From Rhodopseudomonas sp. (lineage in GTDB: Bacteria; Pseudomonadota; Alphaproteobacteria; Rhizobiales; Xanthobacteraceae): 64,000 nt of DNA. Shown in pieces: positions 1 to 64,000 of this stretch. Position numbers and translations under genes: made by a program. The number at the start of each line of letters is the position of its first letter. Positions within the stretch are counted from its first letter, which is position 1. The notes under the pieces are model-generated. The model had not been told where the DNA came from. It saw only the letters and a list, made by a program, of their open reading frames with translations, and made no database searches. The stretch lies in assembly GCF_013377015.1 (NCBI RefSeq), contig NZ_JACABA010000002.1, positions 1,021,691-1,085,690 on the forward strand, read 5' to 3'.

Positions 1-921
1 ATTGGCGCGCTTGCCGCTCGACGCCGGCGGATCGACCGCCACGACGATGCGCCGCAACTGTGGCGCCTCGCCGACCCGGCATTGCTCGAGCGCCGCGCGC
101 GACCACAGCGCGTCGGGGCGATCCTCGATGATCTCGCCGTCGAGTTCCTGCCGCCCCAGCCGCGTGCCGGCGTAGCGCGCCATCACGCCCTGCAGAAAGG
201 TCGGCGCCAGGTTCAGCGCATTGGCGCGGGTCGGCGCCCGCGTCGTCACCGAGGCGGGATCGCAGATCAGCCGTTTCAGCAGCGCGGTCGGCCTTGGCGT
301 GGTGGTGATCAACTGCCGCGGCTGCGGTCCCAGCCGCAGGCCGAATTGCAGCATGTCGAACGCCGCCTCGGCGTAGCGCCACTTCGCCATCTCGTCGGAC
401 CAGGCGCAGGAAAATTGCGGCCCGCGCAGACTTTCCGGGTCCTCGGCGGAAAATGCCTGCGCCACCGCGCCGTTGCGCCATTCCAGCCGCTTGCGCGACG
501 GCAGCCAGATCGGCCGCTCGTCCGGCGGATGCACCGCCAGCAAGCCGGAGACGCCCTCGATCATCACCTCGCGGACGTCATGTTCGGTTTCGCCGACCAG
601 CGCGATCCGCGCCACCGCTTGCGTCGCGAACGGCGGCAACCCCAGCGCCTGGCAGCGGATCCATTCGGCGCCGGCGCGGGTCTTGCCGGCGCCGCGACCG
701 CCGATCATCAGCCAGGTCAGCCATGGGGCGCCGTTCGGCGCCAGCTCCGGCGGGCGCTGGTGATCATGCGCAAAGATGTCCCATTGCGCGTCGAGGAAGG
801 CGAGTTCGGCCTCACTCATCCCCTGCAGCAGGTAGTTCCGCTGCGCCTGTGACCATCTGCTCCAGTCGTCGCGAAAGCGCGCGCCGCAGCTCGTCGAGGT
901 CGCGGGGGATGGCGTCGTCAT
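1..921 (-). CDS. Phage/GTA-type terminase large subunit (partial)
   Basis: Motor and nuclease that packages DNA into capsids. 307 codons are in the window and the C-terminus is cut off by the window edge. Visible: Walker A GGRGAGKT (residues 74-81), a Walker B-like region CAWSDEMAKW (DE at 176-177) and the start of the RNase H-like nuclease domain, VVAVDPP, with its first catalytic Asp at 297. The start at 921 (MTTPSPATS) lets the protein overlap the upstream gene by about 110 bases. A later ATG at 819 (MSEAELAF), overlapping that gene's stop, is the alternative, but the WSRWSQAQRNY stretch before it looks like part of the protein. The family is typical of gene transfer agents and HK97-like prophages. 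Portal and capsid genes would lie beyond the left edge, so GTA versus prophage cannot be settled here. Confidence 0.88.
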   Translation of the reverse strand, partial: MTTPSPATSTSCGARFRDDWSRWSQAQRNYLLQGMSEAELAFLDAQWDIFAHDHQRPPELAPNGAPWLTWLMIGGRGAGKTRAGAEWIRCQALGLPPFATQAVARIALVGETEHDVREVMIEGVSGLLAVHPPDERPIWLPSRKRLEWRNGAVAQAFSAEDPESLRGPQFSCAWSDEMAKWRYAEAAFDMLQFGLRLGPQPRQLITTTPRPTALLKRLICDPASVTTRAPTRANALNLAPTFLQGVMARYAGTRLGRQELDGEIIEDRPDALWSRAALEQCRVGEAPQLRRIVVAVDPPASSGKRAN

Positions 922-1549
922 CGGGCAATCTCTTGTGCTCCTCCTCGGCGCGCAGCTTGCGTACCGCGCCGAGCGTGCGCGCCAGCGAGGCCAGGGTGCG
1001 GGCGCGGCGCTCCGCCTCGGTGCGCTGCGCGGGCGGAACGTGGTGGCCGCCGACGATGCGTTCGATCTGGGTCAGTTCGCGCTCGATCGCCGAGGTGACG
1101 CGGTCGAGCAGCGGCAGGCCGGTCGCCGGCGGCGGATCGTCGAGGCGTTCGGTGGCGCTGCGCTTTCGCCGCGCCGAGGGTGCGTGCTTGTCGATCGCGG
1201 CGCGGGCGGCTTCATCGTCCGGATCGGCGATCAACCCTGACCTGTCGCCACGGACCATGGTGGCTGACATCGTCGCCTTGCGCGCCTCGACCGCGGCGGC
1301 TCGCTTCGCCGCGAGCAGCCGACGCTGTTTGGCGGAGATTGTCGGCGCGGCGTCCGCTGTCGTCCGCTTCGCCGCCGTCACGGGCTTCTTGATCGATGTC
1401 GTGATGCCTGGCGTCTTGCCGATCGTCCTCATCGGGGCCGGCTTCTTCTTGACGACAGCCTTCTTGCTTGCGGTCGTCTTCTTTGCCCTGGACACAGCTG
1501 TCGTCCGCACCGATTTGCGCACCGGTCCGGCTGGTCGCTTTGCTGCCAT
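812..1549 (-). CDS. Small-terminase candidate with basic, lysine/alanine-rich tail
   Basis: 245 residues, directly upstream of the large terminase and overlapping it. Residues 1 to about 80 are dominated by Lys, Ala, Thr and Arg (AKKTTASKKAVVKKKPAP), like a histone H1 tail. The C-terminal half is predicted helical (RTLASLARTLGAVRKLRAEEE). In gene transfer agent clusters the gene just before the large terminase encodes the DNA-recognising small subunit (RcGTA g1); position and helical C-terminus fit, but I see no diagnostic motif. The start at 1549 (MAAKRPAG) is preferred over an upstream start at 1690, because the extra 47 residues look like translated non-coding DNA. Function is inferred from context. 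Confidence 0.6.
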   Translation of the reverse strand: MAAKRPAGPVRKSVRTTAVSRAKKTTASKKAVVKKKPAPMRTIGKTPGITTSIKKPVTAAKRTTADAAPTISAKQRRLLAAKRAAAVEARKATMSATMVRGDRSGLIADPDDEAARAAIDKHAPSARRKRSATERLDDPPPATGLPLLDRVTSAIERELTQIERIVGGHHVPPAQRTEAERRARTLASLARTLGAVRKLRAEEEHKRLPDDDAIPRDLDELRRALSRRLEQMVTGAAELPAAGDE

Positions 1550-1748
1550 GCTTCTCGGAAACCCTTGTGGGCAATCGCAACGGACGACAGCTATCGCGGC
1601 GTTAAGGCGAGGAGCGCTTTGCTTCACCAGCGCGCGGCGCAAAGCGCCGGCGCTGGCTCGTCTCGAACCCACTTGTGGAGCATGCCGCAAACCTACCCCG
1701 GCAGCGCCACGCTGTCAAGGGATATTTTCCTAGGATTTTGATCTGGCA

Positions 1749-1774
1749 GCGCGCCCGGGATCAGCCGGGCGCGC
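1749..1774 (-). terminator. GC-rich hairpin after the chemoreceptor gene
   Basis: Two perfect 10-base arms (1749-1758 and 1765-1774) around a 6-base loop, just downstream of the stop codon of the chemoreceptor on the minus strand. There is no clear U-tract, so it may be a weak or Rho-assisted terminator. Confidence 0.45.
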
Positions 1775-1783
1775 GCCGGTCGA

Positions 1784-3469
1784 TCACGCCGCGCGCACCG
1801 TCGCCAGGAACTTGCCGACCTCGAGCCGCAGCCGGTTGCTGTCGCCCGACAATGACTGCGCGGCCGCCAACACCTGGCTCGAGGCCGAACTCGTCTCGCT
1901 GACGCCGTGCTGAACCTCGACGATGTTCGACGACACCTGCTGGGTGCCCTGCGCGGCCTGCTGGACGTTGCGGGAGATTTCCTGCGTCGCCGCGCCCTGC
2001 TCTTCCACCGCCGAGGCGATGGTCGAGGCGATCTCCGACATTTTGCCGATGGTCGCGCCGATTTCGCGGATCGCCATCACCGACTGATCGGTCGCGGCCT
2101 GGATGCCGGTGATCTGCTGGCTGATCTCGCCGGTGGCCTTTGCGGTCTGCTCGGCCAGTGCCTTCACTTCAGACGCCACCACGGCGAAGCCGCGGCCGGC
2201 CTCGCCGGCGCGCGCCGCCTCGATGGTGGCGTTGAGCGCCAGCAGATTGGTCTGCCCGGCGATGGTGTTGATCAGTTCGACCACGGCGCCGATCCTTGCC
2301 GCCGCGGTCGAGAGTTCGCCGACGCTGTCATTGGTCTTGCGCGCCTGCGCCACCGCTTCGTTGGCGATCCGGGCGGATTCCTGCACCTGGCGGCTGATCT
2401 CGTTGACCGACGAGGCCATCTCCTCGGTCGCCGAGGCCACCGATTGCACATTGGTCGAGGCTTCCTCGGAGGCGGTGGCGACCATCGTGGTGCGCTGTTG
2501 CGAGCGCTCCGAGGTCTTGGTCAGGGTGCCGGCCGACGCTTCCAGCTCGGTCGAGGCCGACGATACCGTCTCGACGATCTCGCCGACGGCGGATTCGAAC
2601 GCGTCGGCGAGGTGGATCATCGCAGCCTTGCGTTCGGCCTCGAGCTTCCGATCGGCCGCGGCCTTCTCGGCGGCCTCGCGTCGCGCCTTGTCGTCGAGCA
2701 TCTGCTTGATGCCGTTGACGGCGTTCGCGGTCTGGCCGATCTCGTCGCGGCGGTCGGTGCCGACGATCTCGATGGTCTCGCCGCGGGCGAGCGCGTTGAG
2801 GTCGCTGACCAGCCGGCCCATCGGCCGGGCGATGCCGAATTGTATGATCGCGAAGGCCAGCGCCAGCACCGCGAGGAACGCGCCGCCAATCGCCATGACC
2901 GTCAACCAGACGGTGCTGACGACGTCGGTGGAGGCCGCGCCGGAACGTTCTTCGAGCGACTTTTCCAGCTTCGCGGTGATCGCCACCATCTGGTCGCGCA
3001 ACAGCTTGGTTTGCTGCGCCATCAACTTGGACAACCGAACGGCCTCGTCATTGTTGTTGGCCATCGTCGCCTTTTCGACCGGCGGGTATTGCTTGGTCTG
3101 GACGTCGTCGAAAATGCGGGCCGCCCGGTCGAAATCCGCCGCGTAAGCCGGCAACAGCTTCTTCGCCGTTGCGATGTAATCGACGAACTCCTTGTAGTTC
3201 TCCGCGATCTCCTGGCTGGTCTTCTGCATGTCGGCGATGTCGCTTTCGGCGATGATCCGCCACGACAGCCGACCGAAATTGTAAACTCGCTGGTTGGCGC
3301 GCATACCGGCCTTCAGTCCCTGGACATCCTTCTCCAGCATGTCGGAATACAGCCGATCGATCGCCTCCATCTTCGACGCGGAATACCAGACCCCGCATCC
3401 GACCACGATGCTGAGCAGAAAGAAGCAGGCGAGAATTTTGTAGAGTATCTTCACATTCGAAATTTTCAC
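1784..3469 (-). CDS. Methyl-accepting chemotaxis protein (membrane)
   Basis: Transmembrane chemoreceptor of 561 residues that signals to CheA/CheW. Order: N-terminal membrane helix ([17 protein letters not shown]), periplasmic four-helix-type sensor of about 165 residues, second membrane helix ([19 protein letters not shown]), HAMP domain, then the cytoplasmic signalling domain with the invariant hairpin tip ([20 protein letters not shown]) and the [12 protein letters not shown] motif. The GTG start at 3469 is chosen because GAGG lies 7 bases upstream and it puts the membrane helix at the N-terminus; a start at 3628 would add 53 serine-rich residues of poor quality. The ligand cannot be read from the sequence. 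A fragment of a related gene lies on the other strand at 4077-4142. Confidence 0.93.
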
Positions 3470-3703
3470 GGAATTGCCTCGTCTTGTTGCGGTCAGCCGA
3501 TCAGAGTCTGAGCGGAGCCGAAGCTGCGATGAACTACTTGTCGGGTCCGTTGGATCGGAGCGCACATCTTCTGATGACGACGAGGAACGACCTCTCGTGC
3601 CAAGGTAGTAAGTCAAAAGATTCTTCAAGCTTGGTAAAATTTCAAAGCCCGCCGGATCAAATGGTGAGGTTTCTACGCAGGCCCATGGTAATACAATAGC
3701 GAT

Positions 3704-3737
3704 GGCCGCGCTTGACTGGCGCGGCCGGTATTTTTGA
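3704..3737 (+). terminator. Rho-independent terminator, plus strand, without an obvious gene
   Basis: Arms GGCCGCGC (3704-3711) and GCGCGGCC (3719-3726) around a 7-base loop, followed by GGTATTTTTG. The T-run is on the plus strand only. No convincing plus-strand gene ends here; a 71-codon frame ending at 3699 is the only reading frame that does. Confidence 0.6.
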
Positions 3738-3748
3738 CAGTCACAACT

Positions 3749-3762
3749 AACTGATATCAGTT
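3749..3762. promoter_or_regulatory. Perfect 14-base palindrome
   Basis: AACTGATATCAGTT is its own reverse complement and is partly extended outward by ACAACT...AGTTGT. It looks like a dimeric repressor site. No intact gene starts within 500 bases on the plus strand; the chemoreceptor starts about 280 bases away on the minus strand. Confidence 0.35.
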
Positions 3763-3854
3763 GTCATTCGCGATTTCTGCAAAGGCTTCGCGCCAACCGC
3801 GGGCACGACTCACACGAAACGAAACACCCGATACGAATCGAAAAGTCGCTGCGG

Positions 3855-3932
3855 ATGCGATCAGCTCTCGGCGGACACGCGGCGCTGCTGATCAGTCAGC
3901 CGGTGGAGAATCCGGACGGCAAGTCCGACTGA
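3855..3932 (+). pseudogene. Remnant of the 99-residue gene (3' end)
   Basis: The frame reads AALLISQPVENPDGKSD then stop, against AALLIGQPVENPDGKSN then stop at the end of the intact gene at 4360-4659. Only the last 20 or so codons match; upstream the similarity dissolves and no start with a ribosome site is seen. It is a truncated second copy. Confidence 0.75.
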
Positions 3933-4076
3933 TCATTGCTGCAGGCGAAGCCGATCAACCCGCGGCCGACTCGCTCTCGCGGATCAGTCCGTTGGCGAGC
4001 GCCGCCAGGATTCCGAATGCGGCCAGCCCTTGCGTCGGAATGACGGCCGCATGGCTTCGATGCCTCCCGGTGCCCT

Positions 4077-4142
4077 TGGTATTCCGCATCGAAGATCGAC
4101 GCGATCGACCGGCTCTATTCCGACATGCTGGACAAGGACGTC
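4077..4142 (+). pseudogene. Chemoreceptor gene fragment, opposite strand to the intact gene
   Basis: Plus-strand codons read [20 protein letters not shown], matching [20 protein letters not shown] of the intact chemoreceptor just after its first membrane helix. By eye about 8 of 66 bases differ. Flanking sequence does not continue the protein in any frame, so this is an isolated scrap of a paralogue. Confidence 0.75.
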
Positions 4143-4359
4143 CGATGCCGGTCGCCGGTGATTGAGACCGAGGCAGCGCAGGCGAATTGGCCTCGACGTA
4201 CTCTCCGATTTCGGGAGTCGACGCTCGCGCCCCGATCCTGCGATGCCGGCCGCTCTGTCGAAATCCGCTCGACACCACGGCAAGGTCAGCATACAGCACC
4301 CCTCGGCCAGATCGATTTGCCTGCGGATTCAATAGCCTCACACCACCCAGAGAGCGGTC

Positions 4360-4659
4360 ATGACAGAGAAACCAGCAGCCAAGCCCGAGGACGGGTTCCA
4401 GCCGATCCAGGATCTGCCCCGCGCCCCGATCATCTTCTTCGAATTCTGCCCGACGCTCGGCAACAACAACGGCCTGATCAACATCATGCTGGCCGCCGGA
4501 ATCGTGCTGCCGACTGCCAGCCCCGCCACCAATGTGGTGCCGGTCGCGGTCGCGCATCTGCGTTGCACGACGGTCGCCGCGGCCCAATTGCGCGACGCCC
4601 TCAATGCGGCACTGCTGATCGGCCAGCCGGTGGAGAATCCGGACGGCAAATCGAACTGA
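4360..4659 (+). CDS. Hypothetical 99-residue protein
   Basis: Small soluble protein without a recognised domain. The N-terminus is charged and Pro-rich (MTEKPAAKPEDGFQPIQDLP), followed by a hydrophobic core (APIIFFEFCPTLGNNN, then INIMLAAGIVLPTA), and it ends QPVENPDGKSN. No signal peptide or clear membrane helix. A purine-rich AGAGAG lies 5-9 bases before the ATG. A truncated copy of its 3' end sits 430 bases upstream, so the gene has been duplicated at least once here. The alcohol dehydrogenase follows 60 bases later on the same strand and may be co-transcribed. Function unknown. Confidence 0.7.
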   Translation: MTEKPAAKPEDGFQPIQDLPRAPIIFFEFCPTLGNNNGLINIMLAAGIVLPTASPATNVVPVAVAHLRCTTVAAAQLRDALNAALLIGQPVENPDGKSN

Positions 4660-4719
4660 AGCGCGCACGATTCGCGCGCGATCGCAGCCGCGACACGCTG
4701 CGACATGGAGTTGTCATCG

Positions 4720-5829
4720 ATGCAAACCCAGGCCGCTTTGTTTCGCGAGATCGGCGCGCCGCTGTCGATCGAGCGCATCGAACTCGATCCGCCCGGCCCG
4801 ACCGAACTTCTGGTCAGGATCGCCGCGGCCGGCCTGTGCCGCACCGACTATCACGTGATGCGCGGCGAGCGTGCGGTGGCGATGCGGCCGATGGTGCTGG
4901 GCCACGAGGCTGCCGGCACCGTGGAGGCGGTCGGCGCCGAGGTGGCGGACATCAAGACCGGCGATCACGTCGTGCTGACCTTCATTCCCGGCTGCGGGGT
5001 CTGCCACTTCTGCCGCAAGGGCCTGCATCATCTGTGCGCCGAAGGCGCGCGGATCACCAAAGGACCGCAGCTCGACGGCAGCTTCCGGCGACGCGACCGC
5101 GACGGCCATGACGTCGGCGCGTTCTGCATGATCGGCGGCTTCGCCGAATACGCAGTGGTGGATCAGGCCTCTGTGGTGGCGATCGACGACGACATTCCGA
5201 TGGATCTGGCCAGCCTGGTCGCCTGCGGCGTGCCGGCCGGGGTCGGCGCCGCACGCCACCGCGCCAAGGTCAAACCCGGCGACAGCGTGCTGGTGGTCGG
5301 CTGCGGGGGCGACGGCATGAATGTGGTGCAGGGCGCGCGGCTGTGCGGCGCCACGCAGATCATCGCCGCCGATATCGTGCCGGCCAAGCTCGTCTGGGCG
5401 CGCGGCTTCGGCGCGACCGATGTCGTCGATGCGCAGGGCGAAGCCCTCACCGAGGCGGTGCTGGCGCTGACCGGTGGCATCGGCGTCGACCACGCCTTCG
5501 TCTGCATCGACCCGCCGGCGACGCTGCTGCCGGCGTTTCGCGCCACCGCGCGGGGCGGCAATGTGGTGGTGACCGCGCTGACGCCGGACAGCGTCACCGA
5601 GATCAAGATCCCGCCGCTGGAATTGTTCGTCACGCAGAAGGCGATCATGGGCGCGGTCTATGGCTTCAACAGCCCGCGGCTGCAGATCCCGGAGCTGCTC
5701 AGGCTGTACCGGACCGGCGCGCTGAAGCTGCGCGAGCTGATCACGCAAACCTACACGCTGGCCGACATCAACCGCGGTTACGCCGACCTCGAGGCCGGCA
5801 AGAACTTGCGCGGCGTGGTTGTGTTCTAG
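4720..5829 (+). CDS. Zinc-dependent alcohol dehydrogenase
   Basis: Medium-chain NAD(P)-dependent alcohol/aldehyde oxidoreductase, 369 residues, cytosolic. Catalytic zinc ligands C40 (GLCRTDYHVMRGE), H62-E63 (GHEAAG) and C169; structural zinc cysteines C92, C95, C98 and C106 (GCGVCHFCRKGLHHLC). The Rossmann loop reads VVGCGGDGMNVVQGAR (glycines at 194-199), with Asp where most relatives have Val or Ile. It belongs to the class III/NDMA-dependent-like branch; the substrate cannot be told. The start at 4720 (MQTQAALF) has GGAG 9 bases upstream; an in-frame ATG at 4705 is less well placed. Confidence 0.9.
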   Translation: MQTQAALFREIGAPLSIERIELDPPGPTELLVRIAAAGLCRTDYHVMRGERAVAMRPMVLGHEAAGTVEAVGAEVADIKTGDHVVLTFIPGCGVCHFCRKGLHHLCAEGARITKGPQLDGSFRRRDRDGHDVGAFCMIGGFAEYAVVDQASVVAIDDDIPMDLASLVACGVPAGVGAARHRAKVKPGDSVLVVGCGGDGMNVVQGARLCGATQIIAADIVPAKLVWARGFGATDVVDAQGEALTEAVLALTGGIGVDHAFVCIDPPATLLPAFRATARGGNVVVTALTPDSVTEIKIPPLELFVTQKAIMGAVYGFNSPRLQIPELLRLYRTGALKLRELITQTYTLADINRGYADLEAGKNLRGVVVF

Positions 5830-5957
5830 CGCGGCAGGCGGCCGGCTCCTGGCGGGTTTCATTTTTGGAACTCCGTCCGGCCGCACGGGCATTCCTCAGG
5901 TATCATGGTGCATGATTCGCAAGCCAAACCCGACATCAGATCGGTGACCAAGCCAGC

Positions 5958-7397
5958 ATGCCCTCGATGATCCGACTGATGCGAGTTGCCGCCGATTTCC
6001 GCCGCAACAAGCGCGGCAACGTCGCCGTGATCTTTGCCATCGCGCTGCTTCCGCTTCTGACTGCGATCGGCTGCGCGGTCGACTATTCCACCGCAACAAG
6101 GGTGCGTGCCAAGCTGCAGGCCGCGGCGGACGCCGCCAGCGTGGCGGCGCTGGCGGCGAAATCCCCGGGATTCCTTGCGGCCACCGCGATGACCGGCAAC
6201 GGCTCGGTTGCCGCCGGCGTTACCGACGCGCTGAACGTGTTCAACGGCAACATGAGCGGCGAAACCGGCTACACCAACCTGACGTCCTCGGCGACGGTGA
6301 CCAAGACCGGCTCCGATCTGGCGGCCAAGGTGGTGTTCAGCGCCCAGGTGCCGGTGACCTTCCTCAAGGTGATCGGCTTCCAAACCCTGACGGTCGGCGG
6401 CAGTTCGAGCTCGGCCTCGTCGCTGCCGCTGTATCTCGACTTCTATCTGATGCTCGATGTCTCCGGCTCGATGGGACTGCCCTCGACCAACGCCGAGCAG
6501 ACCCGGCTGGCCGCGATCAACCCGGACAACTTCACGCTGTATCCCAATGGCTGCACCTTCGCCTGCCACTTCACAAGGCAGGGCGCCTGCGACGACTCCA
6601 CGCAGAAATACAGCACCAACAATTACTGCACCGGCTATGCGCTGTCGCGCACCGCCGGGCATTCCAACAATACGCCGGTGACGGCCTGTTCGACCGATGG
6701 CACCAGCGCCTGCATCCAGCTGCGCGCCGACGCGGTCGGCTACGCCGTGCAGCAATTGCTGCTGACCGCCAACAGCACCGCGAAGGTGGCCAACCAGTTC
6801 CGGATCGGGCTGTACCCGTTCATCCAGAATCTCTACGCGTATTTCCCGCTGACCAGCAGCATTTCCGGCTCGTCCACCAACTCCTCGACAATCAACTACG
6901 CCGCGGCCAATCTGGCGACGTTGCTCGACACCGGCGCCAATTCGACGCTCGGCTCCGGCGGCACCCATTTCGAGAACGCATTCCCGACCATGAACGGCCT
7001 GATCACCAGCGTCGGCACCGGCGGCAGCTGGAACAACACCCTGCCGTACGTCTTCCTGGTCACCGACGGCGCGCAGAACAACCAGACCCAGTGGAACGGC
7101 GACTGGTCCGGCAACAACAACGCCACCGTGATCGACACCTCGCCGTGCACGACGATCAAGAACCGCGGCGTCATCATCGCGGTGCTGTATATTCCCTATC
7201 AGCCGATCCAGAACCCGACCAGCTTCGCCAACAACGAGGACTTTGCCGTCAACGCGATCATCCCAAACATCCCGCCGACGCTGAAGGCCTGCGCGTCACC
7301 GAACTTCTTCTTCACCGCCAACACGCCGGCCGACATCACCGCCGCGCTGAACGCGATGTTCAACCAGGCGCTGGTGACCGCGCATATCACCAAATAA
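5958..7397 (+). CDS. TadG-like pilus-associated protein with von Willebrand A domain
   Basis: 479 residues. An N-terminal TadE/TadG-type segment (RRNKRGNVAVIFAIALLPLLTAIGCAVDYS, residues 15-44) acts as membrane anchor or pilin-like signal. A von Willebrand A domain carries the metal-site motif DVSGS (D167, S169, S171). Low-complexity Ser/Thr/Asn-rich loops with several Cys (CTFACHF, CDDS, CTGY) point to an extracytoplasmic protein. TadG-like proteins belong to tight-adherence (Flp) pilus systems; a Flp pilin gene lies 0.4 kb downstream on the other strand, but no tad ATPase or secretin is in this window. A second ATG at 5967 is possible. Confidence 0.82.
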   Translation: MPSMIRLMRVAADFRRNKRGNVAVIFAIALLPLLTAIGCAVDYSTATRVRAKLQAAADAASVAALAAKSPGFLAATAMTGNGSVAAGVTDALNVFNGNMSGETGYTNLTSSATVTKTGSDLAAKVVFSAQVPVTFLKVIGFQTLTVGGSSSSASSLPLYLDFYLMLDVSGSMGLPSTNAEQTRLAAINPDNFTLYPNGCTFACHFTRQGACDDSTQKYSTNNYCTGYALSRTAGHSNNTPVTACSTDGTSACIQLRADAVGYAVQQLLLTANSTAKVANQFRIGLYPFIQNLYAYFPLTSSISGSSTNSSTINYAAANLATLLDTGANSTLGSGGTHFENAFPTMNGLITSVGTGGSWNNTLPYVFLVTDGAQNNQTQWNGDWSGNNNATVIDTSPCTTIKNRGVIIAVLYIPYQPIQNPTSFANNEDFAVNAIIPNIPPTLKACASPNFFFTANTPADITAALNAMFNQALVTAHITK

Positions 7398-7481
7398 CCG
7401 CGCTCGCCCCGACCGGACGCCGTCATTGCGCCGCCGGTCCGTTACGGGATCACAGTCAGTTCGGTGATTGAACAGATCGCC

Positions 7482-7619
7482 CTAGTCGACCAGCAGCACG
7501 AAAAATCCCACCACCGGCGTCAGCAACAGTCCGACCGCGGTCAGCGCCAGCGACGCCAGGATGTCGTGAACGGTCAGCGTATCCGGCTTGATCGCCGGTT
7601 CGACTTGAGTCAGCTCCAT
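7482..7619 (-). CDS. 45-residue single-pass membrane protein
   Basis: Very short frame: polar start (MELTQVEPAIKPDTLTVHD) then one hydrophobic helix (LASLALTAVGLLLTPVVGFF) ending VLLVD. A GGGGG tract lies 6 bases before the ATG. It sits between the TadG-like gene and the Flp pilin gene on the pilin's strand, so a link to the pilus is possible. No family recognised. The evidence is the helix, the ribosome site and the position. Confidence 0.6.
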   Translation of the reverse strand: MELTQVEPAIKPDTLTVHDILASLALTAVGLLLTPVVGFFVLLVD

Positions 7620-7785
7620 TGTGCCCCCGCACGGTGATTGATCTATCGGGGGCAAGTAGTAGCGCTCGGATTCTAAGATCCCGGTCGCGAATTCGCTCGC
7701 ATTTGAACACAGTCGTTACCGTGGATTAACCGAGCGGCGGCGGTTCGGCTGCAGGGCGTCGATCGCGCATGGCAAGGCGCCGCGC

Positions 7786-7950
7786 TTACTTGATCGAAGA
7801 ATTGACGGCGGCGTATTTGCCGTTGACGGCTGTGCCGATATTGGTCACCGCGCCGACGATGACGATGCTGAGGCCGACCGCGATCAGCGCGTATTCGATC
7901 GAGGTCGCGCCGGAATCATCGGCGAAAAATCTGGAAACCAGGCGTCGCAC
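7786..7950 (-). CDS. Flp/Fap-type pilin prepilin
   Basis: 54-residue major pilin subunit of a tad-type pilus. A short basic leader ends ...FFADDSG, then ATSIEYALIAVGLSIVIVGA; prepilin peptidase should cut between G14 and A15, leaving the conserved Glu at +5 and Tyr at +6. The mature part is one hydrophobic helix and a short polar tail. GTG start at 7950 with AGGAG 6 bases upstream. Monocistronic in appearance. Prepilin peptidase and secretion machinery must be encoded elsewhere. Confidence 0.88.
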   Translation of the reverse strand: MRRLVSRFFADDSGATSIEYALIAVGLSIVIVGAVTNIGTAVNGKYAAVNSSIK

Positions 7951-8249
7951 CGCACACTCCTGTTGATGGCTCGCGGTTTCTTCCGCTTCGAAGCTGCCGC
8001 AAAGCTAAAGCCGAATGGTTGACGGATGGTTGACCGGCGCGCATGACAATCCGCTAAACCGCTCAGCGCGATCGCCGCGGGGCTGGTCCGACGCGACCCG
8101 GCGATGGCGCGCGCCGCCAGGCAAGCGGCCACGACGCTGCTCGAAGCCGACGGCATCCGGTCGCCGGCGTAGCCTGCTTCGAACGAGTAAGCGGTTGTCC
8201 GGGCGCGAGGCCGCACCCACGACCCGCGGGCGCTTGTGATGTCACCCGA
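7951..8249. other. Intergenic stretch upstream of the pilin gene
   Basis: About 300 bases between the TAXI protein gene and the pilin gene. Several overlapping open frames exist but all are Arg/Pro/Ala-rich translations of GC-rich DNA without ribosome sites. It should hold the pilin promoter; no clear operator was found. Confidence 0.5.
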
Positions 8250-9677
8250 TCAGCGGCCGGGAAGATCGATCAAGGTCGCCGACGTCCGCGCCTGCGGCGC
8301 GTCTGCGTCGGCTTCTGTGTCCATGTTGCCGAGCGTCGCCTTTCGGTCGGCGATCGCCTGCTGAAACTGCTCGAGCACCAGGCTGAAGGCCGAGAGATCC
8401 TCGATCGCGCCGTCGTCGTAATATTCCAGCGTCTCGCGCAGAATGCCGTCGACCTCCAGCTGCATCCGGTCGAGTTGGTCCACCGAGGCGGCCTGGCGCG
8501 CCTGCGACACCAGCGCCAGCGCCTGATCCCGCATCTGCGTGCTCTTGCTGGTCTCGTCGCGCTTCAGATAGCTGCGAAACCAGGCGCCGACCGAGCCGAC
8601 GCCGGACAGCAGCAGCACCGCGCCCCAGATGTAGTCGCTGTACCGCTCCAGGAAGGTGCGTTCGGTGCCGTCGATGAAGGCCGCGGCGCCGCGATGCGCC
8701 GGCAATGCGGCGTCCTTGTCGGTGTCCGGCGCCTGGACCTTGGTGATTCCGGGCGCTTCGTGCGCCAGCGACTGCCGCGCCGCGAACAATTGCCGGGTGA
8801 AATCGGCCACCGTGACCTCGGACAGCGACTTCTGCGCCACGATCAGATGATTGACGCTGACGGTCTCGACCTTGTCTTCCGGCCTCGCCGGCGCCGCGCT
8901 GAACGTGCTGCCGGGAATTTCCTCGGACTCATAGAGCGGATGCTTCTTGGCAATCAATTCCGAGACGTCGATCGGAAGGAATTTCAGTTCGCCCCGGCTG
9001 CGCACCGTCGCGGCGATCGCCTCGGTGGTGATCTTGCTGTCCAGCGGACCGATCGCCAGGAACGCATCGAGGCTCGGATCGCGCGCCATGTCGGCGATCT
9101 GGTCGGTGCCGAACTGCACGATGGTGACCTTGTCCGGCGCAACCCCCGACTCGGTCAGAACGACGTTGAGCAGGGTGACATTGGCCTTGGTGCGGCCGAT
9201 CACGCCGATGCGATGGCCGGCGAGCCCGTCGATGGACTTCACCGCGGCGCCAGACTTCTTGGCGCCCTTCGGCAACGACGCGGGCGCCCACAGCACCGCG
9301 ACGTTCTTGCGCAGGATTGCGACCGATTGCGCGGCGGCGGGCATCTCCAGATCGCCGCGGCCGACCGCGAGGTCGGTCTTGTCCGCGGCCAGCAGCGCGA
9401 TGCTCTCGGTCGCGCCGGCGGTCTGGATCGGCGCCAGCCGGACCGAGCTGCGCTCGCGCGCGAAGCCCTGCGCCAGCGCCTGGATCAGCCGTTGATCGTC
9501 GCTGCCTGGCGGCCCGACCGCGATCCGCAGCGTCACCGGCTGCAGTGCATACCAGACCGCTCCGGCGGTCGCAGCGAGCGCCAGGACCACGCCCAGCAGC
9601 ACCACCAGCGTCAGCAAGGCACGCTGCCCACGGCGCGGTTTTCTGGCCGTTTTGGCCGAGCCCTCGGATATTGCCAT
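8250..9677 (-). CDS. TAXI-family solute-binding protein, membrane anchored
   Basis: 475 residues. N-terminal membrane helix (ALLTLVVLLGVVLALAATAGAVW), then a TAXI/NMT1-like binding domain (LRIAVGPPGSDDQRLIQALAQGF; TDLAVGRGD), a second membrane helix near residue 355 (WGAVLLLSGVGSVGAW) and a cytoplasmic helical tail of about 110 residues. TAXI proteins normally serve TRAP transporters, but no TRAP membrane subunit is adjacent and the C-terminal extension is not typical of a free binding protein, so a sensor or accessory role is possible. The ATG start at 9677 (MAISEGSAK) has GAGG just upstream; a TTG at 9725 is less likely. Confidence 0.8.
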   Translation of the reverse strand: MAISEGSAKTARKPRRGQRALLTLVVLLGVVLALAATAGAVWYALQPVTLRIAVGPPGSDDQRLIQALAQGFARERSSVRLAPIQTAGATESIALLAADKTDLAVGRGDLEMPAAAQSVAILRKNVAVLWAPASLPKGAKKSGAAVKSIDGLAGHRIGVIGRTKANVTLLNVVLTESGVAPDKVTIVQFGTDQIADMARDPSLDAFLAIGPLDSKITTEAIAATVRSRGELKFLPIDVSELIAKKHPLYESEEIPGSTFSAAPARPEDKVETVSVNHLIVAQKSLSEVTVADFTRQLFAARQSLAHEAPGITKVQAPDTDKDAALPAHRGAAAFIDGTERTFLERYSDYIWGAVLLLSGVGSVGAWFRSYLKRDETSKSTQMRDQALALVSQARQAASVDQLDRMQLEVDGILRETLEYYDDGAIEDLSAFSLVLEQFQQAIADRKATLGNMDTEADADAPQARTSATLIDLPGR

Positions 9678-9755
9678 CTGCCTCGACCCGCGCCCGTTTT
9701 GGCTGTTGGTGGCCAGCCTACTCAATTTCCGCGTGGCAGTATTAGCACGTTGTGG

Positions 9756-9977
9756 TTACGGCTTGAAGAAAGCCGGATCGTTCAGCGCCTTGATCAGGGT
9801 ATCGACGATGTCGGCGGCGCCGTGGTCGTCGCGGGCTTCCAGCAGCTCCCACATCTTGCGCAGATTGGCGCGCATCGGCGCCTTCAGCGACGGATCGCGC
9901 TCGATCAGGGTGCGGGCGATGCAGAATGCGACCGCTTCGGTTCCCATTTTGGTTTGCTCAACGGTGGGCTTACTCAT
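9756..9977 (-). CDS. Conserved 73-residue hypothetical protein
   Basis: Small, probably helical soluble protein (MSKPTVEQTKMGTEAVAFCIARTLIERDPSLK...). The helix AVAFCIARTLIERD and the MWELLEARDDHGAADIVDTLIKAL stretch are amphipathic. AGGAAAG lies 5-11 bases before the ATG, supporting translation. It lies between the exporter gene and the TAXI protein gene on the same strand. No domain recognised. Confidence 0.72.
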   Translation of the reverse strand: MSKPTVEQTKMGTEAVAFCIARTLIERDPSLKAPMRANLRKMWELLEARDDHGAADIVDTLIKALNDPAFFKP

Positions 9978-10091
9978 GGACTTTCCTGTCTTTGGGGGGC
10001 GGTCGACGCCAACTCGGGCCCTGGATGCCGCCCTTTAGATCAAGTCGCCGCACATTGATAGCGCGGGGATGCCGGGCGACGGCAGACCGCC

Positions 10092-11678
10092 CTACTCCGC
10101 CAGCTCCGCCGGCAGCTTGGGTCCGGCCAGAGGCCGTTCTTCCATCGTCACCACGCATATCGCCGCCGCCGCCAGCATCGCGGCGGCGGCCGCGAACACG
10201 TAGCGAAACGCCGCGATCAGGTCGGCGGCCGGGATCGCGGCGACCTGCGCACCGGTCTGGCGATGTTCGCCGGCGAGCGGGACATTGCCGCCGAGCGCCG
10301 TCAGCAGGATCGCGGTGAATGCCGCCACCGTGAACGAGGCCAGCAGCGCCCGAAAGAAATTCATCGCGCCGGTGGCGGTGCCGACCTGTGCCCGCGCCAC
10401 CGCGTTCTGCACCGACACGGTGGAGACCGGAAACGCGGTGCCGAGCCCGAGCGAGAACAGCGACAATAGTACGAGCAGCAACCACAGCGGCATCGGCGCC
10501 ACCGCCGCCAGCGCGCAGGCCATCAGCGCGGCAAAGCCGGTGCCGAGAATCGCGACGCGCTTGTAGTGAATCATGTGGGTCATGGCGCGGCCGGCAATGG
10601 CGGCGCCGCCGACCGAGACCGCGGCGATCGGGATCAGCGCCAGCCCGGATTCGCTGGCGCTGAGATGATACACCACCTCGTAGTACAGCGGCATGTGCAC
10701 GGTGAGCGCGATCATCGCCCCCATCGCAAAACCGCCGGCCGCCATCGCCCAGGGCACCACCGATCCCGCCATCAGTTGCAGCGGCAGGAACGGCTCGGGC
10801 GTCCGCAGTGCGTGCCAGATGAAGCTCAGCGCCAGCAGCAATGCGGCGCCGGTCAGCGCCACGATGGTCGGCGATGCCCACGCAAAGCGGTTGCCGCCCC
10901 AGGTCAGCACCAGCATCACCGCCAGCGCCGAGGCCATCAGCAGCACGCCGCCCGACCAGTCGACCTTGCGGCGGCGATGAAACACCGGAATCTTCGCCAT
11001 CTTCGGCAGCAGCAGCGCCAGCGCGCCGATCCCGAGCGGCAGGTTGATCCAGAAGATCATCGACCAGTGCAGATGTTCGGCGAACACGCCGCCGAGGATC
11101 GGTCCGCCGATTCCGGCGGCGACCCAGACGCCGGAAAAATAGGCCTGGTACTGGCCGCGCTCGCGCGGGCTCACCACGTCGGAGATCACGGTCTGCACGA
11201 TCGGCAGAATGCCGCCGCCGCCGAGTCCTTGCAGGCCGCGCGCGACGATCAGCACCATCATGTTCGGCGCCACCGCGCACAGCAACGAACCGGCGATGAA
11301 CAGGCTCATCGCGGTGACGATGGTGGCGCGGCGGCCATAGATGTCGCTGAGCGTGCCGAACACCGGCGCCACCGCGGTCGAGGCCAACAGATACGCGGTG
11401 ATCACCCAGGACAGGTTGGAGACGTCGTTGAACTGCCGGCCGATCGTCGGCAGCGCGGTGGCGACGATGGTCTGGTCCAGCGCCGACAGAAACATCGCCA
11501 GGAGCAGGCTGATCAGGATGCCGCGAACTTCGGCCTTGGTCAGCGGCGAGGACGGCGCCAGCGGCGGTGCCTCGCCGATGTCGATCACCTCGGTGGCGAT
11601 CCGCGTCAATTCGGCGGCGGCCTCGTCGGACAAAACGGTTTCGTCGGGCTCGCGGCCGTGGCGTTCGGACATGCTCAT
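10092..11678 (-). CDS. DHA2-type MFS multidrug exporter
   Basis: Drug:proton antiporter of the inner membrane, 528 residues, with the 14-helix pattern of the EmrB/QacA group. Cytoplasmic N-terminus of about 55 residues, then first-helix motif LDQTIVATALPTI, motif A GTLSDIYGRRAT after helix 2, and the helix-5 motif C GIGGPILGGVF. No EmrA-type membrane fusion gene or TetR regulator is adjacent. The start at 11678 (MSMSERHG) is preferred; no good ribosome site is visible, and ATG 11672 is equally possible. A terminator-like hairpin on the same strand lies 240-270 bases upstream, within the possible leader. The substrate is unknown. Confidence 0.88.
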   Translation of the reverse strand: MSMSERHGREPDETVLSDEAAAELTRIATEVIDIGEAPPLAPSSPLTKAEVRGILISLLLAMFLSALDQTIVATALPTIGRQFNDVSNLSWVITAYLLASTAVAPVFGTLSDIYGRRATIVTAMSLFIAGSLLCAVAPNMMVLIVARGLQGLGGGGILPIVQTVISDVVSPRERGQYQAYFSGVWVAAGIGGPILGGVFAEHLHWSMIFWINLPLGIGALALLLPKMAKIPVFHRRRKVDWSGGVLLMASALAVMLVLTWGGNRFAWASPTIVALTGAALLLALSFIWHALRTPEPFLPLQLMAGSVVPWAMAAGGFAMGAMIALTVHMPLYYEVVYHLSASESGLALIPIAAVSVGGAAIAGRAMTHMIHYKRVAILGTGFAALMACALAAVAPMPLWLLLVLLSLFSLGLGTAFPVSTVSVQNAVARAQVGTATGAMNFFRALLASFTVAAFTAILLTALGGNVPLAGEHRQTGAQVAAIPAADLIAAFRYVFAAAAAMLAAAAICVVTMEERPLAGPKLPAELAE

Positions 11679-12278
11679 GCGGCGGGGAAAATCGCTCTTG
11701 TTGAAAGACGACGCGAAACCGGAATGGCTGCACCGCGTCGGGGTCGCGAGGACATTAGCCTGCGAATGATTTGCAAGACAGCCGCCACAGCGCATGGGAG
11801 GGTCCCGCGGAGCTCAGGATTGGGCAGCTCGCAGCCGGCGCGGCACTTGCGATGGCGATATCGGTCCGCAATCTTTCCAGCGCAGCTCCGGTCAGGCCCG
11901 GAAAACGTCCCGACAAGAAAACGGCCCGGTCGCTTCAGCGGCCCGGGCCAAGTCAAGGGAGGAAACGCCCCAAGCAGGGCAGCCGCGACGCGGGCGTCGC
12001 GGCTTCACCCTCTCTCTCCGATTCGTCGTCACACCGCTATTGCGTGAGACTCCGAGGCGTATTGGTACGGGAGCGAGAAGCCTCCCCGGACGTATCGGCC
12101 CGCCGCAACAGGCAGGCGCCATCCGTTCGCAAAGCGAGGCCGGCAGTTCAGCAATTTATTGGATTCTTAACGGAATCGCCCTACAATTCTACCACCTCGA
12201 TCATAAGACTCGCCGGCTTTTCGTTTTTCGTCGCCAGCCAATCGTGCTCGTTCTTGTCCGGGTTCGCGGGTTGCAAGC
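11679..12278. other. 600-base intergenic region between exporter and GGDEF-EAL gene
   Basis: Holds a terminator-like hairpin on the minus strand (11912-11949), a second perfect hairpin CCGCGACG...CGTCGCGG (11983-12002) and an isolated AGGGAGGAAACG at 11956-11967 that resembles a ribosome site but has no start codon after it. The last 100 bases before 12279 are AT-richer and probably carry the promoter of the GGDEF-EAL gene. No convincing gene. Confidence 0.5.
11912..11949 (-). terminator. Minus-strand terminator in the exporter leader
   Basis: Read on the minus strand: GGCCCGG arm (11949-11943), inner CGCT/AGCG pairing, CCGGGCC arm (11929-11923), then GTTTTCTTGT. No minus-strand gene precedes it, so it either ends a small transcript or attenuates a long exporter leader. 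Confidence 0.5.
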
Positions 12279-14951
12279 ATGAGTGCTGGTCAATCGATGC
12301 ATCCCGATCTTCAAAATCCTGAAGAGGCACCGGAATTCCTTCTGGCCGCGCTCGATCAGGCGATCGATGCGATCGTCATCATCGACTGCAATAACAACAT
12401 CACCCATTTCAATGCCGCCGCGGAGCTGATGTGGGGATATCCCCGCGACGAGATCCTTGGCCGCAATGTCAACTGTCTCGTGCCAGCGCAGATTCAGGCG
12501 CATCACAATGGATACATCGAGGCGAACCGCACGACCGGCGTCAATCGCATCGTCGGGACCAGCCGTGAAGTAAAGATCACCCGCAAGGACGGCAGCGAGA
12601 TCTGGGGAGCGCTGTCGATGTCGCGCGTCGCGCTCGGCAACGAAATCACCTACATGGGGTTCGTTCGCGACGTCACCGCCGAGGTGAGGAGCCGAGAAGC
12701 GCTGGCGCTGCACTCATTGGTCTCGTCCAAGACCACGCGCATGGTGCTCGTGACCGACCATGATCGGCGGATCGCTTATGCCAATGACGCGTTCTTCCGG
12801 ATGTTCGGATACTCTGCATCGGAGACGATCGGAGCATTGCCGAGTGAACTGCTCGCCGGCAAATACACCGACCAGGCGACGCTCGAGCGGCTGCGCCGCC
12901 AGATCGAGCTTGGCAATGATGTGGAAGACGAGATCCTGGCCTATACCAAGACCGGCAATGCGGTCTGGATATCGGCCGCGATCAGCGCGGTGACGGACGA
13001 CAAGGGCAAGCTCAAGAACATTGTGATGCTGCTCACCGATATCACCGAGAGCCGGCAGCTGCATTCGCTGCAGCGCGACGTGCTCGAGGCACTCGCCCTC
13101 GAAATGCCGATCCGCGACGTCTTCGACCTGCTGTGTCGCAGGGTGGAGATCATCGCGCCCGACGTGGTGTCGTCGGTGCTGCAGATCACTGCGGCCGGCT
13201 TGATACGTCCTCTCGCCGGCCCGAATCTTCCCGCCGGCTATGGCGAGGCGCTCGACGGCGTTGCGATCGGTCCCGAGGTGGGCTCCTGCGGGGCGGCCGC
13301 CGCCCTCGGCGTCCCCGTCCTGGCGCGGGACATCGCAACCGATCCGCGGTGGCTGCCCTATAATGAGATGCCTCTCGCAGGCGGCCTGCGGGCCTGCTGG
13401 TCGTCGCCGATCAAGGCGAAGGACGGCCGCGTGATCGGGACTTTCGCGTTCTATTTCAGGGAATCGCGCGCGCCCGGCCGCTGGCATCAGAAAATCGTCG
13501 ACGCCTGCGTTCATCTCGGCGCACTGGCCATCGAGCGCGAGGAATCCCGCAACCAGATCGCGCGGCTCGCCTACCACGACATGCTGACCGGATTGCCCAA
13601 CCGCGCGCGCCTGCTCGAACTAACCGAGCAGGCGATCAGGGATTGCCCGGCCGACCAGCACATCGCCTTGATGTTCATCGACCTGGATCATTTCAAGGAT
13701 GTCAACGACACACTCGGACACTCGGTCGGCGACGAATTGCTGGTCGGCGTCACCCAACGCCTGATGGGCCAGACCCGGTCGGGGGATTTCCTCAGCCGTT
13801 TGGGCGGCGACGAATTCATCCTGATGCTGTCGGACTGCGATGCCGAGGGCGCCGCGACGATCGCCCGCCGCATCACCGACGTGCTGGCGGTCCCGATGCG
13901 TCTTGGCGGCCACACGGTACAGGTCTCGGCCAGCATGGGGATCAGCGTCTATCCGGACAATGCGACGGATATCAACTCACTGATGAAATTTGCCGACGCC
14001 GCGATGTACAAGGCCAAGCAGGCCGGCCGATCCACCCACCGCGTGTTCAGCGTCGATATGAACGTGATGGCCGAGCAACGGTTGGCCTACGTCACGGCGC
14101 TGCGCAACGCCGTCGCGCAAGGCCATTTGAAGCTGCACTACCAGCCCCAGATCAGCACCGACGGAGGCGCTCTGTACGGCGTCGAGGCGCTGGCACGCTG
14201 GCATGATCCGGTGCTCGGTGAAGTCTCGCCGTCGAAGTTCATTCCGCTCGCCGAAGAATGCGGGCTGATCGAACAGATCGGCGTCTGGTCGATGCGTGAG
14301 GCGTGCCGGCAGATCGCGCTGTGGCGTAATGCGGGGGTGGACGTGCCCTGCGTGTCGGTGAATCTGTCGCCGCTGAATTTCCACAACGCGAAGCTCGCGA
14401 CGGTGGTGGCCGACGTGCTCCGGGACAGCGGCCTGCCGCCCGAAGCGCTGATGCTCGAGATCACCGAAGGCGTGATCCTGGACGAGAATTCGGCCGCGAT
14501 CCAGACCATGGATGCGATCCGCAAGCTCGGCGTCGGCCTGTCGCTGGATGATTTCGGCACCGGTTATTCGAGCCTCAGCCGGCTGGCACATTTGCCAATC
14601 GGCGAGCTCAAGATTGACCGCAGCCTCATGAACAGAATCGAGGTTGACGACAGCGCTCAGGCTATCATCACTGCCGTGGTCCGTGTCGGCCAGAGCCTGA
14701 AGATGATCGTGGTGGCCGAAGGTGTCGAAACCGAAGACCAGCGCCGGTTACTGATGCAACTCGGGTGCGACGTCGTCCAGGGATTCCTCTATGCCCCGGC
14801 CATGGCGCCAGCGGATTTCGAGCGATGGCTGGTCGCGCATTGCGCCAGACAAGCGTGCACCCTGCTGAGGGAAGTCGGACGGGCCTTATCAGCGGCCCCT
14901 CCGCCGGAAACGACGCCGGCGCGCGTCACCGCCGGCAAGCCGGGCCAGTAG
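12279..14951 (+). CDS. PAS-PAS-GAF-GGDEF-EAL cyclic-di-GMP enzyme
   Basis: Cytoplasmic signalling protein of 890 residues without membrane helices. Order: PAS 1 (about 20-140), PAS 2 (145-255), GAF (265-420), GGDEF (430-600) and EAL (610-865). The cyclase site RLGGDEF is intact (GGDEF 509-513) and so is the phosphodiesterase site (E636 of EALARW; DDFGTGYSSL from D757), so both making and breaking cyclic-di-GMP is possible, with the sensory domains choosing. PAS 1 contains NNNITHFNAAAELMWGYPRDEI, a common ligand- or redox-sensing type. Single-gene unit on the plus strand. ATG 12279 gives a complete first PAS domain. Confidence 0.93.
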   Translation: MSAGQSMHPDLQNPEEAPEFLLAALDQAIDAIVIIDCNNNITHFNAAAELMWGYPRDEILGRNVNCLVPAQIQAHHNGYIEANRTTGVNRIVGTSREVKITRKDGSEIWGALSMSRVALGNEITYMGFVRDVTAEVRSREALALHSLVSSKTTRMVLVTDHDRRIAYANDAFFRMFGYSASETIGALPSELLAGKYTDQATLERLRRQIELGNDVEDEILAYTKTGNAVWISAAISAVTDDKGKLKNIVMLLTDITESRQLHSLQRDVLEALALEMPIRDVFDLLCRRVEIIAPDVVSSVLQITAAGLIRPLAGPNLPAGYGEALDGVAIGPEVGSCGAAAALGVPVLARDIATDPRWLPYNEMPLAGGLRACWSSPIKAKDGRVIGTFAFYFRESRAPGRWHQKIVDACVHLGALAIEREESRNQIARLAYHDMLTGLPNRARLLELTEQAIRDCPADQHIALMFIDLDHFKDVNDTLGHSVGDELLVGVTQRLMGQTRSGDFLSRLGGDEFILMLSDCDAEGAATIARRITDVLAVPMRLGGHTVQVSASMGISVYPDNATDINSLMKFADAAMYKAKQAGRSTHRVFSVDMNVMAEQRLAYVTALRNAVAQGHLKLHYQPQISTDGGALYGVEALARWHDPVLGEVSPSKFIPLAEECGLIEQIGVWSMREACRQIALWRNAGVDVPCVSVNLSPLNFHNAKLATVVADVLRDSGLPPEALMLEITEGVILDENSAAIQTMDAIRKLGVGLSLDDFGTGYSSLSRLAHLPIGELKIDRSLMNRIEVDDSAQAIITAVVRVGQSLKMIVVAEGVETEDQRRLLMQLGCDVVQGFLYAPAMAPADFERWLVAHCARQACTLLREVGRALSAAPPPETTPARVTAGKPGQ

Positions 14952-15072
14952 CGCGCTCAAGGCCTGACGCGGCGGTTCCGCGCCCCGGAACTATGGCGAC
15001 TGGGTTTCAGCAGGCAAATCGCAAGCCTATGAGAAGGTCCGCCAGCGGCTCAGCGAAGGTGCTCCGCGTCGG

Positions 15073-15840
15073 CTATTGCGCGAGATTCAAGATGCCACCG
15101 GCGACATCGTGCCAAGCTTGCGAACTGCTGATTGGCAGACTGAGCAGCTTGACCAGCAGCAGCGCCGTTCCGCCGATCAGGTAGACCGCGTGCGGACGGC
15201 CTCGACTGCGCCAGTCGTAGATCATCGCCACGACGACCAGCAGATACGCAACGATCGCCGGCGGAATGGCGACCGCAACCGGGGGCGGGCCGACTGCGCC
15301 AGGCGGTGCCAGAAAGGTCATGAACCAGCGCGCGATCGCGGCATCCAGGATCGAGATCGCCGCCAGCATCATCAGCCGCTTGTGAATCTCCGGGCGGCGC
15401 ACATTGGCCACGGCGAGCGTAAACGCCACGGCGAAGAAGGCGATGCCGCTCAGCGGCACGATGGCGAAGGCGATTCCTTCGCTCCGCATCCCGATCGCAG
15501 CGGCCGCCTTCATCGCGTTGATCGCAACCAGCGTGCCGAAGATCGTCATCGCCGTCGCAAACGACACGCCGATCATGCCGACCGCACGATGCCTGGCGAT
15601 CCGCCCCGATGACGCCAGCCAGGTTTGAAACACCAGGAACAGCGACCACGCGAAGAACAGCGCTCCATGCAGGTGAACTACCGGATTCACGTTCAGGGTC
15701 TTCGTTGCCATCGGTAGCCAGTAGGTCGGAGCGAAGCCGATGAAGGCGACCGCGGCGCAGCACAGCGACATATAGAAATAGAAACCGGATTCGCCCGTGC
15801 GCACCGAGATCCGCGGGCCCCCGGACACGAGGGTGGTCAT
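15073..15840 (-). CDS. Hypothetical multi-pass membrane protein
   Basis: 255 residues with seven or so membrane helices (FYMSLCCAAVAFIGFAPTYW; HGALFFAWSLFLVFQTWLA; AVGMIGVSFATAMTIFGTLV; AIVPLSGIAFFAVAFTLA; further helices to the end). Histidines near helix ends (VHLHGALFF, RHRAVGM, EIHKRLMM) recall small heme-binding or DUF2306-like membrane proteins, but this is only a resemblance. The start at 15840 (MTTLVSGG) has GGAG 8 bases upstream; a start 60 bases earlier lacks one. Isolated on its strand. Confidence 0.75.
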   Translation of the reverse strand: MTTLVSGGPRISVRTGESGFYFYMSLCCAAVAFIGFAPTYWLPMATKTLNVNPVVHLHGALFFAWSLFLVFQTWLASSGRIARHRAVGMIGVSFATAMTIFGTLVAINAMKAAAAIGMRSEGIAFAIVPLSGIAFFAVAFTLAVANVRRPEIHKRLMMLAAISILDAAIARWFMTFLAPPGAVGPPPVAVAIPPAIVAYLLVVVAMIYDWRSRGRPHAVYLIGGTALLLVKLLSLPISSSQAWHDVAGGILNLAQ

Positions 15841-16210
15841 GCGTTCACTCCATGCCCGCGCCATGAGGCGGCATCCGCAACCAGCCGGCAGCGCTTGCAC
15901 CGCATTGTCGGCGGACGATCGATCTCATCGAAGTGCATTTTCAAGCTGCTATCCATCGCGTCCCCACATCACCAACCATCCTGTCAGCGCGAAATCATCA
16001 TTCGGCATTGTTCCGCGATGACTCGTAGGTCTCGTCAGACCCCGGAAAGGTTCTGGACAGATAACCGAGACGTGATCGTCAATGATCTGCGGTCCGGATC
16101 ATCGGACCTCGGGGACGGAGGAGCCGGTCCGGAGATGAGTATCCCTATTTCCCCGGCTGCACCTCGGGAAACTTCCAGTTGGCGCCGGACAATCGCCCGA
16201 TCGCCGCCGG
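15841..16210. other. Intergenic region, nothing recognised
   Basis: 370 bases between the membrane protein and YcgN. I see no gene, hairpin with T-run or strong operator. Short open frames on both strands have no ribosome site or familiar sequence. Confidence 0.5.
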
Positions 16211-16723
16211 TTACGCCGGCCGTTTCTTCAGCTTGGCACGCTTGGGCAGCAGCGCCGGCCACGATACGATGTGGTCTTCCAGCTCATGGTCCGGAATATC
16301 GTTCTCGCTGCCCTGCACCCGGCCGCGCACCGACACGCCGGCTTCGTGCACGGTTTTGGGATTGCCGGAGATCAGCGGGTGCCACCAATACAGATCGCGC
16401 CCCTCGGCCACCAGCTTGTAGCCACAGCTCGGCGGCAGCCAGTTCAGGGTGCGGACATTGGCCGGCGTCAGCCGCACGCAGTCCGGAACCTTCTTGGAGC
16501 GATTCGGATAATCCTTGCAGGCGCAGAGTCCGGCATCGAGCAGTCGGCACGACACATGGGTGAAATAGATCCGGCCGCTGTCCTCGTCCTCGAGCTTCTC
16601 CAGGCAGCAGCGCGCGCAGCCGTCGCACAGGCTCTCCCATTCGGACTTGGACATCTGCTCCAATGTTTTGGTTTTCCAGAAGAATTCGTCCTGATCCGAG
16701 GGGCGTTTGGGGCTTGCTGTCAT
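16211..16723 (-). CDS. YcgN family (UPF0260) cysteine-cluster protein
   Basis: 170 residues. The conserved cysteine set of the YcgN/YkgJ type is complete: [14 protein letters not shown] near residue 33, then CRLLD...LCACKDY..R...PDC. Such clusters bind zinc or an iron-sulfur centre; the biochemical role of the family is not established. The WWHPLISG and [21 protein letters not shown] blocks are also family-typical. ATG at 16723, no clear ribosome site. Transcribed divergently from the penicillin-binding protein gene 280 bases away. Confidence 0.88.
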
Positions 16724-17004
16724 GCTGTCGAGGCCGTCCGGATCGCGGGAGGAAGCCCTTCTAGGGGCAGGAATGCCGACGGCGCAAGCGGTTAGCAGCA
16801 GCGGCGGCGCCAGGGGCCGTGCCGACGTTCACTGTGGTCATCAAAATCCCTTTCCGACCATTGGTTTATCGGTCGCGCTCGGCTAGAAGGTGACAGATTC
16901 CCCACGGGGGCGATCGGCGCCTTGGGTTTGCCGCAACACTGCCGCAAGACGTTCCATCGGCGCCGCTTCGGTTCCCGAACGCTGCAAATTGATCAAGGGC
17001 CCCG

Positions 17005-19272
17005 GTGCGCAAGCTCGTGCCAAGCGAATGGACGACGAAAATCCGGCACTGGCTGCTGGATCTCGACGCGCGTATCGATTCCACGCTGTTCTCTTCCGCG
17101 GTCGGCGTGCGCGAACTGTACGAGCGCTTCTCCACCTTCATGGATCGGTTCTATGTCGGCCGCTGGAAACGCTGGGTCTTCATCGAGCCGTTGTCGGAAG
17201 CCGCCACCATCGGTCTGTGCGGGTTGATCCTGATGCTGGCGCTCGCGGTGCCGGCGTTTCGCGAAACCGCCGACGACGACTGGCTGAAGAAGTCCGACCT
17301 CGCGGTGACGTTCCTCGATCGCTACGGCAACCCGATCGGCAACCGCGGCATCAAGCACAATGATTCGATTCCGCTGGAGGAATTTCCCGACAGCCTGATC
17401 AAGGCAACGCTCGCCACCGAGGACCGCCGCTTCTACGATCATTTCGGCATCGATTTCGCCGGCACCGCGCGCGCGCTGGTCACCAACGCGCAGGCCGGCG
17501 GCGTGCGCCAGGGCGGCTCCTCGATCACCCAGCAATTGGCGAAGAACCTGTTTCTGTCCAACGAGCGCACCATCGAGCGCAAGGTCAACGAGGCCTTCCT
17601 CGCTGTGTGGCTCGAGACCCGACTGACCAAGAACGAGATCCTGAAGCTGTATCTCGATCGCGCCTATATGGGCGGTGGCACCTTCGGCGTCGACGGCGCG
17701 GCGCATTTCTACTTCAACAAGTCGGTGCGCGATGTGAACTTGTCCGAGGCCGCGATGCTGGCCGGGCTGTTCAAGGCGCCGACCAAATACGCGCCGCACA
17801 TCAACCTGCCCGCGGCGCGCGCCCGCGCCAACCAGGTGCTCGACAATCTGGTCGAAGCCGGCTTCATGACCGAGGGCCAGGTGTTCGGCGCGCGGCGCAA
17901 TCCCGCCAACGCGGTCGACCGTCGCGACGAAAATTCGCCGAACTACTATCTCGACTGGGCGTTCGACGAGATGCGCAAGCTGGTCGATACGTTTCCGAAA
18001 TCCTATGTCGAGCGGGTGTTCGTGGTACGCACCGCGATCGACATGAACGTGCAGCGCGCCGCCGAATCCGCGATCGAAAACCAGCTGCGCCAGTTCGGCC
18101 GCGACTATCACGCGACCCAAGCCGCGACCGTGGTGTCGGATCTTGACGGCGGCGTGCGCGCCATGGTTGGCGGACGCGACTACGGCGCCAGCCAGTTCAA
18201 CCGCGCGGTCGACGCCTATCGGCAGCCCGGCTCGTCGTTCAAACCCTATGTCTACACCACCGCGCTGCTCAACGGCTTCAAGCCGACATCGATCATCGTC
18301 GACGGCCCGGTCTGCATCGGCAACTGGTGCCCGCAGAACTACGGCCACTCCTATTCCGGCAACGTGACGCTGACCCAGGCGATCACCCGCTCGATCAACG
18401 TCGTGCCGGTGAAGATCTCGATTGCCCTCGGCAAGGGCAGCCCCAATCCCGCCAAAGCCGGCCGCGCCAAGATCGTCGAAGTCGCGCGTCGCTTCGGCAT
18501 CAAGGCGCCGCTGCCGGATACGCCGTCGCTGCCGATCGGCGCCGACGAAGTCACCGTGCTCGAACATGCCGTGGCCTACGTCACCTTCCCGAACAAGGGC
18601 AAGTCGGTGACGCCGCATGCGGTGCTGGAAGTCCGCACCGGCGCCGGCGACCTGGTGTGGCGGTTCGACCGCGACGGCAAGAAGCCACTACAGGCGATCC
18701 CGGCATCGGTCGCCGCCGACATGGCCGGCATGATGAGCCACGTCGTCTCCGAAGGCACCGCGCGCCGCGCCGCGCTCGACGGCATTCCGACCGCCGGCAA
18801 GACCGGCACCACGAATGCGTACCGCGACGCCTGGTTCGTCGGCTACACCGGTAACTTCACCTGCGCGGTGTGGTACGGCAACGACGACTACTCGCCGACT
18901 AACCGCATGACTGGCGGCTCGCTGCCGGCGCAAACCTGGCACGACATCATGGTCGCCGCGCATCAAGGCGTCGAGATCAAGGAAATTCCGGGCATCGGCG
19001 CCGGAACCAAGCTGCCGGCGGAGGCCGCCGCCGGCCGACAGGCGGCCAATGCCCCCGACACCAAGCCAGGCCCGCCGCCAATCCTCACCAAGCGCGGCGC
19101 CGACATCCTGGTGCGCGTGGAGAAACTGTTCGACGAGGCGAGCAAGGCGCTGGAGAAGATTCCCGCGACCGAACCAGTCAAGCCGGTGTCGTCCAATCCG
19201 GTCGCTTTCCCGGACAGTTTTGCTGCCGCCACTCCCGGCAATCCGGCCGCAGCTTCGCCGCGCAAGAATTGA
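17005..19272 (+). CDS. Class A penicillin-binding protein (PBP1A type)
   Basis: Bifunctional peptidoglycan synthase, 755 residues, inner membrane with periplasmic domains. Cytoplasmic N-terminus of about 65 residues, one membrane helix (66-84, ATIGLCGLILMLALAVPA), glycosyltransferase domain with catalytic E139 (ATEDRRFYDH) and GGSSITQQLAKNLFL, then transpeptidase with the SxxK motif S410-K413 (PGSSFKP), SIN 463-465 and KTGT 599-602. Pro/Ala-rich tail. GTG start at 17005 with AAGGG upstream. The DUF1214/DUF1254 genes follow closely and may be in the same operon. Confidence 0.94.
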   Translation: MRKLVPSEWTTKIRHWLLDLDARIDSTLFSSAVGVRELYERFSTFMDRFYVGRWKRWVFIEPLSEAATIGLCGLILMLALAVPAFRETADDDWLKKSDLAVTFLDRYGNPIGNRGIKHNDSIPLEEFPDSLIKATLATEDRRFYDHFGIDFAGTARALVTNAQAGGVRQGGSSITQQLAKNLFLSNERTIERKVNEAFLAVWLETRLTKNEILKLYLDRAYMGGGTFGVDGAAHFYFNKSVRDVNLSEAAMLAGLFKAPTKYAPHINLPAARARANQVLDNLVEAGFMTEGQVFGARRNPANAVDRRDENSPNYYLDWAFDEMRKLVDTFPKSYVERVFVVRTAIDMNVQRAAESAIENQLRQFGRDYHATQAATVVSDLDGGVRAMVGGRDYGASQFNRAVDAYRQPGSSFKPYVYTTALLNGFKPTSIIVDGPVCIGNWCPQNYGHSYSGNVTLTQAITRSINVVPVKISIALGKGSPNPAKAGRAKIVEVARRFGIKAPLPDTPSLPIGADEVTVLEHAVAYVTFPNKGKSVTPHAVLEVRTGAGDLVWRFDRDGKKPLQAIPASVAADMAGMMSHVVSEGTARRAALDGIPTAGKTGTTNAYRDAWFVGYTGNFTCAVWYGNDDYSPTNRMTGGSLPAQTWHDIMVAAHQGVEIKEIPGIGAGTKLPAEAAAGRQAANAPDTKPGPPPILTKRGADILVRVEKLFDEASKALEKIPATEPVKPVSSNPVAFPDSFAAATPGNPAAASPRKN

Positions 19273-19303
19273 GTCTTGTGGTGAGCATGAGAACGGTTCG
19301 AAC

Positions 19304-19882
19304 GTGCGCCTGATCTTCTTCACTCTGTTGGCGCTGATGATCGCCGCCGGCATCGGTGTCGGCGCGACCTGGATGACGGCGACGCGCGGAACCGATCTCG
19401 GCACCCTGAAGATCGGCGCCTGGACCGCGCGACCGCAAAACGGCACCGCCGACATCGACCCCTATGCGCGCGCTTCGATCGCCCGCAGCGGTGAATTGCC
19501 GGTCGGTACCGGCGACGGCGTGGCGTTCACCGCGACGATGGACGACAACAACCGTCCGCTCGATGGCAGATGCGATGTCGTCGTCAGCGGCGTGACGCCC
19601 GCGGCGCGGTTCTGGACGCTGACGCTGTACGATCCTAAGGGCTACCTGGTGGCCAATTCGCTGCAGCGCTATGGTTTCACCAGTCAGGAAATCGTTCGGG
19701 GCTCTGACGGCGCGTTTGAACTGCGGGTGGCGGCGCGGTCGCGATCCGGCAACTGGCTGCCGACCGGCGGAATCGACCGCTACATCCTGACGCTTCGACT
19801 CTACGATACGCCGGTCGGGGTCGCGACGCGCAGCCAGCGCGAAGCGCCGATGCCGTCGATCACTACGGTGGGCTGCCCATGA
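19304..19882 (+). CDS. DUF1214 domain protein
   Basis: 192 residues. N-terminal membrane helix (LIFFTLLALMIAAGIGVGATW) then a beta-rich DUF1214 domain, seen as WTLTLYDPKGYLVANSLQRYG and the closing ILTLRLYDTP. Probably anchored in the inner membrane and facing the periplasm. GTG start at 19304; the preceding ribosome site is weak. Its last four bases overlap the start of the DUF1254-like gene, so the two are translationally coupled. It lies 31 bases after the penicillin-binding protein, which suggests an envelope role. Biochemical function unknown. Confidence 0.82.
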   Translation: MRLIFFTLLALMIAAGIGVGATWMTATRGTDLGTLKIGAWTARPQNGTADIDPYARASIARSGELPVGTGDGVAFTATMDDNNRPLDGRCDVVVSGVTPAARFWTLTLYDPKGYLVANSLQRYGFTSQEIVRGSDGAFELRVAARSRSGNWLPTGGIDRYILTLRLYDTPVGVATRSQREAPMPSITTVGCP

Positions 19883-20442
19883 TCCGGCTGCTATTCGCCA
19901 TCGTCGCTGGAATCGTGCTGGGCGGAGTCGTGCATCTCGTCAGCGTGCTGGCGCTGCCGCGGATCGCGACCCAGGATGCCTATTCGCGGCTGACGCCGCT
20001 GACCAAGCTCAATGCGGTGACGGCATTGCCGCAGGTCGACCCTAGCAACGCGCCGATGCCGTTCCTCGATCCGGCTTTCGCCATCGCAATCTGCCGCTAC
20101 GACCTGTCGGGCGGTCCGATCAAGCTCTCCGTGCCGGTGAGCCAGGCCTATACTTCGGTGTCGTTCTATACCCGCAGCGAAATCGCCTACTACGCCATCA
20201 ACGATCGCTCGGCGGGCCGCAAGGTGATCGAGCTCGACCTGATGACCGCCGCCCAGCACGGCGAATTGCCGGAAGACGAAGACGTCACGGCGGCGGACCG
20301 ACTGATCATCGATTCCCCCAGCACCACCGGCCTGATCGTGTTGAAGGCGCTGGCGTCGGAGCCCGGACTGATGCCGCAGGCCCGCGCCGCGATCGCTGCT
20401 TCGAGCTGCCAGGTCCAGACCGAACCACCGGCGAAGCGCTGA
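19879..20442 (+). CDS. DUF1254-like partner of the DUF1214 protein
   Basis: 187 residues with an N-terminal membrane helix (LLFAIVAGIVLGGVVHLVSVLALP) and a periplasmic domain (AFAIAICRYDLSGGPIKLSVPV; AYTSVSFYTRSEIAYYAINDR). DUF1254 and DUF1214 often occur fused in one protein; here they are two genes overlapping by ATGA. Shorter than a full DUF1254 domain with fused partner, but nothing indicates truncation. It converges with the lipoprotein gene 20 bases downstream. Confidence 0.78.
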   Translation: MIRLLFAIVAGIVLGGVVHLVSVLALPRIATQDAYSRLTPLTKLNAVTALPQVDPSNAPMPFLDPAFAIAICRYDLSGGPIKLSVPVSQAYTSVSFYTRSEIAYYAINDRSAGRKVIELDLMTAAQHGELPEDEDVTAADRLIIDSPSTTGLIVLKALASEPGLMPQARAAIAASSCQVQTEPPAKR

Positions 20443-20461
20443 TCGCCGCGAGCGACGCGGC

Positions 20462-21241
20462 CTAGCCGCGAGCACTGACCGCGTGGCCGCGCCCGGACTG
20501 CACGGCGATGGTGGCACTGTTGGCGCGCGCTTCGAGCTCGGCGATCAGCCGGTCGGCGTCGGCCGCGATATTGTCCGGCGCCTGAATCACCATCCGCTGC
20601 AACGCCCAGCGATACGAGGCGACCCGCCGTTGCAGGCACTGCTCGACCCACTGCACGATCAGCGCATTCTCCTGCATACGCGCGACCGCGTCGTCGCGTT
20701 CGCGTGGTGACAGTTCGGAAACGAATTTCAGGCTGGCGTTGCGCTTGTTGTCGAGTTCGATCACCCGCGCCGCGTTGGCGTAGAATGGATCGAATCGGGT
20801 GAGATCGCTGCGCACGTCGTCCATCAGCACGGCGTAACGCGAGCTATGCGAACGGTGCGGTTCGTCGATCAGCAGCTTTCCGTAAGCGGCGCGATCGAAC
20901 GCCGGCGCCTGCCGCCACGGTGCGGCGATCGACTGGTAGTCGCCGAACACGGTCTTCCAGGCCGGCCGCGAGTGCGGCGGCTCGATCAGCGGATAGGCGA
21001 GATCGCGCAGGCTTCGTTCGGCTTCGGTGAGCTGAAATTGCGACGCGCGCATGCCGATACTGCCGGTCGCCTCGGCGCCGATCCATCGATGCATGTCGTC
21101 ATTGACGAAGTCCTGGCGGGTGCGGCCGAAATCGCCGCCGCTGCAACCGCCAAGGATCGCCGTCAGAAGCAGCGTCGTCGCCGGCAATAGGAAAGGCCCG
21201 CGATCGGCTTTGATCGAGACCGAATGATTGGTCGCGGGCAT
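20462..21241 (-). CDS. Lipoprotein of unknown function
   Basis: 259 residues. Signal sequence with lipobox LGGC (C33), preceded by LLPATTLLLTAI, so the mature protein is lipid-anchored. The rest is largely helical (EAERSLRDLAYPLIEPPHSRP; ERDDAVARMQENALIVQWVEQCLQRR). The start at 21241 (MPATNHSV) is chosen because it begins 16 bases after the stop of the upstream small gene; a longer version starting at 21337 would overlap that gene. It probably forms an operon with the 66-residue gene, perhaps under the CtrA-like box at 21523. Confidence 0.82.
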   Translation of the reverse strand: MPATNHSVSIKADRGPFLLPATTLLLTAILGGCSGGDFGRTRQDFVNDDMHRWIGAEATGSIGMRASQFQLTEAERSLRDLAYPLIEPPHSRPAWKTVFGDYQSIAAPWRQAPAFDRAAYGKLLIDEPHRSHSSRYAVLMDDVRSDLTRFDPFYANAARVIELDNKRNASLKFVSELSPRERDDAVARMQENALIVQWVEQCLQRRVASYRWALQRMVIQAPDNIAADADRLIAELEARANSATIAVQSGRGHAVSARG

Positions 21242-21257
21242 TGCATCGGATCCGATA

Positions 21258-21458
21258 TCAGGAACGGGCCCGGCGGCGGCGGCCGCGGCGCGGCGCGTCT
21301 CCCTGTTCCGGGCCGCCGTCGCCGTTGGATTCGGCATGACGTTCGATCCGGACCACGGGGAGTATCACGATTGTCCCCCCGCCCTCGCGCGGCGCGACCA
21401 TGGTTGACCCCGGGCGTCGCGAAGCCGCATCCGCCGGAAATTCAATGATGGTGCCCAT
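21258..21458 (-). CDS. Small 66-residue protein (MGTIIEFPADAA type)
   Basis: Short soluble protein starting MGTIIEFPADAASRR, then GGTIVILPVVRIERHAE and a very basic end (RRGRRRRARS). I recall similar small proteins in Bradyrhizobium relatives. GGAGAG lies 7 bases before the ATG at 21458, a strong ribosome site that decides against the longer start at 21485. First gene of an apparent two-gene operon with the lipoprotein. A perfect TTAA-N7-TTAA box lies 65 bases upstream. No known function. Confidence 0.7.
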   Translation of the reverse strand: MGTIIEFPADAASRRPGSTMVAPREGGGTIVILPVVRIERHAESNGDGGPEQGDAPRRGRRRRARS

Positions 21459-21522
21459 GTCGATTCTCTCCGCGCCGTTGGCCACGATCCGGCCGGCGCA
21501 GCTTCATTAAGTACAGGCATGG

Positions 21523-21537
21523 TTAATGGCCTGTTAA
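21523..21537. promoter_or_regulatory. CtrA-like box TTAA-N7-TTAA
   Basis: TTAATGGCCTGTTAA is a perfect match to the CtrA half-site arrangement. It lies 65 bases upstream of the 66-residue gene (minus strand) and 180 bases upstream of the coiled-coil gene (plus strand). CtrA is the cell-cycle regulator of alphaproteobacteria. Confidence 0.6.
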
Positions 21538-21717
21538 TGGCGCGCATCTGGTTCCGCCTGCTACGCGGTTCAAATCCGGCATAGTCATGGGCTTTTCGCG
21601 GCGCGGACAGTAACCTGGCGAAAACTGATGAAGACTCGACCAGGACTTGACGAAGCCTTGTGCTTGCGGGGAACTTTGGCCGGCGTTAGGGTTTTGGTTA
21701 CCATGTTGGAGTTCCCC

Positions 21718-22233
21718 ATGGACCACACACAAGTCAGATCGATCGGGCGAATCAGCGGGCAGCCGATCGCCGTCGCGACCGCGGCGCTGATCGTCATCGT
21801 CCTCGGCATCGGCGGCATTGTTGCCTGGCGCAGCGCCACCGGCACCGTACCCGAGCAGGAGCGAGTCACCCAAGGCCGGATGATGCAGGCCCGCGTCGCG
21901 CAGGTTTCCGAGCAGATCGTCGAGAAGACCAAGGACCTGGAAGCGTCGCAACTGCAGTCAATCGACCAGTTACAGGTGGTTCAGGATCAGCTGCAGGGCA
22001 TCCGGCAGCTTCTCGCCGAGCAGCGACTGGAATCGAAGCGCTTGTCCGAGCAGGTCGGTGGCCTCACCGAGAGCCTCGATCATCTGCGGCAATCCTTCGC
22101 CAGCGTTCAGCCTTCCGAAGCCGCCCCATCGGCCACGGTGCGCAGCAAGCCAGCCAGGCACAGCCGCGTTCACGGCAGGACGAAGCCGCGGCTCGACAGC
22201 GCGGCGCGCAAACGCGGCAAATCGCACAGTTAG
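21718..22233 (+). CDS. Single-pass membrane protein with coiled coil
   Basis: 171 residues. Short cytoplasmic start, one membrane helix (PIAVATAALIVIVLGIGGIVAW), then a long Gln/Glu-rich coiled coil of about 85 residues (EQIVEKTKDLEASQLQSIDQ; QDQLQGIRQLLAEQRLESKR) and a basic Lys/Arg/Ser tail. The layout resembles envelope or division-associated tethering proteins, but no family is recognised. The start at 21718 (MDHTQVRS) has TTGGAG 6 bases upstream. An upstream ATG at 21703 would place that ribosome site inside the gene. Confidence 0.75.
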   Translation: MDHTQVRSIGRISGQPIAVATAALIVIVLGIGGIVAWRSATGTVPEQERVTQGRMMQARVAQVSEQIVEKTKDLEASQLQSIDQLQVVQDQLQGIRQLLAEQRLESKRLSEQVGGLTESLDHLRQSFASVQPSEAAPSATVRSKPARHSRVHGRTKPRLDSAARKRGKSHS

Positions 22234-22311
22234 GTTACCCACGCGAACCTGGACTTAACCAATTCCGTCGAACGTCGCTTCAATTGCGATGGTCGTGTTC
22301 AGGAGTTGGTA

Positions 22312-23358
22312 ATGCGTAGAGGTGTGGTTCTGGCTGCGGGCTGCAGCGTGCTGGCGGTCCTGATCGGGTTGGGAGCCGGTCGCTCCTATTTCAACAGCAG
22401 GCCCGGTGCGAGCGAGGCGTCCCGTGCCACCGCCGCGCCCGAGTTGACGACCGGAACGATCGCGGCCCGATGGCCGGGAGTGCCGGAGGCCAGCGCCGCC
22501 GCCGCGCCTGCGCCGAGCATTCAGCCGGTCGCCGCAACGCCGGCGCCGATCCGGCCCGCCCCGCCCGCCTGCGCCAATCCCGATGCGCTCGGCATCTCCC
22601 GCACGGTGGAGATCGACAGCAAAGGCGGCCCCGGCCTCGGCATGTCGCAATACAGGGACTATGACTTCCTGCAGCCGGGCGAAGTCGCCCTCACCTTCGA
22701 CGACGGTCCGTGGCCGGTCAATACGCCGGCCGTGCTCGCCGCGCTTGCCCAGCAATGCGTCAAGGCAGTGTTCTTTCCGATCGGCAAGCACGCCTCGTGG
22801 CACCCGCAGATCCTGAAGCAGGTGGTGGCCCAAGGCCACACTATCGGCTCGCACACCTGGTCGCATCTCAATCTCGCGATCAAGCCGCTGGCCGAGGCCA
22901 AAGCCGAAATCGAAAAGGGCGTCAGCGGAGTCGTGATGGCGGCCGGCCGGCCTACCGCCCCGTTCTTCCGCTTCCCGCAGCTGCGGCAGACCCCGGAACT
23001 CAAAGCCTATTTGGCAGAACGCAACATCGCGACGTTTTCGATCGATATCGACTCCGAGGATTTCCGAATACACAAGCCCGATCAGTTGATCGCCTCGACC
23101 ATGGCGAAGCTGAAAAAGGCCGGCAAGGGCATCATCCTGATGCACGACTTCCAGCACTCCACGGCGCTGGCGCTGCCGGAGCTGCTGTTGCAGCTCAAGG
23201 CCGGCGGCTACAAGGTGGTGTTCATCACCGCCAAGGACAATGTCACCACGCTGCCGGAATATGATTCCGCGATCGTCGCCGCGACCCAGCCGGTTCGCAG
23301 CAGCGACGCCCGGCCGATCGCCAGCGTGGTCCGCACCGTCAGCGGCGGCGCCAACTAA
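22312..23358 (+). CDS. Polysaccharide deacetylase (NodB homology domain)
   Basis: 348 residues; removes acetyl groups from a cell-surface or peptidoglycan polysaccharide. N-terminal membrane helix/signal, Pro/Ala-rich linker to about residue 90, then the NodB fold: TFDDGP (D130, D131), the metal histidines H181 and H185 in SHTWSH, RFP at R220 and the late LMHD motif. All catalytic positions are present. AGGAG lies 6 bases before the ATG at 22312. It follows the coiled-coil gene on the same strand by 78 bases. The substrate cannot be read from the sequence. Confidence 0.9.
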   Translation: MRRGVVLAAGCSVLAVLIGLGAGRSYFNSRPGASEASRATAAPELTTGTIAARWPGVPEASAAAAPAPSIQPVAATPAPIRPAPPACANPDALGISRTVEIDSKGGPGLGMSQYRDYDFLQPGEVALTFDDGPWPVNTPAVLAALAQQCVKAVFFPIGKHASWHPQILKQVVAQGHTIGSHTWSHLNLAIKPLAEAKAEIEKGVSGVVMAAGRPTAPFFRFPQLRQTPELKAYLAERNIATFSIDIDSEDFRIHKPDQLIASTMAKLKKAGKGIILMHDFQHSTALALPELLLQLKAGGYKVVFITAKDNVTTLPEYDSAIVAATQPVRSSDARPIASVVRTVSGGAN

Positions 23359-23370
23359 TTCCCGCCACGA

Positions 23371-23394
23371 TGCCCGCGGCGCGCGCCGCGGGCA
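23371..23394 (+). terminator. 24-base perfect palindrome after the deacetylase gene
   Basis: TGCCCGCGGCGC followed by its exact reverse complement, 12 bases after the deacetylase stop codon. The stem is very stable; there is no T-run, so termination is likely but not certain. The orientation follows the upstream gene. Confidence 0.5.
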
Positions 23395-23411
23395 TTAACC
23401 AAACGTTTGCC

Positions 23412-23426
23412 TTAACGGCCTGTTAA
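23412..23426. promoter_or_regulatory. CtrA-like box TTAA-N7-TTAA
   Basis: TTAACGGCCTGTTAA, a perfect match to the CtrA site arrangement, 51 bases upstream of the DUF2336 start codon, a position suited to activation. Another TTAACC lies 13 bases upstream. Confidence 0.65.
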
Positions 23427-23477
23427 ATCGACCGCGATAGATTCCAAGCGACAATTCCTCAGTCGCGTATCGCCGAT

Positions 23478-24455
23478 ATGACCGCACCGCCAATGTTTCC
23501 CGGTTTCGACGGCTTGATGACGCTCTCGCGTCGCGAGGGCGTCGATATTCGTCCGACGCTGCTGCGGGTGCTGACCGATCTCTATGTCCAGAGCAACGTC
23601 CACAGCATCGACGAAGAGCAGCAATTCGTCGAACTGACGTCGCGACTGATCGATCAGGTCGACGATGCGACGCGCGCGGCAGTCCGCGCCAGGCTTTCGA
23701 TCTATCCGAACACCCCGACCGCGATCGCGCAAAGATTGTCGCTGCGAACCGCGGCGCCGGGTCAGCGCGTCCCGCAGGCCGAACGGATCGAGCCGGCTGA
23801 ACCGTCCGTGCCCACGGCGCGACCGCCGACTGAAGCCCAATTGCGATCGTCGAACCTGTCGATGCAGCCCGACGACGCATCGCAGATCAACGAGATGTTC
23901 TTCGCCGCCAACGCCAGCGAGCGCGCGCTGATCCTGCACAACCTCGCCGACACGCCGCTGAAGCCGGCGGCGCGGATCTATCAGCCGCGCGCCGAACGCG
24001 CGATCGAGACGCTGCAGATGGCCGCCTTCGCAGCCGACGGCGAGAATTTCATCCGCGAATTGGGCGACGCGCTGATCCTGCCGGCGAAGGTCGCCGAGCG
24101 GGTGGTGAACGATCCCGGCGGCGAGCCGCTGGCCTGCGCCGCGATGGCGCTGGGCATGTCGGGCGAGCTGTTCGAGCGCGTGCTGATGTTCCTCGATCCC
24201 GCGCTCGGCGGGTCGGTCAACCGGGTCTATCGGCTGTCGCGGCTGTACGACAATCTGAGCGAGCGCTCCGCGCTGATCATGGTGGCGGCATGGCGCGGCG
24301 CCACGGTGGCGACGACGCGGGCCAAATATCGCGCCGCGCTATATGACGACGAACGCCAGCGCGCGCGCGCGGCGCAGCCGCAGAGCCGCCCGGCGGTGCA
24401 GCCGGGAGCCAGCGTGCTGCCACGCACCGGCACCGACCGGGATTCCGGAAGCTAG
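23478..24455 (+). CDS. DUF2336 protein
   Basis: 325 residues, soluble, largely helical. The N-terminal part (FDGLMTLSRREGVDIRPTLLR; IDEEQQFVELTSRLIDQVDD) and the helical repeats to residue 290 fit DUF2336, a family in Alphaproteobacteria sometimes tied to cell-cycle or stress regulation but without defined chemistry. The tail (RARAAQPQSRPAVQPG) is disordered. The start at 23478 has no obvious ribosome site. A second DUF2336 gene is at 55123-56241. Its 3' end overlaps the convergent DUF1491 gene by four bases. The CtrA-like box upstream suggests cell-cycle control. Confidence 0.82.
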   Translation: MTAPPMFPGFDGLMTLSRREGVDIRPTLLRVLTDLYVQSNVHSIDEEQQFVELTSRLIDQVDDATRAAVRARLSIYPNTPTAIAQRLSLRTAAPGQRVPQAERIEPAEPSVPTARPPTEAQLRSSNLSMQPDDASQINEMFFAANASERALILHNLADTPLKPAARIYQPRAERAIETLQMAAFAADGENFIRELGDALILPAKVAERVVNDPGGEPLACAAMALGMSGELFERVLMFLDPALGGSVNRVYRLSRLYDNLSERSALIMVAAWRGATVATTRAKYRAALYDDERQRARAAQPQSRPAVQPGASVLPRTGTDRDSGS

Positions 24456-24796
24456 TGCTTCGCCAGATCGAGAAAGTGCCGGCCGGCCTTGTCCTCGATC
24501 TCGACAATCCAGACATCCGGATCGAACCGGATCTCCTTGGCGAGCCGCTCCTCGATTGCCTGCTCGGCGACCGGCGTCGCGGATGACGGCGTGAACACCC
24601 GTTCGAACGGACGACTGTCGTCATAGGCGGTTTGCGGCGCCGGCATGTACAGCATGGCAGTGCCGTCGAGCAGCGCGAGTTTGACGAACACCGCGCCCGC
24701 CTCTTCGGCGCCGCGCCGGCGCACCGCGCCGAAAATGCCCTCGGTCTGGCAACGGCGCAGATAGGCCGCCACCCAAATGCTGCTTTTCAATCTCAT
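24452..24796 (-). CDS. DUF1491 protein
   Basis: 114 residues, no signal or membrane helix. Starts MRLKSSIWVAAYLRRCQTEG and contains GAEEAGAVFVKLALLDGTAMLY, both typical of DUF1491, then RLAKEIRFDPDVWIVEIEDKAGR. The length fits the family. It is followed on the same strand, towards higher coordinates, by the peptidoglycan-binding protein gene 33 bases away, so the three genes 27386 to 24452 could form one minus-strand transcript. No activity is known for the family. Confidence 0.85.
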   Translation of the reverse strand: MRLKSSIWVAAYLRRCQTEGIFGAVRRRGAEEAGAVFVKLALLDGTAMLYMPAPQTAYDDSRPFERVFTPSSATPVAEQAIEERLAKEIRFDPDVWIVEIEDKAGRHFLDLAKH

Positions 24797-24829
24797 GGGA
24801 TCGACGTTAGGCCAGCCACGGGACCCGCG

Positions 24830-25567
24830 CTAGTCGATCGGACGGCCGGTCATCGCGATGAGTTCGCGCACCAGCCGGTCGGACATCTGCCCGGTCACCG
24901 GAATCTTGCGCGCGCGTTCGAACCGCTGAATTGCCGCCTGGGTATCGGAGCCGACCGTCCCGGTCGGTTTCAGCTGGCCGTAGCCGTATTCGGTCAGCGC
25001 GCGTTGAACCGAAGCCACCCGGCGCGACGATACGATCATCTCGCCGAGCGAATCGCGCGCCGCCGACGGGATTGGCGCCGGCGGGCGCGGGACATGGTTC
25101 GCCGCTGCTGCAGGCGCAACCGGGGGAGCCAGGGGAACCGGCGCAGCCGGAGGAGCCGTTGTTCGGACCAGATTGGCGAGCGGATCGCTCTTCCGCGGCT
25201 CCGCCGGGTGGATCTCGACGCTGCGGAGGTCGGCGGCTTTCGGCTCGGCGACCCGCATCTCGAGCCGCTCAGGCCGCGCCAGCGCATCGATCGGACGCGG
25301 TCGCGGCAACGGGCTGGCCGTCTCCGGCGCGGACGACAACGATACGGTGGTCCCGAACATCGGCGACGGATGACGACCGGCCTGCATGAACATCGCGTTG
25401 GAGACGATGGCAATCACGGCAGCCGATGCGAACATCGCTGCGGCCAGATCCTTCGGGCTGTGCAGCAGCAGCCGCAGCACTAGGCCGCGTTCGTCGCCAT
25501 CCGCGATCGCAAGCGCGCCGCGGCGGCGCGATCCGTCGCTGTCGTTCTTACTCTTGATCTTACGCAC
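24830..25567 (-). CDS. Peptidoglycan-binding domain protein, membrane anchored
   Basis: 245 residues. Cytoplasmic charged start, one membrane helix near residues 42-60 (LAAAMFASAAVIAIVSNAMF), a Pro/Ala-rich spacer and a C-terminal peptidoglycan-binding domain of type 1 (VQRALTEYGYGQLKPTGTVG, then DTQAAIQRFERARKIPVTGQ). Domain at about residues 185-240. GTG start at 25567 overlaps the end of the histidine kinase gene by 8 bases, so the two are translationally coupled; the pair may link envelope state to signalling. That link is inference from gene order. Confidence 0.85.
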   Translation of the reverse strand: MRKIKSKNDSDGSRRRGALAIADGDERGLVLRLLLHSPKDLAAAMFASAAVIAIVSNAMFMQAGRHPSPMFGTTVSLSSAPETASPLPRPRPIDALARPERLEMRVAEPKAADLRSVEIHPAEPRKSDPLANLVRTTAPPAAPVPLAPPVAPAAAANHVPRPPAPIPSAARDSLGEMIVSSRRVASVQRALTEYGYGQLKPTGTVGSDTQAAIQRFERARKIPVTGQMSDRLVRELIAMTGRPID

Positions 25568-27386
25568 TCTTCTTCACCTGATAATCTTGAGACTGGCCCG
25601 CTGGTGGCGACGGCGGATTGAGCGTCGCGATATTGTTCGGCCCCTGCTGCGGCGATGCCAGCGGCAATGTCACGGTCACGGTGGTTCCCTGGTCGATCCG
25701 ACTTTGCACGTTGATCTCACCGCCATGCAAGCCAACCAGGCTCTTCACGATCGACAGGCCGAGCCCGGTGCCTTCGTGGCGGCGCTGATAGGTCTTGCCG
25801 GCCTGGAAGAACGGATCGCCGAGCCGCTTCAGATCGTCCTCGGAAATGCCGACGCCGGTGTCGCTAACGCGCAGCGTCAGCCGCTGGCCGTCGACCGCGG
25901 CCGATACCGTGACGGTGCCGCCGCGCTCGCTGAACTTGATCGCGTTGGATACCAGATTCAGCACGATCTGCCGGAACGCGCGCGGATCGCCGTGGATCTG
26001 CGGCAGGTCTTCCGGCGCACGGGTTACCAGGTCGATGTCGTTGTCGCGCGCTTTCAGCGCCAGCAGATTGCAGCAGTTCAGCAGCGCCGGGCGCGGCGCA
26101 AACGGCTCGGGCGTGATCTCGAAATTGCCGGACTCCATCTTCGACATGTCGAGAATGCCGTTCACCACACTCAACAGATGCTGACCGGAATCGTTGATCA
26201 GCTGCGCGTACTCCTTGCGGCGCGCGGCGCCAATCATGAGCGCGTCTTCCTGTACGATCATTTCGGAAAAACCGATGATAGCGTTCAGCGGAGTGCGCAA
26301 TTCGTGGCTCATCGTGGCGAGGAAACGGCTCTTGGCGGCGTCGGCGCGCCCGGCCTCGGCACGCGCAAGCTCCAGCGCCTGTTCCTGATTCTTGCGGTCG
26401 GTGACGTCGCGCATCACCGCCACCACTTCGGTCTCGTCCGCGGCGGTTTTTCCGTTCGCCGTTTCCAGCGGCCGGCAACGCATTTCCAGCCAGATGAAAT
26501 CGACCGCCGCGCTGCGGCCGCGCTCGTCACGCGGCAGATCGCGCCGCACCCGGAATTCCACGCTGCGGGCTTCGCCACGCCCAGCGTCCGACAGCGCCGT
26601 CAGAAACGCCGGCCGGTCGGCCACGTGGACGCGGTCGAATAGGCCATGCCCGCTCAGCCGCGATGCAGTGGTGCCGAGCAGCGTTTCCACCGCGGGCGAA
26701 ATGAACTGCACCGCGCCGTTGCGGCTATGCCGGGAAATCACGTCGCTCATGTTGCGCGCCAACAGCCGATAGCGGTCTTCCTCGTCATAGAGCAGCGCGA
26801 CGCTGATACGGGCCAACGATTCCGCGCCGAAAGCAAGCCCCGCCGCGTACAACGTGGCCGAGGTGACACCGAACGCCATCAGCACGACGTTAGAGCCGGC
26901 GTTCGCCATCGACGGCGGCAGCATGTCGAAATGACCGATCGCGATCAGCGCGATCGCGCAACTCAGCGCCAGCGCCGAGGCGAACGCCACGACACGGCGC
27001 GATGCCGACAGCGCGGCCTCCAGCGGCACCACCACCAGCCAGACCGCCGCGAAGGATTCGATGCCGCCGGTGGTGATCGTCACCACCATGATCAGGCCCG
27101 CCAGCGCCAGCGACGACAGCACATGCGCGCTTTCATAGCGACCGGTCCGCGACAGGAAATACGACAGCAGGATCGGCGCGATCAGCCAGGCGAAGGCGGC
27201 AACCTCGAGCGCGGCGGGCGCGCCGCGCACCGCGAGATAGATCGGGAACGCGGCGAAGGCCGCAAGGCTTCCGAGCAGCCGCGGCGCGATGAAGGCGCGA
27301 TGCCGCGCGCTGGCCAGCGCATCGTACCGCGCCGACGGATGCAGCAACGCATCAAGACAATCGCTGATGATATTCGACACGGCCAC
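25560..27386 (-). CDS. Membrane PAS sensor histidine kinase
   Basis: 608 residues. N-terminal membrane region with five or six helices (residues 30-200), PAS domain (about 215-345), dimerisation and phospho-acceptor domain with H-box MSHELRTPLNAIIGFSEMI, and ATPase domain with N-box NLVSNAIKFSERGG, G1 DTGVGIS and G2 GTGLGLSIVKSL. The C-terminal tail is Pro/Gln-rich. H-box and layout resemble the PleC/DivJ-type cell-cycle kinases of the class, without proof of identity. No response regulator is adjacent. GTG start at 27386 with a weak ribosome site. A near-match CtrA-like box lies 76-90 bases upstream. Confidence 0.92.
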   Translation of the reverse strand: MAVSNIISDCLDALLHPSARYDALASARHRAFIAPRLLGSLAAFAAFPIYLAVRGAPAALEVAAFAWLIAPILLSYFLSRTGRYESAHVLSSLALAGLIMVVTITTGGIESFAAVWLVVVPLEAALSASRRVVAFASALALSCAIALIAIGHFDMLPPSMANAGSNVVLMAFGVTSATLYAAGLAFGAESLARISVALLYDEEDRYRLLARNMSDVISRHSRNGAVQFISPAVETLLGTTASRLSGHGLFDRVHVADRPAFLTALSDAGRGEARSVEFRVRRDLPRDERGRSAAVDFIWLEMRCRPLETANGKTAADETEVVAVMRDVTDRKNQEQALELARAEAGRADAAKSRFLATMSHELRTPLNAIIGFSEMIVQEDALMIGAARRKEYAQLINDSGQHLLSVVNGILDMSKMESGNFEITPEPFAPRPALLNCCNLLALKARDNDIDLVTRAPEDLPQIHGDPRAFRQIVLNLVSNAIKFSERGGTVTVSAAVDGQRLTLRVSDTGVGISEDDLKRLGDPFFQAGKTYQRRHEGTGLGLSIVKSLVGLHGGEINVQSRIDQGTTVTVTLPLASPQQGPNNIATLNPPSPPAGQSQDYQVKKSA

Positions 27387-27461
27387 TTCTTCTGCGCTCG
27401 CTCGTCAGATCTGACGGGACGGAACGCCCCCTTATTGTTGAGCCACCGTGTCAGAGCCGAA

Positions 27462-27476
27462 TTAAGCGAACGCTAA
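27462..27476. promoter_or_regulatory. Near-match CtrA-like box
   Basis: TTAAGCGAACGCTAA: TTAA-N7-CTAA, one mismatch from the perfect arrangement, 76 bases upstream of the histidine kinase start. Confidence 0.35.
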
Positions 27477-27558
27477 GGCGGGCGCGGGCTCTGGCGAACG
27501 GCGCGTGTTCCCGCCATTTTGGCGCTCCGCGGCGCCCGTATTCGATGCTGATGGTGAA

Positions 27559-27596
27559 CGTATCGTTTCGAAAAACCGTCACCGTATGGTTTCGAA
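27559..27596. repeat. Imperfect 14-base direct repeat
   Basis: CGTATCGTTTCGAA at 27559 and CGTATGGTTTCGAA at 27583, one mismatch, start to start 24 bases. It lies in the AT-rich part of the divergent promoter region. Possible regulator site. Confidence 0.4.
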
Positions 27597-27799
27597 TTGG
27601 TGGATGCGCCAATTGTTCGTTTCCAATTGCGCAAACAGCATCAATCGAAAATTTACGGCGAATCGCATCGATCGGATTTTCCGCATATTTTGTGCGAATT
27701 GAAAGGACCCCGCACACCCCGCGTTTATCGACGGCTGCTAAAACCCGACCGGATTGCGTGATCAATCGCAACGGGATGAAGGACGGACGGGGTCGCGAG

Positions 27800-28207
27800 A
27801 TGTTCTTTCTGCTTCGCATGGTGTTTTGGCTCGGGCTGGTGCTGGTCTTGCTACCGCGCGACAAGACGCCGGATTCCGAAAAACTTCCGCAACTCGGCGC
27901 GTCTGAGGCGGTGTCCGCCGCAACCGCGGCGGTGTCCGACATGAGCCAGTTCTGTAAACGCCAGCCCGCGGCCTGTGAGGTCGGCGGCCAGGCCGCCACC
28001 GTGATTGGTCATCGCGCCCAGGAAGGCGCGCGCAAATTGTACCAGATCATCACCGACAAGCGCTCGAGCGATCACACCGGCTCGATCGGCGGCGTCGACA
28101 ATGTCGATGAATCGCTGATGGGCATCGCGCCGCGCGACACGCTGCTGCCGGACGATTTGCAGGCGCAATGGCGCTTGCCGGAGCCGGATCCCAAGGCAGT
28201 CAACTAG
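27800..28207 (+). CDS. DUF5330 protein
   Basis: 135 residues. Begins MFFLLRMVFWLGLVLVLLP, a membrane helix typical of the DUF5330 family, followed by a polar region with two cysteines (FCKRQPAACEVG) and the GARKLYQIITDK stretch. Probably inner-membrane anchored with a periplasmic tail. The start at 27800 is chosen to match the family N-terminus; an ATG at 27776 is possible. It is divergent from the histidine kinase gene and 118 bases before sufE. Function unknown. Confidence 0.8.
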   Translation: MFFLLRMVFWLGLVLVLLPRDKTPDSEKLPQLGASEAVSAATAAVSDMSQFCKRQPAACEVGGQAATVIGHRAQEGARKLYQIITDKRSSDHTGSIGGVDNVDESLMGIAPRDTLLPDDLQAQWRLPEPDPKAVN

Positions 28208-28324
28208 CGCGGCGGGTTTCGCGCCAATCGCCCAATTTCTTCGCTTTCGAGCGGGCGCGATCCCATATATCTGTCTGAACTGGTTCCGCCCTGCGGGAAC
28301 ACCTCGGAACAGATACGGGTCACG

Positions 28325-28753
28325 ATGACGATTGACGAGATCAGGGACAATTTCGCGCTGCTGGAGGACTGGGACGATCGCTACCGCTATGTGATCGAAC
28401 TCGGACGTACGCTCGATCCGATGCCGGAGGGCGAGCATTCCGCCGCCAACAAGGTGCAGGGCTGCGCGAGCCAGGTTTGGCTGTCGCGCCAGTTGACGCG
28501 GAACGACAAGGGCGAGCCGGTGCTGAGCTATCTCGGCGATAGCGACGCGCATATCGTGCGCGGCCTGATCGCGATCCTGCTGACGCTGTGCTCGGGCCGC
28601 ACGCCGACCGAAATCCTCGCCACCGAACCCGCCGCGGTGTTCGACGAACTCGGATTCCGCGAACATCTGACGCCGCAGCGCTCCAATGGATTGCGCTCGA
28701 TGGTCGAGCGGATTCGCAACGACGCCCGCGAAACACTCGCCGCCTCGACCTGA
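28325..28753 (+). CDS. sufE: SufE sulfur acceptor protein
   Basis: 142 residues, cytosolic. Accepts sulfur from the cysteine desulfurase SufS during iron-sulfur cluster assembly. The active-site cysteine is C47 in KVQGCASQVW, in the usual context, followed by the HIVRGLIAILLTLCSGRTPTEI segment. The length is normal for the family. It stands alone; other suf genes are not in the window. ATG at 28325. The next gene converges 7 bases after the stop. Confidence 0.93.
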   Translation: MTIDEIRDNFALLEDWDDRYRYVIELGRTLDPMPEGEHSAANKVQGCASQVWLSRQLTRNDKGEPVLSYLGDSDAHIVRGLIAILLTLCSGRTPTEILATEPAAVFDELGFREHLTPQRSNGLRSMVERIRNDARETLAAST

Positions 28754-28760
28754 TGGTCGA

Positions 28761-29384
28761 CTAACCGTCGGTCGAGCAGGCGTCGCCGGCCAGCCAAGTG
28801 CGAATTCGCGCGCTGCCTTCGCCGCCGTGTTGGTCGATACCGTAGTGTCGCGCCAGCCGGTCGAGCGCCAGTTGCAGCACGATCTTGCCCGACCGCGCCG
28901 GCCAGCCGCGTTCGCGCTCGACATCTTCAAGACCGCGCAGGAAGCAGCAGACGTCCATCAGGATTCCGGAAAATTCCGGACCGCAGGCTTCGAGCGCCAG
29001 CTGCACGCGCTGGCGCGAGGCCACGACCCAATCGGTCATCTCACCGGCGCCGGCACCACTGCCGGCGCGCCCGATCGGTGCGCCCCAGTTCGATGTCACG
29101 CGCGGCGACAGATTGCCGCGGGTGAAATCGGCGCGCAGTCGTTCGCCGGCGACGAACTGGTTCGGACTGATCAGGCTGCGCCCGTCACGACCCTTGCGAC
29201 GCGCAAGCCACGCCAGCGGACTTTCGCTATCGTTGACGGTGACCCTGGCGACGCCGTCCGCGGTCATGATCTCACGCGTGGCGAGATCGAGATGCTGCGC
29301 GCGAAAGCCATCGATGTCTTCGGTCGGGCCGGCCTTCGCACCGCGCGGTGCGGCTGCTTCGGCACCGCGATCCCGGCGCTTCAT
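28761..29384 (-). CDS. DUF6456 protein
   Basis: 207 residues, soluble. The C-terminal half carries the DUF6456 block (TDWVVASRQRVQLALEACGP; LMDVCCFLRGLEDVERERGW; KIVLQLALDRLARHYG). The N-terminus is basic and Ala-rich. Its start overlaps the stop of the upstream DnaA-like gene (ATGA at 29384-29381), so the two are translationally coupled. The gene pair suggests DNA binding or regulation; the biochemical role is unknown. Confidence 0.82.
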   Translation of the reverse strand: MKRRDRGAEAAAPRGAKAGPTEDIDGFRAQHLDLATREIMTADGVARVTVNDSESPLAWLARRKGRDGRSLISPNQFVAGERLRADFTRGNLSPRVTSNWGAPIGRAGSGAGAGEMTDWVVASRQRVQLALEACGPEFSGILMDVCCFLRGLEDVERERGWPARSGKIVLQLALDRLARHYGIDQHGGEGSARIRTWLAGDACSTDG

Positions 29385-29761
29385 CGCTCGGCCTCCCGCG
29401 AACCTGTCACATCGGCGCGGCACACCCGTTCCAGCGTGGCCAGCCGGCAATCGAGCCAGATATCGTCGCGACCATCCTCGACGACCCGGCAGGCATGGGC
29501 AACGGTGGTGCGGTCGCGCCCGAAGCAGCGGCCAATCATCTCGAAGCTCAGCGCGAAGCCGACATGCGCGAGATACATCGCGACCTGCCGGGCGAACGCC
29601 ACCCGCGGCGAGCCCCTGGTGGCGGCGGTCAAGGCGACCGCGTCGAGATTGAAATCGGCCGCGACGCAGCTGGCCACGAATTGGCAGATCACCTCCGGCG
29701 AGGCCGGCAGACTGGGAGGCGGTTCGGAACGCGGATCGGTGAAGCGAGCGGGCTGGAACAT
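29381..29761 (-). CDS. Stand-alone DnaA domain IV-like DNA-binding protein
   Basis: 126 residues. The core VAFARQVAMYLAHVGFALSF then EMIGRCFGRDRTTVAHACRV closely follows the DNA-binding domain IV of the replication initiator DnaA (RQIAMYL...IGRAFGGRDHTTVLHAC), with one glycine missing and His replaced by Arg in the DNA-contacting motif. No ATPase domain is present. It could recognise DnaA boxes or a related site and so act as a regulator. ATG at 29761 with AGAAAGG 8 bases upstream. A long palindrome lies 13 bases before the start. Operon with the DUF6456 gene. Confidence 0.85.
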   Translation of the reverse strand: MFQPARFTDPRSEPPPSLPASPEVICQFVASCVAADFNLDAVALTAATRGSPRVAFARQVAMYLAHVGFALSFEMIGRCFGRDRTTVAHACRVVEDGRDDIWLDCRLATLERVCRADVTGSREAER

Positions 29762-29773
29762 GGGGACGCCTTT

Positions 29774-29798
29774 CTAGGAATATTTTCACATATCCTAG
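29774..29798. promoter_or_regulatory. Long palindrome before the DnaA-like gene
   Basis: Arms CTAGGAATAT (29774-29783) and ATATCCTAG (29790-29798) around TTTCAC; the outer six bases pair perfectly. It is placed where a repressor would overlap the promoter or leader of the DnaA-like gene. Candidate autoregulatory operator. Confidence 0.5.
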
Positions 29799-29882
29799 TC
29801 GGCATTCCAACCCCGGGGATAAGCATCCGCCGAATTATTTCGCGATCCGCCGGTCGGAACGATGGCGGGGGCGATGGCGGAA

Positions 29883-30296
29883 TTATTTGCGCCGACGCCG
29901 CTGCTGTCCGAGGCCCATCTTCTTCGCGAGATTCGAGCGAGCCACCGCATAATTCGGGGCCACCATCGGGTAGTCCGCCGGCAGGCCCCATTTCTCACGG
30001 TATTGTTCCGGGGTCATCTTGTACTGCGTCCGCAGGTGCCGTTTGAGCGATTTGAAGCGCTTGCCGTCCTCGAGACAGACCAGATATTCCGGGGTCATCG
30101 ACTTCTTTAAAGGCACCGCCGGTTTGATCGGCTCCACGGCGGGCTCGACGCGTCCGCTCGATACCCGCAGCAATGCGCCATGAACCTGGCCAATCAGAGC
30201 CGATAATTCAGCGGCCGGAACAGGATTGTTGCTGACATAGGCGGAAACAATATTGGCAGTCAGTTCGATGAAGCTCTTGCTCGAAACATCACTCAT
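29883..30296 (-). CDS. mucR: MucR/Ros family transcriptional regulator
   Basis: 137 residues. N-terminal helical oligomerisation part ([20 protein letters not shown]) and C-terminal Ros/MucR fold ([20 protein letters not shown], then [20 protein letters not shown]). Of the four Ros zinc ligands only C74 and H87 are kept; D77 and Q91 replace the second Cys and second His, as in the zinc-poor subgroup known from rhizobia. MucR proteins silence AT-rich promoters and control surface polysaccharide, motility and cell-cycle genes. The ATG at 30296 is used; an in-frame TTG at 30299 adds nothing. Confidence 0.9.
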
Positions 30297-30475
30297 CAAA
30301 TTTGTCTTTCGAAAAGCCGGCTGGCCTGCGATCTGGATCGGCTGCGCGCTGCACCGATCGAAACCTTTTTGTTACTAGGCAATTTTGGGTTGATCGCGGC
30401 CGAACGACTTCATCGACCCTGCGAATACGTGCATCATTTCAAAATATACAGTCACAGCAAAGCTAGACCAAAAGC

Positions 30476-31354
30476 CTAGGGGCGCTGGTCGAGGTGCGAG
30501 CGCAATTCGTCGATCGACGCGAACCGCATCATACCTTCCGGCATCTGCGCTTCGATCGAGCCATCAGAATATAGCGAATAGGCCATGCCATCGACCACAC
30601 CGGACTTCAGGACGGTGACCTGCGCGGCGTTCTCGGCCGGAGCCGGCTCGGGCACGGCGACCGCGTCGGTCGCGACAGCGGCGGCCGGCGCGGGTCGGCT
30701 GCGCCGCGTCGCAAGGTCGCTACGCCCCCGCTCGGTTTCCGGCCAGGCCTCTTCGAATGTGCGCGGCGGCGGCTCGGCCGCCGCGGCGGTCGCGGGCGCG
30801 CCATCGATCGCGGCTTGAGCTTTGTCCGCGCGCTCCCGTTCCTTGCGCGACGATGATGAGAACAGCAGGTTGCGCCGAGGCTTGGCGACCGGTTCCGGAG
30901 CCTGATCGGCCGGTGGCGCCACGCCGCGCTGGCGGGCGCGGTCGCGCGCCTCCTCCTGCCAGGGGGCCAGCGTCGATTCGGCGCCCGGCGACGTCGGCAA
31001 AGAGGGCTGGACGTCGATCGAAGGCTCAGCCGCCGAATGATCGCGCGGAAACGGGAAGCCGTCATTGCCGGCCGCCGGCTCTACCTTGTCGTCGGCTTCC
31101 AGCGCGGCAAGCCGCGGCTGGGTCGGCATCCGGGCCGCCGGGATCGGCACGCCTGCGGCAAGCACGTCTGTGATCGACTTCAACTCGCGCAGCACAGCGC
31201 TGAGCCCAAGCAGGATGGCGCCGGTCCCGGCTGCAATCACGCCCGACATGATCAACGTGTTGCCGAAACTGAATTCCTTGACCGGAACGCCAAAGGCGAT
31301 TGCCACAAAGCCAGCCAACAGAAGGGCAATTCCCGCCAGCAACAGCACTATCAT
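30476..31354 (-). CDS. Membrane-anchored hypothetical protein
   Basis: 292 residues. Two N-terminal membrane helices (MIVLLLAGIALLLAGFVAIAFGV; TLIMSGVIAAGTGAILLGLS), a long disordered Pro/Ala/Glu-rich middle, and a short conserved-looking C-terminal domain (VVDGMAYSLYSDGSIEAQMP, then RFASIDELRSHLDQRP). Ser/Arg-rich SSSSRKERERADK in the middle. The start at 31354 has GGAG 7 bases upstream; a start at 31576 lacks support. An inverted repeat sits just upstream. No known function; probably conserved among relatives because the two ends look constrained. Confidence 0.75.
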   Translation of the reverse strand: MIVLLLAGIALLLAGFVAIAFGVPVKEFSFGNTLIMSGVIAAGTGAILLGLSAVLRELKSITDVLAAGVPIPAARMPTQPRLAALEADDKVEPAAGNDGFPFPRDHSAAEPSIDVQPSLPTSPGAESTLAPWQEEARDRARQRGVAPPADQAPEPVAKPRRNLLFSSSSRKERERADKAQAAIDGAPATAAAAEPPPRTFEEAWPETERGRSDLATRRSRPAPAAAVATDAVAVPEPAPAENAAQVTVLKSGVVDGMAYSLYSDGSIEAQMPEGMMRFASIDELRSHLDQRP

Positions 31355-31703
31355 TCTCAGCTCCAATCCCCCGCAGCTCTGGAGCTGCGGCCGCCTCCGC
31401 CACGATAACGTCATAATGTGCGGATCGGCAATTGCCGTCGCAGATTGCAAACAACTTGTTCGGACAGAGTTCGGCCCCCGCCGCCGGATTGGCGGGACGA
31501 CTCTCCGGGCCCGACGGTATTCGCAATTGCAGCATCTGGCCACGCTGCGCCCGGGCCGTTCAGGCGGCTTGGCCATGCCCGCGCCACGCCGTTACGACGG
31601 CCCCGACTCAACATGACAGCCCCGCGGGCCAACGGCTTGCTGCGAGGCAGTCGCAGGATTAAGCTGCGGTCCGAAAATAATAACCAGCAACGGGGAAACG
31701 ACC
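31355..31703. other. Divergent promoter region
   Basis: 349 bases between the membrane protein (minus) and the aldolase-like gene (plus). Apart from the inverted repeat at 31371-31390 I see no operator or hairpin. A GGGGAAACGACC ribosome site precedes the aldolase-like start. Confidence 0.45.
31371..31390. promoter_or_regulatory. Inverted repeat in the leader of the membrane protein gene
   Basis: CCGCAGCTC-TG-GAGCTGCGG: two 9-base perfect arms with a two-base centre, 17-36 bases before the start codon. Could be an operator or an mRNA hairpin near the ribosome site. Confidence 0.4.
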
Positions 31704-32483
31704 ATGTCGCCAGCGGAAGCTCGCCTGAAGGAAGTGCCGTCGGAGATGACGGATGCCGAATGGAGCCAGCGGGTCAATCTCGCCGCGTGCTATCGGCTTG
31801 TCGCCCATTACGGCTGGGACGATCTGGTCGACACCCACATTTCCGCCCGCGTCCCCGGACCGGACCATCACTTCCTGATCAACCCCTACGGGTTGATGTT
31901 TGACGAGATTACCGCCTCAAGCCTGGTCAAGGTCGATCTCGACGGCAATCAGCTGACGCAGAGCGAGTACAAGATCAACCCCGCTGGTTTCACTATCCAC
32001 TCGGCAATCCACGAAGTCCGCGAAGACGCCGGCTGCGTGATGCATCTGCACACTCCGGACGGCACCGCGGTGGCGAGCTGCCTGGAAGGGCTGCTGCCGC
32101 TGAACCAGACCGCGCATTTCGTCACCGGTGACCTCGCCTATCACGACTACGAGGGCGTCGCGCTCGATCACGACGAACGGCCGCGACTGCAGCGCGATCT
32201 CGGCAGCCACAACCACATGCTGTTGCGCAATCACGGCACCCTGACGGTCGGCCGCTCGGTCGCCTCGGCGTTCGAGCGGATGTATCATCTGGAACGCTCC
32301 TGCACGATGCAGGTACGGACCCGGATGCTGGGCCCGAGCGCTTATCCGATCGAGAAGATGGTGGTCGACAAGAACCACAATCTGATCGCCAATCAGGACG
32401 CGATGGAGCTGCGCTCGACCAAGCTGGTGTGGCCGCCGTTGCTGCGCAAGCTGGACCGGATCGACCCGAGCTATCGCAATTGA
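31704..32483 (+). CDS. Class II aldolase/adducin family protein
   Basis: 259 residues, cytosolic. Contains the family's metal-site features: MHLHTPDG (first two His), NHMLLRNHGTLTVGRSV (third His) and the acidic residue in TIHSAIHEVRED. Members include fuculose-phosphate aldolase and ribulose-phosphate epimerases as well as adducin-like proteins without known reaction, so the substrate is open. The first residues (MSPAEARLKEVPSEMTDAEW) precede the domain. GGGGAAACGACC before the ATG. Monocistronic, followed by a strong terminator. Confidence 0.87.
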   Translation: MSPAEARLKEVPSEMTDAEWSQRVNLAACYRLVAHYGWDDLVDTHISARVPGPDHHFLINPYGLMFDEITASSLVKVDLDGNQLTQSEYKINPAGFTIHSAIHEVREDAGCVMHLHTPDGTAVASCLEGLLPLNQTAHFVTGDLAYHDYEGVALDHDERPRLQRDLGSHNHMLLRNHGTLTVGRSVASAFERMYHLERSCTMQVRTRMLGPSAYPIEKMVVDKNHNLIANQDAMELRSTKLVWPPLLRKLDRIDPSYRN

Positions 32484-32536
32484 ACCGCTCGCGGATTTGA
32501 TGTAGCTTTACCCTATATACCTCTGCACGCCGATTC

Positions 32537-32566
32537 AAAACGCCGCCCAATTCCGGGCGGCGTTTT
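32537..32566. terminator. Bidirectional rho-independent terminator
   Basis: AAAACGCCGCCC-AATTCC-GGGCGGCGTTTT: perfect 12-base arms with A-run before and T-run after, so it works on both strands. It ends the aldolase-like gene 53 bases after its stop codon. Confidence 0.9.
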
Positions 32567-32706
32567 CGTGAGCGGATCGATCAGTCGCGGCCGTGACCGC
32601 TATGACAAGTAGCGGACAGAGACCAATGCGGTGATCTTGCTCCAACATAAATTTAACTAACGTGACCACAAGGTGCACATGATTCGCAGCAACCTTGTGA
32701 GGTCCG

Positions 32707-34110
32707 ATGTCTATTCTAGCTTCTGCAAGCAGGGTCCTCAGTGGGCGCTCCGAGGGAAAATCGGCCAGCGAGGCGCTTCTGGCAAGCGAACTCGCAGGTC
32801 TCCAGGCGCGGGACGAAGCCCTGATGGCCTGTATTGACAAAATCCTGGAAGGCCAACTCGATATCGAACCGCCCTCGGCGAACGATCCGATGTCCCGCGC
32901 CATCGGAAAATTGCAGCAAAGGCTCGCAGCGAGTCTGTCGCGCGATCTCGACCGCATGGTCAAACTGAGCATCCAGGGCAGCGAGAATGCGATGTCGGCC
33001 GCCTCCATGCTGTCGTCGTCGCGCGACATCGATGGCCGTACCCAGACGCTGGCGACCGCGAGCGAGGAGCTTGTGGCCTCGATCGGTCAGATCCGCGCCA
33101 CCGCCCAGGCGGCCGCGATGGGGGCAGCGGAGATGCGGGCCAGCGCCGAGCGCGGCATGTCGACTGCCAGTTCGGCATCCCAGGCAATGGGACGCGTCAG
33201 CAGCACCGCCGAACTGGCTTCGCAACGAATTACCGCGCTGAGCGAGGCGTCCGAGGCGATTGGAACAATTGTCAGTTCGATCGATGCGATCGCAAAGCAG
33301 ACCAACCTGCTGGCCCTGAATGCCACAATTGAAGCGGCCCGGGCCGGCGAAGCCGGCAAAGGGTTTGCGGTCGTCGCCACCGAGGTGAAGAGTCTGTCGC
33401 AACAAACCAGCAGCGCAACCGTGGATATTCGCGCGCGGATCGACCGGTTGCGAGACGATATCGGAACCATCGTGACGGCCATGTCCGACTGTACCAATGC
33501 GGCGAACGAGAGCCGTGAGGTCGTCACCTCGCTCGGCGGCGCGATGGCGGGCGTGGGCGAACAGGTCTCCGGGGTCACTAACGGGATGTCGGAAATCGCC
33601 TCGATCCTGAACCAGCAGACCGAGGCATCCCGCGAGATCGCCGGCGGTATTCTGTCGATCGCCACGATGACCAAGAGAAGCGTCGAACAGGTCAACGAGA
33701 TTTCAAACCAGCTCGACGTCGCCCATGCCCTGGTCGACGAAGAGCTTCAGGAACTGTCCCATTCGAGCTTCGCCAACAAGATCACGCGCCTGGCCAAGGC
33801 TGATCACGTGATCTGGAAAAAGCGCCTTTGCGATATGGCCGTTGGACGCACCAAGCTGAATGCGGACGAACTCACCGACCATCATTCCTGCCGGCTCGGC
33901 AAATGGTACTACGGCGATGCCTCACTGGAGTCCCGCAATCATCGGGCTTTCCAGGCGCTCGAAAAACCACACGCGCTGGTTCATCAGCACGGCAAGCAGG
34001 CCGCGAAAATGTTCCAGGCGGGCGATCTTCAGGGCGCCATCGCCGAGATCCAACACGTGGATGTCGCTTCGAAAGAAGTGCTGCGGCTGCTCGACGACCT
34101 GAGCAAATAG
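32707..34110 (+). CDS. Soluble chemoreceptor with zinc-binding CZB domain
   Basis: 467 residues, no membrane helix, so a cytoplasmic chemoreceptor. The N-terminal part (about 1-130) has no recognised sensor; the signalling domain has the invariant tip [20 protein letters not shown]. The C-terminal CZB domain (about 355-460) has all four zinc ligands: H367, C395 ([12 protein letters not shown]), H422 and H426. CZB domains sense oxidants such as hypochlorite, or zinc, through the Cys. No chemotaxis partner genes are adjacent. ATG at 32707. Confidence 0.93.
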
Positions 34111-34153
34111 AACTGTCCGCTGGCCACCGGTAGCGGCCGATCGTGCCGCCCGG

Positions 34154-35563
34154 TCAGGTTTTTGGCGCCTCCGCCAGCGCCGCCAAAATCCGCACCCAGG
34201 ACCTGATGCCCTTGTGAAAGCTCTGCAGGTCGTACTTCTCGTTCGGCGAATGGATGTTGTCGTCATCGAGGCCGAAGCCGATCAGCACGCTGTCGAGGCC
34301 GAGCGTGCGCTTGAAATCCGCGACGATCGGGATCGAGGCGCCGGAGCCGATCAGCAGCGCGTCCTTGCCCCATTCGTCGGTCAGCGCGCGCTTCGCCGCC
34401 GCCAGCGGCTTCATGTTCCAGTCCAGCGCGATCGCCGGCGCGTTGGAGTGATCGAGGAATTCCGCGCTGCAATCGCCCGGCAACCTTGCTGTGACATAGG
34501 CGCGGAAGGCGTCGCGGATCTTCATCGGGTCCTGACCCTCGACGATGCGAAACGAGACCTTGGCCGAGGCTTCCGCCGCGATCACCGTCTTCGAGCCCTC
34601 GCCGGTGTAACCGCCGACGATGCCGTTGATGTCACAGGTCGGTCGCGACGAAATCTGCTCGATCAGCAGTCGGTCGTCCTCGCCCGCCGGAATCGACAAC
34701 CCTATGGGCTTGAGGAAGGAGTCGGCCGTCAGGTTGAGCTTCTTCCACTGCGCCAGGATGTCGGGCGGCAGGTCTTTCACGCCCTCGTAAAATCCCGGGA
34801 TGGTGACGCGGCCGTGCTCGTCATGCAGCCCGCCGAGTATCCGGGTCAGCACCCGGATCGGATTCTGCGCGCCGCCGCCGAAAATGCCGGAATGCAGGTC
34901 GCGGTTGGCGGCCTTGATCTTCACTTCCTCATAGACCAGCCCGCGCAGCGAGGTGGTGATCGCCGGCGTAGTCGGGTCCCACATCCCGGTATCGCACACC
35001 AGCGCGAAGTCGGCGGCGAGATCGGCCTTGTTGGCCTCGAGGAACGGCACGAAGTTCTTCGAGCCGACCTCTTCCTCGCCTTCGATCACGATGGTGAGGT
35101 CGAGCGGCAGCGAACCTGTCACCGCCACCCAGGCGCGGCAGGCCTCGACGAAGGTCGAGAGTTGGCCCTTGTCGTCCTCGGCGCCGCGCGCGACAATGAT
35201 CTTGCGGCCGTCGGCGTGGTCGGTCACCACCGGCTCGAATGGCAGACGATGCCACAGCTCCAGCGGGTCGACCGGCTGCACATCATAATGGCCATAGAAC
35301 AGTGCATGGGGGCGGCTACCGGTATTGCCTTTCGCCTTGGCGACGATCGCCGGATGGCCCGCGGTCGCCCTCACCTCCGCGGCAAAGCCCAGCGAGGCGA
35401 TGTCGGCGGCCAGATGCACGGCGGCCGCCTTGCAATCGGCGGCAAAAGCCGGATCGGCCGAGATCGACTTGATCCGCAGCAACGCGAACAGCCGCTCCAG
35501 CGATTGGTCGAAATCGGCATCGACGCGGTCGAGCACCGCTTGCAGTTGCGAAGGGCTGGACAT
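34154..35563 (-). CDS. M20-family dipeptidase
   Basis: Zinc metallopeptidase of 469 residues, cytosolic. Metal motifs: FYGHYDVQP (HxD), ARGAEDDKGQLS with the bridging Asp, EGEEEVGS (catalytic Glu and ligand Glu), CDTGMWDP and the late GLDDDNIHSPNEKYDL His. The dimerisation insert of the family is present in the middle. The start at 35563 (MSSPSQLQ) has AAGGA about 8 bases upstream; ATG 35569 is too close to that site. It is 24 bases downstream of the HerA-like gene on the same strand, so probably one transcript. The substrate specificity is unknown. Confidence 0.9.
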   Translation of the reverse strand: MSSPSQLQAVLDRVDADFDQSLERLFALLRIKSISADPAFAADCKAAAVHLAADIASLGFAAEVRATAGHPAIVAKAKGNTGSRPHALFYGHYDVQPVDPLELWHRLPFEPVVTDHADGRKIIVARGAEDDKGQLSTFVEACRAWVAVTGSLPLDLTIVIEGEEEVGSKNFVPFLEANKADLAADFALVCDTGMWDPTTPAITTSLRGLVYEEVKIKAANRDLHSGIFGGGAQNPIRVLTRILGGLHDEHGRVTIPGFYEGVKDLPPDILAQWKKLNLTADSFLKPIGLSIPAGEDDRLLIEQISSRPTCDINGIVGGYTGEGSKTVIAAEASAKVSFRIVEGQDPMKIRDAFRAYVTARLPGDCSAEFLDHSNAPAIALDWNMKPLAAAKRALTDEWGKDALLIGSGASIPIVADFKRTLGLDSVLIGFGLDDDNIHSPNEKYDLQSFHKGIRSWVRILAALAEAPKT

Positions 35564-35587
35564 TTTCATTTTCCTTGCGTGAGCCGG

Positions 35588-37156
35588 CTAGCGCCGTAAC
35601 AGGCCGCCGAGCGCACCGCGCACGATGGCGCGGCCGACCGAGCTTCCGAGCGAGCCGCCCATCGATTTTCCCAGATCGGCAACGACGCCGCCGACCACTT
35701 TGTTGGTGACCGACCGGGTGACGTCGCGGGCGATCACCTGGCCGGTGGACAGCTTGCCGCGCGGCGTGTTGGTGCCGAAGATAGTGCCGACAATGGCGCC
35801 GATCTGTCCGAGCACGCCGCCGCCGGCGCCAGCATCGGCTGGCGCGGCAGTGGTCGCGACGCGCTTCTGCAATATCTCATAGGCGGATTCGGAATCGATC
35901 GTGGTGTCGTATTTGCCCTTCACCGGGCTCGCAGCCATAATCGCCTGGCGCTCCTCCGGCGTGATCGGCCCGATCCGCGCCGAGGGCGGCCGCACCATGA
36001 TGCGCTCGACCATCGCCGGCGTACCATTGCCTTCGAGGAAGGACACGAGCGCCTCGCCCTTGCCGAGCTCGGTGATCACCTTCGCGGTATCGAGCTTCGG
36101 ATTGGGCCGGAAGGTCTGCGCCGCCGCGGCGACCGCCTTCTGGTCGCGCGGGGTAAAGGCGCGCAGCGCGTGCTGCACCCGGTTGCCGAGCTGCGCCAGC
36201 ACCTTGTCGGGCACGTCGATCGGATTCTGGGTGACGAAATACACGCCGACGCCCTTGGAGCGGATCAGCCGCACCACCTGCTCAACCTTGTCCAGCAGCG
36301 CCTTCGGCGCGTCGTTGAACAACAGATGCGCCTCGTCGAAAAAGAACACCAGCTTCGGCTTCGGCGGATCGCCGGCCTCGGGCAGTTGCTCGAACAGTTC
36401 CGACAGCATCCATAATAGAAAGGTGGCGTAGAGCTGCGGCGACTGCATCAACTTGTCGGCGACCAGGATATTGATGTTGCCGCGGCCGTCGCGGTCGGTC
36501 CGCATGAAATCCTTCAGCGCCAGCGCCGGTTCGCCGAAGAATTTGTCGGCGCCCTGGTTTTCCAGCACCAGCAGCTGGCGCTGAATCGTGCCGACCGTTG
36601 CCTTCGAAACGTTGCCGTATTCCGTGGTCAGTTCGGCAGCGTGTTCGGCGATGAACGACAGGATCGCGCGCAGGTCTTTCATGTCCAGCAGCAGCAGGCC
36701 CTGCTCGTCGGCTACCCGGAAGGCGATATTGAGCACGCCCTCCGCGACATCGTTGAGGTCCATCATCCGCGACAGCAGCAGCGGCCCCATTTCCGAGACC
36801 GTGGCGCGCACCGGATGGCCCTGTTCGCCGAACACGTCCCAGAACACCGTGGTGAACTGGTCGGGCTGGAACGCGAGCCCCATCTCGGCGGCCCGCTTGA
36901 GGATGAAATCCTTCGGCTCGCCAACCTCGGAGATTCCCGAGAGGTCACCCTTGATATCGGCGGCGAACACCGGAACGCCGGCGCGCGCAAAGCCTTCCGC
37001 CATCACCTGCAGCGACACCGTCTTGCCGGTGCCGGTAGCGCCGGTGACCAGACCGTGGCGGTTGGCCAAGCCGAGGGTCAGCCACGCCGGTTGCTCGCCC
37101 TTGCCGATGAAGATCTTGTCCTCGGTGTCTCCGATACCGGTATCTTTGGTCGCCAT
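35588..37156 (-). CDS. HerA-like ATPase (DUF853, YjgR type)
   Basis: 522 residues. P-loop ATPase of the HerA/FtsK superfamily: Walker A GATGTGKT near residue 40, Walker [13 protein letters not shown], sensor-type [20 protein letters not shown] and an arginine-rich region after it. The C-terminal 90 residues are Gly-rich with alternating Ser/Gly ([16 protein letters not shown]). The DUF853 group is widespread but its cellular role is unclear; DNA translocation is inferred from the superfamily. The start at 37156 (MATKDTGI) has GGAGAAG 7 bases upstream. Upstream of the M20 peptidase gene. Confidence 0.88.
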
Positions 37157-37496
37157 CGTATCGCTTCTCCGCGCGCAGGAGCGGCCCGGCGCTGGGCGTC
37201 CCATTGCCGGCATATCCTGCACATCGGTTGAAACTGTTCAACGTCGATTGCAATCGAAACCGAAAACCAAAAACCAAATTCAAGACACAATTGTCGGCCG
37301 AAATCGCAACGGAAAATCCACTGCTGCAGCGCGCAAACAGCGCACATGCTCTTGCAATGTTGCAACACTCGCGACTCGATGAAGCCGAATCGAGCCCATG
37401 AATGCTGGCATCGCTTGTGTTTCGCGGCGCGGAGGATCAGGATGAAAACATAAGAACGATCCGGCAAAAAACCGGGAGCGCAGCGGCGGGGGCGTT
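37157..37496. other. 340-base divergent region, AT-rich in part
   Basis: Between the HerA-like gene (minus) and the 122-residue gene (plus). It contains AT-rich ACCGAAAACC-type repeats (37255-37285) and the palindrome-like TTGCAATGTTGCAA at 37352-37365. No gene recognised; both promoters should be here. Confidence 0.45.
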
Positions 37497-37865
37497 ATGG
37501 AAGAGTTGATTGAGCGGCTGGCCATCAAGGTCGGCTTGGAGAAAGCTGTTGCCGGTAAGACCGTCGGCATCATTCTCGGCTTCCTTCGCAACGAAGGTCC
37601 CGCCGATCAGGTTCAGGCATTGATCGACACCATTCCGGGTGCTGAAGCGGCAATCGAATCCGCCGGCTCGACGCGCGGTGGGATTGGCCGGCTGATGGGC
37701 GGCGGCGTGATGGCGCTCGGCGCCAAGCTGATGGGCCTCGGTCTCGGCATGGCAGAAATTCAAAGTGTGGCGCGTGAACTTTTCAAGTTCGGCCGCGACA
37801 AGATCGGAGCGGATCAGATGGGCGCGATCATCTCCGGAACGCCAGGCCTGCGCCAGTTTTCTTGA
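37497..37865 (+). CDS. Small helical protein, DUF2267-like
   Basis: 122 residues. Starts MEELIERLAIKVGLEKAVAGK, then IILGFLRNEGPADQVQALID and a Gly/Ala-rich hydrophobic segment (LMGGGVMALGAKLMGLGLGM), ending GTPGLRQFS. It resembles small DUF2267-type helical proteins found in Bradyrhizobium relatives; the assignment is tentative. A run of purines (GGGAGCG) lies about 12 bases upstream. It is followed 21 bases later by the DUF4332 gene on the same strand. The hydrophobic run could insert in the membrane or form a helical bundle. Confidence 0.7.
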   Translation: MEELIERLAIKVGLEKAVAGKTVGIILGFLRNEGPADQVQALIDTIPGAEAAIESAGSTRGGIGRLMGGGVMALGAKLMGLGLGMAEIQSVARELFKFGRDKIGADQMGAIISGTPGLRQFS

Positions 37866-37886
37866 ACCTTTGTATTTCCGAGCACC

Positions 37887-38294
37887 ATGACATATTCGAT
37901 CTCAAAGATTGACGGTATCACCGCAGTCGCCGCAACCAGATTGAAATCGGTTGGAATTCGTACCACGGCAGCGCTGCTGGAGGCAGCCAAGACCGTGAAG
38001 GGCCGCAAGGAACTGGCCGCCAAGACCGGTATCGCCGAACAGCAATTGCTGGAATGGGCGAACATCGCCGACTGCATGCGGATTCCGGGCATGGGCAAGG
38101 CCAAAGCCGAGCTGTTGCGCGCTGCAGGGGTCTCCACGCTGCGCGAATTCACCCATCGCAATCCGGCGCGGCTGGCGCAAAACATGAAGGATGCCAATAC
38201 CAAGCGCAAGCTGGTGCGGGTCCTGCCTTCGGAGAAATCGGTAGGGCAATTGATCGAAGAAGCGCGCAAGCTTCCGCTCAAGATCAGCTACTAA
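37887..38294 (+). CDS. DUF4332 protein with helix-hairpin-helix repeats
   Basis: 135 residues. Two helix-hairpin-helix-like repeats: SKIDGITAVAATRLKSVGI near the start and ADCMRIPGMGKAKAELLRAA in the middle, each resembling the DNA-binding loops of DNA polymerases and RuvA. The DUF4332 label fits length and layout. The C-terminus is helical and basic (ARLAQNMKDANTKRKLVRVL). Probably a DNA- or RNA-binding protein. It is 65 bases upstream of folP on the same strand. Confidence 0.8.
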   Translation: MTYSISKIDGITAVAATRLKSVGIRTTAALLEAAKTVKGRKELAAKTGIAEQQLLEWANIADCMRIPGMGKAKAELLRAAGVSTLREFTHRNPARLAQNMKDANTKRKLVRVLPSEKSVGQLIEEARKLPLKISY

Positions 38295-38358
38295 CCGGCG
38301 GCACGCCCCTCCCCGCCAGCGCTTGACTCCGATCCGCCGACCGCGCAAAGCGCTTCGC

Positions 38359-39219
38359 ATGATCGCAACCACGTCCAGCCCCGCCGAGACTGCCGAACCG
38401 GCGGATCATCGGCTGCTGCGCGCGCTGTTGCAGCGGCCGTGCCCGGCCGTGATGGGCGTGCTCAACATCACCCCGGATTCGTTCTCCGACGGCGGACAAT
38501 TCCTGGCGCCGGAAAGCGCGATCGAACAGGCCCGGCGGATGATCGCCGAGGGCGCCGACATCATCGACATCGGCGCGGAATCCACGAGGCCCTATGGCGA
38601 CGCGCGGGCGGTGTCCGCCGCGGAAGAACTGCGGCGACTGCAACCGATACTCGCCGAGGTGGCGGCGCTGGGCACGCCGGTTTCGATCGACAGCATGAAG
38701 GCCGAGGTCGTGGCGTGGGCGCTGGATGCGGGCGCCGCGATCGCCAACGACGTCTGGGGTCTGCAGCGCGATCCCGACATGGCGGCGGTCGTCGCCTCGT
38801 GCGGCGCGCCGGTGATCGTGATGCACAATCGCAATGACGTCGATCCCGCGCTCGACATCATCGACGATATCAGGGCTTTCTTCACCCGCTCGCTCGGCAT
38901 CGCGGCGCAAGCTGGAATCCCTCGGGGCAACATCGTGCTCGATCCCGGCATCGGCTTCGGCAAGACGCCGGAGCAAAGCATGATCGCGCTGGCGCGGCTC
39001 GATGAGCTCCACGACTTCGGCCTGCCGCTCTTGGTCGGCGCGTCGCGCAAGCGCTTCATCGCCGCGGTGTCGCCGTCGGAACCGCGACAGCGGCTCGGCG
39101 GTTCGATCGCCGCGCATCTGATCGCGGCGCAACACGGCGCGCGCATCATTCGCACCCATGACGTGGCGCAGACCGTGCAGGCGCTGCGTGTGGCCCAGGC
39201 AATCGAGGACAGCCAATGA
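38359..39219 (+). CDS. folP: Dihydropteroate synthase
   Basis: 286 residues, cytosolic. Joins 4-aminobenzoate to the pterin diphosphate in folate synthesis and is the target of sulfonamides. Signatures: GVLNITPDSFSDGG (first block), GADIIDIGAESTRPY, and the later KRFIAAV with ILDPGIGFGKTPEQ. All expected motifs are present. The start at 38359 (MIATTSSP) is preferred over a TTG at 38323. Its end overlaps folB by ATGA and folB touches folK, so this is one folate operon. Confidence 0.94.
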   Translation: MIATTSSPAETAEPADHRLLRALLQRPCPAVMGVLNITPDSFSDGGQFLAPESAIEQARRMIAEGADIIDIGAESTRPYGDARAVSAAEELRRLQPILAEVAALGTPVSIDSMKAEVVAWALDAGAAIANDVWGLQRDPDMAAVVASCGAPVIVMHNRNDVDPALDIIDDIRAFFTRSLGIAAQAGIPRGNIVLDPGIGFGKTPEQSMIALARLDELHDFGLPLLVGASRKRFIAAVSPSEPRQRLGGSIAAHLIAAQHGARIIRTHDVAQTVQALRVAQAIEDSQ

Positions 39220-39584
39220 ACGACACCATCTTCATCAAGGGCCTGGTGATCCATGCGCGCCACGGCGTGATGGAGCACGAGACCGAGGTCGGGCAGCGCT
39301 TCGTGATCGACCTCGAGCTGACCGCCGATCTGGCGGAATCCTCGCGCACCGACCGGCTCGCCGACACCGTGTCCTATTCCAACGTGGTGGCGAGCGCGAC
39401 CGCCGCGTTCAAGGACGCCAACTACCGGCTGCTGGAACGCGCCGCCGGCGCCGTCGCCGACGCCGTTCTGACGGCGTTTCCGCGCATCGACGCGGTCAAG
39501 GTCACCGTGCATAAGCCGCACGCGCCGATCGCCGCGATTTTCGACGATGTCGGCGTGATCCTCAGCCGCAGCCGGCGAAGCTGA
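39216..39584 (+). CDS. folB: Dihydroneopterin aldolase
   Basis: 122 residues. Converts 7,8-dihydroneopterin to 6-hydroxymethyl-dihydropterin and glycolaldehyde. The N-terminus FIKGLVIHARHGVMEHETEVGQ and the C-terminal DAVKVTVHKPHAPI match the family, with the catalytic Glu-type residue in HGVMEHE and Lys in KPHAP. Overlaps folP by four bases and shares one base with the start of folK, a translationally coupled chain. Confidence 0.93.
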   Translation: MNDTIFIKGLVIHARHGVMEHETEVGQRFVIDLELTADLAESSRTDRLADTVSYSNVVASATAAFKDANYRLLERAAGAVADAVLTAFPRIDAVKVTVHKPHAPIAAIFDDVGVILSRSRRS

Positions 39585-40078
39585 TGGCCGAGGTCCTGAT
39601 CGCGCTGGGCGGCAATGTCGGCGACGTCCGCGCGACCTTTCGCAAGGCGATCGCCAACATCTGCGGCATGACCCAGGCCGCCTTGCTGGCGCGCTCCTCG
39701 GACTACGCCACGCCGCCCTGGGGCGACGAACAGCAGGACCGCTTCGTCAACGCCTGCATCGCCATCGACACCAGTCTCGATCCGCACGCGCTGCTGTTCA
39801 CACTGCACAAGATCGAGAAGAAGTTCGGCCGCGATCGCGCCAGCGAGACCCGCTGGGGACCACGCACGCTCGACCTCGATCTGCTCGCCTATGACGACGT
39901 CACGCTCGACAAGCCGGAGCTGACGCTGCCGCATCCGCGGCTGTTCGAGCGCGCCTTCGTGCTGGTGCCGCTGGCGGAGATCGCGCCGGACCGGATCATC
40001 GCCGGCCGGACCCCGCGTCAGGCGCTGGCGACACTGTCGAGCGCCGGGATCGAGCGGCTGCCCGATCTCGACGGCTAG
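39584..40078 (+). CDS. folK: 2-amino-4-hydroxy-6-hydroxymethyldihydropteridine diphosphokinase
   Basis: 164 residues. Transfers pyrophosphate from ATP to 6-hydroxymethyl-dihydropterin, supplying the substrate of folP. Signatures: LIALGGNVGD at the start, FVNACIAIDT, the catalytic ...RWGPRTLDLDLLAYDD block and LPHPRLFERAFVLVPLAEIAP. Complete. It is the last gene of the folP-folB-folK run; mutA starts 96 bases downstream. Confidence 0.94.
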   Translation: MAEVLIALGGNVGDVRATFRKAIANICGMTQAALLARSSDYATPPWGDEQQDRFVNACIAIDTSLDPHALLFTLHKIEKKFGRDRASETRWGPRTLDLDLLAYDDVTLDKPELTLPHPRLFERAFVLVPLAEIAPDRIIAGRTPRQALATLSSAGIERLPDLDG

Positions 40079-40173
40079 CCTTTTGGCCCAAAACAACCGT
40101 TTGGCTTGCGCCGCCGCACGTGGCATTTTCCGGCCGAAACCGAACAAGCCGCCCCGGGAGCGATTTTCCAGCA

Positions 40174-42045
40174 ATGCCTTCTGCAACCAAAGAGCTTCGA
40201 CTCGCCGCCGACTTCGCGCCTGCGAGCTATGACGACTGGCGCAAGCTGGTCGATGGCGTCCTCAAGGGCGCGCCGTTCGAGAAGCTGATCAGCAAGACCT
40301 ATGACGGCGTCAAGATCCAGCCGATCTATCCGCGCGCGCAGGGTGCAGCCCCGATCGCCGGCCGGGCCGCGGCGGCGCCCTGGCAGATCATGCAGCGGAT
40401 CGACCATCCGGACGCCAAACAGGCCAATGCGCAGGCGCTGCACGATCTGGAAAACGGCGCCAACGGCCTGACCCTGGTGTTCGCCGGCGCCAATGGCGCG
40501 CGCGGCTTCGGCCTTCCCGCCACCGAGGAAGCCGTCGCCAAGGTGCTGGAGGGTGTATTCCTCGACGCCGGGATCGCGATCGAACTGCAGGTCGGGCCGC
40601 AAGCGCGGATGGCGGCGATCTATCTCGCCGAGCTGATCAAGCAGCGCGGGATCGACCCGGGCAAATGCGAGATCCGGTTCGGGCTCGACCCGATCGGCGC
40701 CTGCGCGGTGTGGGGATCGAGCGCCTATAATTGGTGGGAGATCGCGCCGGCCTTTACCGATGCGATCAAGAAGGTCGCAGCCGCCGGTTTCAAGGGCCCG
40801 TTCGCGGTCGCCGACGGTCGCGTGATCCACGATGCCGGCGGCTCCGAGGTGCAAGAACTCGCCTACGTGCTGGCGATCGGCGTCGCCTATCTGCGCGCGC
40901 TGGAAGACGCCAATGTGCCGCTCGACGACGCGCGCGGCATGATTTACGCGCGGCTCAGCGCGGATGCCGACCAGTTCCTGACGCTGGCGAAATTCCGCGC
41001 ACTTCGGCTGCTATGGGCGCGCGTCGAGGAAAGCTGCGGGCTGACGCCGAAGCCGCTGTTCATCGCCGCCGAAACCGCATGGCGGATGCTGACCCAGCGC
41101 GACCCTTACGTGAACATGCTGCGCGCCACCGTGGCGACCTTCTCGGCCGGGCTCGGCGGCGCCAATTCGATCAGCGTGTTGCCGCACAGCTCCGCGCTCG
41201 GCCTGCCGGATGCCTTTGCGCGGCGCGCGGCGCGTAACACCCAACTGGTGCTGCTGGAAGAATCCAACCTCGCCAAAGTCTCCGATCCGGCCGCCGGCTC
41301 CGGCGGCATCGAGGCGCTGACGCAGGAATTGTGCGCCGCCGCGTGGGCGCAATTTCAGGAGATCGAAGCCGCCGGCGGCGCGTTCCAGGCGCTGGGCAAC
41401 AATGTGATCCAGCCCAAGGTCGCCGCCACCCGCGCGGCGCGGCAGGCAGCGATCGCCAAGCGCCGCGAGGTGCTGACCGGCGCCAGCGAGTTCCCGAACC
41501 TACACGAGACCCGCGCCACCGTGCTGAAGGCCAAGCCGGTCGAGCCCGGGCCTTACGGCAAGGAGAAGATCAAATTCAACGCGCTGGAGCCGATCCGGCT
41601 GGCAGCCCCGTTCGAGAAGCTACGCGACAAGTCCGACCACCTGCTGGCGCGCAAGGGCGCGCGGCCGAAGGTGTTTCTCGCCAACCTCGGCACCGCGGCC
41701 GACTTCACCGCGCGCGCCGCCTTCGCCAAGAGCCTGTTCGAGACCGGCGGCATCGAGGCGATCGACACCGAGGGCTTTGCCGACCCGGCCGCGCTCGCCG
41801 CCGCCTTCACCGGCTCCGGCGCGGCGCTGGCCTGCCTGTGCTCGTCCGACAAGCTCTATGCCGACCACGCCGCCGCCGCGGCCGCCGCGCTCAAGGCCGC
41901 GGGCGCCAGGCATATCTACCTCGCCGGCCGGCCCGGCGAGCTGGAAGCCGGATTGCGCGAGGCCGGGGTGCAGGAGTTCATCTTCGCCGGCGGCGATGCG
42001 CTGGCGTTGCTGACCGACGTCTGGCAGCGGATCGACGCGGCATGA
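40174..42045 (+). CDS. mutA: Methylmalonyl-CoA mutase small subunit
   Basis: 623 residues. Non-catalytic partner of the cobalamin-dependent mutase that interconverts methylmalonyl-CoA and succinyl-CoA. The N-terminal TIM-barrel part is complete, but the C-terminal B12-binding-like domain reads LANLGTAADFTARAAF where the catalytic subunit has DGHDRG, so the cobalamin His ligand is missing, as is usual for small subunits. ATG at 40174 (MPSATKEL); an upstream extension to 40120 lacks support. The gene overlaps the GFA gene by ATGA. mutB follows the GFA gene. Confidence 0.92.
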   Translation: MPSATKELRLAADFAPASYDDWRKLVDGVLKGAPFEKLISKTYDGVKIQPIYPRAQGAAPIAGRAAAAPWQIMQRIDHPDAKQANAQALHDLENGANGLTLVFAGANGARGFGLPATEEAVAKVLEGVFLDAGIAIELQVGPQARMAAIYLAELIKQRGIDPGKCEIRFGLDPIGACAVWGSSAYNWWEIAPAFTDAIKKVAAAGFKGPFAVADGRVIHDAGGSEVQELAYVLAIGVAYLRALEDANVPLDDARGMIYARLSADADQFLTLAKFRALRLLWARVEESCGLTPKPLFIAAETAWRMLTQRDPYVNMLRATVATFSAGLGGANSISVLPHSSALGLPDAFARRAARNTQLVLLEESNLAKVSDPAAGSGGIEALTQELCAAAWAQFQEIEAAGGAFQALGNNVIQPKVAATRAARQAAIAKRREVLTGASEFPNLHETRATVLKAKPVEPGPYGKEKIKFNALEPIRLAAPFEKLRDKSDHLLARKGARPKVFLANLGTAADFTARAAFAKSLFETGGIEAIDTEGFADPAALAAAFTGSGAALACLCSSDKLYADHAAAAAAALKAAGARHIYLAGRPGELEAGLREAGVQEFIFAGGDALALLTDVWQRIDAA

Positions 42046-42506
42046 CGCAAGCCGCCAAACCCCTGCTCACCGGCGGCTGCCAATGCGGCGCGATCCGCTT
42101 TGCGCTGACCGCAGCGCCGATCCGGATCACCATCTGCCATTGCCGGATGTGCCAGAAGGCCACCGGCGCGCCGTTCGCCTCGCTGGCCGAGGTGGCGCGG
42201 GAGAATTTCGCCTGGACCCACGGCAAGCCGGCGGCGTTCCGCTCCTCCTCGATCGCCGAGCGTGATTTCTGCAAGGCCTGCGGCACGCCGCTGAGTTATC
42301 GCCAGGACGACGGCACCAGCATCGAGATCATGACCGGCGCGTTCGACCGCCCGGACCGGGTGGTGCCGACGGTGCAGCTCGGCGCCGAATCCCGGCTCGG
42401 CTGGGTCGGCGCCATCGCCAATATGCCGAGCAAGACCACGCAGCAGATCTACGGCGCGGAAAAGCTCGCCAGCGTGTTCAGCTATCAGCAGCCGGACCAT
42501 GACTGA
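42042..42506 (+). CDS. GFA-family (glutathione-dependent formaldehyde-activating enzyme-like) zinc protein
   Basis: 154 residues. GFA fold with two zinc sites: GGCQCGAIRF and CHCRMCQKATGAPF (Cys of the catalytic and structural sites), then DFCKACGTPLSY. The family includes S-(hydroxymethyl)glutathione synthase-like and uncharacterised members; the substrate here is unknown. The start overlaps the mutA stop (ATGA at 42042-42045), so it is co-translated with mutA. It lies between the two mutase subunit genes, which are commonly adjacent in other genomes. Confidence 0.9.
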   Translation: MTQAAKPLLTGGCQCGAIRFALTAAPIRITICHCRMCQKATGAPFASLAEVARENFAWTHGKPAAFRSSSIAERDFCKACGTPLSYRQDDGTSIEIMTGAFDRPDRVVPTVQLGAESRLGWVGAIANMPSKTTQQIYGAEKLASVFSYQQPDHD

Positions 42507-42594
42507 TGGCGGCCAATGAAATGACGCTTGGCGTCGCGCGTGCTATCAATTGGCACCCAGGCGCGCCTCGCACGACGACGGAAGCAAGACGAAC

Positions 42595-44751
<2,157 letters not shown>

Positions 44752-44768
44752 CTGCGGATTCGTTGACT

Positions 44769-44790
44769 TTCTGGTCTGATCAAACCAGAA
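44769..44790. promoter_or_regulatory. Operator palindrome in the toxin-antitoxin promoter
   Basis: TTCTGGT (44769-44775) and ACCAGAA (44784-44790) are exact inverted arms with 8 bases between. TTGACT at 44763-44768 is a -35 match, and CAGAAT/GAATAT at 44786-44793 a -10 candidate, so the palindrome covers the spacer. Typical of antitoxin autoregulation. Confidence 0.6.
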
Positions 44791-44797
44791 TATTCAG

Positions 44798-45055
44798 ATG
44801 AAGCAGATCGGGATTTTTGAAGCGAAAGCGCAGCTATCCAGCCTGCTCGACGAGGTCGAGCGTGGCGGCGAGGTCACGATCACGCGTCACGGCAAGCCGA
44901 TCGCAAAGCTGGTCCAGGCGACTGCCGAACTATCGCCGGACGAGATCGCCAAACGAAAACACGCCATCCGCAATCTGCGCGCGCTGGCCCGCAAACTGAA
45001 GATCCCTGCAACGCAGGACGAGATCAAGGCATGGATCAATGAGGGGCGCCGTTGA
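44798..45055 (+). CDS. Phd/YefM-type antitoxin
   Basis: 85 residues. N-terminal Phd fold (IGIFEAKAQLSSLLDEVERG then GEVTITRHGKPIAKLVQA) that binds the promoter, and a C-terminal helical part that masks the toxin (RNLRALARKLKIPATQDEIK). Small, acidic/basic alternating, translated just before the toxin: the toxin start overlaps its last codons by four bases (TTGA). The palindrome 8 bases upstream is the likely operator. Confidence 0.88.
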   Translation: MKQIGIFEAKAQLSSLLDEVERGGEVTITRHGKPIAKLVQATAELSPDEIAKRKHAIRNLRALARKLKIPATQDEIKAWINEGRR

Positions 45056-45462
45056 TCGTCATCGATGCGTCCGCGATTGTCGCACTGTGTCTTGACGAGC
45101 GAGACCTTCTGGCCGACGACCAAACATTCGAGAGCCTCGCCGAACAGCAATTGCTGGTGCCCGCGCATTGGCATGCGGAGATCGGCAACGCGTTCGTCAC
45201 GAATCTGCGACGCGGCCGACTGAGCAATGGACAACTGGCCTACGCAATCGAGAATCTGGCCATCTTGCAGATCGTCACGCAGCCCGTTCCCCGCACCGAA
45301 GAGATCGAAGCGACGGTGACCAGGGCCGCCAAGGCCGGCCTCACCTATTACGATGAACTCTATGTCTGGCTCGCGGAATCGAACACACTGCCGCTATTCA
45401 CCTTTGACAAGCAGATGCGGGAGGCAGCCCAGCAGCGCGGCGTCGTCGTTCTGCCGGCGTGA
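45052..45462 (+). CDS. VapC-type PIN domain toxin
   Basis: 136 residues, metal-dependent RNase of the PIN fold, cytosolic. Acidic active-site residues D5 (VIDASAI), E43, D101 and D119 are all present, so the toxin looks intact. VapC toxins usually cut initiator tRNA or rRNA; the target cannot be told here. TTG start at 45052, in the overlap with the antitoxin. The pair is unusual in sitting inside the methylmalonyl-CoA mutase/meaB run. Confidence 0.88.
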   Translation: MIVIDASAIVALCLDERDLLADDQTFESLAEQQLLVPAHWHAEIGNAFVTNLRRGRLSNGQLAYAIENLAILQIVTQPVPRTEEIEATVTRAAKAGLTYYDELYVWLAESNTLPLFTFDKQMREAAQQRGVVVLPA

Positions 45463-45611
45463 TCGGCGCCCGATTCTGTGGTAGACACGAGACATGACCG
45501 ACGTCGCCGACGTGTCGCTGGATTCGATCCTCGCGATGCCACGCGGGATGGTCCGGCGCTGAGACTTTGCATGCGGTGTAGCGGGATGTTCCGCTCAATC
45601 TCAACTTCGAA

Positions 45612-46391
45612 ATGAATACTTCAATGCAAATGCGCCTTTTGACTGCCATCGCCTGCCTCGCGCTCCTCGCTCCCGCCTTCGCCGCCGGTCCGAAGCCGGA
45701 TTTTGCCGTCAAGACCAAGGCGATCGACGGCACCGTCTTGCTCGACGCCGGCATCAAAGCCGATCCGGCGCTTGAGGCCGACAGTCTCGCCGAGGGCAGG
45801 AAATGGATCGCGCAGAACAAGCTCGACGCCGAGCAGGAATACAAGGACGAGCCGAAGCAGTTCAGCAATGGCCCCTGGACCTATGAGCGCAAATACGCGA
45901 TCCGATCGGTGGTCGGCGACCGCTATGTCAGCATCGTGCGATCCGACTATAGCAACACCGGCGGCGCGCACCCCAATTCCGACGTCGACACCATCCTGTG
46001 GGACAAGACCACGGGCAAGCGCATCAGCATCCGGCCGTTCTTCACCGAGACCGCTGACGGCGGCCCCGCCCTGAAAGCCATCGCCGCCGGCATCCTGGAG
46101 TCGCTGAAGGTCGAGAAGAAAGCCCGCGGCGCCGACAGCGGCGACACCGACTACGTCAAGACCATCGAACCCAAACTGCTGAAGCTCGGCGCGGTGACGC
46201 TGGCTCCATCGACCGAGGCCGGCAAGAGCTCGGGCCTGACCTACCATTATCCGCCCTATGCGGTCGGCGCCTATGCGGAGGGCAGCTATCTGGCCTTCGT
46301 GCCATGGGAGAAGCTGAAGCCGTATCTCACTGCGGAAGGCGCTGCGATTTTCGGCGGCGCGCGGCCGAAGGGCGACGATGACCGCCAATAA
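45612..46391 (+). CDS. Periplasmic DUF3298/DUF4163-like protein
   Basis: 259 residues. Signal peptide MRLLTAIACLALLAPAFAAG (cut after AFA). The mature part holds the DUF4163/DUF3298 features also seen in RsiV: SNTGGAHPNSDVDTILWDKT (GGAHPN motif), FFTETADGG and a Tyr/Pro-rich end, YHYPPYAVGAYAEGSYLAFVP. The closest known relatives bind lysozyme or peptidoglycan-like ligands, but there is no membrane helix or anti-sigma part here, so the function is open. The last 14 bases overlap the start of meaB. The start may be one of the ATGs at 45612, 45624 or 45630. Confidence 0.8.
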   Translation: MNTSMQMRLLTAIACLALLAPAFAAGPKPDFAVKTKAIDGTVLLDAGIKADPALEADSLAEGRKWIAQNKLDAEQEYKDEPKQFSNGPWTYERKYAIRSVVGDRYVSIVRSDYSNTGGAHPNSDVDTILWDKTTGKRISIRPFFTETADGGPALKAIAAGILESLKVEKKARGADSGDTDYVKTIEPKLLKLGAVTLAPSTEAGKSSGLTYHYPPYAVGAYAEGSYLAFVPWEKLKPYLTAEGAAIFGGARPKGDDDRQ

Positions 46392-47364
46392 GCCGATCGA
46401 CGTCGCATCGATGGCTGACGAACTCCGCGCACGCTCCCGCGCCACGCTGGCGCGCGCCATCACTTTGATCGAAAGCCGCCGCGCCGATCACCAGGCCGCG
46501 GCGCGCGATCTGGTGCAGGCGCTGCTGCCGCAGACCGGCCAGGCAATCCGGGTCGGCATCACCGGCTCGCCGGGCGTCGGCAAATCCACCACCATCGACG
46601 CGCTCGGCATGTTCCTGATCGAACGCGGCCACCGGGTCGCGGTGCTGGCAGTCGACCCGTCCTCGGCGCGCACCGGCGGTTCGATCCTCGGCGACAAGAC
46701 GCGGATGGCGCGGCTGTCGGCAGAACAGCACGCGTTCATCCGCCCCTCGCCGTCCTCCGGCACGCTGGGCGGCGTCGCGGCGAAGACCCGCGAGGCGATG
46801 CTGCTGTGCGAGGCCGCCGGCTTCGACGTCGTGCTGGTGGAGACCGTCGGCATCGGCCAGTCCGAAACCGCGGTCTGCGACATGACCGATTTCTTCCTCG
46901 CCTTGATGCTGCCCGGCGCCGGCGACGAATTGCAGGGCATCAAGAAGGGCCTGGTCGAACTCGCCGACATGATCGCGATCAACAAGGCCGATGGCGACAA
47001 TGTCGCGCGCGCCAATCTGGCGGCGGCCGAATATCGCGGCGCGCTGCATATCCTGACCCCGCGCTCGGAGCACTGGCACCCGCCGGTGCTGACCTATTCG
47101 GGACTGACCGGCGCCGGCATCGCGGAATTGTGGCAGAAGATTCTCGACCATCGCACCGCGATGCAGGCCTGCGGCGATTTCGCCGCGCGCCGCCGCGAGC
47201 AGCAGGTGAAATGGATGTGGACCATGCTGGAGGACCGCTGGAAGGCGCGGCTGCGCGCCGACCCCGCGATCCGCGCCAAAGTGAAGTCGACCGAGGCTGC
47301 GGTCGCCGATGGCCGGGTCACGCCAGCGCTCGGCGCCGACCAGATCGCGGAGCTGATGACTTGA
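46378..47364 (+). CDS. meaB: MeaB GTPase, methylmalonyl-CoA mutase chaperone
   Basis: 328 residues. G-protein chaperone that guards loading of cobalamin into the mutase and protects it from inactivation. Walker A GSPGVGKS (63-70), the DPSSARTGGSILGDKTRM switch region, VETVGIGQSE (Walker B-like) and NKADGD (base recognition). The conserved basic C-terminal arm is present. Overlaps the DUF3298-like gene by 14 bases. Its usual partner mutB is 1.6 kb upstream with three genes in between. Confidence 0.93.
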   Translation: MTANKPIDVASMADELRARSRATLARAITLIESRRADHQAAARDLVQALLPQTGQAIRVGITGSPGVGKSTTIDALGMFLIERGHRVAVLAVDPSSARTGGSILGDKTRMARLSAEQHAFIRPSPSSGTLGGVAAKTREAMLLCEAAGFDVVLVETVGIGQSETAVCDMTDFFLALMLPGAGDELQGIKKGLVELADMIAINKADGDNVARANLAAAEYRGALHILTPRSEHWHPPVLTYSGLTGAGIAELWQKILDHRTAMQACGDFAARRREQQVKWMWTMLEDRWKARLRADPAIRAKVKSTEAAVADGRVTPALGADQIAELMT

Positions 47365-48008
47365 CGCTGCGCATCCTGATCACCGGGTTCGGGCCGTTTC
47401 CCGGCGCGCCGTACAATCCGACCCCGGTACTGGTGGCGCGGCTGACACGTTTGCGGCGGCCGGCGTTCGCCGAGGTCGAGCTGCGCAGCCACATCTTCCC
47501 GGTGAGCTATCGCGCCGTCGATACCGAGTTGCCGATGCTGCTGGCGCAGCATCGGCCGGATGCGCTGTTGATGTTCGGACTGGCGACGCGGACGCCGTAT
47601 CTGCGCGTCGAAACCCGCGCCCGCAATGCCGTCACCCAGCTCTGGCCGGATGCCGCGCATGCGAAGTTGCGCAGCGCCTCGATCGCGCCCGGCAGCGCCG
47701 CGCAATCGTTCGGGCCGCATACCGCGCGGCTGCTGCGCGCCGCGCTTGCCACCGGGATCGATGCGCGCGCTTCGCGCGACGCCGGGCGCTACCTCTGCAA
47801 TTATCTGAGCTGGCGGGCGATCGAGGCCTGTGGCGACGCCGATGGCCCACGCCTTGCCGCCTTCGTGCATGTGCCGGCGGTGCCGCGCGATGTCACACCG
47901 CGACGGCAGGCGTCTGGGCGCGTCACCGCCGAGCAACTGGTCGACGCCGGCGAAGCCATCCTGCTGGCGATGGTGGGCGAAGCGCGGCGGGTCGCCCGCG
48001 CAGGTTAA
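47361..48008 (+). CDS. pcp: Pyroglutamyl-peptidase I family protein
   Basis: 215 residues; removes N-terminal pyroglutamate. The catalytic triad fits the family: E84 (YLRVETRARNA), C146 (GRYLCNYLSW) and H170 (AFVHVPAVP), with the usual spacing, and the N-terminal LITGFGPFPGAPYNPTP motif is complete. TTG start at 47361 overlaps meaB by four bases. Not related in function to the mutase, so it may simply share a transcript. Confidence 0.85.
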   Translation: MTLRILITGFGPFPGAPYNPTPVLVARLTRLRRPAFAEVELRSHIFPVSYRAVDTELPMLLAQHRPDALLMFGLATRTPYLRVETRARNAVTQLWPDAAHAKLRSASIAPGSAAQSFGPHTARLLRAALATGIDARASRDAGRYLCNYLSWRAIEACGDADGPRLAAFVHVPAVPRDVTPRRQASGRVTAEQLVDAGEAILLAMVGEARRVARAG

Positions 48009-48113
48009 CCCTACCGCCAAACATCGTCGGTTCCGGTCCACGCTGCAGGCCACCGCGCGGCTTATTCTGCGTTACTCCAAACGCAGATATCGGTCGGACA
48101 GCGAGCATCAGCC

Positions 48114-49472
48114 ATGGACGTCAGCCGACGCAATTTTCTCGCAGCCTCCGCCGCTGGCGCGCTGGCGATCTCCGTCACGCCGTTGCGCGCGGCACCGTTG
48201 ACATCGAGCCTCGGGCGCGATGCCACCCAATATGGCGTGCGACCGAACAGCCCGGACGATCAGACCATCGCGTTGCAGCGTGCGATCGACGAGGCGGCGC
48301 GGGCCCAGCTGCCGCTGGCGCTGCCGCCGGGCACCTACCGCTCCGGCATGCTGCGGCTGTCCGGCGGCTCGCAACTGATCGGCGTGCGCGGCGCGACGAA
48401 ACTGATCTTCACCGGCGGGGCATCGCTGTTCGAAAGCCAGGGTGCCGGCGGTATCGGCCTCACCGGGCTGACGCTCGACGGCGCCCGCATCAAGCTGCCG
48501 ACCCGACGCGGACTGGTGCACTGCCTGCAAGGCCGCGACCTGCGCATCCAGGACTGCGAGATCGCCGCCAGCGGCGGCAGCGGCATCTGGCTGGAAAACG
48601 TCGCCGGCGAGATCAGCGGCAATACACTGACCGGCATCGCCGTCACCGGAGTGGTGTCGTTCGACGCCCAGGGCCTGACCGTAGCGCGCAACACCATCAT
48701 CGGCACCAACGACAACGGCATCGAAATCCTGCGCACCGCGATCGGCGACGACGGCAGTATCGTCAGCGGCAACCGGATCGAGAACATCAAGGCCGGGCCT
48801 GGCGGCTCCGGACAATACGGCAACGCCATCAACGCGTTTCGCGCCGGCAATGTCATCGTCAGCGGCAACCGCATCAGCAACTGCGACTATTCGGCCGTGC
48901 GCGGCAATTCGGCGTCCAACATCCAGATCACCGGCAACAGCATCAGCGGCGTCCGCGAGGTCGCACTGTATTCGGAATTCGCGTTCGAGGGCGCGGTGAT
49001 CGCCAACAACACCGTCGACGGCGCCGCGGTCGGCGTCTCGGTCTGCAATTTCAACGAAGGCGGCCGGCTCAGCGTGGTGCAGGGCAACATCATCCGCAAC
49101 CTGCTGCCGAAGCGGCCGATCGGCACCGCACCCGACGATGACGCCGGCGTTGGCATCTATGTCGAGGCCGACACCGCGGTGACCGGCAATGTGATCGAGA
49201 AGGCGCCGTCGTTCGGAATTGTCGCCGGATGGGGCAAGTACCTGCGCGACGTCGCCATCACCGGCAACGTGATTCGCGACACCTTCATCGGCGTCGGCGT
49301 CTCAGTGGCGGACGGTGCCGGCAGCGCGTTGGTCAATAACAACATGATCTCGGGCGCGCCGCGTGGCGCCGTGGTCGGGCTCGATCATGCCAGGCCGGTG
49401 ACGCCGGATCTAACCGCCGCAGGGGCCGCGCGCTATCCGCAGGTGGTGATTGGCAGCAACGCGACGCGATGA
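48114..49472 (+). CDS. TAT-exported beta-helix protein, TIGR03808 family
   Basis: 452 residues. Twin-arginine signal SRRNFLAASAAGALAI. The mature part is a right-handed parallel beta-helix with repeats such as VIVSGNRISNCDY and VAITGNVIRDTF, rich in GN and N-x-I repeats, of the kind seen in carbohydrate-active exported proteins. TIGR03808, from memory, describes such TAT-exported repeat proteins of Bradyrhizobium and Rhodopseudomonas without assigned function. Its partner family TIGR03809 is the next gene on the opposite strand. Periplasmic. Confidence 0.85.
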   Translation: MDVSRRNFLAASAAGALAISVTPLRAAPLTSSLGRDATQYGVRPNSPDDQTIALQRAIDEAARAQLPLALPPGTYRSGMLRLSGGSQLIGVRGATKLIFTGGASLFESQGAGGIGLTGLTLDGARIKLPTRRGLVHCLQGRDLRIQDCEIAASGGSGIWLENVAGEISGNTLTGIAVTGVVSFDAQGLTVARNTIIGTNDNGIEILRTAIGDDGSIVSGNRIENIKAGPGGSGQYGNAINAFRAGNVIVSGNRISNCDYSAVRGNSASNIQITGNSISGVREVALYSEFAFEGAVIANNTVDGAAVGVSVCNFNEGGRLSVVQGNIIRNLLPKRPIGTAPDDDAGVGIYVEADTAVTGNVIEKAPSFGIVAGWGKYLRDVAITGNVIRDTFIGVGVSVADGAGSALVNNNMISGAPRGAVVGLDHARPVTPDLTAAGAARYPQVVIGSNATR

Positions 49473-49553
49473 CGCGGCGGCATACCGCGCCTGCCCTGCC
49501 CGCAACCTGCTCGCCTGGAACTTGAGCCGTGCTGTCGCGAGCTGGCGCTGGCT

Positions 49554-50048
49554 TCAGAACGCGTTGCGCAACAGCGGATAGCGCTGCTGCAACAGTTCGG
49601 CATCGAGCGCCTGTTGCCACGGCTCGGCGTCCTCGGTTGCGATCGAAATTGACGGCAACGCAGATTCGGGTTGCGGCGCAGCGGAAAGCATCGGGGCTGA
49701 AGGCGGGCTGAGGCTGTCCGGCAGGTCGATCGCGATCGGCACCGACGGCTGATCGCAAGCCTCGTCCTCGAAAAAGGCGACGTACCGCGGCGGCAGCGCG
49801 GAGCGACGGCCGAGCCAGGACAGATCAATCGGCCGGTTGTCCGGCGAGGCCTCGCGGTTGAGCAGCCCATGCCAGGTCGCCACAGCGGTCTTGGCTTCCT
49901 GGACGTTCTCAAGGAACGCCAGTTCGCCGAAATAGCGTCGCCAGCGGCCGGTTTCGAACAGATCGGTGAGGTATTCTAGGCGTTGCTCAGCGAGCACGCA
50001 CCACCGCTCAAGGATGGCGCGCCCACGCGCTGCGTCGGTTAGTTCCAT
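49554..50048 (-). CDS. TIGR03809 family protein
   Basis: 164 residues, no signal peptide, so probably cytosolic. N-terminal helical part (GRAILERWCVLAEQRLEYLTDLFETGRWRRY), then a stretch rich in Pro and acidic residues, ending ELLQQRYPLLRNAF. From memory the TIGR03809 model was built from genes adjacent to TIGR03808 in the Bradyrhizobium group, and the arrangement here agrees. The start at 50048 (MELTDAAR) is preferred over one 45 bases upstream; the ribosome site is weak. Convergent with the TIGR03808 gene, 81 bases apart. Confidence 0.78.
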   Translation of the reverse strand: MELTDAARGRAILERWCVLAEQRLEYLTDLFETGRWRRYFGELAFLENVQEAKTAVATWHGLLNREASPDNRPIDLSWLGRRSALPPRYVAFFEDEACDQPSVPIAIDLPDSLSPPSAPMLSAAPQPESALPSISIATEDAEPWQQALDAELLQQRYPLLRNAF

Positions 50049-50126
50049 GATGAAAAGGTCCGCCAGGAGGAAGGACAGACGCGGACGCAACACGAACGAA
50101 TCGACTGAATTGTACGAGCGATATTG

Positions 50127-50155
50127 TTAACAAAAGTTTACTGAGTCCACTCAGT
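50127..50155. promoter_or_regulatory. Palindrome overlapping a near-match CtrA-like box
   Basis: ACTGAGT-CC-ACTCAGT at 50140-50155 is a perfect 7-base inverted repeat. TTAA-N7-TTAC at 50127-50141 is one base off a CtrA-like box. Both are 79-107 bases upstream of the TIGR03809 start codon. Confidence 0.4.
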
Positions 50156-50360
50156 TGCGCTACCTGCACGTTACGAGCGGCGCGCGGCTGTGATCAGCAG
50201 GGGGCAATGCCGAGTGACTAACCGTCGGACCGCGGCGGTCGCGCTTCGCTGAGAAGGCCGGCCCGTACGCTATCGTCAAAGTTGCAACGACGGCGCCGGA
50301 TGCCGACAATTCGGCGCATTGCCACGCGGGCCTGTCCCGCAGGGGACATCAGAAACGAGA

Positions 50361-50390
50361 GACCCGCCCGGGGGGACAGCCGGGCGGGTC
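50361..50390 (-). terminator. Hairpin ending the protease gene
   Basis: GACCCGCCCGG (50361-50371) and CCGGGCGGGTC (50380-50390), 11-base perfect arms, about 150 bases beyond the protease stop codon on the minus strand, followed there by TCTCTCGTTTCTG. A modest T-run supports termination on this strand. Confidence 0.6.
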
Positions 50391-50536
50391 AAGCCATATT
50401 GGCGCCGGGGTGGATGGGCGCTCGCGCCGAATACAGCCTCGTCGGGGAGGGATTTCCTCTCCCACCCTTATTGGTGTTCAAGACATCGAAAAACGTTCAA
50501 GCCGATCGCCGAGATTTTTAACTTTCGGACTCGGCG

Positions 50537-52177
50537 CTATTTCGCCGCGGACGGTTCGGGAATTGCGACCGCGGGGGCCGCAATCGCCCCACCCTGCACC
50601 GCGGAAACCGCGGCAAAGGCGTCGACCTCACCAGCACCGAACAGGTCGTCGCGCCCCGGCGCGCCGAGATCGTGCGCCGTCTGCGTCAGAATGGCGCGGA
50701 CCTGATCGGGCTTGAGTAAGGGATCGCGCGCGATCATCAGCGCGACCACGCCGCTGACATAGGCCGCCGAGAACGACGTCCCCGACATCATCTCGTATTT
50801 GCCGCCCGGTGCGGGCAGAAAGATATCGACGCCGGGTGCTGCGACCGCGATGTGGCTGCCGCGGTTCGACGCCGCGAACAGCCCGTCCGAACTGTCCGTG
50901 GCGCTGACCGCGATCACGCTGGGATTGGCGGCCGGATAGAGCGGCGGCGAGGTCGGACCGGCATTGCCGCTGGCTGCGACCATCACGATTCCCTTCGCTG
51001 CGACCGCCGCGAGCCCCCGCGCAATCAGCGGATCGTTCGGCCCGGCGAAACTCATATTGACGATCCGGGCGCCATGCGATGCGGCATAATCGAGACTTTT
51101 CAGGATCACGAAGGAGGTGCTTTCCGCGCCGGCCTTCGCCGTCCCGAACGCGCGGATCGCCAGGATCTTCGCCGATGGCGCGCTGCCGATCAGCCGGGCA
51201 TGTGCCGCGATCGCGCCTGCGATGCCGGTGCCGTGAAGATGCGGACCCTGCTTGCTGATCAGCGCATCGAACGAACCAGCGAGTGCTTCGGCCAGTTCGG
51301 GATGGGCGCCATCGATCCCGGAATCGATCACCGCGACGATCACGTTGCCGCCGCGCGACAGCGCATGCGCCTGCGGCAGGCGCAGCTTGGTCAGCGCGTA
51401 TTGGGCGGGATCGCCCTCCTCTGCCGCGGCGGCCGGCTTGTCGCCCTGCAGCGCGTAGAGGAAATTCGACTGTACCGAGCGTACGCCGACGTCGGCGCCG
51501 AGTTCACGGACCACCGTCTGCGGCGAACGCCGGCCGCCGATGCGGAACAGCGCGATCGTGCTGTCGAGCAATGAAATGCGCTGCGAGCCGAGCCGCGTCA
51601 GCCGATGACGCCGGGCCAGGGTATCGGTCTGGGCATCGGTCAGCGCGCCGTCGAGTTCGACCACGATCTGGTCAGGGACGAAGCTGCGAGCGGCGACCGC
51701 GCGCGGGCTGGCGCGGCGTACGCCGCCGGCCTCGCGAGGCACCCGCTTGCGTTTCTTGCCACCGTTACCCCCCCGCCAGTCGTCGATGACCCACAGCGGC
51801 GCGCAAGTGGCGCCGCCGTTCAGATAGTTGCACTGCGAGGGCGTGATCCTGGTGTGCCGCAATCGGCGAAACTCACGATCGACCATCGGCAGGACGTCAG
51901 GAACTGTCCCCCTGGGGGTGCGTCCGGGATCGAGGTTGGTTGGTTGCAGCGGTGGGACGACCGGCGGCACGATGGGAGGTGGCGTGAGCGTCGGCGGCGG
52001 GACGACCGGGGGCGGCGTGAACGTCGGCGGCGGAACGACAGGGGGCGGTGTGAACGTCGGCGGCCGGAGTTGGGCTTGCACGCGCGCGACCGGTGCGTTG
52101 GCGAGCAGCGCAGCAACGGTAGCCAGCGCCAGCATTGCCGGTCGGGCGATTCGGCGGCCGGCACGGTTACTCATCAT
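50537..52177 (-). CDS. Secreted subtilisin-like serine protease (S8)
   Basis: 546 residues. Signal peptide (AMLALATVAALLANAPVARVQA) then a Pro/Val/Thr-rich repeat region (residues 39-76), a linker with two Cys (C116, C125) and the S8 domain with the catalytic triad D285 (VIDSGID), H315 (LHGTGIAG) and S468 (MSGTSFSAA), oxyanion N405. All catalytic residues are present. An S8 inhibitor-like pro-region is plausible at residues 166-245 (FVPDQIVVELDGALTDAQTD). Last gene of the sigma/anti-sigma/protease run. ATG 52177 or 52174. Confidence 0.92.
   Translation of the reverse strand: MMSNRAGRRIARPAMLALATVAALLANAPVARVQAQLRPPTFTPPPVVPPPTFTPPPVVPPPTLTPPPIVPPVVPPLQPTNLDPGRTPRGTVPDVLPMVDREFRRLRHTRITPSQCNYLNGGATCAPLWVIDDWRGGNGGKKRKRVPREAGGVRRASPRAVAARSFVPDQIVVELDGALTDAQTDTLARRHRLTRLGSQRISLLDSTIALFRIGGRRSPQTVVRELGADVGVRSVQSNFLYALQGDKPAAAAEEGDPAQYALTKLRLPQAHALSRGGNVIVAVIDSGIDGAHPELAEALAGSFDALISKQGPHLHGTGIAGAIAAHARLIGSAPSAKILAIRAFGTAKAGAESTSFVILKSLDYAASHGARIVNMSFAGPNDPLIARGLAAVAAKGIVMVAASGNAGPTSPPLYPAANPSVIAVSATDSSDGLFAASNRGSHIAVAAPGVDIFLPAPGGKYEMMSGTSFSAAYVSGVVALMIARDPLLKPDQVRAILTQTAHDLGAPGRDDLFGAGEVDAFAAVSAVQGGAIAAPAVAIPEPSAAK
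51975..52067 (-). repeat. 33-base tandem repeats coding PPPTFTPPPVV units
   Basis: Two full 33-base units (51975-52007 and 52008-52040) and a partial third (52041-52067) in the protease gene. They encode an 11-residue unit, PPPTFTPPPVV, with small changes. Such Pro-rich tracts often span the cell wall or bind SH3/WW-like partners. Confidence 0.75.
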
Positions 52178-52201
52178 TTGAATCCGATCGCCGGCGGCGC
52201 G

Positions 52202-52930
52202 CTATGGCGCGGGCAATGCGAGGCTGACGATCTTCTCGTCCTGCAGCCGATTGATCAGGGCGGCCGTGTCCTGCTTCGACAGCGACTGGCCGCCGAATTG
52301 CAGCCTGAAGATGCCGCCCTTGCCGCTGTCGATCACCGAAGCCTGGTAGCGGTCGAGCAGCGCTGTGATCTCGGCGGCGCGCGCGTCGGGCGCAAATCGC
52401 ACAAAGGCACGCGGCGCGGGCTCAACACCGAGGCTGCGGGTAATCGGCTCGGCCTGCCGCGACGCCGGCGCTTCCACCGGCCGCGACTGGTAGGATGCGA
52501 CCTGGAAGGCTCCGGTCTGCGGCCAGAACAGCATCGCGCCGATTAGGCCGGCCTGCAGTAGCAGCGCCAGCCCGGCCAGCGAGGCCGACCAGACCAGCGC
52601 CTGCGGCGACAGACCGGCAAAAAATCCTGCGAACCGCGCCGACAGCCCGGACGAGGCCGACGCGCCGCGCGCCGGCTCCGCGTCGATCGCCGCGAACAGC
52701 TTCTGCATAGCCCGCGGCGACGGCCCGCCCAGGCTCTCATTGAGTTCGATGGTCGCGGAATATTCCTCCTGGATCGCCGCGTATTGCCTGGCCAACGCTG
52801 GATCGCGGGCGAGCGCGTCGTCGACCCGACGGGTGTCGCGTGCGTTCAAGGTGCCGGCGGCGCGCCAGGGTAACAGCGCCTCGATCTCCCCGGGATCCTG
52901 CTCCAGCATTTTCCTGCTCATCGCCATCAT
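52202..52930 (-). CDS. Putative membrane anti-sigma factor
   Basis: 242 residues. Cytoplasmic helical N-terminus (IEALLPWRAAGTLNARDTRR), one membrane helix near residues 118-140 (LVWSASLAGLALLLQAGLIG), then a periplasmic domain (FVRFAPDARAAEITALLDRY; VIDSGKGGIFRLQFGG). The layout matches anti-sigma factors with a cytosolic sigma-binding part, but the usual H-x3-C-x2-C zinc motif is absent. The start at 52930 overlaps the sigma gene stop (ATGA), the typical coupling for a sigma/anti-sigma pair. The periplasmic domain has a fold similar in outline to sensory domains cut by proteases; this is inference. Confidence 0.78.
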   Translation of the reverse strand: MMAMSRKMLEQDPGEIEALLPWRAAGTLNARDTRRVDDALARDPALARQYAAIQEEYSATIELNESLGGPSPRAMQKLFAAIDAEPARGASASSGLSARFAGFFAGLSPQALVWSASLAGLALLLQAGLIGAMLFWPQTGAFQVASYQSRPVEAPASRQAEPITRSLGVEPAPRAFVRFAPDARAAEITALLDRYQASVIDSGKGGIFRLQFGGQSLSKQDTAALINRLQDEKIVSLALPAP

Positions 52931-53496
52931 GGCCAGCCTCGCTCCACGCCGGCTGCCTGGAGCAGTTCGGCCAATTTCTTGCGCGCATAGAACAACCGGG
53001 TCTTCACGGTGTTCTCCGGAATCCCGACGATCTCGGCGACCTCCTCCACGGATTTCTCGTGGTAATAGACAAGGTCGACGATTTCCCGATGGTCCGGCGA
53101 AAGCGACGTCAGGCACTTCCGCAGCGCTTCGCCCGTGTCCTTCTTCTGCACCGCCACTTCCGGATTGTCGGCCGTGTCCTCAATCGCAGCGGCGTCCTCG
53201 TCATCCAGTTCAGCATCCTTGCGGCGTCGCAGCGCGGACAGCGCCTTGAACCGAGTGATCGCCAACAGCCAGGTGGAAACCGCGGAACGGCCTTCGAACT
53301 TGCCGGCCTGGCGCCAGACATCAAGGAAAACCTCGCTGATGAGATCCTCCGCGAGCTGTTCGTTCCGCACCAGCCGTAGCCCGAAGCGAAAGACCCTGAC
53401 ATGATGCCTGCCGTACAGAACCTGCATCGCGGCACGGTCGCCTTGAGCAATCCGGGCGATCAGAACGTCGTCCGCATCGGCTTGCGTGGTACTCAC
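52927..53496 (-). CDS. ECF sigma factor
   Basis: 189 residues, RpoE-like. Region 2 reads RNEQLAEDLISEVFLDVWRQ then FEGRSAVSTWLLAITRFKAL (core binding and -10 recognition); region 4 reads LSPDHREIVDLVYYHEKSVE then EVAEIVGIPENTVKTRLFYA (-35 helix-turn-helix). Directs RNA polymerase to stress or envelope promoters. Its gene is followed, with overlap, by the putative anti-sigma gene and then the secreted protease. No promoter of its own type could be identified with confidence upstream. Confidence 0.92.
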   Translation of the reverse strand: MSTTQADADDVLIARIAQGDRAAMQVLYGRHHVRVFRFGLRLVRNEQLAEDLISEVFLDVWRQAGKFEGRSAVSTWLLAITRFKALSALRRRKDAELDDEDAAAIEDTADNPEVAVQKKDTGEALRKCLTSLSPDHREIVDLVYYHEKSVEEVAEIVGIPENTVKTRLFYARKKLAELLQAAGVERGWP

Positions 53497-53938
53497 TGGC
53501 CGTCTCGCAAAGTTGGTCGGTTTGATCGGGCAGAAGGTTCGACGGGCAAAGGCAAAATCTTCCTGTTAGCCGGCTAGGCGCGGCGCATCTGTGAGGTAGC
53601 GCACAGAACCGATCCATCAGCGTCGGCGCGTTTCGATCCCCGAGCTCGCACATGCCGCAACTGGCACCAGCCCTGAGCGGGCGACTCGAATTGCCTGGCC
53701 GGCGAAGCCCCTGGAACCTTATCAAGCCTCCGCCCGCTTAGCAGAATTTGCACGATATATCCGCAGCAATTGCCGACTGTCGCTCACCCAGCGCCCTGGT
53801 TTTGCCAAAAGGTACAATTTTGCAGCCAAATCAATGGTGTAACGAAACGGAGCGTGACCCAGCAAGATATGTTGGATACCAAACCTAAAGGCTTTGCCGG
53901 TAGCTTTCGGGAACTGAGTTCCACCCTTGCGGGGCCCC
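53497..53938. other. 442-base divergent promoter region
   Basis: Between the sigma factor gene (minus) and the diguanylate cyclase gene (plus). No gene. No convincing ECF promoter pair was found. AT-rich stretches around 53750-53890 probably carry the cyclase promoter. Confidence 0.45.
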
Positions 53939-55084
53939 ATGGGCATGACGGCCGCCATTTCTAGCGCCATTGCTGACAATTTCGACGGTGCGGACCAGGT
54001 TCGGACACTGGCGGTTCGCGCTCGGCGTGGCCGGCAGCGTCGCCAGATGCTGGACCTGATCGGTCTCAGCTATGTGGTCGATGCCGGCATCTTGCTGCTT
54101 TATGCCTATGCGGGGACCATCCCGGTCACGGTCGGACCGGCGTTTGCAGCCTGCGGCCTGATCGCGGTGGCGGTCTTCATAGCGCTGTCGGAAGCAGGGT
54201 TCAACGACCGCTTCAAGGATCACTATTTCGTGGTCCAGCAGGCGATCGTTAATCTGCTGGTGATGCTGTCCTTCGCCTATGCGGTGCCGGAAGTCGGCTT
54301 CATGTTCCTGTGCACGCTGTTCGTGGTGTTCAGCTTCAGTTCGCTGCGCTCGACCCCGCGCCAGACCGTGGTGGCCTGGGTCGCGATGACCATCGCGCTG
54401 GCCGTGCTGTTCATGCTCACCGACCGGCCGCTGTCGATGCCGCACGGCTCGCCGCTGGAGCGCCTCGCCACCACGCTGGTGATCGCGCTGTCGGTCGGGC
54501 GCTGCATGTTCCTCGGCATCATCTCCAGCACGCTGCGTGAGTCGCTCTACAAGCGCGGCGTGCAGCTCAAGGAAGCCTATGAACGGATCGAGCAGCTCGC
54601 CGAACTCGACGAGCTCACCGGATCGTTCAACCGCCGCTGCATCATGCGGATGCTGGACAACGAGATCGCGCAGGCGGAACGCACCCATAGCCCGCTGTCG
54701 GTGGCCTTGATCGACCTCGACTGGTTCAAGCGCATCAACGACACCCACGGCCACCCGACCGGGGACGAGGTGCTGCGGACCTTCGCGATCACGATCTTCG
54801 CCAACATCCGCAACCTCGACAAATTCGGCCGCTACGGCGGCGAGGAATTCCTGCTAGTGCTGCCGAACACCGCACACGACGAGGCGGTCTTCATTCTCGA
54901 GCGGCTGCGCGCGATCGTCGCCGATCTGGACTGGAGCGCGTTCTCGCCCGGCATGTCGGTAACGATTTCCGCCGGCCTCGCGACACTGATGCAGGACGAA
55001 TCTCCCGACGCATTCCTGGCGCGCGCCGACAGCGCGCTTTACACAGCCAAGGACCGCGGACGAAACCAGATCGCCAGCGCCTGA
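53939..55084 (+). CDS. Membrane diguanylate cyclase
   Basis: 381 residues; makes cyclic-di-GMP. Five or six membrane helices in the first 190 residues (LDLIGLSYVVDAGILLLYAY; GFMFLCTLFVVFSFSSL), then a short coiled linker (SLYKRGVQLKEAYERIEQLA) and the GGDEF domain with an intact GGEEF site (G300-F304) and the DLDWFKRINDTHGHPTGDE block. No EAL partner. Starts 53939 or 53945 are equally possible; the ribosome site is weak. Followed 38 bases later by the second DUF2336 gene. Confidence 0.9.
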   Translation: MGMTAAISSAIADNFDGADQVRTLAVRARRGRQRRQMLDLIGLSYVVDAGILLLYAYAGTIPVTVGPAFAACGLIAVAVFIALSEAGFNDRFKDHYFVVQQAIVNLLVMLSFAYAVPEVGFMFLCTLFVVFSFSSLRSTPRQTVVAWVAMTIALAVLFMLTDRPLSMPHGSPLERLATTLVIALSVGRCMFLGIISSTLRESLYKRGVQLKEAYERIEQLAELDELTGSFNRRCIMRMLDNEIAQAERTHSPLSVALIDLDWFKRINDTHGHPTGDEVLRTFAITIFANIRNLDKFGRYGGEEFLLVLPNTAHDEAVFILERLRAIVADLDWSAFSPGMSVTISAGLATLMQDESPDAFLARADSALYTAKDRGRNQIASA

Positions 55085-55122
55085 GAAAATGGCGTACCGA
55101 AACAATGCTCCAGGATAGAGTG

Positions 55123-56241
55123 ATGAGTTCCAGATCAAATAGTTCCGCAGCAAGCCTGCTCGATGAGTTGCAGACCACGCTGGCACACGGCACCGTGGCG
55201 CGCCGGGTGGAAACCCTGCGCCGCGTCACCGACCTCTTCCTCGACGGAGTCGTCGACTATTCCGACGATCAGATCGCGGTGTTCGACGACGTCTTCAACG
55301 CCATGGTCCAGCAGATCGAAACCCAGGCGAAAGCCCTGCTGGCGCAGCGCCTCGCGCCGATCGCCAAGGCGCCGCCGCGTATCATCCATCACCTGGCGTT
55401 CGAGGATCTGATCGAGGTCGCAGCGCCGGTGCTGTCGCAGTCCGAACAGCTCGACGACGCCACATTGATCGCCAATGCGCGCAGCAAGAGCCAGGGCCAC
55501 ATGCTGGCGATCTCGACCCGGCGCGCGCTGAGCGGCGCGGTGACTGACGTGCTGGTCGAACTCGGCAACGAGGAGGTCGTGCACAGCACCGTGAAGAATC
55601 CGGGCGCGCAGTTCACCGACAACGGCTATTCCGCGCTGGTGGCCCGCGCCGAGAGCAACGACGCGATCGCCGTCGAACTCGGCCTGCGGCCCTCGATACC
55701 GCGCGCGCAGTATCTGAAGCTGATCGCCGTGGCCTCGGCATCGGTGCGGCAGCGGCTGGAGGCGGCGAACCCCAAGGCGGCGGCCGACGTGAGCAATGCA
55801 GTCCGACAGGCGACCAGACTGGCGCGGTCGGCGCCCGGCACGATCAACCGCGAGACCACCATCGCCCACGGCCTGGTGCGGTCGCTGTACGAAGACGGCC
55901 GGCTCGACGAGCGCATGATCGCAAACTTCGCGAACGACGGGAAATTCGACGAGACCAACGCGGCGATCGCCTGCCTGGCCCATGTCACGGTAGAAGTCGC
56001 CGAGACGATGATGGTCGAATCCCGCGACGAAGGCGTGCTGATTCTGGCCAAGGTCGCGGGTCTAACGTGGTCGACCGTCAAGGCGATTATCGACATGCGC
56101 GACGACCTGGCGGGCATGAAATCGACCGATCTCGACGAATGCCGCGTCACCTATGAGCGGCTGCGGACCTCGACCGCGCAGCAGGTGCTCCGCTTCCACC
56201 GGATGCAGCAGGGCGCCGCCGCCTCGGCGCCGGCGGCGTAG
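55123..56241 (+). CDS. DUF2336 protein, second copy in the window
   Basis: 372 residues, soluble, helical. Starts MSSRSNSSAASLLDELQTTLAHGTV; the core (VETLRRVTDLFLDGVVDYSD; LAPIAKAPPRIIHHLAFEDL) matches DUF2336. It also contains the VTDVLVELGNEEVVHSTVKN stretch that resembles helical repeat adaptor proteins. It follows the diguanylate cyclase and may be on the same transcript. The other DUF2336 gene is at 23478-24455. AGGAT lies 8 bases upstream of the ATG at 55123. Confidence 0.85.
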   Translation: MSSRSNSSAASLLDELQTTLAHGTVARRVETLRRVTDLFLDGVVDYSDDQIAVFDDVFNAMVQQIETQAKALLAQRLAPIAKAPPRIIHHLAFEDLIEVAAPVLSQSEQLDDATLIANARSKSQGHMLAISTRRALSGAVTDVLVELGNEEVVHSTVKNPGAQFTDNGYSALVARAESNDAIAVELGLRPSIPRAQYLKLIAVASASVRQRLEAANPKAAADVSNAVRQATRLARSAPGTINRETTIAHGLVRSLYEDGRLDERMIANFANDGKFDETNAAIACLAHVTVEVAETMMVESRDEGVLILAKVAGLTWSTVKAIIDMRDDLAGMKSTDLDECRVTYERLRTSTAQQVLRFHRMQQGAAASAPAA

Positions 56242-56264
56242 GCGGAATTGCTCGAAGCCGGTCG

Positions 56265-56726
56265 CTAGCGGCGATGATGGCGGTCGCTCGACGCTGGCTG
56301 GCCTTCAGCAGCATCCATCATCACCAGTCCTTCGAAACGGGAGAACATCGCGACGGCCGCCGGGCTCAATGTCGCTTCGCTCGCCGCCAGATCGCGCTCC
56401 AGCCGAACGGCATCGTCCGCCGCAACGCCGGCCCGTTTCAGCGCGTCGCGCGATCTGATGGCATCGCCGGCGCACAGCACCACCGCCCATCCCGCCTGGG
56501 TCCGACGCAGCAAGGCGCGCCCGCCCATATCGCTCTGCGACCAGTCGGCGATCGCATGGTTTCCTGCCACGACAACGGGGGCGATGCTGAGCACCGCCCC
56601 CGGCTTGTCGAACATGCCTCGCAGCAAGCGGGAAATTGCCATCTCGTCGGCGGTTTCGGCGCGGACGACTCCGGCCGAGAGAAAGAAGATCGCCACGACA
56701 AGGCGATATCGATTCGCGATCACCAT
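56265..56726 (-). CDS. Copper uptake system-associated protein
   Basis: 153 residues. Signal sequence (YRLVVAIFFLSAGVVRAET) and a compact domain (MFDKPGAVLSIAPVVVAGNH; GGRALLRRTQAGWAVVLCAGDAIRSRDALKRAG) matching, from memory, the family called copper uptake system-associated protein. Probably periplasmic. It lies 89 bases downstream of the TonB-dependent receptor on the same strand, in a cluster with DUF2946 and the SigF-NrsF pair. Start GTG 56723 or ATG 56726; AAGGAG lies 3-6 bases upstream. Confidence 0.78.
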   Translation of the reverse strand: MVIANRYRLVVAIFFLSAGVVRAETADEMAISRLLRGMFDKPGAVLSIAPVVVAGNHAIADWSQSDMGGRALLRRTQAGWAVVLCAGDAIRSRDALKRAGVAADDAVRLERDLAASEATLSPAAVAMFSRFEGLVMMDAAEGQPASSDRHHRR

Positions 56727-56815
56727 GAACTCCTTGGGCGTGCAACCGGGACGATCCACCGCCGGTCGTGATCCCGGCGCCCGCAAGGACGCCAGGATCG
56801 TTTCGCATTTGCCGA

Positions 56816-59014
56816 TTACCAGCGCGCCTTGACGCCGGCATAGACCGCGCGACCGCTGCCCGGTTCGAACAGCGCCGATCCCGCATTGGCGCGATCGATG
56901 ATGCTGGCGGAGGCGATATAGGCCTTGTTGGTGAGGTTGCGCCCCTCGATGTAGATCGAGTACGGCCCGCCATTGTCGACGCCCGCCTTGAGGCCGAGCA
57001 GCGCATACGGCTCGGTCGTCAGCGTATTCGCGCTGTCGACATAGTAGGCTTGCGGCACCCATTCGAGATTGGGACCGATGTAGAAGCCGTTCGAATTCTT
57101 GTAGAGCAGTTCGGCCCGCAGATAGTGCCGCGGGGCGCCGGGCAGCTGATTGTTGCCGAAGCGGGCATCGTTGTCGAAGCGGAAGTCGTTCAGCGTGTAG
57201 GCGAGATTGAGCCAGAGCTTGTCGGGCTGCGGGCCGGCGTCGAACAGGCCCTTGAAGAACGCAATACCCAGCCCCGCCTCGATGCCCTGGTGCACGGTGC
57301 GGTCGGCATTGGTGACGTTGCAATTGCCGAACGCGCTGTACAGGCAGAGCAATTCGTCCTTGATCTCAGCGCGATAGCCGGTCAGTTCCCATGTCAGATC
57401 CGGCCGCTTGCCACGGGTGCCGAGCTCATAGGTGGTGGCGCGCTGCGGCCGGATGCTGGTGAAGGGGATGAACGGGATTCCCGGCCCCGACGAGCTTTCG
57501 CCGAAGCTCGGCACCTCGGCGCTGCGCGAGATATTGCCGAACGCTTGCCAGGTCGGATCGATATTCCAGAGCAAGCCGGCCTTCGGGCTCCACAGATCGA
57601 ACGACGTCGAACCGGACTGATCGCCGTCAACGAGGAAACGGTCGGCACGATTCCGCGTGGCGTGCAAGAACTGCGTGCCGGCAACGGATGCAACTGTCGG
57701 CAGGAAGTAGAACGAATCCTCCAGATACAGCGAGGTGTTCTTCGAATTGTCGATCGACGATGACAGCAACGCGCCCTTCTGGCCGGCGACGTTGGCGTAT
57801 TGCTTGTTGTCGATCTGGCCGTTGACGACGTTGACGCCGGCGATCAGCACGTTGCGAAAGCCGCCGATATTGCGATCGTCGGTGACCTTGGCGAAGCCGC
57901 CATAGTCCTGGTAGCGATAGTCGAGCCACTGGAAGATCGGATGCATCAGATGGCGGTCGAGGCCAAAGGCGCCGACATCCACCGTGGTGTTCTCGAACCG
58001 GATCGTGGTCTTGTTGGCGAGCCGCACGGTGTCGATGTTGCGCTGCTGATCGAGCGCGATGTTGCCGGCGGCTGCGGTTTCCGGAGAATTCAGCGCCGAG
58101 GCCTTGGTGACGCTGCCGGGAATGCGCTGCCGCACCTCGTTGGCGTTGAGATAGAACCGCGTCTCTATGTCGGGCGAGATCTGGTAGCCGACATTGCCGC
58201 TGACGCGGGTGGCGTGGCCGTCGCTGTGATCGCGAAAGCCGTCGGTGGCCTGCGTCGAGGCGGTGAGGAAACCGTCCCACGGCCCGTTGGCGCCGCCGGC
58301 ATTGGCCTGCAGCCGCCGGAAGCCGAACGCGCCGCCGTCGATGCTGACGCCGTTGACGAACGGATCGCGGCCGGTCGGCGTCACGAAATTGATCGCGCCG
58401 CCGAGCGAATTGGCGCCGAATTGCAGCGCGTTGCCGCCCTTGTAGACGGCGACATATTTATACGCGGTCGGATCGATCTCCTGGAAATCGCCATAGCCGT
58501 CGGCGGTGTTGATCGGGATGCCGTCCATATAGAGCTGCACGCCGCGCAGATGGAAATTGCGCGACAGGCTGGAGCCGCGAATCGACAGCCGCGTGTCGTC
58601 GCCCCATTTCGGCTGCGCGAACACGCCCGGCACGTAGTCGAGAATGTCCTTGATGGTGTTGGCGACAGTGGAGTTTTTGTAGGCCTCGGCCGGCACGATG
58701 GCGACGCCGCCGGGGGTCTGCTGGATGTCGCGCAGCGCCTGCTGCACGGTGAGCACGGTCAGCGACGGTCCTCTAGCCTGATCGCTGGCCTGCGGCGCCA
58801 CCGGCGCCGGATTGCGAACCCGCGATGCCCGGGTGGCGCGCGCGGCGCTGCGCTGCGGCTGGCGCGCGGCGGCCGCGCGTTGCTGCTGCGGAGCGTCGAC
58901 GGTCACGGCCGGCAGCGACGGCTGCGGACCGGTTTGGGCGAAGGCGGAGACGGACACGAGAACGGCGGCAGATGCCAGCATGACGCTGCGCATCCGCATG
59001 AACGCGGAAGACAT
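56816..59014 (-). CDS. TonB-dependent outer membrane receptor, probable copper uptake
   Basis: 732 residues. Signal peptide (VMLASAAVLVSVSAFA), Pro/Ala/Arg-rich N-terminus, plug domain (about residues 95-225; NTIKDILDYVPGVFAQPKWG, RLSIRGSSLSRNFHLRGVQL) and a 22-strand-type barrel ending in aromatic GRAVYAGVKARW. No His-rich metal motif marks the ligand. Copper is inferred from the neighbours: a copper uptake-associated gene on one side, and DUF2946 then nrsF/sigF on the other. The substrate is not proven. Confidence 0.87.
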   Translation of the reverse strand: MSSAFMRMRSVMLASAAVLVSVSAFAQTGPQPSLPAVTVDAPQQQRAAAARQPQRSAARATRASRVRNPAPVAPQASDQARGPSLTVLTVQQALRDIQQTPGGVAIVPAEAYKNSTVANTIKDILDYVPGVFAQPKWGDDTRLSIRGSSLSRNFHLRGVQLYMDGIPINTADGYGDFQEIDPTAYKYVAVYKGGNALQFGANSLGGAINFVTPTGRDPFVNGVSIDGGAFGFRRLQANAGGANGPWDGFLTASTQATDGFRDHSDGHATRVSGNVGYQISPDIETRFYLNANEVRQRIPGSVTKASALNSPETAAAGNIALDQQRNIDTVRLANKTTIRFENTTVDVGAFGLDRHLMHPIFQWLDYRYQDYGGFAKVTDDRNIGGFRNVLIAGVNVVNGQIDNKQYANVAGQKGALLSSSIDNSKNTSLYLEDSFYFLPTVASVAGTQFLHATRNRADRFLVDGDQSGSTSFDLWSPKAGLLWNIDPTWQAFGNISRSAEVPSFGESSSGPGIPFIPFTSIRPQRATTYELGTRGKRPDLTWELTGYRAEIKDELLCLYSAFGNCNVTNADRTVHQGIEAGLGIAFFKGLFDAGPQPDKLWLNLAYTLNDFRFDNDARFGNNQLPGAPRHYLRAELLYKNSNGFYIGPNLEWVPQAYYVDSANTLTTEPYALLGLKAGVDNGGPYSIYIEGRNLTNKAYIASASIIDRANAGSALFEPGSGRAVYAGVKARW

Positions 59015-59069
59015 AGGAGAACCCCAACTACTGATGTGACGGTGAAGCGAGCGCGAAAAGCGCGGGTCG

Positions 59070-59462
59070 TCAGATCAGTCGCGGTGGACCGCGGGGCTGG
59101 TGGTCATGGGTCGGATCGGGTGCGACGCGCGGCGTCTCGAACGTCGGTTGCGGCGCCACCGCAATGGCGACGCGGCCGAGCAGGACCGGCTGCGCCGGCG
59201 GCAACGCACCGGCGACGTGATTGCCGACGCAGATCGGGCAGCGGACCGTGGCCGACTTGGCGGGCTTGCCGGCATCATCCAACGCGGCGGTCGCGTCGCC
59301 GCCATTGAGGCAGAATTCATGCGCGGCGGCGAAAGCTGGCGGCGATAGCGACGCCAGCAGCGCGCTGGACAGGATGACGTTGAGCACAAGCGCATAGGCG
59401 GCGGCGAAGGCAGCCGCCGTTCCGATCCGTCTCTTGCGCGAAAAAAGCCCCAAATCCGCCAT
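59070..59462 (-). CDS. DUF2946 protein
   Basis: 130 residues. N-terminal signal or membrane helix (AAFAAAYALVLNVILSSALLASL), then HEFCLNGG and the conserved RCPICVGNH block with a C-x2-C pair, typical of DUF2946. The end is Pro/His-rich (VAPDPTHDHQPRGPP). DUF2946 genes usually stand next to TonB receptors and copper proteins, as here, and may bind copper. The ATG at 59462 is only 3 bases after a TTAA-N7-TTAA box. Confidence 0.82.
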   Translation of the reverse strand: MADLGLFSRKRRIGTAAAFAAAYALVLNVILSSALLASLSPPAFAAAHEFCLNGGDATAALDDAGKPAKSATVRCPICVGNHVAGALPPAQPVLLGRVAIAVAPQPTFETPRVAPDPTHDHQPRGPPRLI

Positions 59463-59465
59463 CCC

Positions 59466-59480
59466 TTAACTTTTGGTTAA
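59466..59480. promoter_or_regulatory. CtrA-like box at the DUF2946 start
   Basis: TTAACTTTTGGTTAA, a perfect TTAA-N7-TTAA arrangement, between 3 and 18 bases before the DUF2946 start codon. Too close to the start to place a normal promoter; it could block transcription, or be chance. Confidence 0.5.
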
Positions 59481-59553
59481 CATGGCCGGGAGGCGATTCA
59501 AAGTCATTTGCAGCAGGCCGCCAGATCGCGGCCCGTCAGCGCGCGCCTTGCAA

Positions 59554-60198
59554 TCAATACCGCAGCAATTTCGCGCCCGCCAATGCGCCGATCGCGGCGA
59601 CCAGCGCGGCCGACAGCGTGTACCAGGCGGCGACGAACAGCGGCGAATCGTCGTTGCAATGCGCGGCATAGAGCGTCGCCGCCAGTCCCGCCGATACCAG
59701 ACCGGCGAGCGCGCCGGCCAGCGCCGGCCGCGCCGGAGCGCCGCGGCGCAGCGCCAACAGCGCCGCCGCCAGCAACGGCAGCGACAGCAGCGGAATCGTA
59801 CTCACGCACAGCATCGCATTGTTGCCGACCAGCCGCCGCATCATCGGTTGCCGCTGCGGCACCATCATCTCGGCGCCGATCGCAAGCGCCAGAACCGCCA
59901 CCGGAATCAGCAGCAGCAGGATCCAGCCCTGCGCCGAAGCCTCGGGCCGCGACAGATGCAGGCTGACCGCGACCGCCGACATTGCCAGCGCCAGCGTCAC
60001 CACGAATTTGAGATCGAAGAACGGATTATGCATCGCGGTCATGATGTCGGGGCGCAGGCCGATGGTCGACAGCAGCATCGCAGCCGAAACCGGGATCGCG
60101 ACCAGCAGCGACGCCGCCAGCACCGGCGCGACCGGCATGGCACGGTTGCCGGCGTCGGCCGCCAGCGATTGGATCAGCCTGTCAGTGTCCATGCTCAT
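59554..60198 (-). CDS. nrsF: NrsF-family (DUF1109) membrane anti-sigma factor
   Basis: 214 residues with six membrane helices. DUF1109/NrsF family, the negative regulator of SigF-type ECF sigma factors. Two cysteines, C131 (NAMLCVSTIP) and C181 (YAAHCNDDSP), occur; as I recall, the Caulobacter homologue senses heavy metals through two cysteines at equivalent positions. The start overlaps the sigF stop by ATGA at 60198-60195. It holds SigF inactive in the membrane until the signal releases it. The gap to DUF2946 is 91 bases, so a longer transcript is possible. Confidence 0.87.
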   Translation of the reverse strand: MSMDTDRLIQSLAADAGNRAMPVAPVLAASLLVAIPVSAAMLLSTIGLRPDIMTAMHNPFFDLKFVVTLALAMSAVAVSLHLSRPEASAQGWILLLLIPVAVLALAIGAEMMVPQRQPMMRRLVGNNAMLCVSTIPLLSLPLLAAALLALRRGAPARPALAGALAGLVSAGLAATLYAAHCNDDSPLFVAAWYTLSAALVAAIGALAGAKLLRY

Positions 60199-60740
60199 GT
60201 CGACCTCAATCTGGCTGCAAGCGCCGACAGCCCGCGGTGCAGGGCGACCCGCACGGCGCCTTCGCTCATCGACAATTTGTCCGCGGTCGCCTTGATCGAT
60301 GCGCTCTCCACCGCGATCGATTGCAGTACGTCGCGTTGCCGCGGCGGCAGCGCCTCGAGATGCTTGGCGACCTCACCCGGCGGCAACGTCTCCGCCACCG
60401 GCTCGCTCGGGATCGTCTCGGCGAAATCGTCGATATTGACGAACACCCGGCGGCCGCGACGGCGTAGCGCGTCGATCAGCTTGTTGCGCGCGATCGCGAA
60501 CAGCCACGGCGCGAACGGCGCGGTCGGGTCCCAAGTCTGTCGTTTCAAGTGCACGGCCAACAGAATATCTTGCACGATGTCCTCGGATTGATCGACCGGT
60601 TGCCCGGCTCGCGCCAGCCCGCGGCGCGCCGCGGCCCGCAACACCGGCGCGACAGCCTTGAGCAGGCGGTGATAAGCAACCGTGTCCCCTGCATTCGCCG
60701 ACCGCATCAGGTCGGTCCACTCGTCGTCACGTCCGCGCAC
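60195..60740 (-). CDS. sigF: SigF-type ECF sigma factor
   Basis: 181 residues. ECF sigma factor of the group paired with NrsF: region 2 QPVDQSEDIVQDILLAVHLK then TWDPTAPFAPWLFAIARNKL, and region 4 LPPRQRDVLQSIAVESASIK then DKLSMSEGAVRVALHRGLSA. GTG start at 60740 (RGRDDEW) with AGGAG 6-10 bases upstream. The promoter-like GTAACA-N15-CGAA lies 20-44 bases upstream, suggesting self-regulation. The gene order sigF-nrsF then copper genes is the basis for a copper/heavy metal response role. Confidence 0.88.
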   Translation of the reverse strand: MRGRDDEWTDLMRSANAGDTVAYHRLLKAVAPVLRAAARRGLARAGQPVDQSEDIVQDILLAVHLKRQTWDPTAPFAPWLFAIARNKLIDALRRRGRRVFVNIDDFAETIPSEPVAETLPPGEVAKHLEALPPRQRDVLQSIAVESASIKATADKLSMSEGAVRVALHRGLSALAARLRST

Positions 60741-60759
60741 ACGCGCTCCTACAAGCCAG

Positions 60760-60784
60760 TTCGGCCCGATTGTCAGATTGTTAC
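60760..60784 (-). promoter_or_regulatory. Probable SigF-dependent promoter of sigF
   Basis: On the minus strand GTAACA (60784-60779), 15 bases, then CGAA (60763-60760). The Caulobacter SigF consensus, as I recall, is GTAACC-N16-CGAA; taking GTAAC, the spacing is 16. A start point near 60753 would leave a very short leader that still contains the AGGAG ribosome site (60750-60746). Confidence 0.65.
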
Positions 60785-61029
60785 CGCTATCGGCACGATC
60801 ACGAAACTGTGATCTGCCAAAAAAGGATCGGTTTCAGCACGCCCGAGCCACCGGCGACCGGACCCTCCCATAGCATCGTTCGGGCGGCAGGAGCCACCTC
60901 CGCCGCGGCGTCGGTCTGCAGTTGCCCCGGTTTTGCCGTGGATCAGCGAAGAATCCCCTTGTTTTGGCCCCGCTGGTGACACGCCGCGCGTGTGTTTGGG
61001 CGCAGGGGCTGGCAACTGGGGAGATTGCC

Positions 61030-61653
61030 ATGAAGTTCAAAGCCAGCGGGCGCTCGGCATTGATCATCGCAGCAGGGTTGTGGATTTGCTTCTGGGGACC
61101 GTTGCAGATCACCGAGAGCGCGGCCGCGTCGCCGGAAGTTTCCGGCGCAGCGGCGAAGATCAAGCACGCCGCCGCGCCGGTGGCGGCCAAGAAGGTCGCC
61201 AAACACAGGCACCGGCATCTAAAGAAGGATGCCTCGGCCAGATCGCGCAAATCCGCCGAAGCAGCAGCCAAAACGGAGTCCAGCGACGCTCCAGCCACCG
61301 CGACCCGCGACGAGCAACTGCCACCTGCGGTCGCCAATGCCAATGCCCAACTGCCTGCGGCCAATGTCGCCGCCGGCGAGCCCGCGTCGGCGAAGGTCGT
61401 CGGCCAAGGCGATGCGCAAACCGCGCGACCGGTTGGGTCGGCCGCTAACGCCGAGATCGTCGCCTCCGACCAATTGAACGAACTCGATCTCGCGGTCGCC
61501 GACGAGAAGCCCAAGCTGGTTGCCCCGCCGGCCGAGGTGAAGCCCGCCAATGACGACGACGCCTGGAGCAAATCCTCGCTGATCGGCAAGATCTTCATCG
61601 CGTTCGGCGGATTGCTGACGCTGGCCTCCGCGGCTCGGATGTTCATGGCCTAG
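61030..61653 (+). CDS. Hypothetical protein with terminal membrane helices
   Basis: 207 residues. N-terminal helix ([18 protein letters not shown]), a long disordered Ala/Lys/Pro-rich middle with a His/Lys patch ([18 protein letters not shown]), and a C-terminal helix ([22 protein letters not shown]). Probably spans the membrane at both ends with the middle in the periplasm. The ATG at 61030 (MKFKASGRS) is preceded by GGGGAGATTGCC. Divergent from sigF, 289 bases away. No known function. Confidence 0.72.
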
Positions 61654-61763
61654 GGTGCGCGGCGACACGCGGAATTCCGCCGGCGTCACCCACCTTGAAC
61701 CCGGTCGCGCCAGCGGGCACATTGCGCGCGGCCGCGGTCGGCCGCGCAGCGTGGGAATTGAAC

Positions 61764-62543
61764 ATGAGCAGCTTCGAATACATTATCGTCGAGCGCAAAG
61801 GCGCGGTCGGTATCGTCCAGCTTAACCGGCCGAAGCTGCTCAACGCTTTGTCGTTCGGGGTGTTCGGCGAGATCGCCGCGGCGATCGACGAACTCGAGGC
61901 CGACGACGCGATCGGCTGTATCGTGCTGACCGGCAGCGAAAAGGCATTCGCCGCCGGCGCCGACATCAAGGAGATGCAACCGAAGACCTTCATCGACATG
62001 TTCAACAGCGATTTCGCCAGCATCGGCGGCGACCGCGTCGCCAAATGCCGCAAGCCGACGATCGCCGCAGTGTCAGGCTACGCGCTAGGCGGCGGCTGCG
62101 AACTGGCGATGATGTGCGATATCATTATCGCCGCCGACACCGCCAAATTCGGGCAACCTGAGATTTCGCTCGGCACCATCCCCGGCATCGGGGGAACGCA
62201 GCGCCTGACCCGCGCGATCGGCAAGTCGAAGGCGATGGACCTGTGCCTGACCGGCCGGATGATGGACGCCGCGGAGGCGGAGCGCTCCGGACTGGTCAGC
62301 CGCATCGTACCCGCCGACAAGCTGATGGAAGAAGCCGTTGCGATCGCCGAGAAGATCGCGTCGATGTCACGCCCGGCGGCGGCAATGGCGAAAAGCGCCG
62401 TCAATCGCGCCTTCGAGACCACGCTGACCGAGGGGATGGCGGTCGAGCGCGACCTGTTCCACGCCACCTTCGCGCTGGAGGATCGCGCCGAGGGGATGGC
62501 GGCCTTCATCGAGAAACGCAAGCCGCAGAACAAGAACCGCTGA
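61764..62543 (+). CDS. Enoyl-CoA hydratase/isomerase
   Basis: 259 residues, cytosolic, crotonase fold. Hydrates 2-enoyl-CoA in fatty acid oxidation. Oxyanion block [15 protein letters not shown]; catalytic glutamates in [11 protein letters not shown] and [17 protein letters not shown]; the C-terminal [17 protein letters not shown] block is typical. Both Glu are kept, so it is a hydratase rather than an isomerase-only type. The start at 61764 (MSSFEYIIV) is preferred to an upstream one at 61695. Separate from any acyl-CoA dehydrogenase in the window. Confidence 0.92.
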
Positions 62544-62563
62544 ACCGTCAGATTCGCGGCAGC

Positions 62564-62884
62564 TCAATGCAGCTTCTGGTAGTTGCAGGCTCGTTCGGTC
62601 GCAACTCCAGGCGCCCTGTGGCTAATCTCATCGAGCGGCGACGCGACGCGGTCGTGGCACTTCTGGATCTGCTTCGGCGGAAACGTCGGGCCGCGAACCT
62701 TTGTGACCGCCACGTTGGTGTCGCCCAAGGCACGGCCAGTCGCGGCGCAGATGAAATGCTGCTGCGAGCAGGCGAGACAGAACACAGCCTCATAGGTCAG
62801 CCGATCGGCTGACGGCGTCTCGGCCAGCCAAGTCTGGGTCATCAGACCAATTTGCGGACATCGGTAAACTAATAAGGTAGCCAT
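62564..62884 (-). CDS. Small Cys-containing protein, zinc-ribbon-like
   Basis: 106 residues. The first 65 residues fit a small family seen in Bradyrhizobium relatives: MATLLVYRCPQIGLMTQTWL, then YEAVFCLACSQQHFICAATG and RALGD, with C9 and the C-L-A-C pair as likely zinc ligands. The remaining 40 residues (VRGPTFPPKQIQKCHDRVAS and on) are not typical and may be a C-terminal frameshift or readthrough extension. The start at 62884 has no good ribosome site. Converges with the enoyl-CoA hydratase gene. Confidence 0.6.
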   Translation of the reverse strand: MATLLVYRCPQIGLMTQTWLAETPSADRLTYEAVFCLACSQQHFICAATGRALGDTNVAVTKVRGPTFPPKQIQKCHDRVASPLDEISHRAPGVATERACNYQKLH

Positions 62885-62993
62885 ATCGTGAATTTTGCAC
62901 GCGATGACGGTGGGTTGCTTGACGCAGGTCAATCTCGATATGCGGTCTTTTGCCGCGCGACCTGTCGCCATACGGTCGCGTGCGAGAAATTGC

Positions 62994-63017
62994 CGGGCTC
63001 CGGAATCCGGAGTCCCG
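62994..63017. other. GC-rich hairpin between the small Cys gene and the binding protein
   Basis: CGGGCTCCGG and CCGGAGTCCCG form a stem with one bulge around AAT. No T-run on either strand. Purpose unknown. Confidence 0.35.
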
Positions 63018-63131
63018 AATCGGACGTGCCAGAAATCTGAACCTCGTAGTTATACGCGCGGTTGAGTTGGCTCAATGTTAGCCCTTTGGGGCTACCTATT
63101 GCTCGCGGGCAACCGGTCCGTCGCTCTTGGA

Positions 63132-64000
63132 ATGACAACCACCATGTCAGTCTCAGGTCTCAGGCGTCGCTTGGCGTGTCCGTCGCTGTCAGCCGCAAGG
63201 CTCTGCGGCTTCGCCGCGGGTGTCGTGTTTGCGCTCGGAATCGCACCGACCGACTCGCACTGCGAGACGCTGCGGACCGGCGGAACCGGCGCGGCGGTCG
63301 GAATGCTGCAGCAACTCAGCGCCGCTTTCAGCGCGCATGATCTCGACACCAAGCTCGAGGTGATTCCCGGTCTCGGCAGTTCAGGCGCGATCGCGGCCGT
63401 CGCCGACGGCGCGCTCGATTTCGCGGTCGCAGGGCGTCCGCTCAAGCCCGACGAGGCCGTCAAGTCACTGACCTCGGTGGTGCTCGCACGCACACCATTT
63501 GGGCTGGCGAGTTCGTATCCGGCTCCCGGCAACATCGCCAGCCGTGACATTGCGGCCTTCTTCCTGAATCCGACGGCGGCCTGGCCCGACAGCACCAGGG
63601 TTCGCATCATCCTGAGGACAAGGGATGACTCCGACACGTCAACCCTTGGCGCCGCCTTTGCAGGAATGCTGGCTGCGGTCGAGCAACTCAGGCAGCGTGC
63701 CGAAATTCCGATCGCGGTGACCGACCAGGACAATGTCCGGATCGCCCGGCAAGTCGAGGGGGCGCTGACGGCGGTCAGTCTGACCCAGGTCGTGACCGAG
63801 AGCCCCTACCTGCACTTCCTCGCAATTGACGGCGTCGAGCCGACGCTGGAGAATTTCGAGCGCGGCACCTACCCGTATGGCAAGGACCTGTTCATTGTAT
63901 TCCCTGCGCGCAACAAACCCGCGATCGAACGCTTGGTCGCATTCATTCGATCCCCCGAAGGCGAAAAGCTGCTGCGTGAAACCGGCAATCTCGCAGCGCA
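63132..64000 (+). CDS. Phosphate-type substrate-binding protein (partial)
   Basis: The first 289 codons are in the window and the frame stays open to the edge. Signal peptide (RLCGFAAGVVFALGIAPTDS; cut near SHC/E), then a periplasmic binding protein fold of the PstS type: LRTGGTGAAVGMLQQLSAAF, LEVIPGLGSSGAIAAVADGALDFAVAGRP (ligand loop GSSGAI), TPFGLASSYP and the late FIRSPEGEKLLRETG. The start at 63132 (MTTTMSVSG) has a weak ribosome site. It may be a free binding protein or the sensor part of a larger protein; the right edge hides this. Confidence 0.85.
   Translation, partial: MTTTMSVSGLRRRLACPSLSAARLCGFAAGVVFALGIAPTDSHCETLRTGGTGAAVGMLQQLSAAFSAHDLDTKLEVIPGLGSSGAIAAVADGALDFAVAGRPLKPDEAVKSLTSVVLARTPFGLASSYPAPGNIASRDIAAFFLNPTAAWPDSTRVRIILRTRDDSDTSTLGAAFAGMLAAVEQLRQRAEIPIAVTDQDNVRIARQVEGALTAVSLTQVVTESPYLHFLAIDGVEPTLENFERGTYPYGKDLFIVFPARNKPAIERLVAFIRSPEGEKLLRETGNLAA

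Follow-up and report, generated by a model that had tools for sequence, protein, structure and literature searches.

The promoter of an ECF16-type sigF-nrsF operon in Rhodopseudomonas: probable autoregulation and a predicted methionine sulfoxide repair regulon

The closest studied counterpart of the SigF/NrsF pair that we describe here is EcfF-OsrA, an ECF16 pair of Bradyrhizobium japonicum (PMC3420878). The start of ecfF transcription was mapped in that species by primer extension to a C 6 bp past the -10 box, with a transcript seen upon H2O2 treatment and absent from untreated cells, and ecfF expression rises 18.8-fold in cells lacking the anti-sigma factor OsrA. The EcfF consensus is GTAAC(g,a)-N14-15-(c,t)CG(t,a), and the targets given in Table 3 of the same study include Msr genes and the bll1027-bll1026 gene pair. 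Two cysteines of OsrA, C129 and C179, are needed for its normal function, and C179 is needed for the release of EcfF under H2O2 (PMC3420878). A start for ecfF was also scored, with a low peak, in dRNA-seq of B. japonicum (PMC4842269).

Three further systems have been studied in other Alphaproteobacteria. Caulobacter crescentus SigF-NrsF belongs to the same family and carries GTAAC...CGAA in front of sigF, and its SigF target CC2748 is YedY/MsrPQ-like, as is the yedZ1 operon discussed below; the regulon further contains DUF692, DUF2282 and DoxX genes and responds to chromium, cadmium and copper (PMC3511200, PMC8224329), with chromium and cadmium reportedly acting independently of oxidative stress (PMC8224329). 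The C. crescentus sigF promoter becomes more active when sigF is overexpressed, and is slightly less active, i.e. still largely active, without SigF (PMC3511200). In Brucella melitensis, the ECF16 pair BcrS-AbcS likewise controls MsrQP-type repair genes and is linked to hypochlorous acid resistance, the bcrS promoter stays active without BcrS, and six transmembrane helices are stated for the NrsF-type anti-sigma family (PMC8315932). Fusions used to study RpoE7, the ECF16 factor of S. meliloti, were not induced by H2O2, cadmium or chromate (PMC6180224).

Here, we analyze a site in front of sigF in a 64,000-nucleotide stretch of Rhodopseudomonas DNA, hereafter the window. From its sequence and by analogy with the systems above, we propose that this site is very probably the autoregulatory promoter of an ECF16-type sigF-nrsF operon whose regulon includes msrB, msrA, a thioredoxin-CcdA operon and a YedZ1/YedY1-like operon. 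The parallel with EcfF-OsrA extends to gene order, in which the gene for an NrsF-family anti-sigma factor comes after that for the sigma factor, to two conserved cysteines in the anti-sigma factor, to the promoter consensus, and to targets that comprise peptide methionine sulfoxide reductases and a pair made up of a DsbD-like protein and a thioredoxin. The systems differ in that the YedZ1/YedY1-like operon also carries the motif in the Rhodopseudomonas genome; neither 'molybd-' nor 'cytochrome b' nor 'superoxide dismutase' occurs in the main text of the B. japonicum study (PMC3420878).

A sequence-only reading of this DNA had placed GTAACA-N15-CGAA on the minus strand before the sigF GTG codon, and direct reading confirmed both the coordinates and the letters: GTAACA is followed by 15 bases, CGAA, nine bases, AGGAG, five bases and GTG. 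Written as GTAACA-N14-CCGA, the site fits the EcfF consensus. Its likeness to the Caulobacter site GTAACC-N16-CGAA (PMC3511200) holds for GTAAC and CGAA but not for the sixth base, which is A rather than C, nor for the spacer, which is one base shorter. If transcription starts as it does at ecfF, the sigF mRNA would begin at a C that leaves a 15-nt leader. The sigF product possesses ECF regions 2 and 4 (Pfam Sigma70_r2, 1.1e-11; Sigma70_r4_2, 2.8e-10) and scores above the cut-off of NCBIfam PRK12512 (1.4e-95). The ATG of nrsF overlaps the sigF stop codon (ATGA), and nrsF is the single PF06532 match in the 4.83 Mb genome. Its product is an NrsF homolog, but at 118.6 bits it does not reach the cut-off of 300 for the NCBIfam equivalog NF042994 'anti-sigma-F factor NrsF' and receives no equivalog call from that model.

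Beyond nrsF lie genes for a DUF2946-like protein and a TonB-dependent receptor. Both are present at the same 6 of 109 compared loci, although short loci may miss the receptor, and two of these six are named Rhodopseudomonas (L073, L077). For these downstream genes, the 300-base stretches 59401-59700 and 59001-59300 contain no SigF-type site.

Table. Features of the sigF-nrsF locus, in window positions, and of the predicted SigF regulon elsewhere in the genome, by locus handle or contig position.
Feature	Position or locus	Strand	Basis
-35 element GTAACA, sigF promoter	60784-60779	minus	sequence
-10 element CGAA, sigF promoter	60763-60760	minus	sequence
Predicted transcription start (C)	60755	minus	analogy with B. 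japonicum ecfF
Ribosome-binding site AGGAG, 5 nt before GTG	60750-60746	minus	sequence; G-rich block at about the same place in orthologs
sigF, ECF sigma factor, 181 aa, GTG start at 60740	60195..60740	minus	Pfam, NCBIfam
nrsF, anti-sigma factor, 214 aa	59554..60198	minus	Pfam NrsF PF06532, 1.4e-57
DUF2946-like protein	59070-59462	minus	just under Pfam cut-off
TonB-dependent receptor	56816-59014	minus	
msrB (SelR domain)	L001, L180		motif upstream; Pfam
Thioredoxin (trx), then CcdA/DsbD-like protein	L002, L181		motif upstream; Pfam
Two overlapping SigF-type sites before trx	L181 + L002 (G000:C1:989594-989641)	minus	
msrA (PMSR domain)	L003, L182		motif upstream; Pfam
yedZ1: cytochrome b561, then molybdopterin oxidoreductase, Cu/Zn superoxide dismutase	L022, L183		motif upstream; Pfam
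Cu/Zn superoxide dismutase gene	L183 1395-2039	same as YedZ1/YedY1-like pair	
Candidate site GTAAC-N17-CGAA before second CcdA-like gene	L193 (G000:C31:167852-167877)	minus	

That the site is a SigF-type promoter through which sigF-nrsF is positively autoregulated, as the sequence-only reading had suggested, is strongly supported by its conservation among orthologs and by the experiments in B. japonicum and C. crescentus. The same conserved promoter could instead be read mainly by another sigma factor, with SigF in a minor role and a loop that is not truly autoregulatory. Such a reading would fit the activity that the C. crescentus sigF promoter (slightly lowered) and the Brucella bcrS promoter show without their cognate factors (PMC3511200, PMC8315932), as well as the -10 box, which is CGAA at sigF, unlike the CGTA of msrB and yedZ1, in 19 of 21 genomes. 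We nonetheless consider it unlikely: the ecfF transcript appears only with H2O2 and increases in the absence of OsrA (PMC3420878), overexpressing SigF makes the C. crescentus promoter more active (PMC3511200), and a simple consensus scan of positions 60700-61060 found no sigma-70-type promoter. Autoregulation by SigF need not be exclusive, because the C. crescentus sigF promoter is largely active without SigF.

Conservation was scored in the best 80 of 214 sigF loci, mostly from Bradyrhizobium, Afipia, Tardiphaga and Rhodopseudomonas, one of which (L137) is cut and has no upstream DNA and was left out. GTAAC-N16-CGWA lies within 120 nt upstream of sigF in 73 of the remaining 79 orthologs; no match occurs on the reverse strand (0/79) or in coding DNA of the same length (0/79), and 200 mononucleotide shuffles gave a mean of 0.065 matches per 79 loci and at most 2. 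Five of the six other orthologs have GTAAT-N16-CGW in place of GTAAC, and the distance of 16 bases from GTAA(C/T) to CGW is constant wherever the motif is present. Among the 79 loci, the motif is missing from L122 alone, and no other locus of the 80 lacks an nrsF match; in the other 79, nrsF directly follows sigF on the same strand. The sigF start codon is GTG in 76 of 79 orthologs and TTG in three. All of the 30 closest nrsF loci have GTAA(C/T)-N16/17-CGWA roughly 586-605 nt upstream of the nrsF match, with GTAAC in 26 and GTAAT in 4, and with CGAA in 27 and CGTA in 3.

A block conserved to this degree might, instead of being a promoter, be bound by a regulatory protein, and some spacer columns are indeed conserved in this ortholog set, which is rich in Bradyrhizobium. 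We regard this as very improbable, since the two boxes and their spacing stay constant and match a mapped promoter (PMC3420878), and across genera the first half of the spacer is conserved to almost the same degree at msrB (0.41) as at sigF (0.43). The same comparison led us to reject an extra spacer element, AAATTGAA, which visual inspection had suggested for many promoters of Bradyrhizobium and some of Tardiphaga.

Mere chance resemblance, by which a genome of this size would hold many such sites, fits genome counts for N16 and N17 near the mean of all spacings and fewer near-matches in the window than expected, but is almost certainly wrong and is refuted by the orthologs, 73/79 with the motif in the same place and none in either control. 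In the 4.83 Mb genome, GTAAC-N16-CGWA occurs 9 times and GTAAC-N17-CGWA 16 times, and GTAAC and CGWA are found at 191 sites over all 15 spacings from 10 to 24, or about 12.7 per spacing, so the motif is not enriched genome-wide. In the 64-kb window, GTAAC-N16-CGAA with one mismatch permitted was observed 2 times against 6.2 expected. Since these counts are at chance level, we dropped motif counting as evidence; that the sigF site is real therefore follows from its conservation in orthologs and not from any genome count. A reversed-pattern control outnumbered the motif and was disregarded, as reversal alters both base order and background frequency. The wider pattern GTAACR-N14/15-YCGW has 39 genome sites, 30 of which were taken as loci; among the 28 of these besides sigF and yedZ1, 23 fall within an open frame of at least 200 aa on one strand, but the sigF site does so too, and frame overlap of the other sites thus says little.

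Among the 25 GTAAC-N16/17-CGWA sites of the genome, one belongs to sigF and five to four other units, which together make up a predicted regulon for methionine sulfoxide repair, several of whose products are probably periplasmic. The sequence-only reading had offered the sigF site as a seed for finding such a regulon. The motif does recur before msrB, msrA, trx and yedZ1, but its CGAA form proved a poor seed: the 16 sites with CGAA include sigF, the second trx site and a candidate, L193, and miss msrB, msrA and yedZ1, while msrB, trx, msrA and yedZ1 account for four of the nine CGTA sites. The candidate site begins some 90 nt upstream of the start codon (ATG) of a second CcdA-like gene and may mark a further SigF target. 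The remaining 18 sites, judged from their downstream frames only, are probably chance hits.

Two of the units have features of their own. The trx-CcdA operon is preceded by two overlapping SigF-type sites that run into each other as CGTAAC, in which part of the first -10 box (CGTA) also belongs to the second -35 box (GTAAC), and the overlapping double site is also present in a congener (G005, L258). At yedZ1, the gene downstream of the YedZ1/YedY1-like pair encodes a Cu/Zn superoxide dismutase and may be co-transcribed with the pair.

Across genomes, the motif in front of the regulon genes is associated with the presence of nrsF. We hand-picked 34 genomes from 149, initially 23 with and 11 without an NrsF match; a Pfam search of the 11 found NrsF in one, G031, which was then counted as nrsF-positive, and none in the other 10. 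Searches for the four proteins covered all 34 genomes; for msrB, msrA and yedZ1 the best 30 loci of each were scored, and trx was scored in 12 genomes with matches at E 3.2e-28 or better, as weaker matches (from G023, 4.6e-21) resembled other thioredoxins. Scored as GTAAC-N16/17-CGW within -220 to +20 of the start, the motif precedes msrB in 24/24 nrsF-positive against 1/6 nrsF-negative genomes, msrA in 17/23 against 0/7, trx in 8/9 against 0/3, and yedZ1 in 22/23 against 0/7, with 2 matches in 306 control windows (reverse strand, further upstream and coding, three for each of 102 loci). Because the genomes are related and the nrsF-negative ones more distant, Fisher values overstate the independence of these comparisons, and the groups are small for trx and for nrsF-negative genomes. 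The sole nrsF-negative match is the msrB motif of G019 (L210), a genome in which the Pfam search detected no nrsF, and which has possibly lost its SigF/NrsF system recently. In G031, the nrsF and yedZ1 matches share a strand of contig C15 (L317, L310), with yedZ1 starting about 440 nt past nrsF, and the stretch searched there contains no SigF site of its own for yedZ1.

The search patterns took A or T equally at the third base of the -10 box, and this base separates sigF from most of its predicted targets. Of 79 sigF promoters (the window and 78 orthologs), 76 have CGAA as their -10 box and three have CGTA. For sigF, msrB and yedZ1, respectively, the third base is A/T/T in the 19 genomes mentioned above and T/T/T in the other two, the 21 together spanning 8 genera. 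At the site nearest the gene in the 23 genomes initially scored as nrsF-positive, the base is T in 23/23 cases for msrB, 22/22 for yedZ1 and 13/16 for msrA; trx is mixed, with 4 A and 4 T. We tentatively suggest, while thinking it somewhat doubtful, that this split between CGAA at sigF and CGTA at msrB, yedZ1 and mostly msrA is kept by selection and is functional. In Bacillus subtilis, SigX and SigW provide a precedent for sigma factors that are distinguished at the -10 box.

The -10 box of ECF factors was defined early on as CGT (PMC8103513), and it is therefore the sigF promoter, rather than its targets, that departs from the rule. For ECF groups, it is the autoregulated members that serve to define target promoters (PMC8103513), a practice that would introduce a bias of this kind. 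The split is not general to ECF16, because the Brucella target promoter of bcrX carries CGAA in its -10 box, GCGAAA (PMC8315932). Our search of text passages from open-access papers found no mention of a base difference between autoregulatory and target promoters in ECF16. If functional, the split may give the feedback loop a different strength or threshold, or it may allow a second sigma factor access to the sigF promoter alone. The latter would account for the activity that such promoters are reported to keep without their own sigma factor in Caulobacter and Brucella. The puzzle of sigF promoters that are active without SigF could thus be tested by a single base change. It would also follow that consensus promoters taken from autoregulated ECF genes can misdescribe a regulon, and the split warns that a motif scan may overlook the targets of a sigma factor when it starts from the promoter of the factor itself.

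We propose a model for the Rhodopseudomonas system in which NrsF would keep SigF inactive in unstressed cells and would free it on sensing a signal, most probably an oxidation in which Cys131 and Cys181 take part. Together with RNA polymerase, SigF would then read GTAAC-N16/17-CG(A/T)A promoters, activating msrB, msrA, thioredoxin-CcdA and the YedZ1/YedY1-like operon for the repair of oxidised methionine, and amplifying its own expression through the site at 60784-60760. We infer the transcription start, SigF dependence, signal and release by NrsF from the studied relatives. Cys131 and Cys181 are invariant in an alignment of the 30 closest nrsF orthologs, the Rhodopseudomonas one included, and would correspond to C129 and C179 of OsrA; methionines at positions 111, 112, 119 and 120 are common in the same alignment, not invariant. 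The regulon for methionine sulfoxide repair resembles that of EcfF, which makes oxidants a better first guess for the signal than metals. Copper, chromate and cadmium, suggested by the Caulobacter responses, are possible signals, and the signal may differ from oxidants, because S. meliloti RpoE7 was unresponsive to H2O2, cadmium and chromate.

The control that we propose, a self-amplifying stress switch, appears to be real and of a largely known kind; the base difference between sigF and most of its targets is what we did not expect. A resemblance noted in the sequence has become a tested promoter, and the regulon predicted for this group of bacteria, which is short and coherent, moves the focus from metals to oxidants. 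The motif is missing before msrA in 6 of 23 and before trx in 1 of 9 nrsF-positive genomes. Upstream of msrA (L227-L248), a CTATAT-like sequence can be seen by eye a few bases past the SigF -10 box, and it is also present in most genomes without a SigF site there, which suggests a second, housekeeping promoter for this gene.
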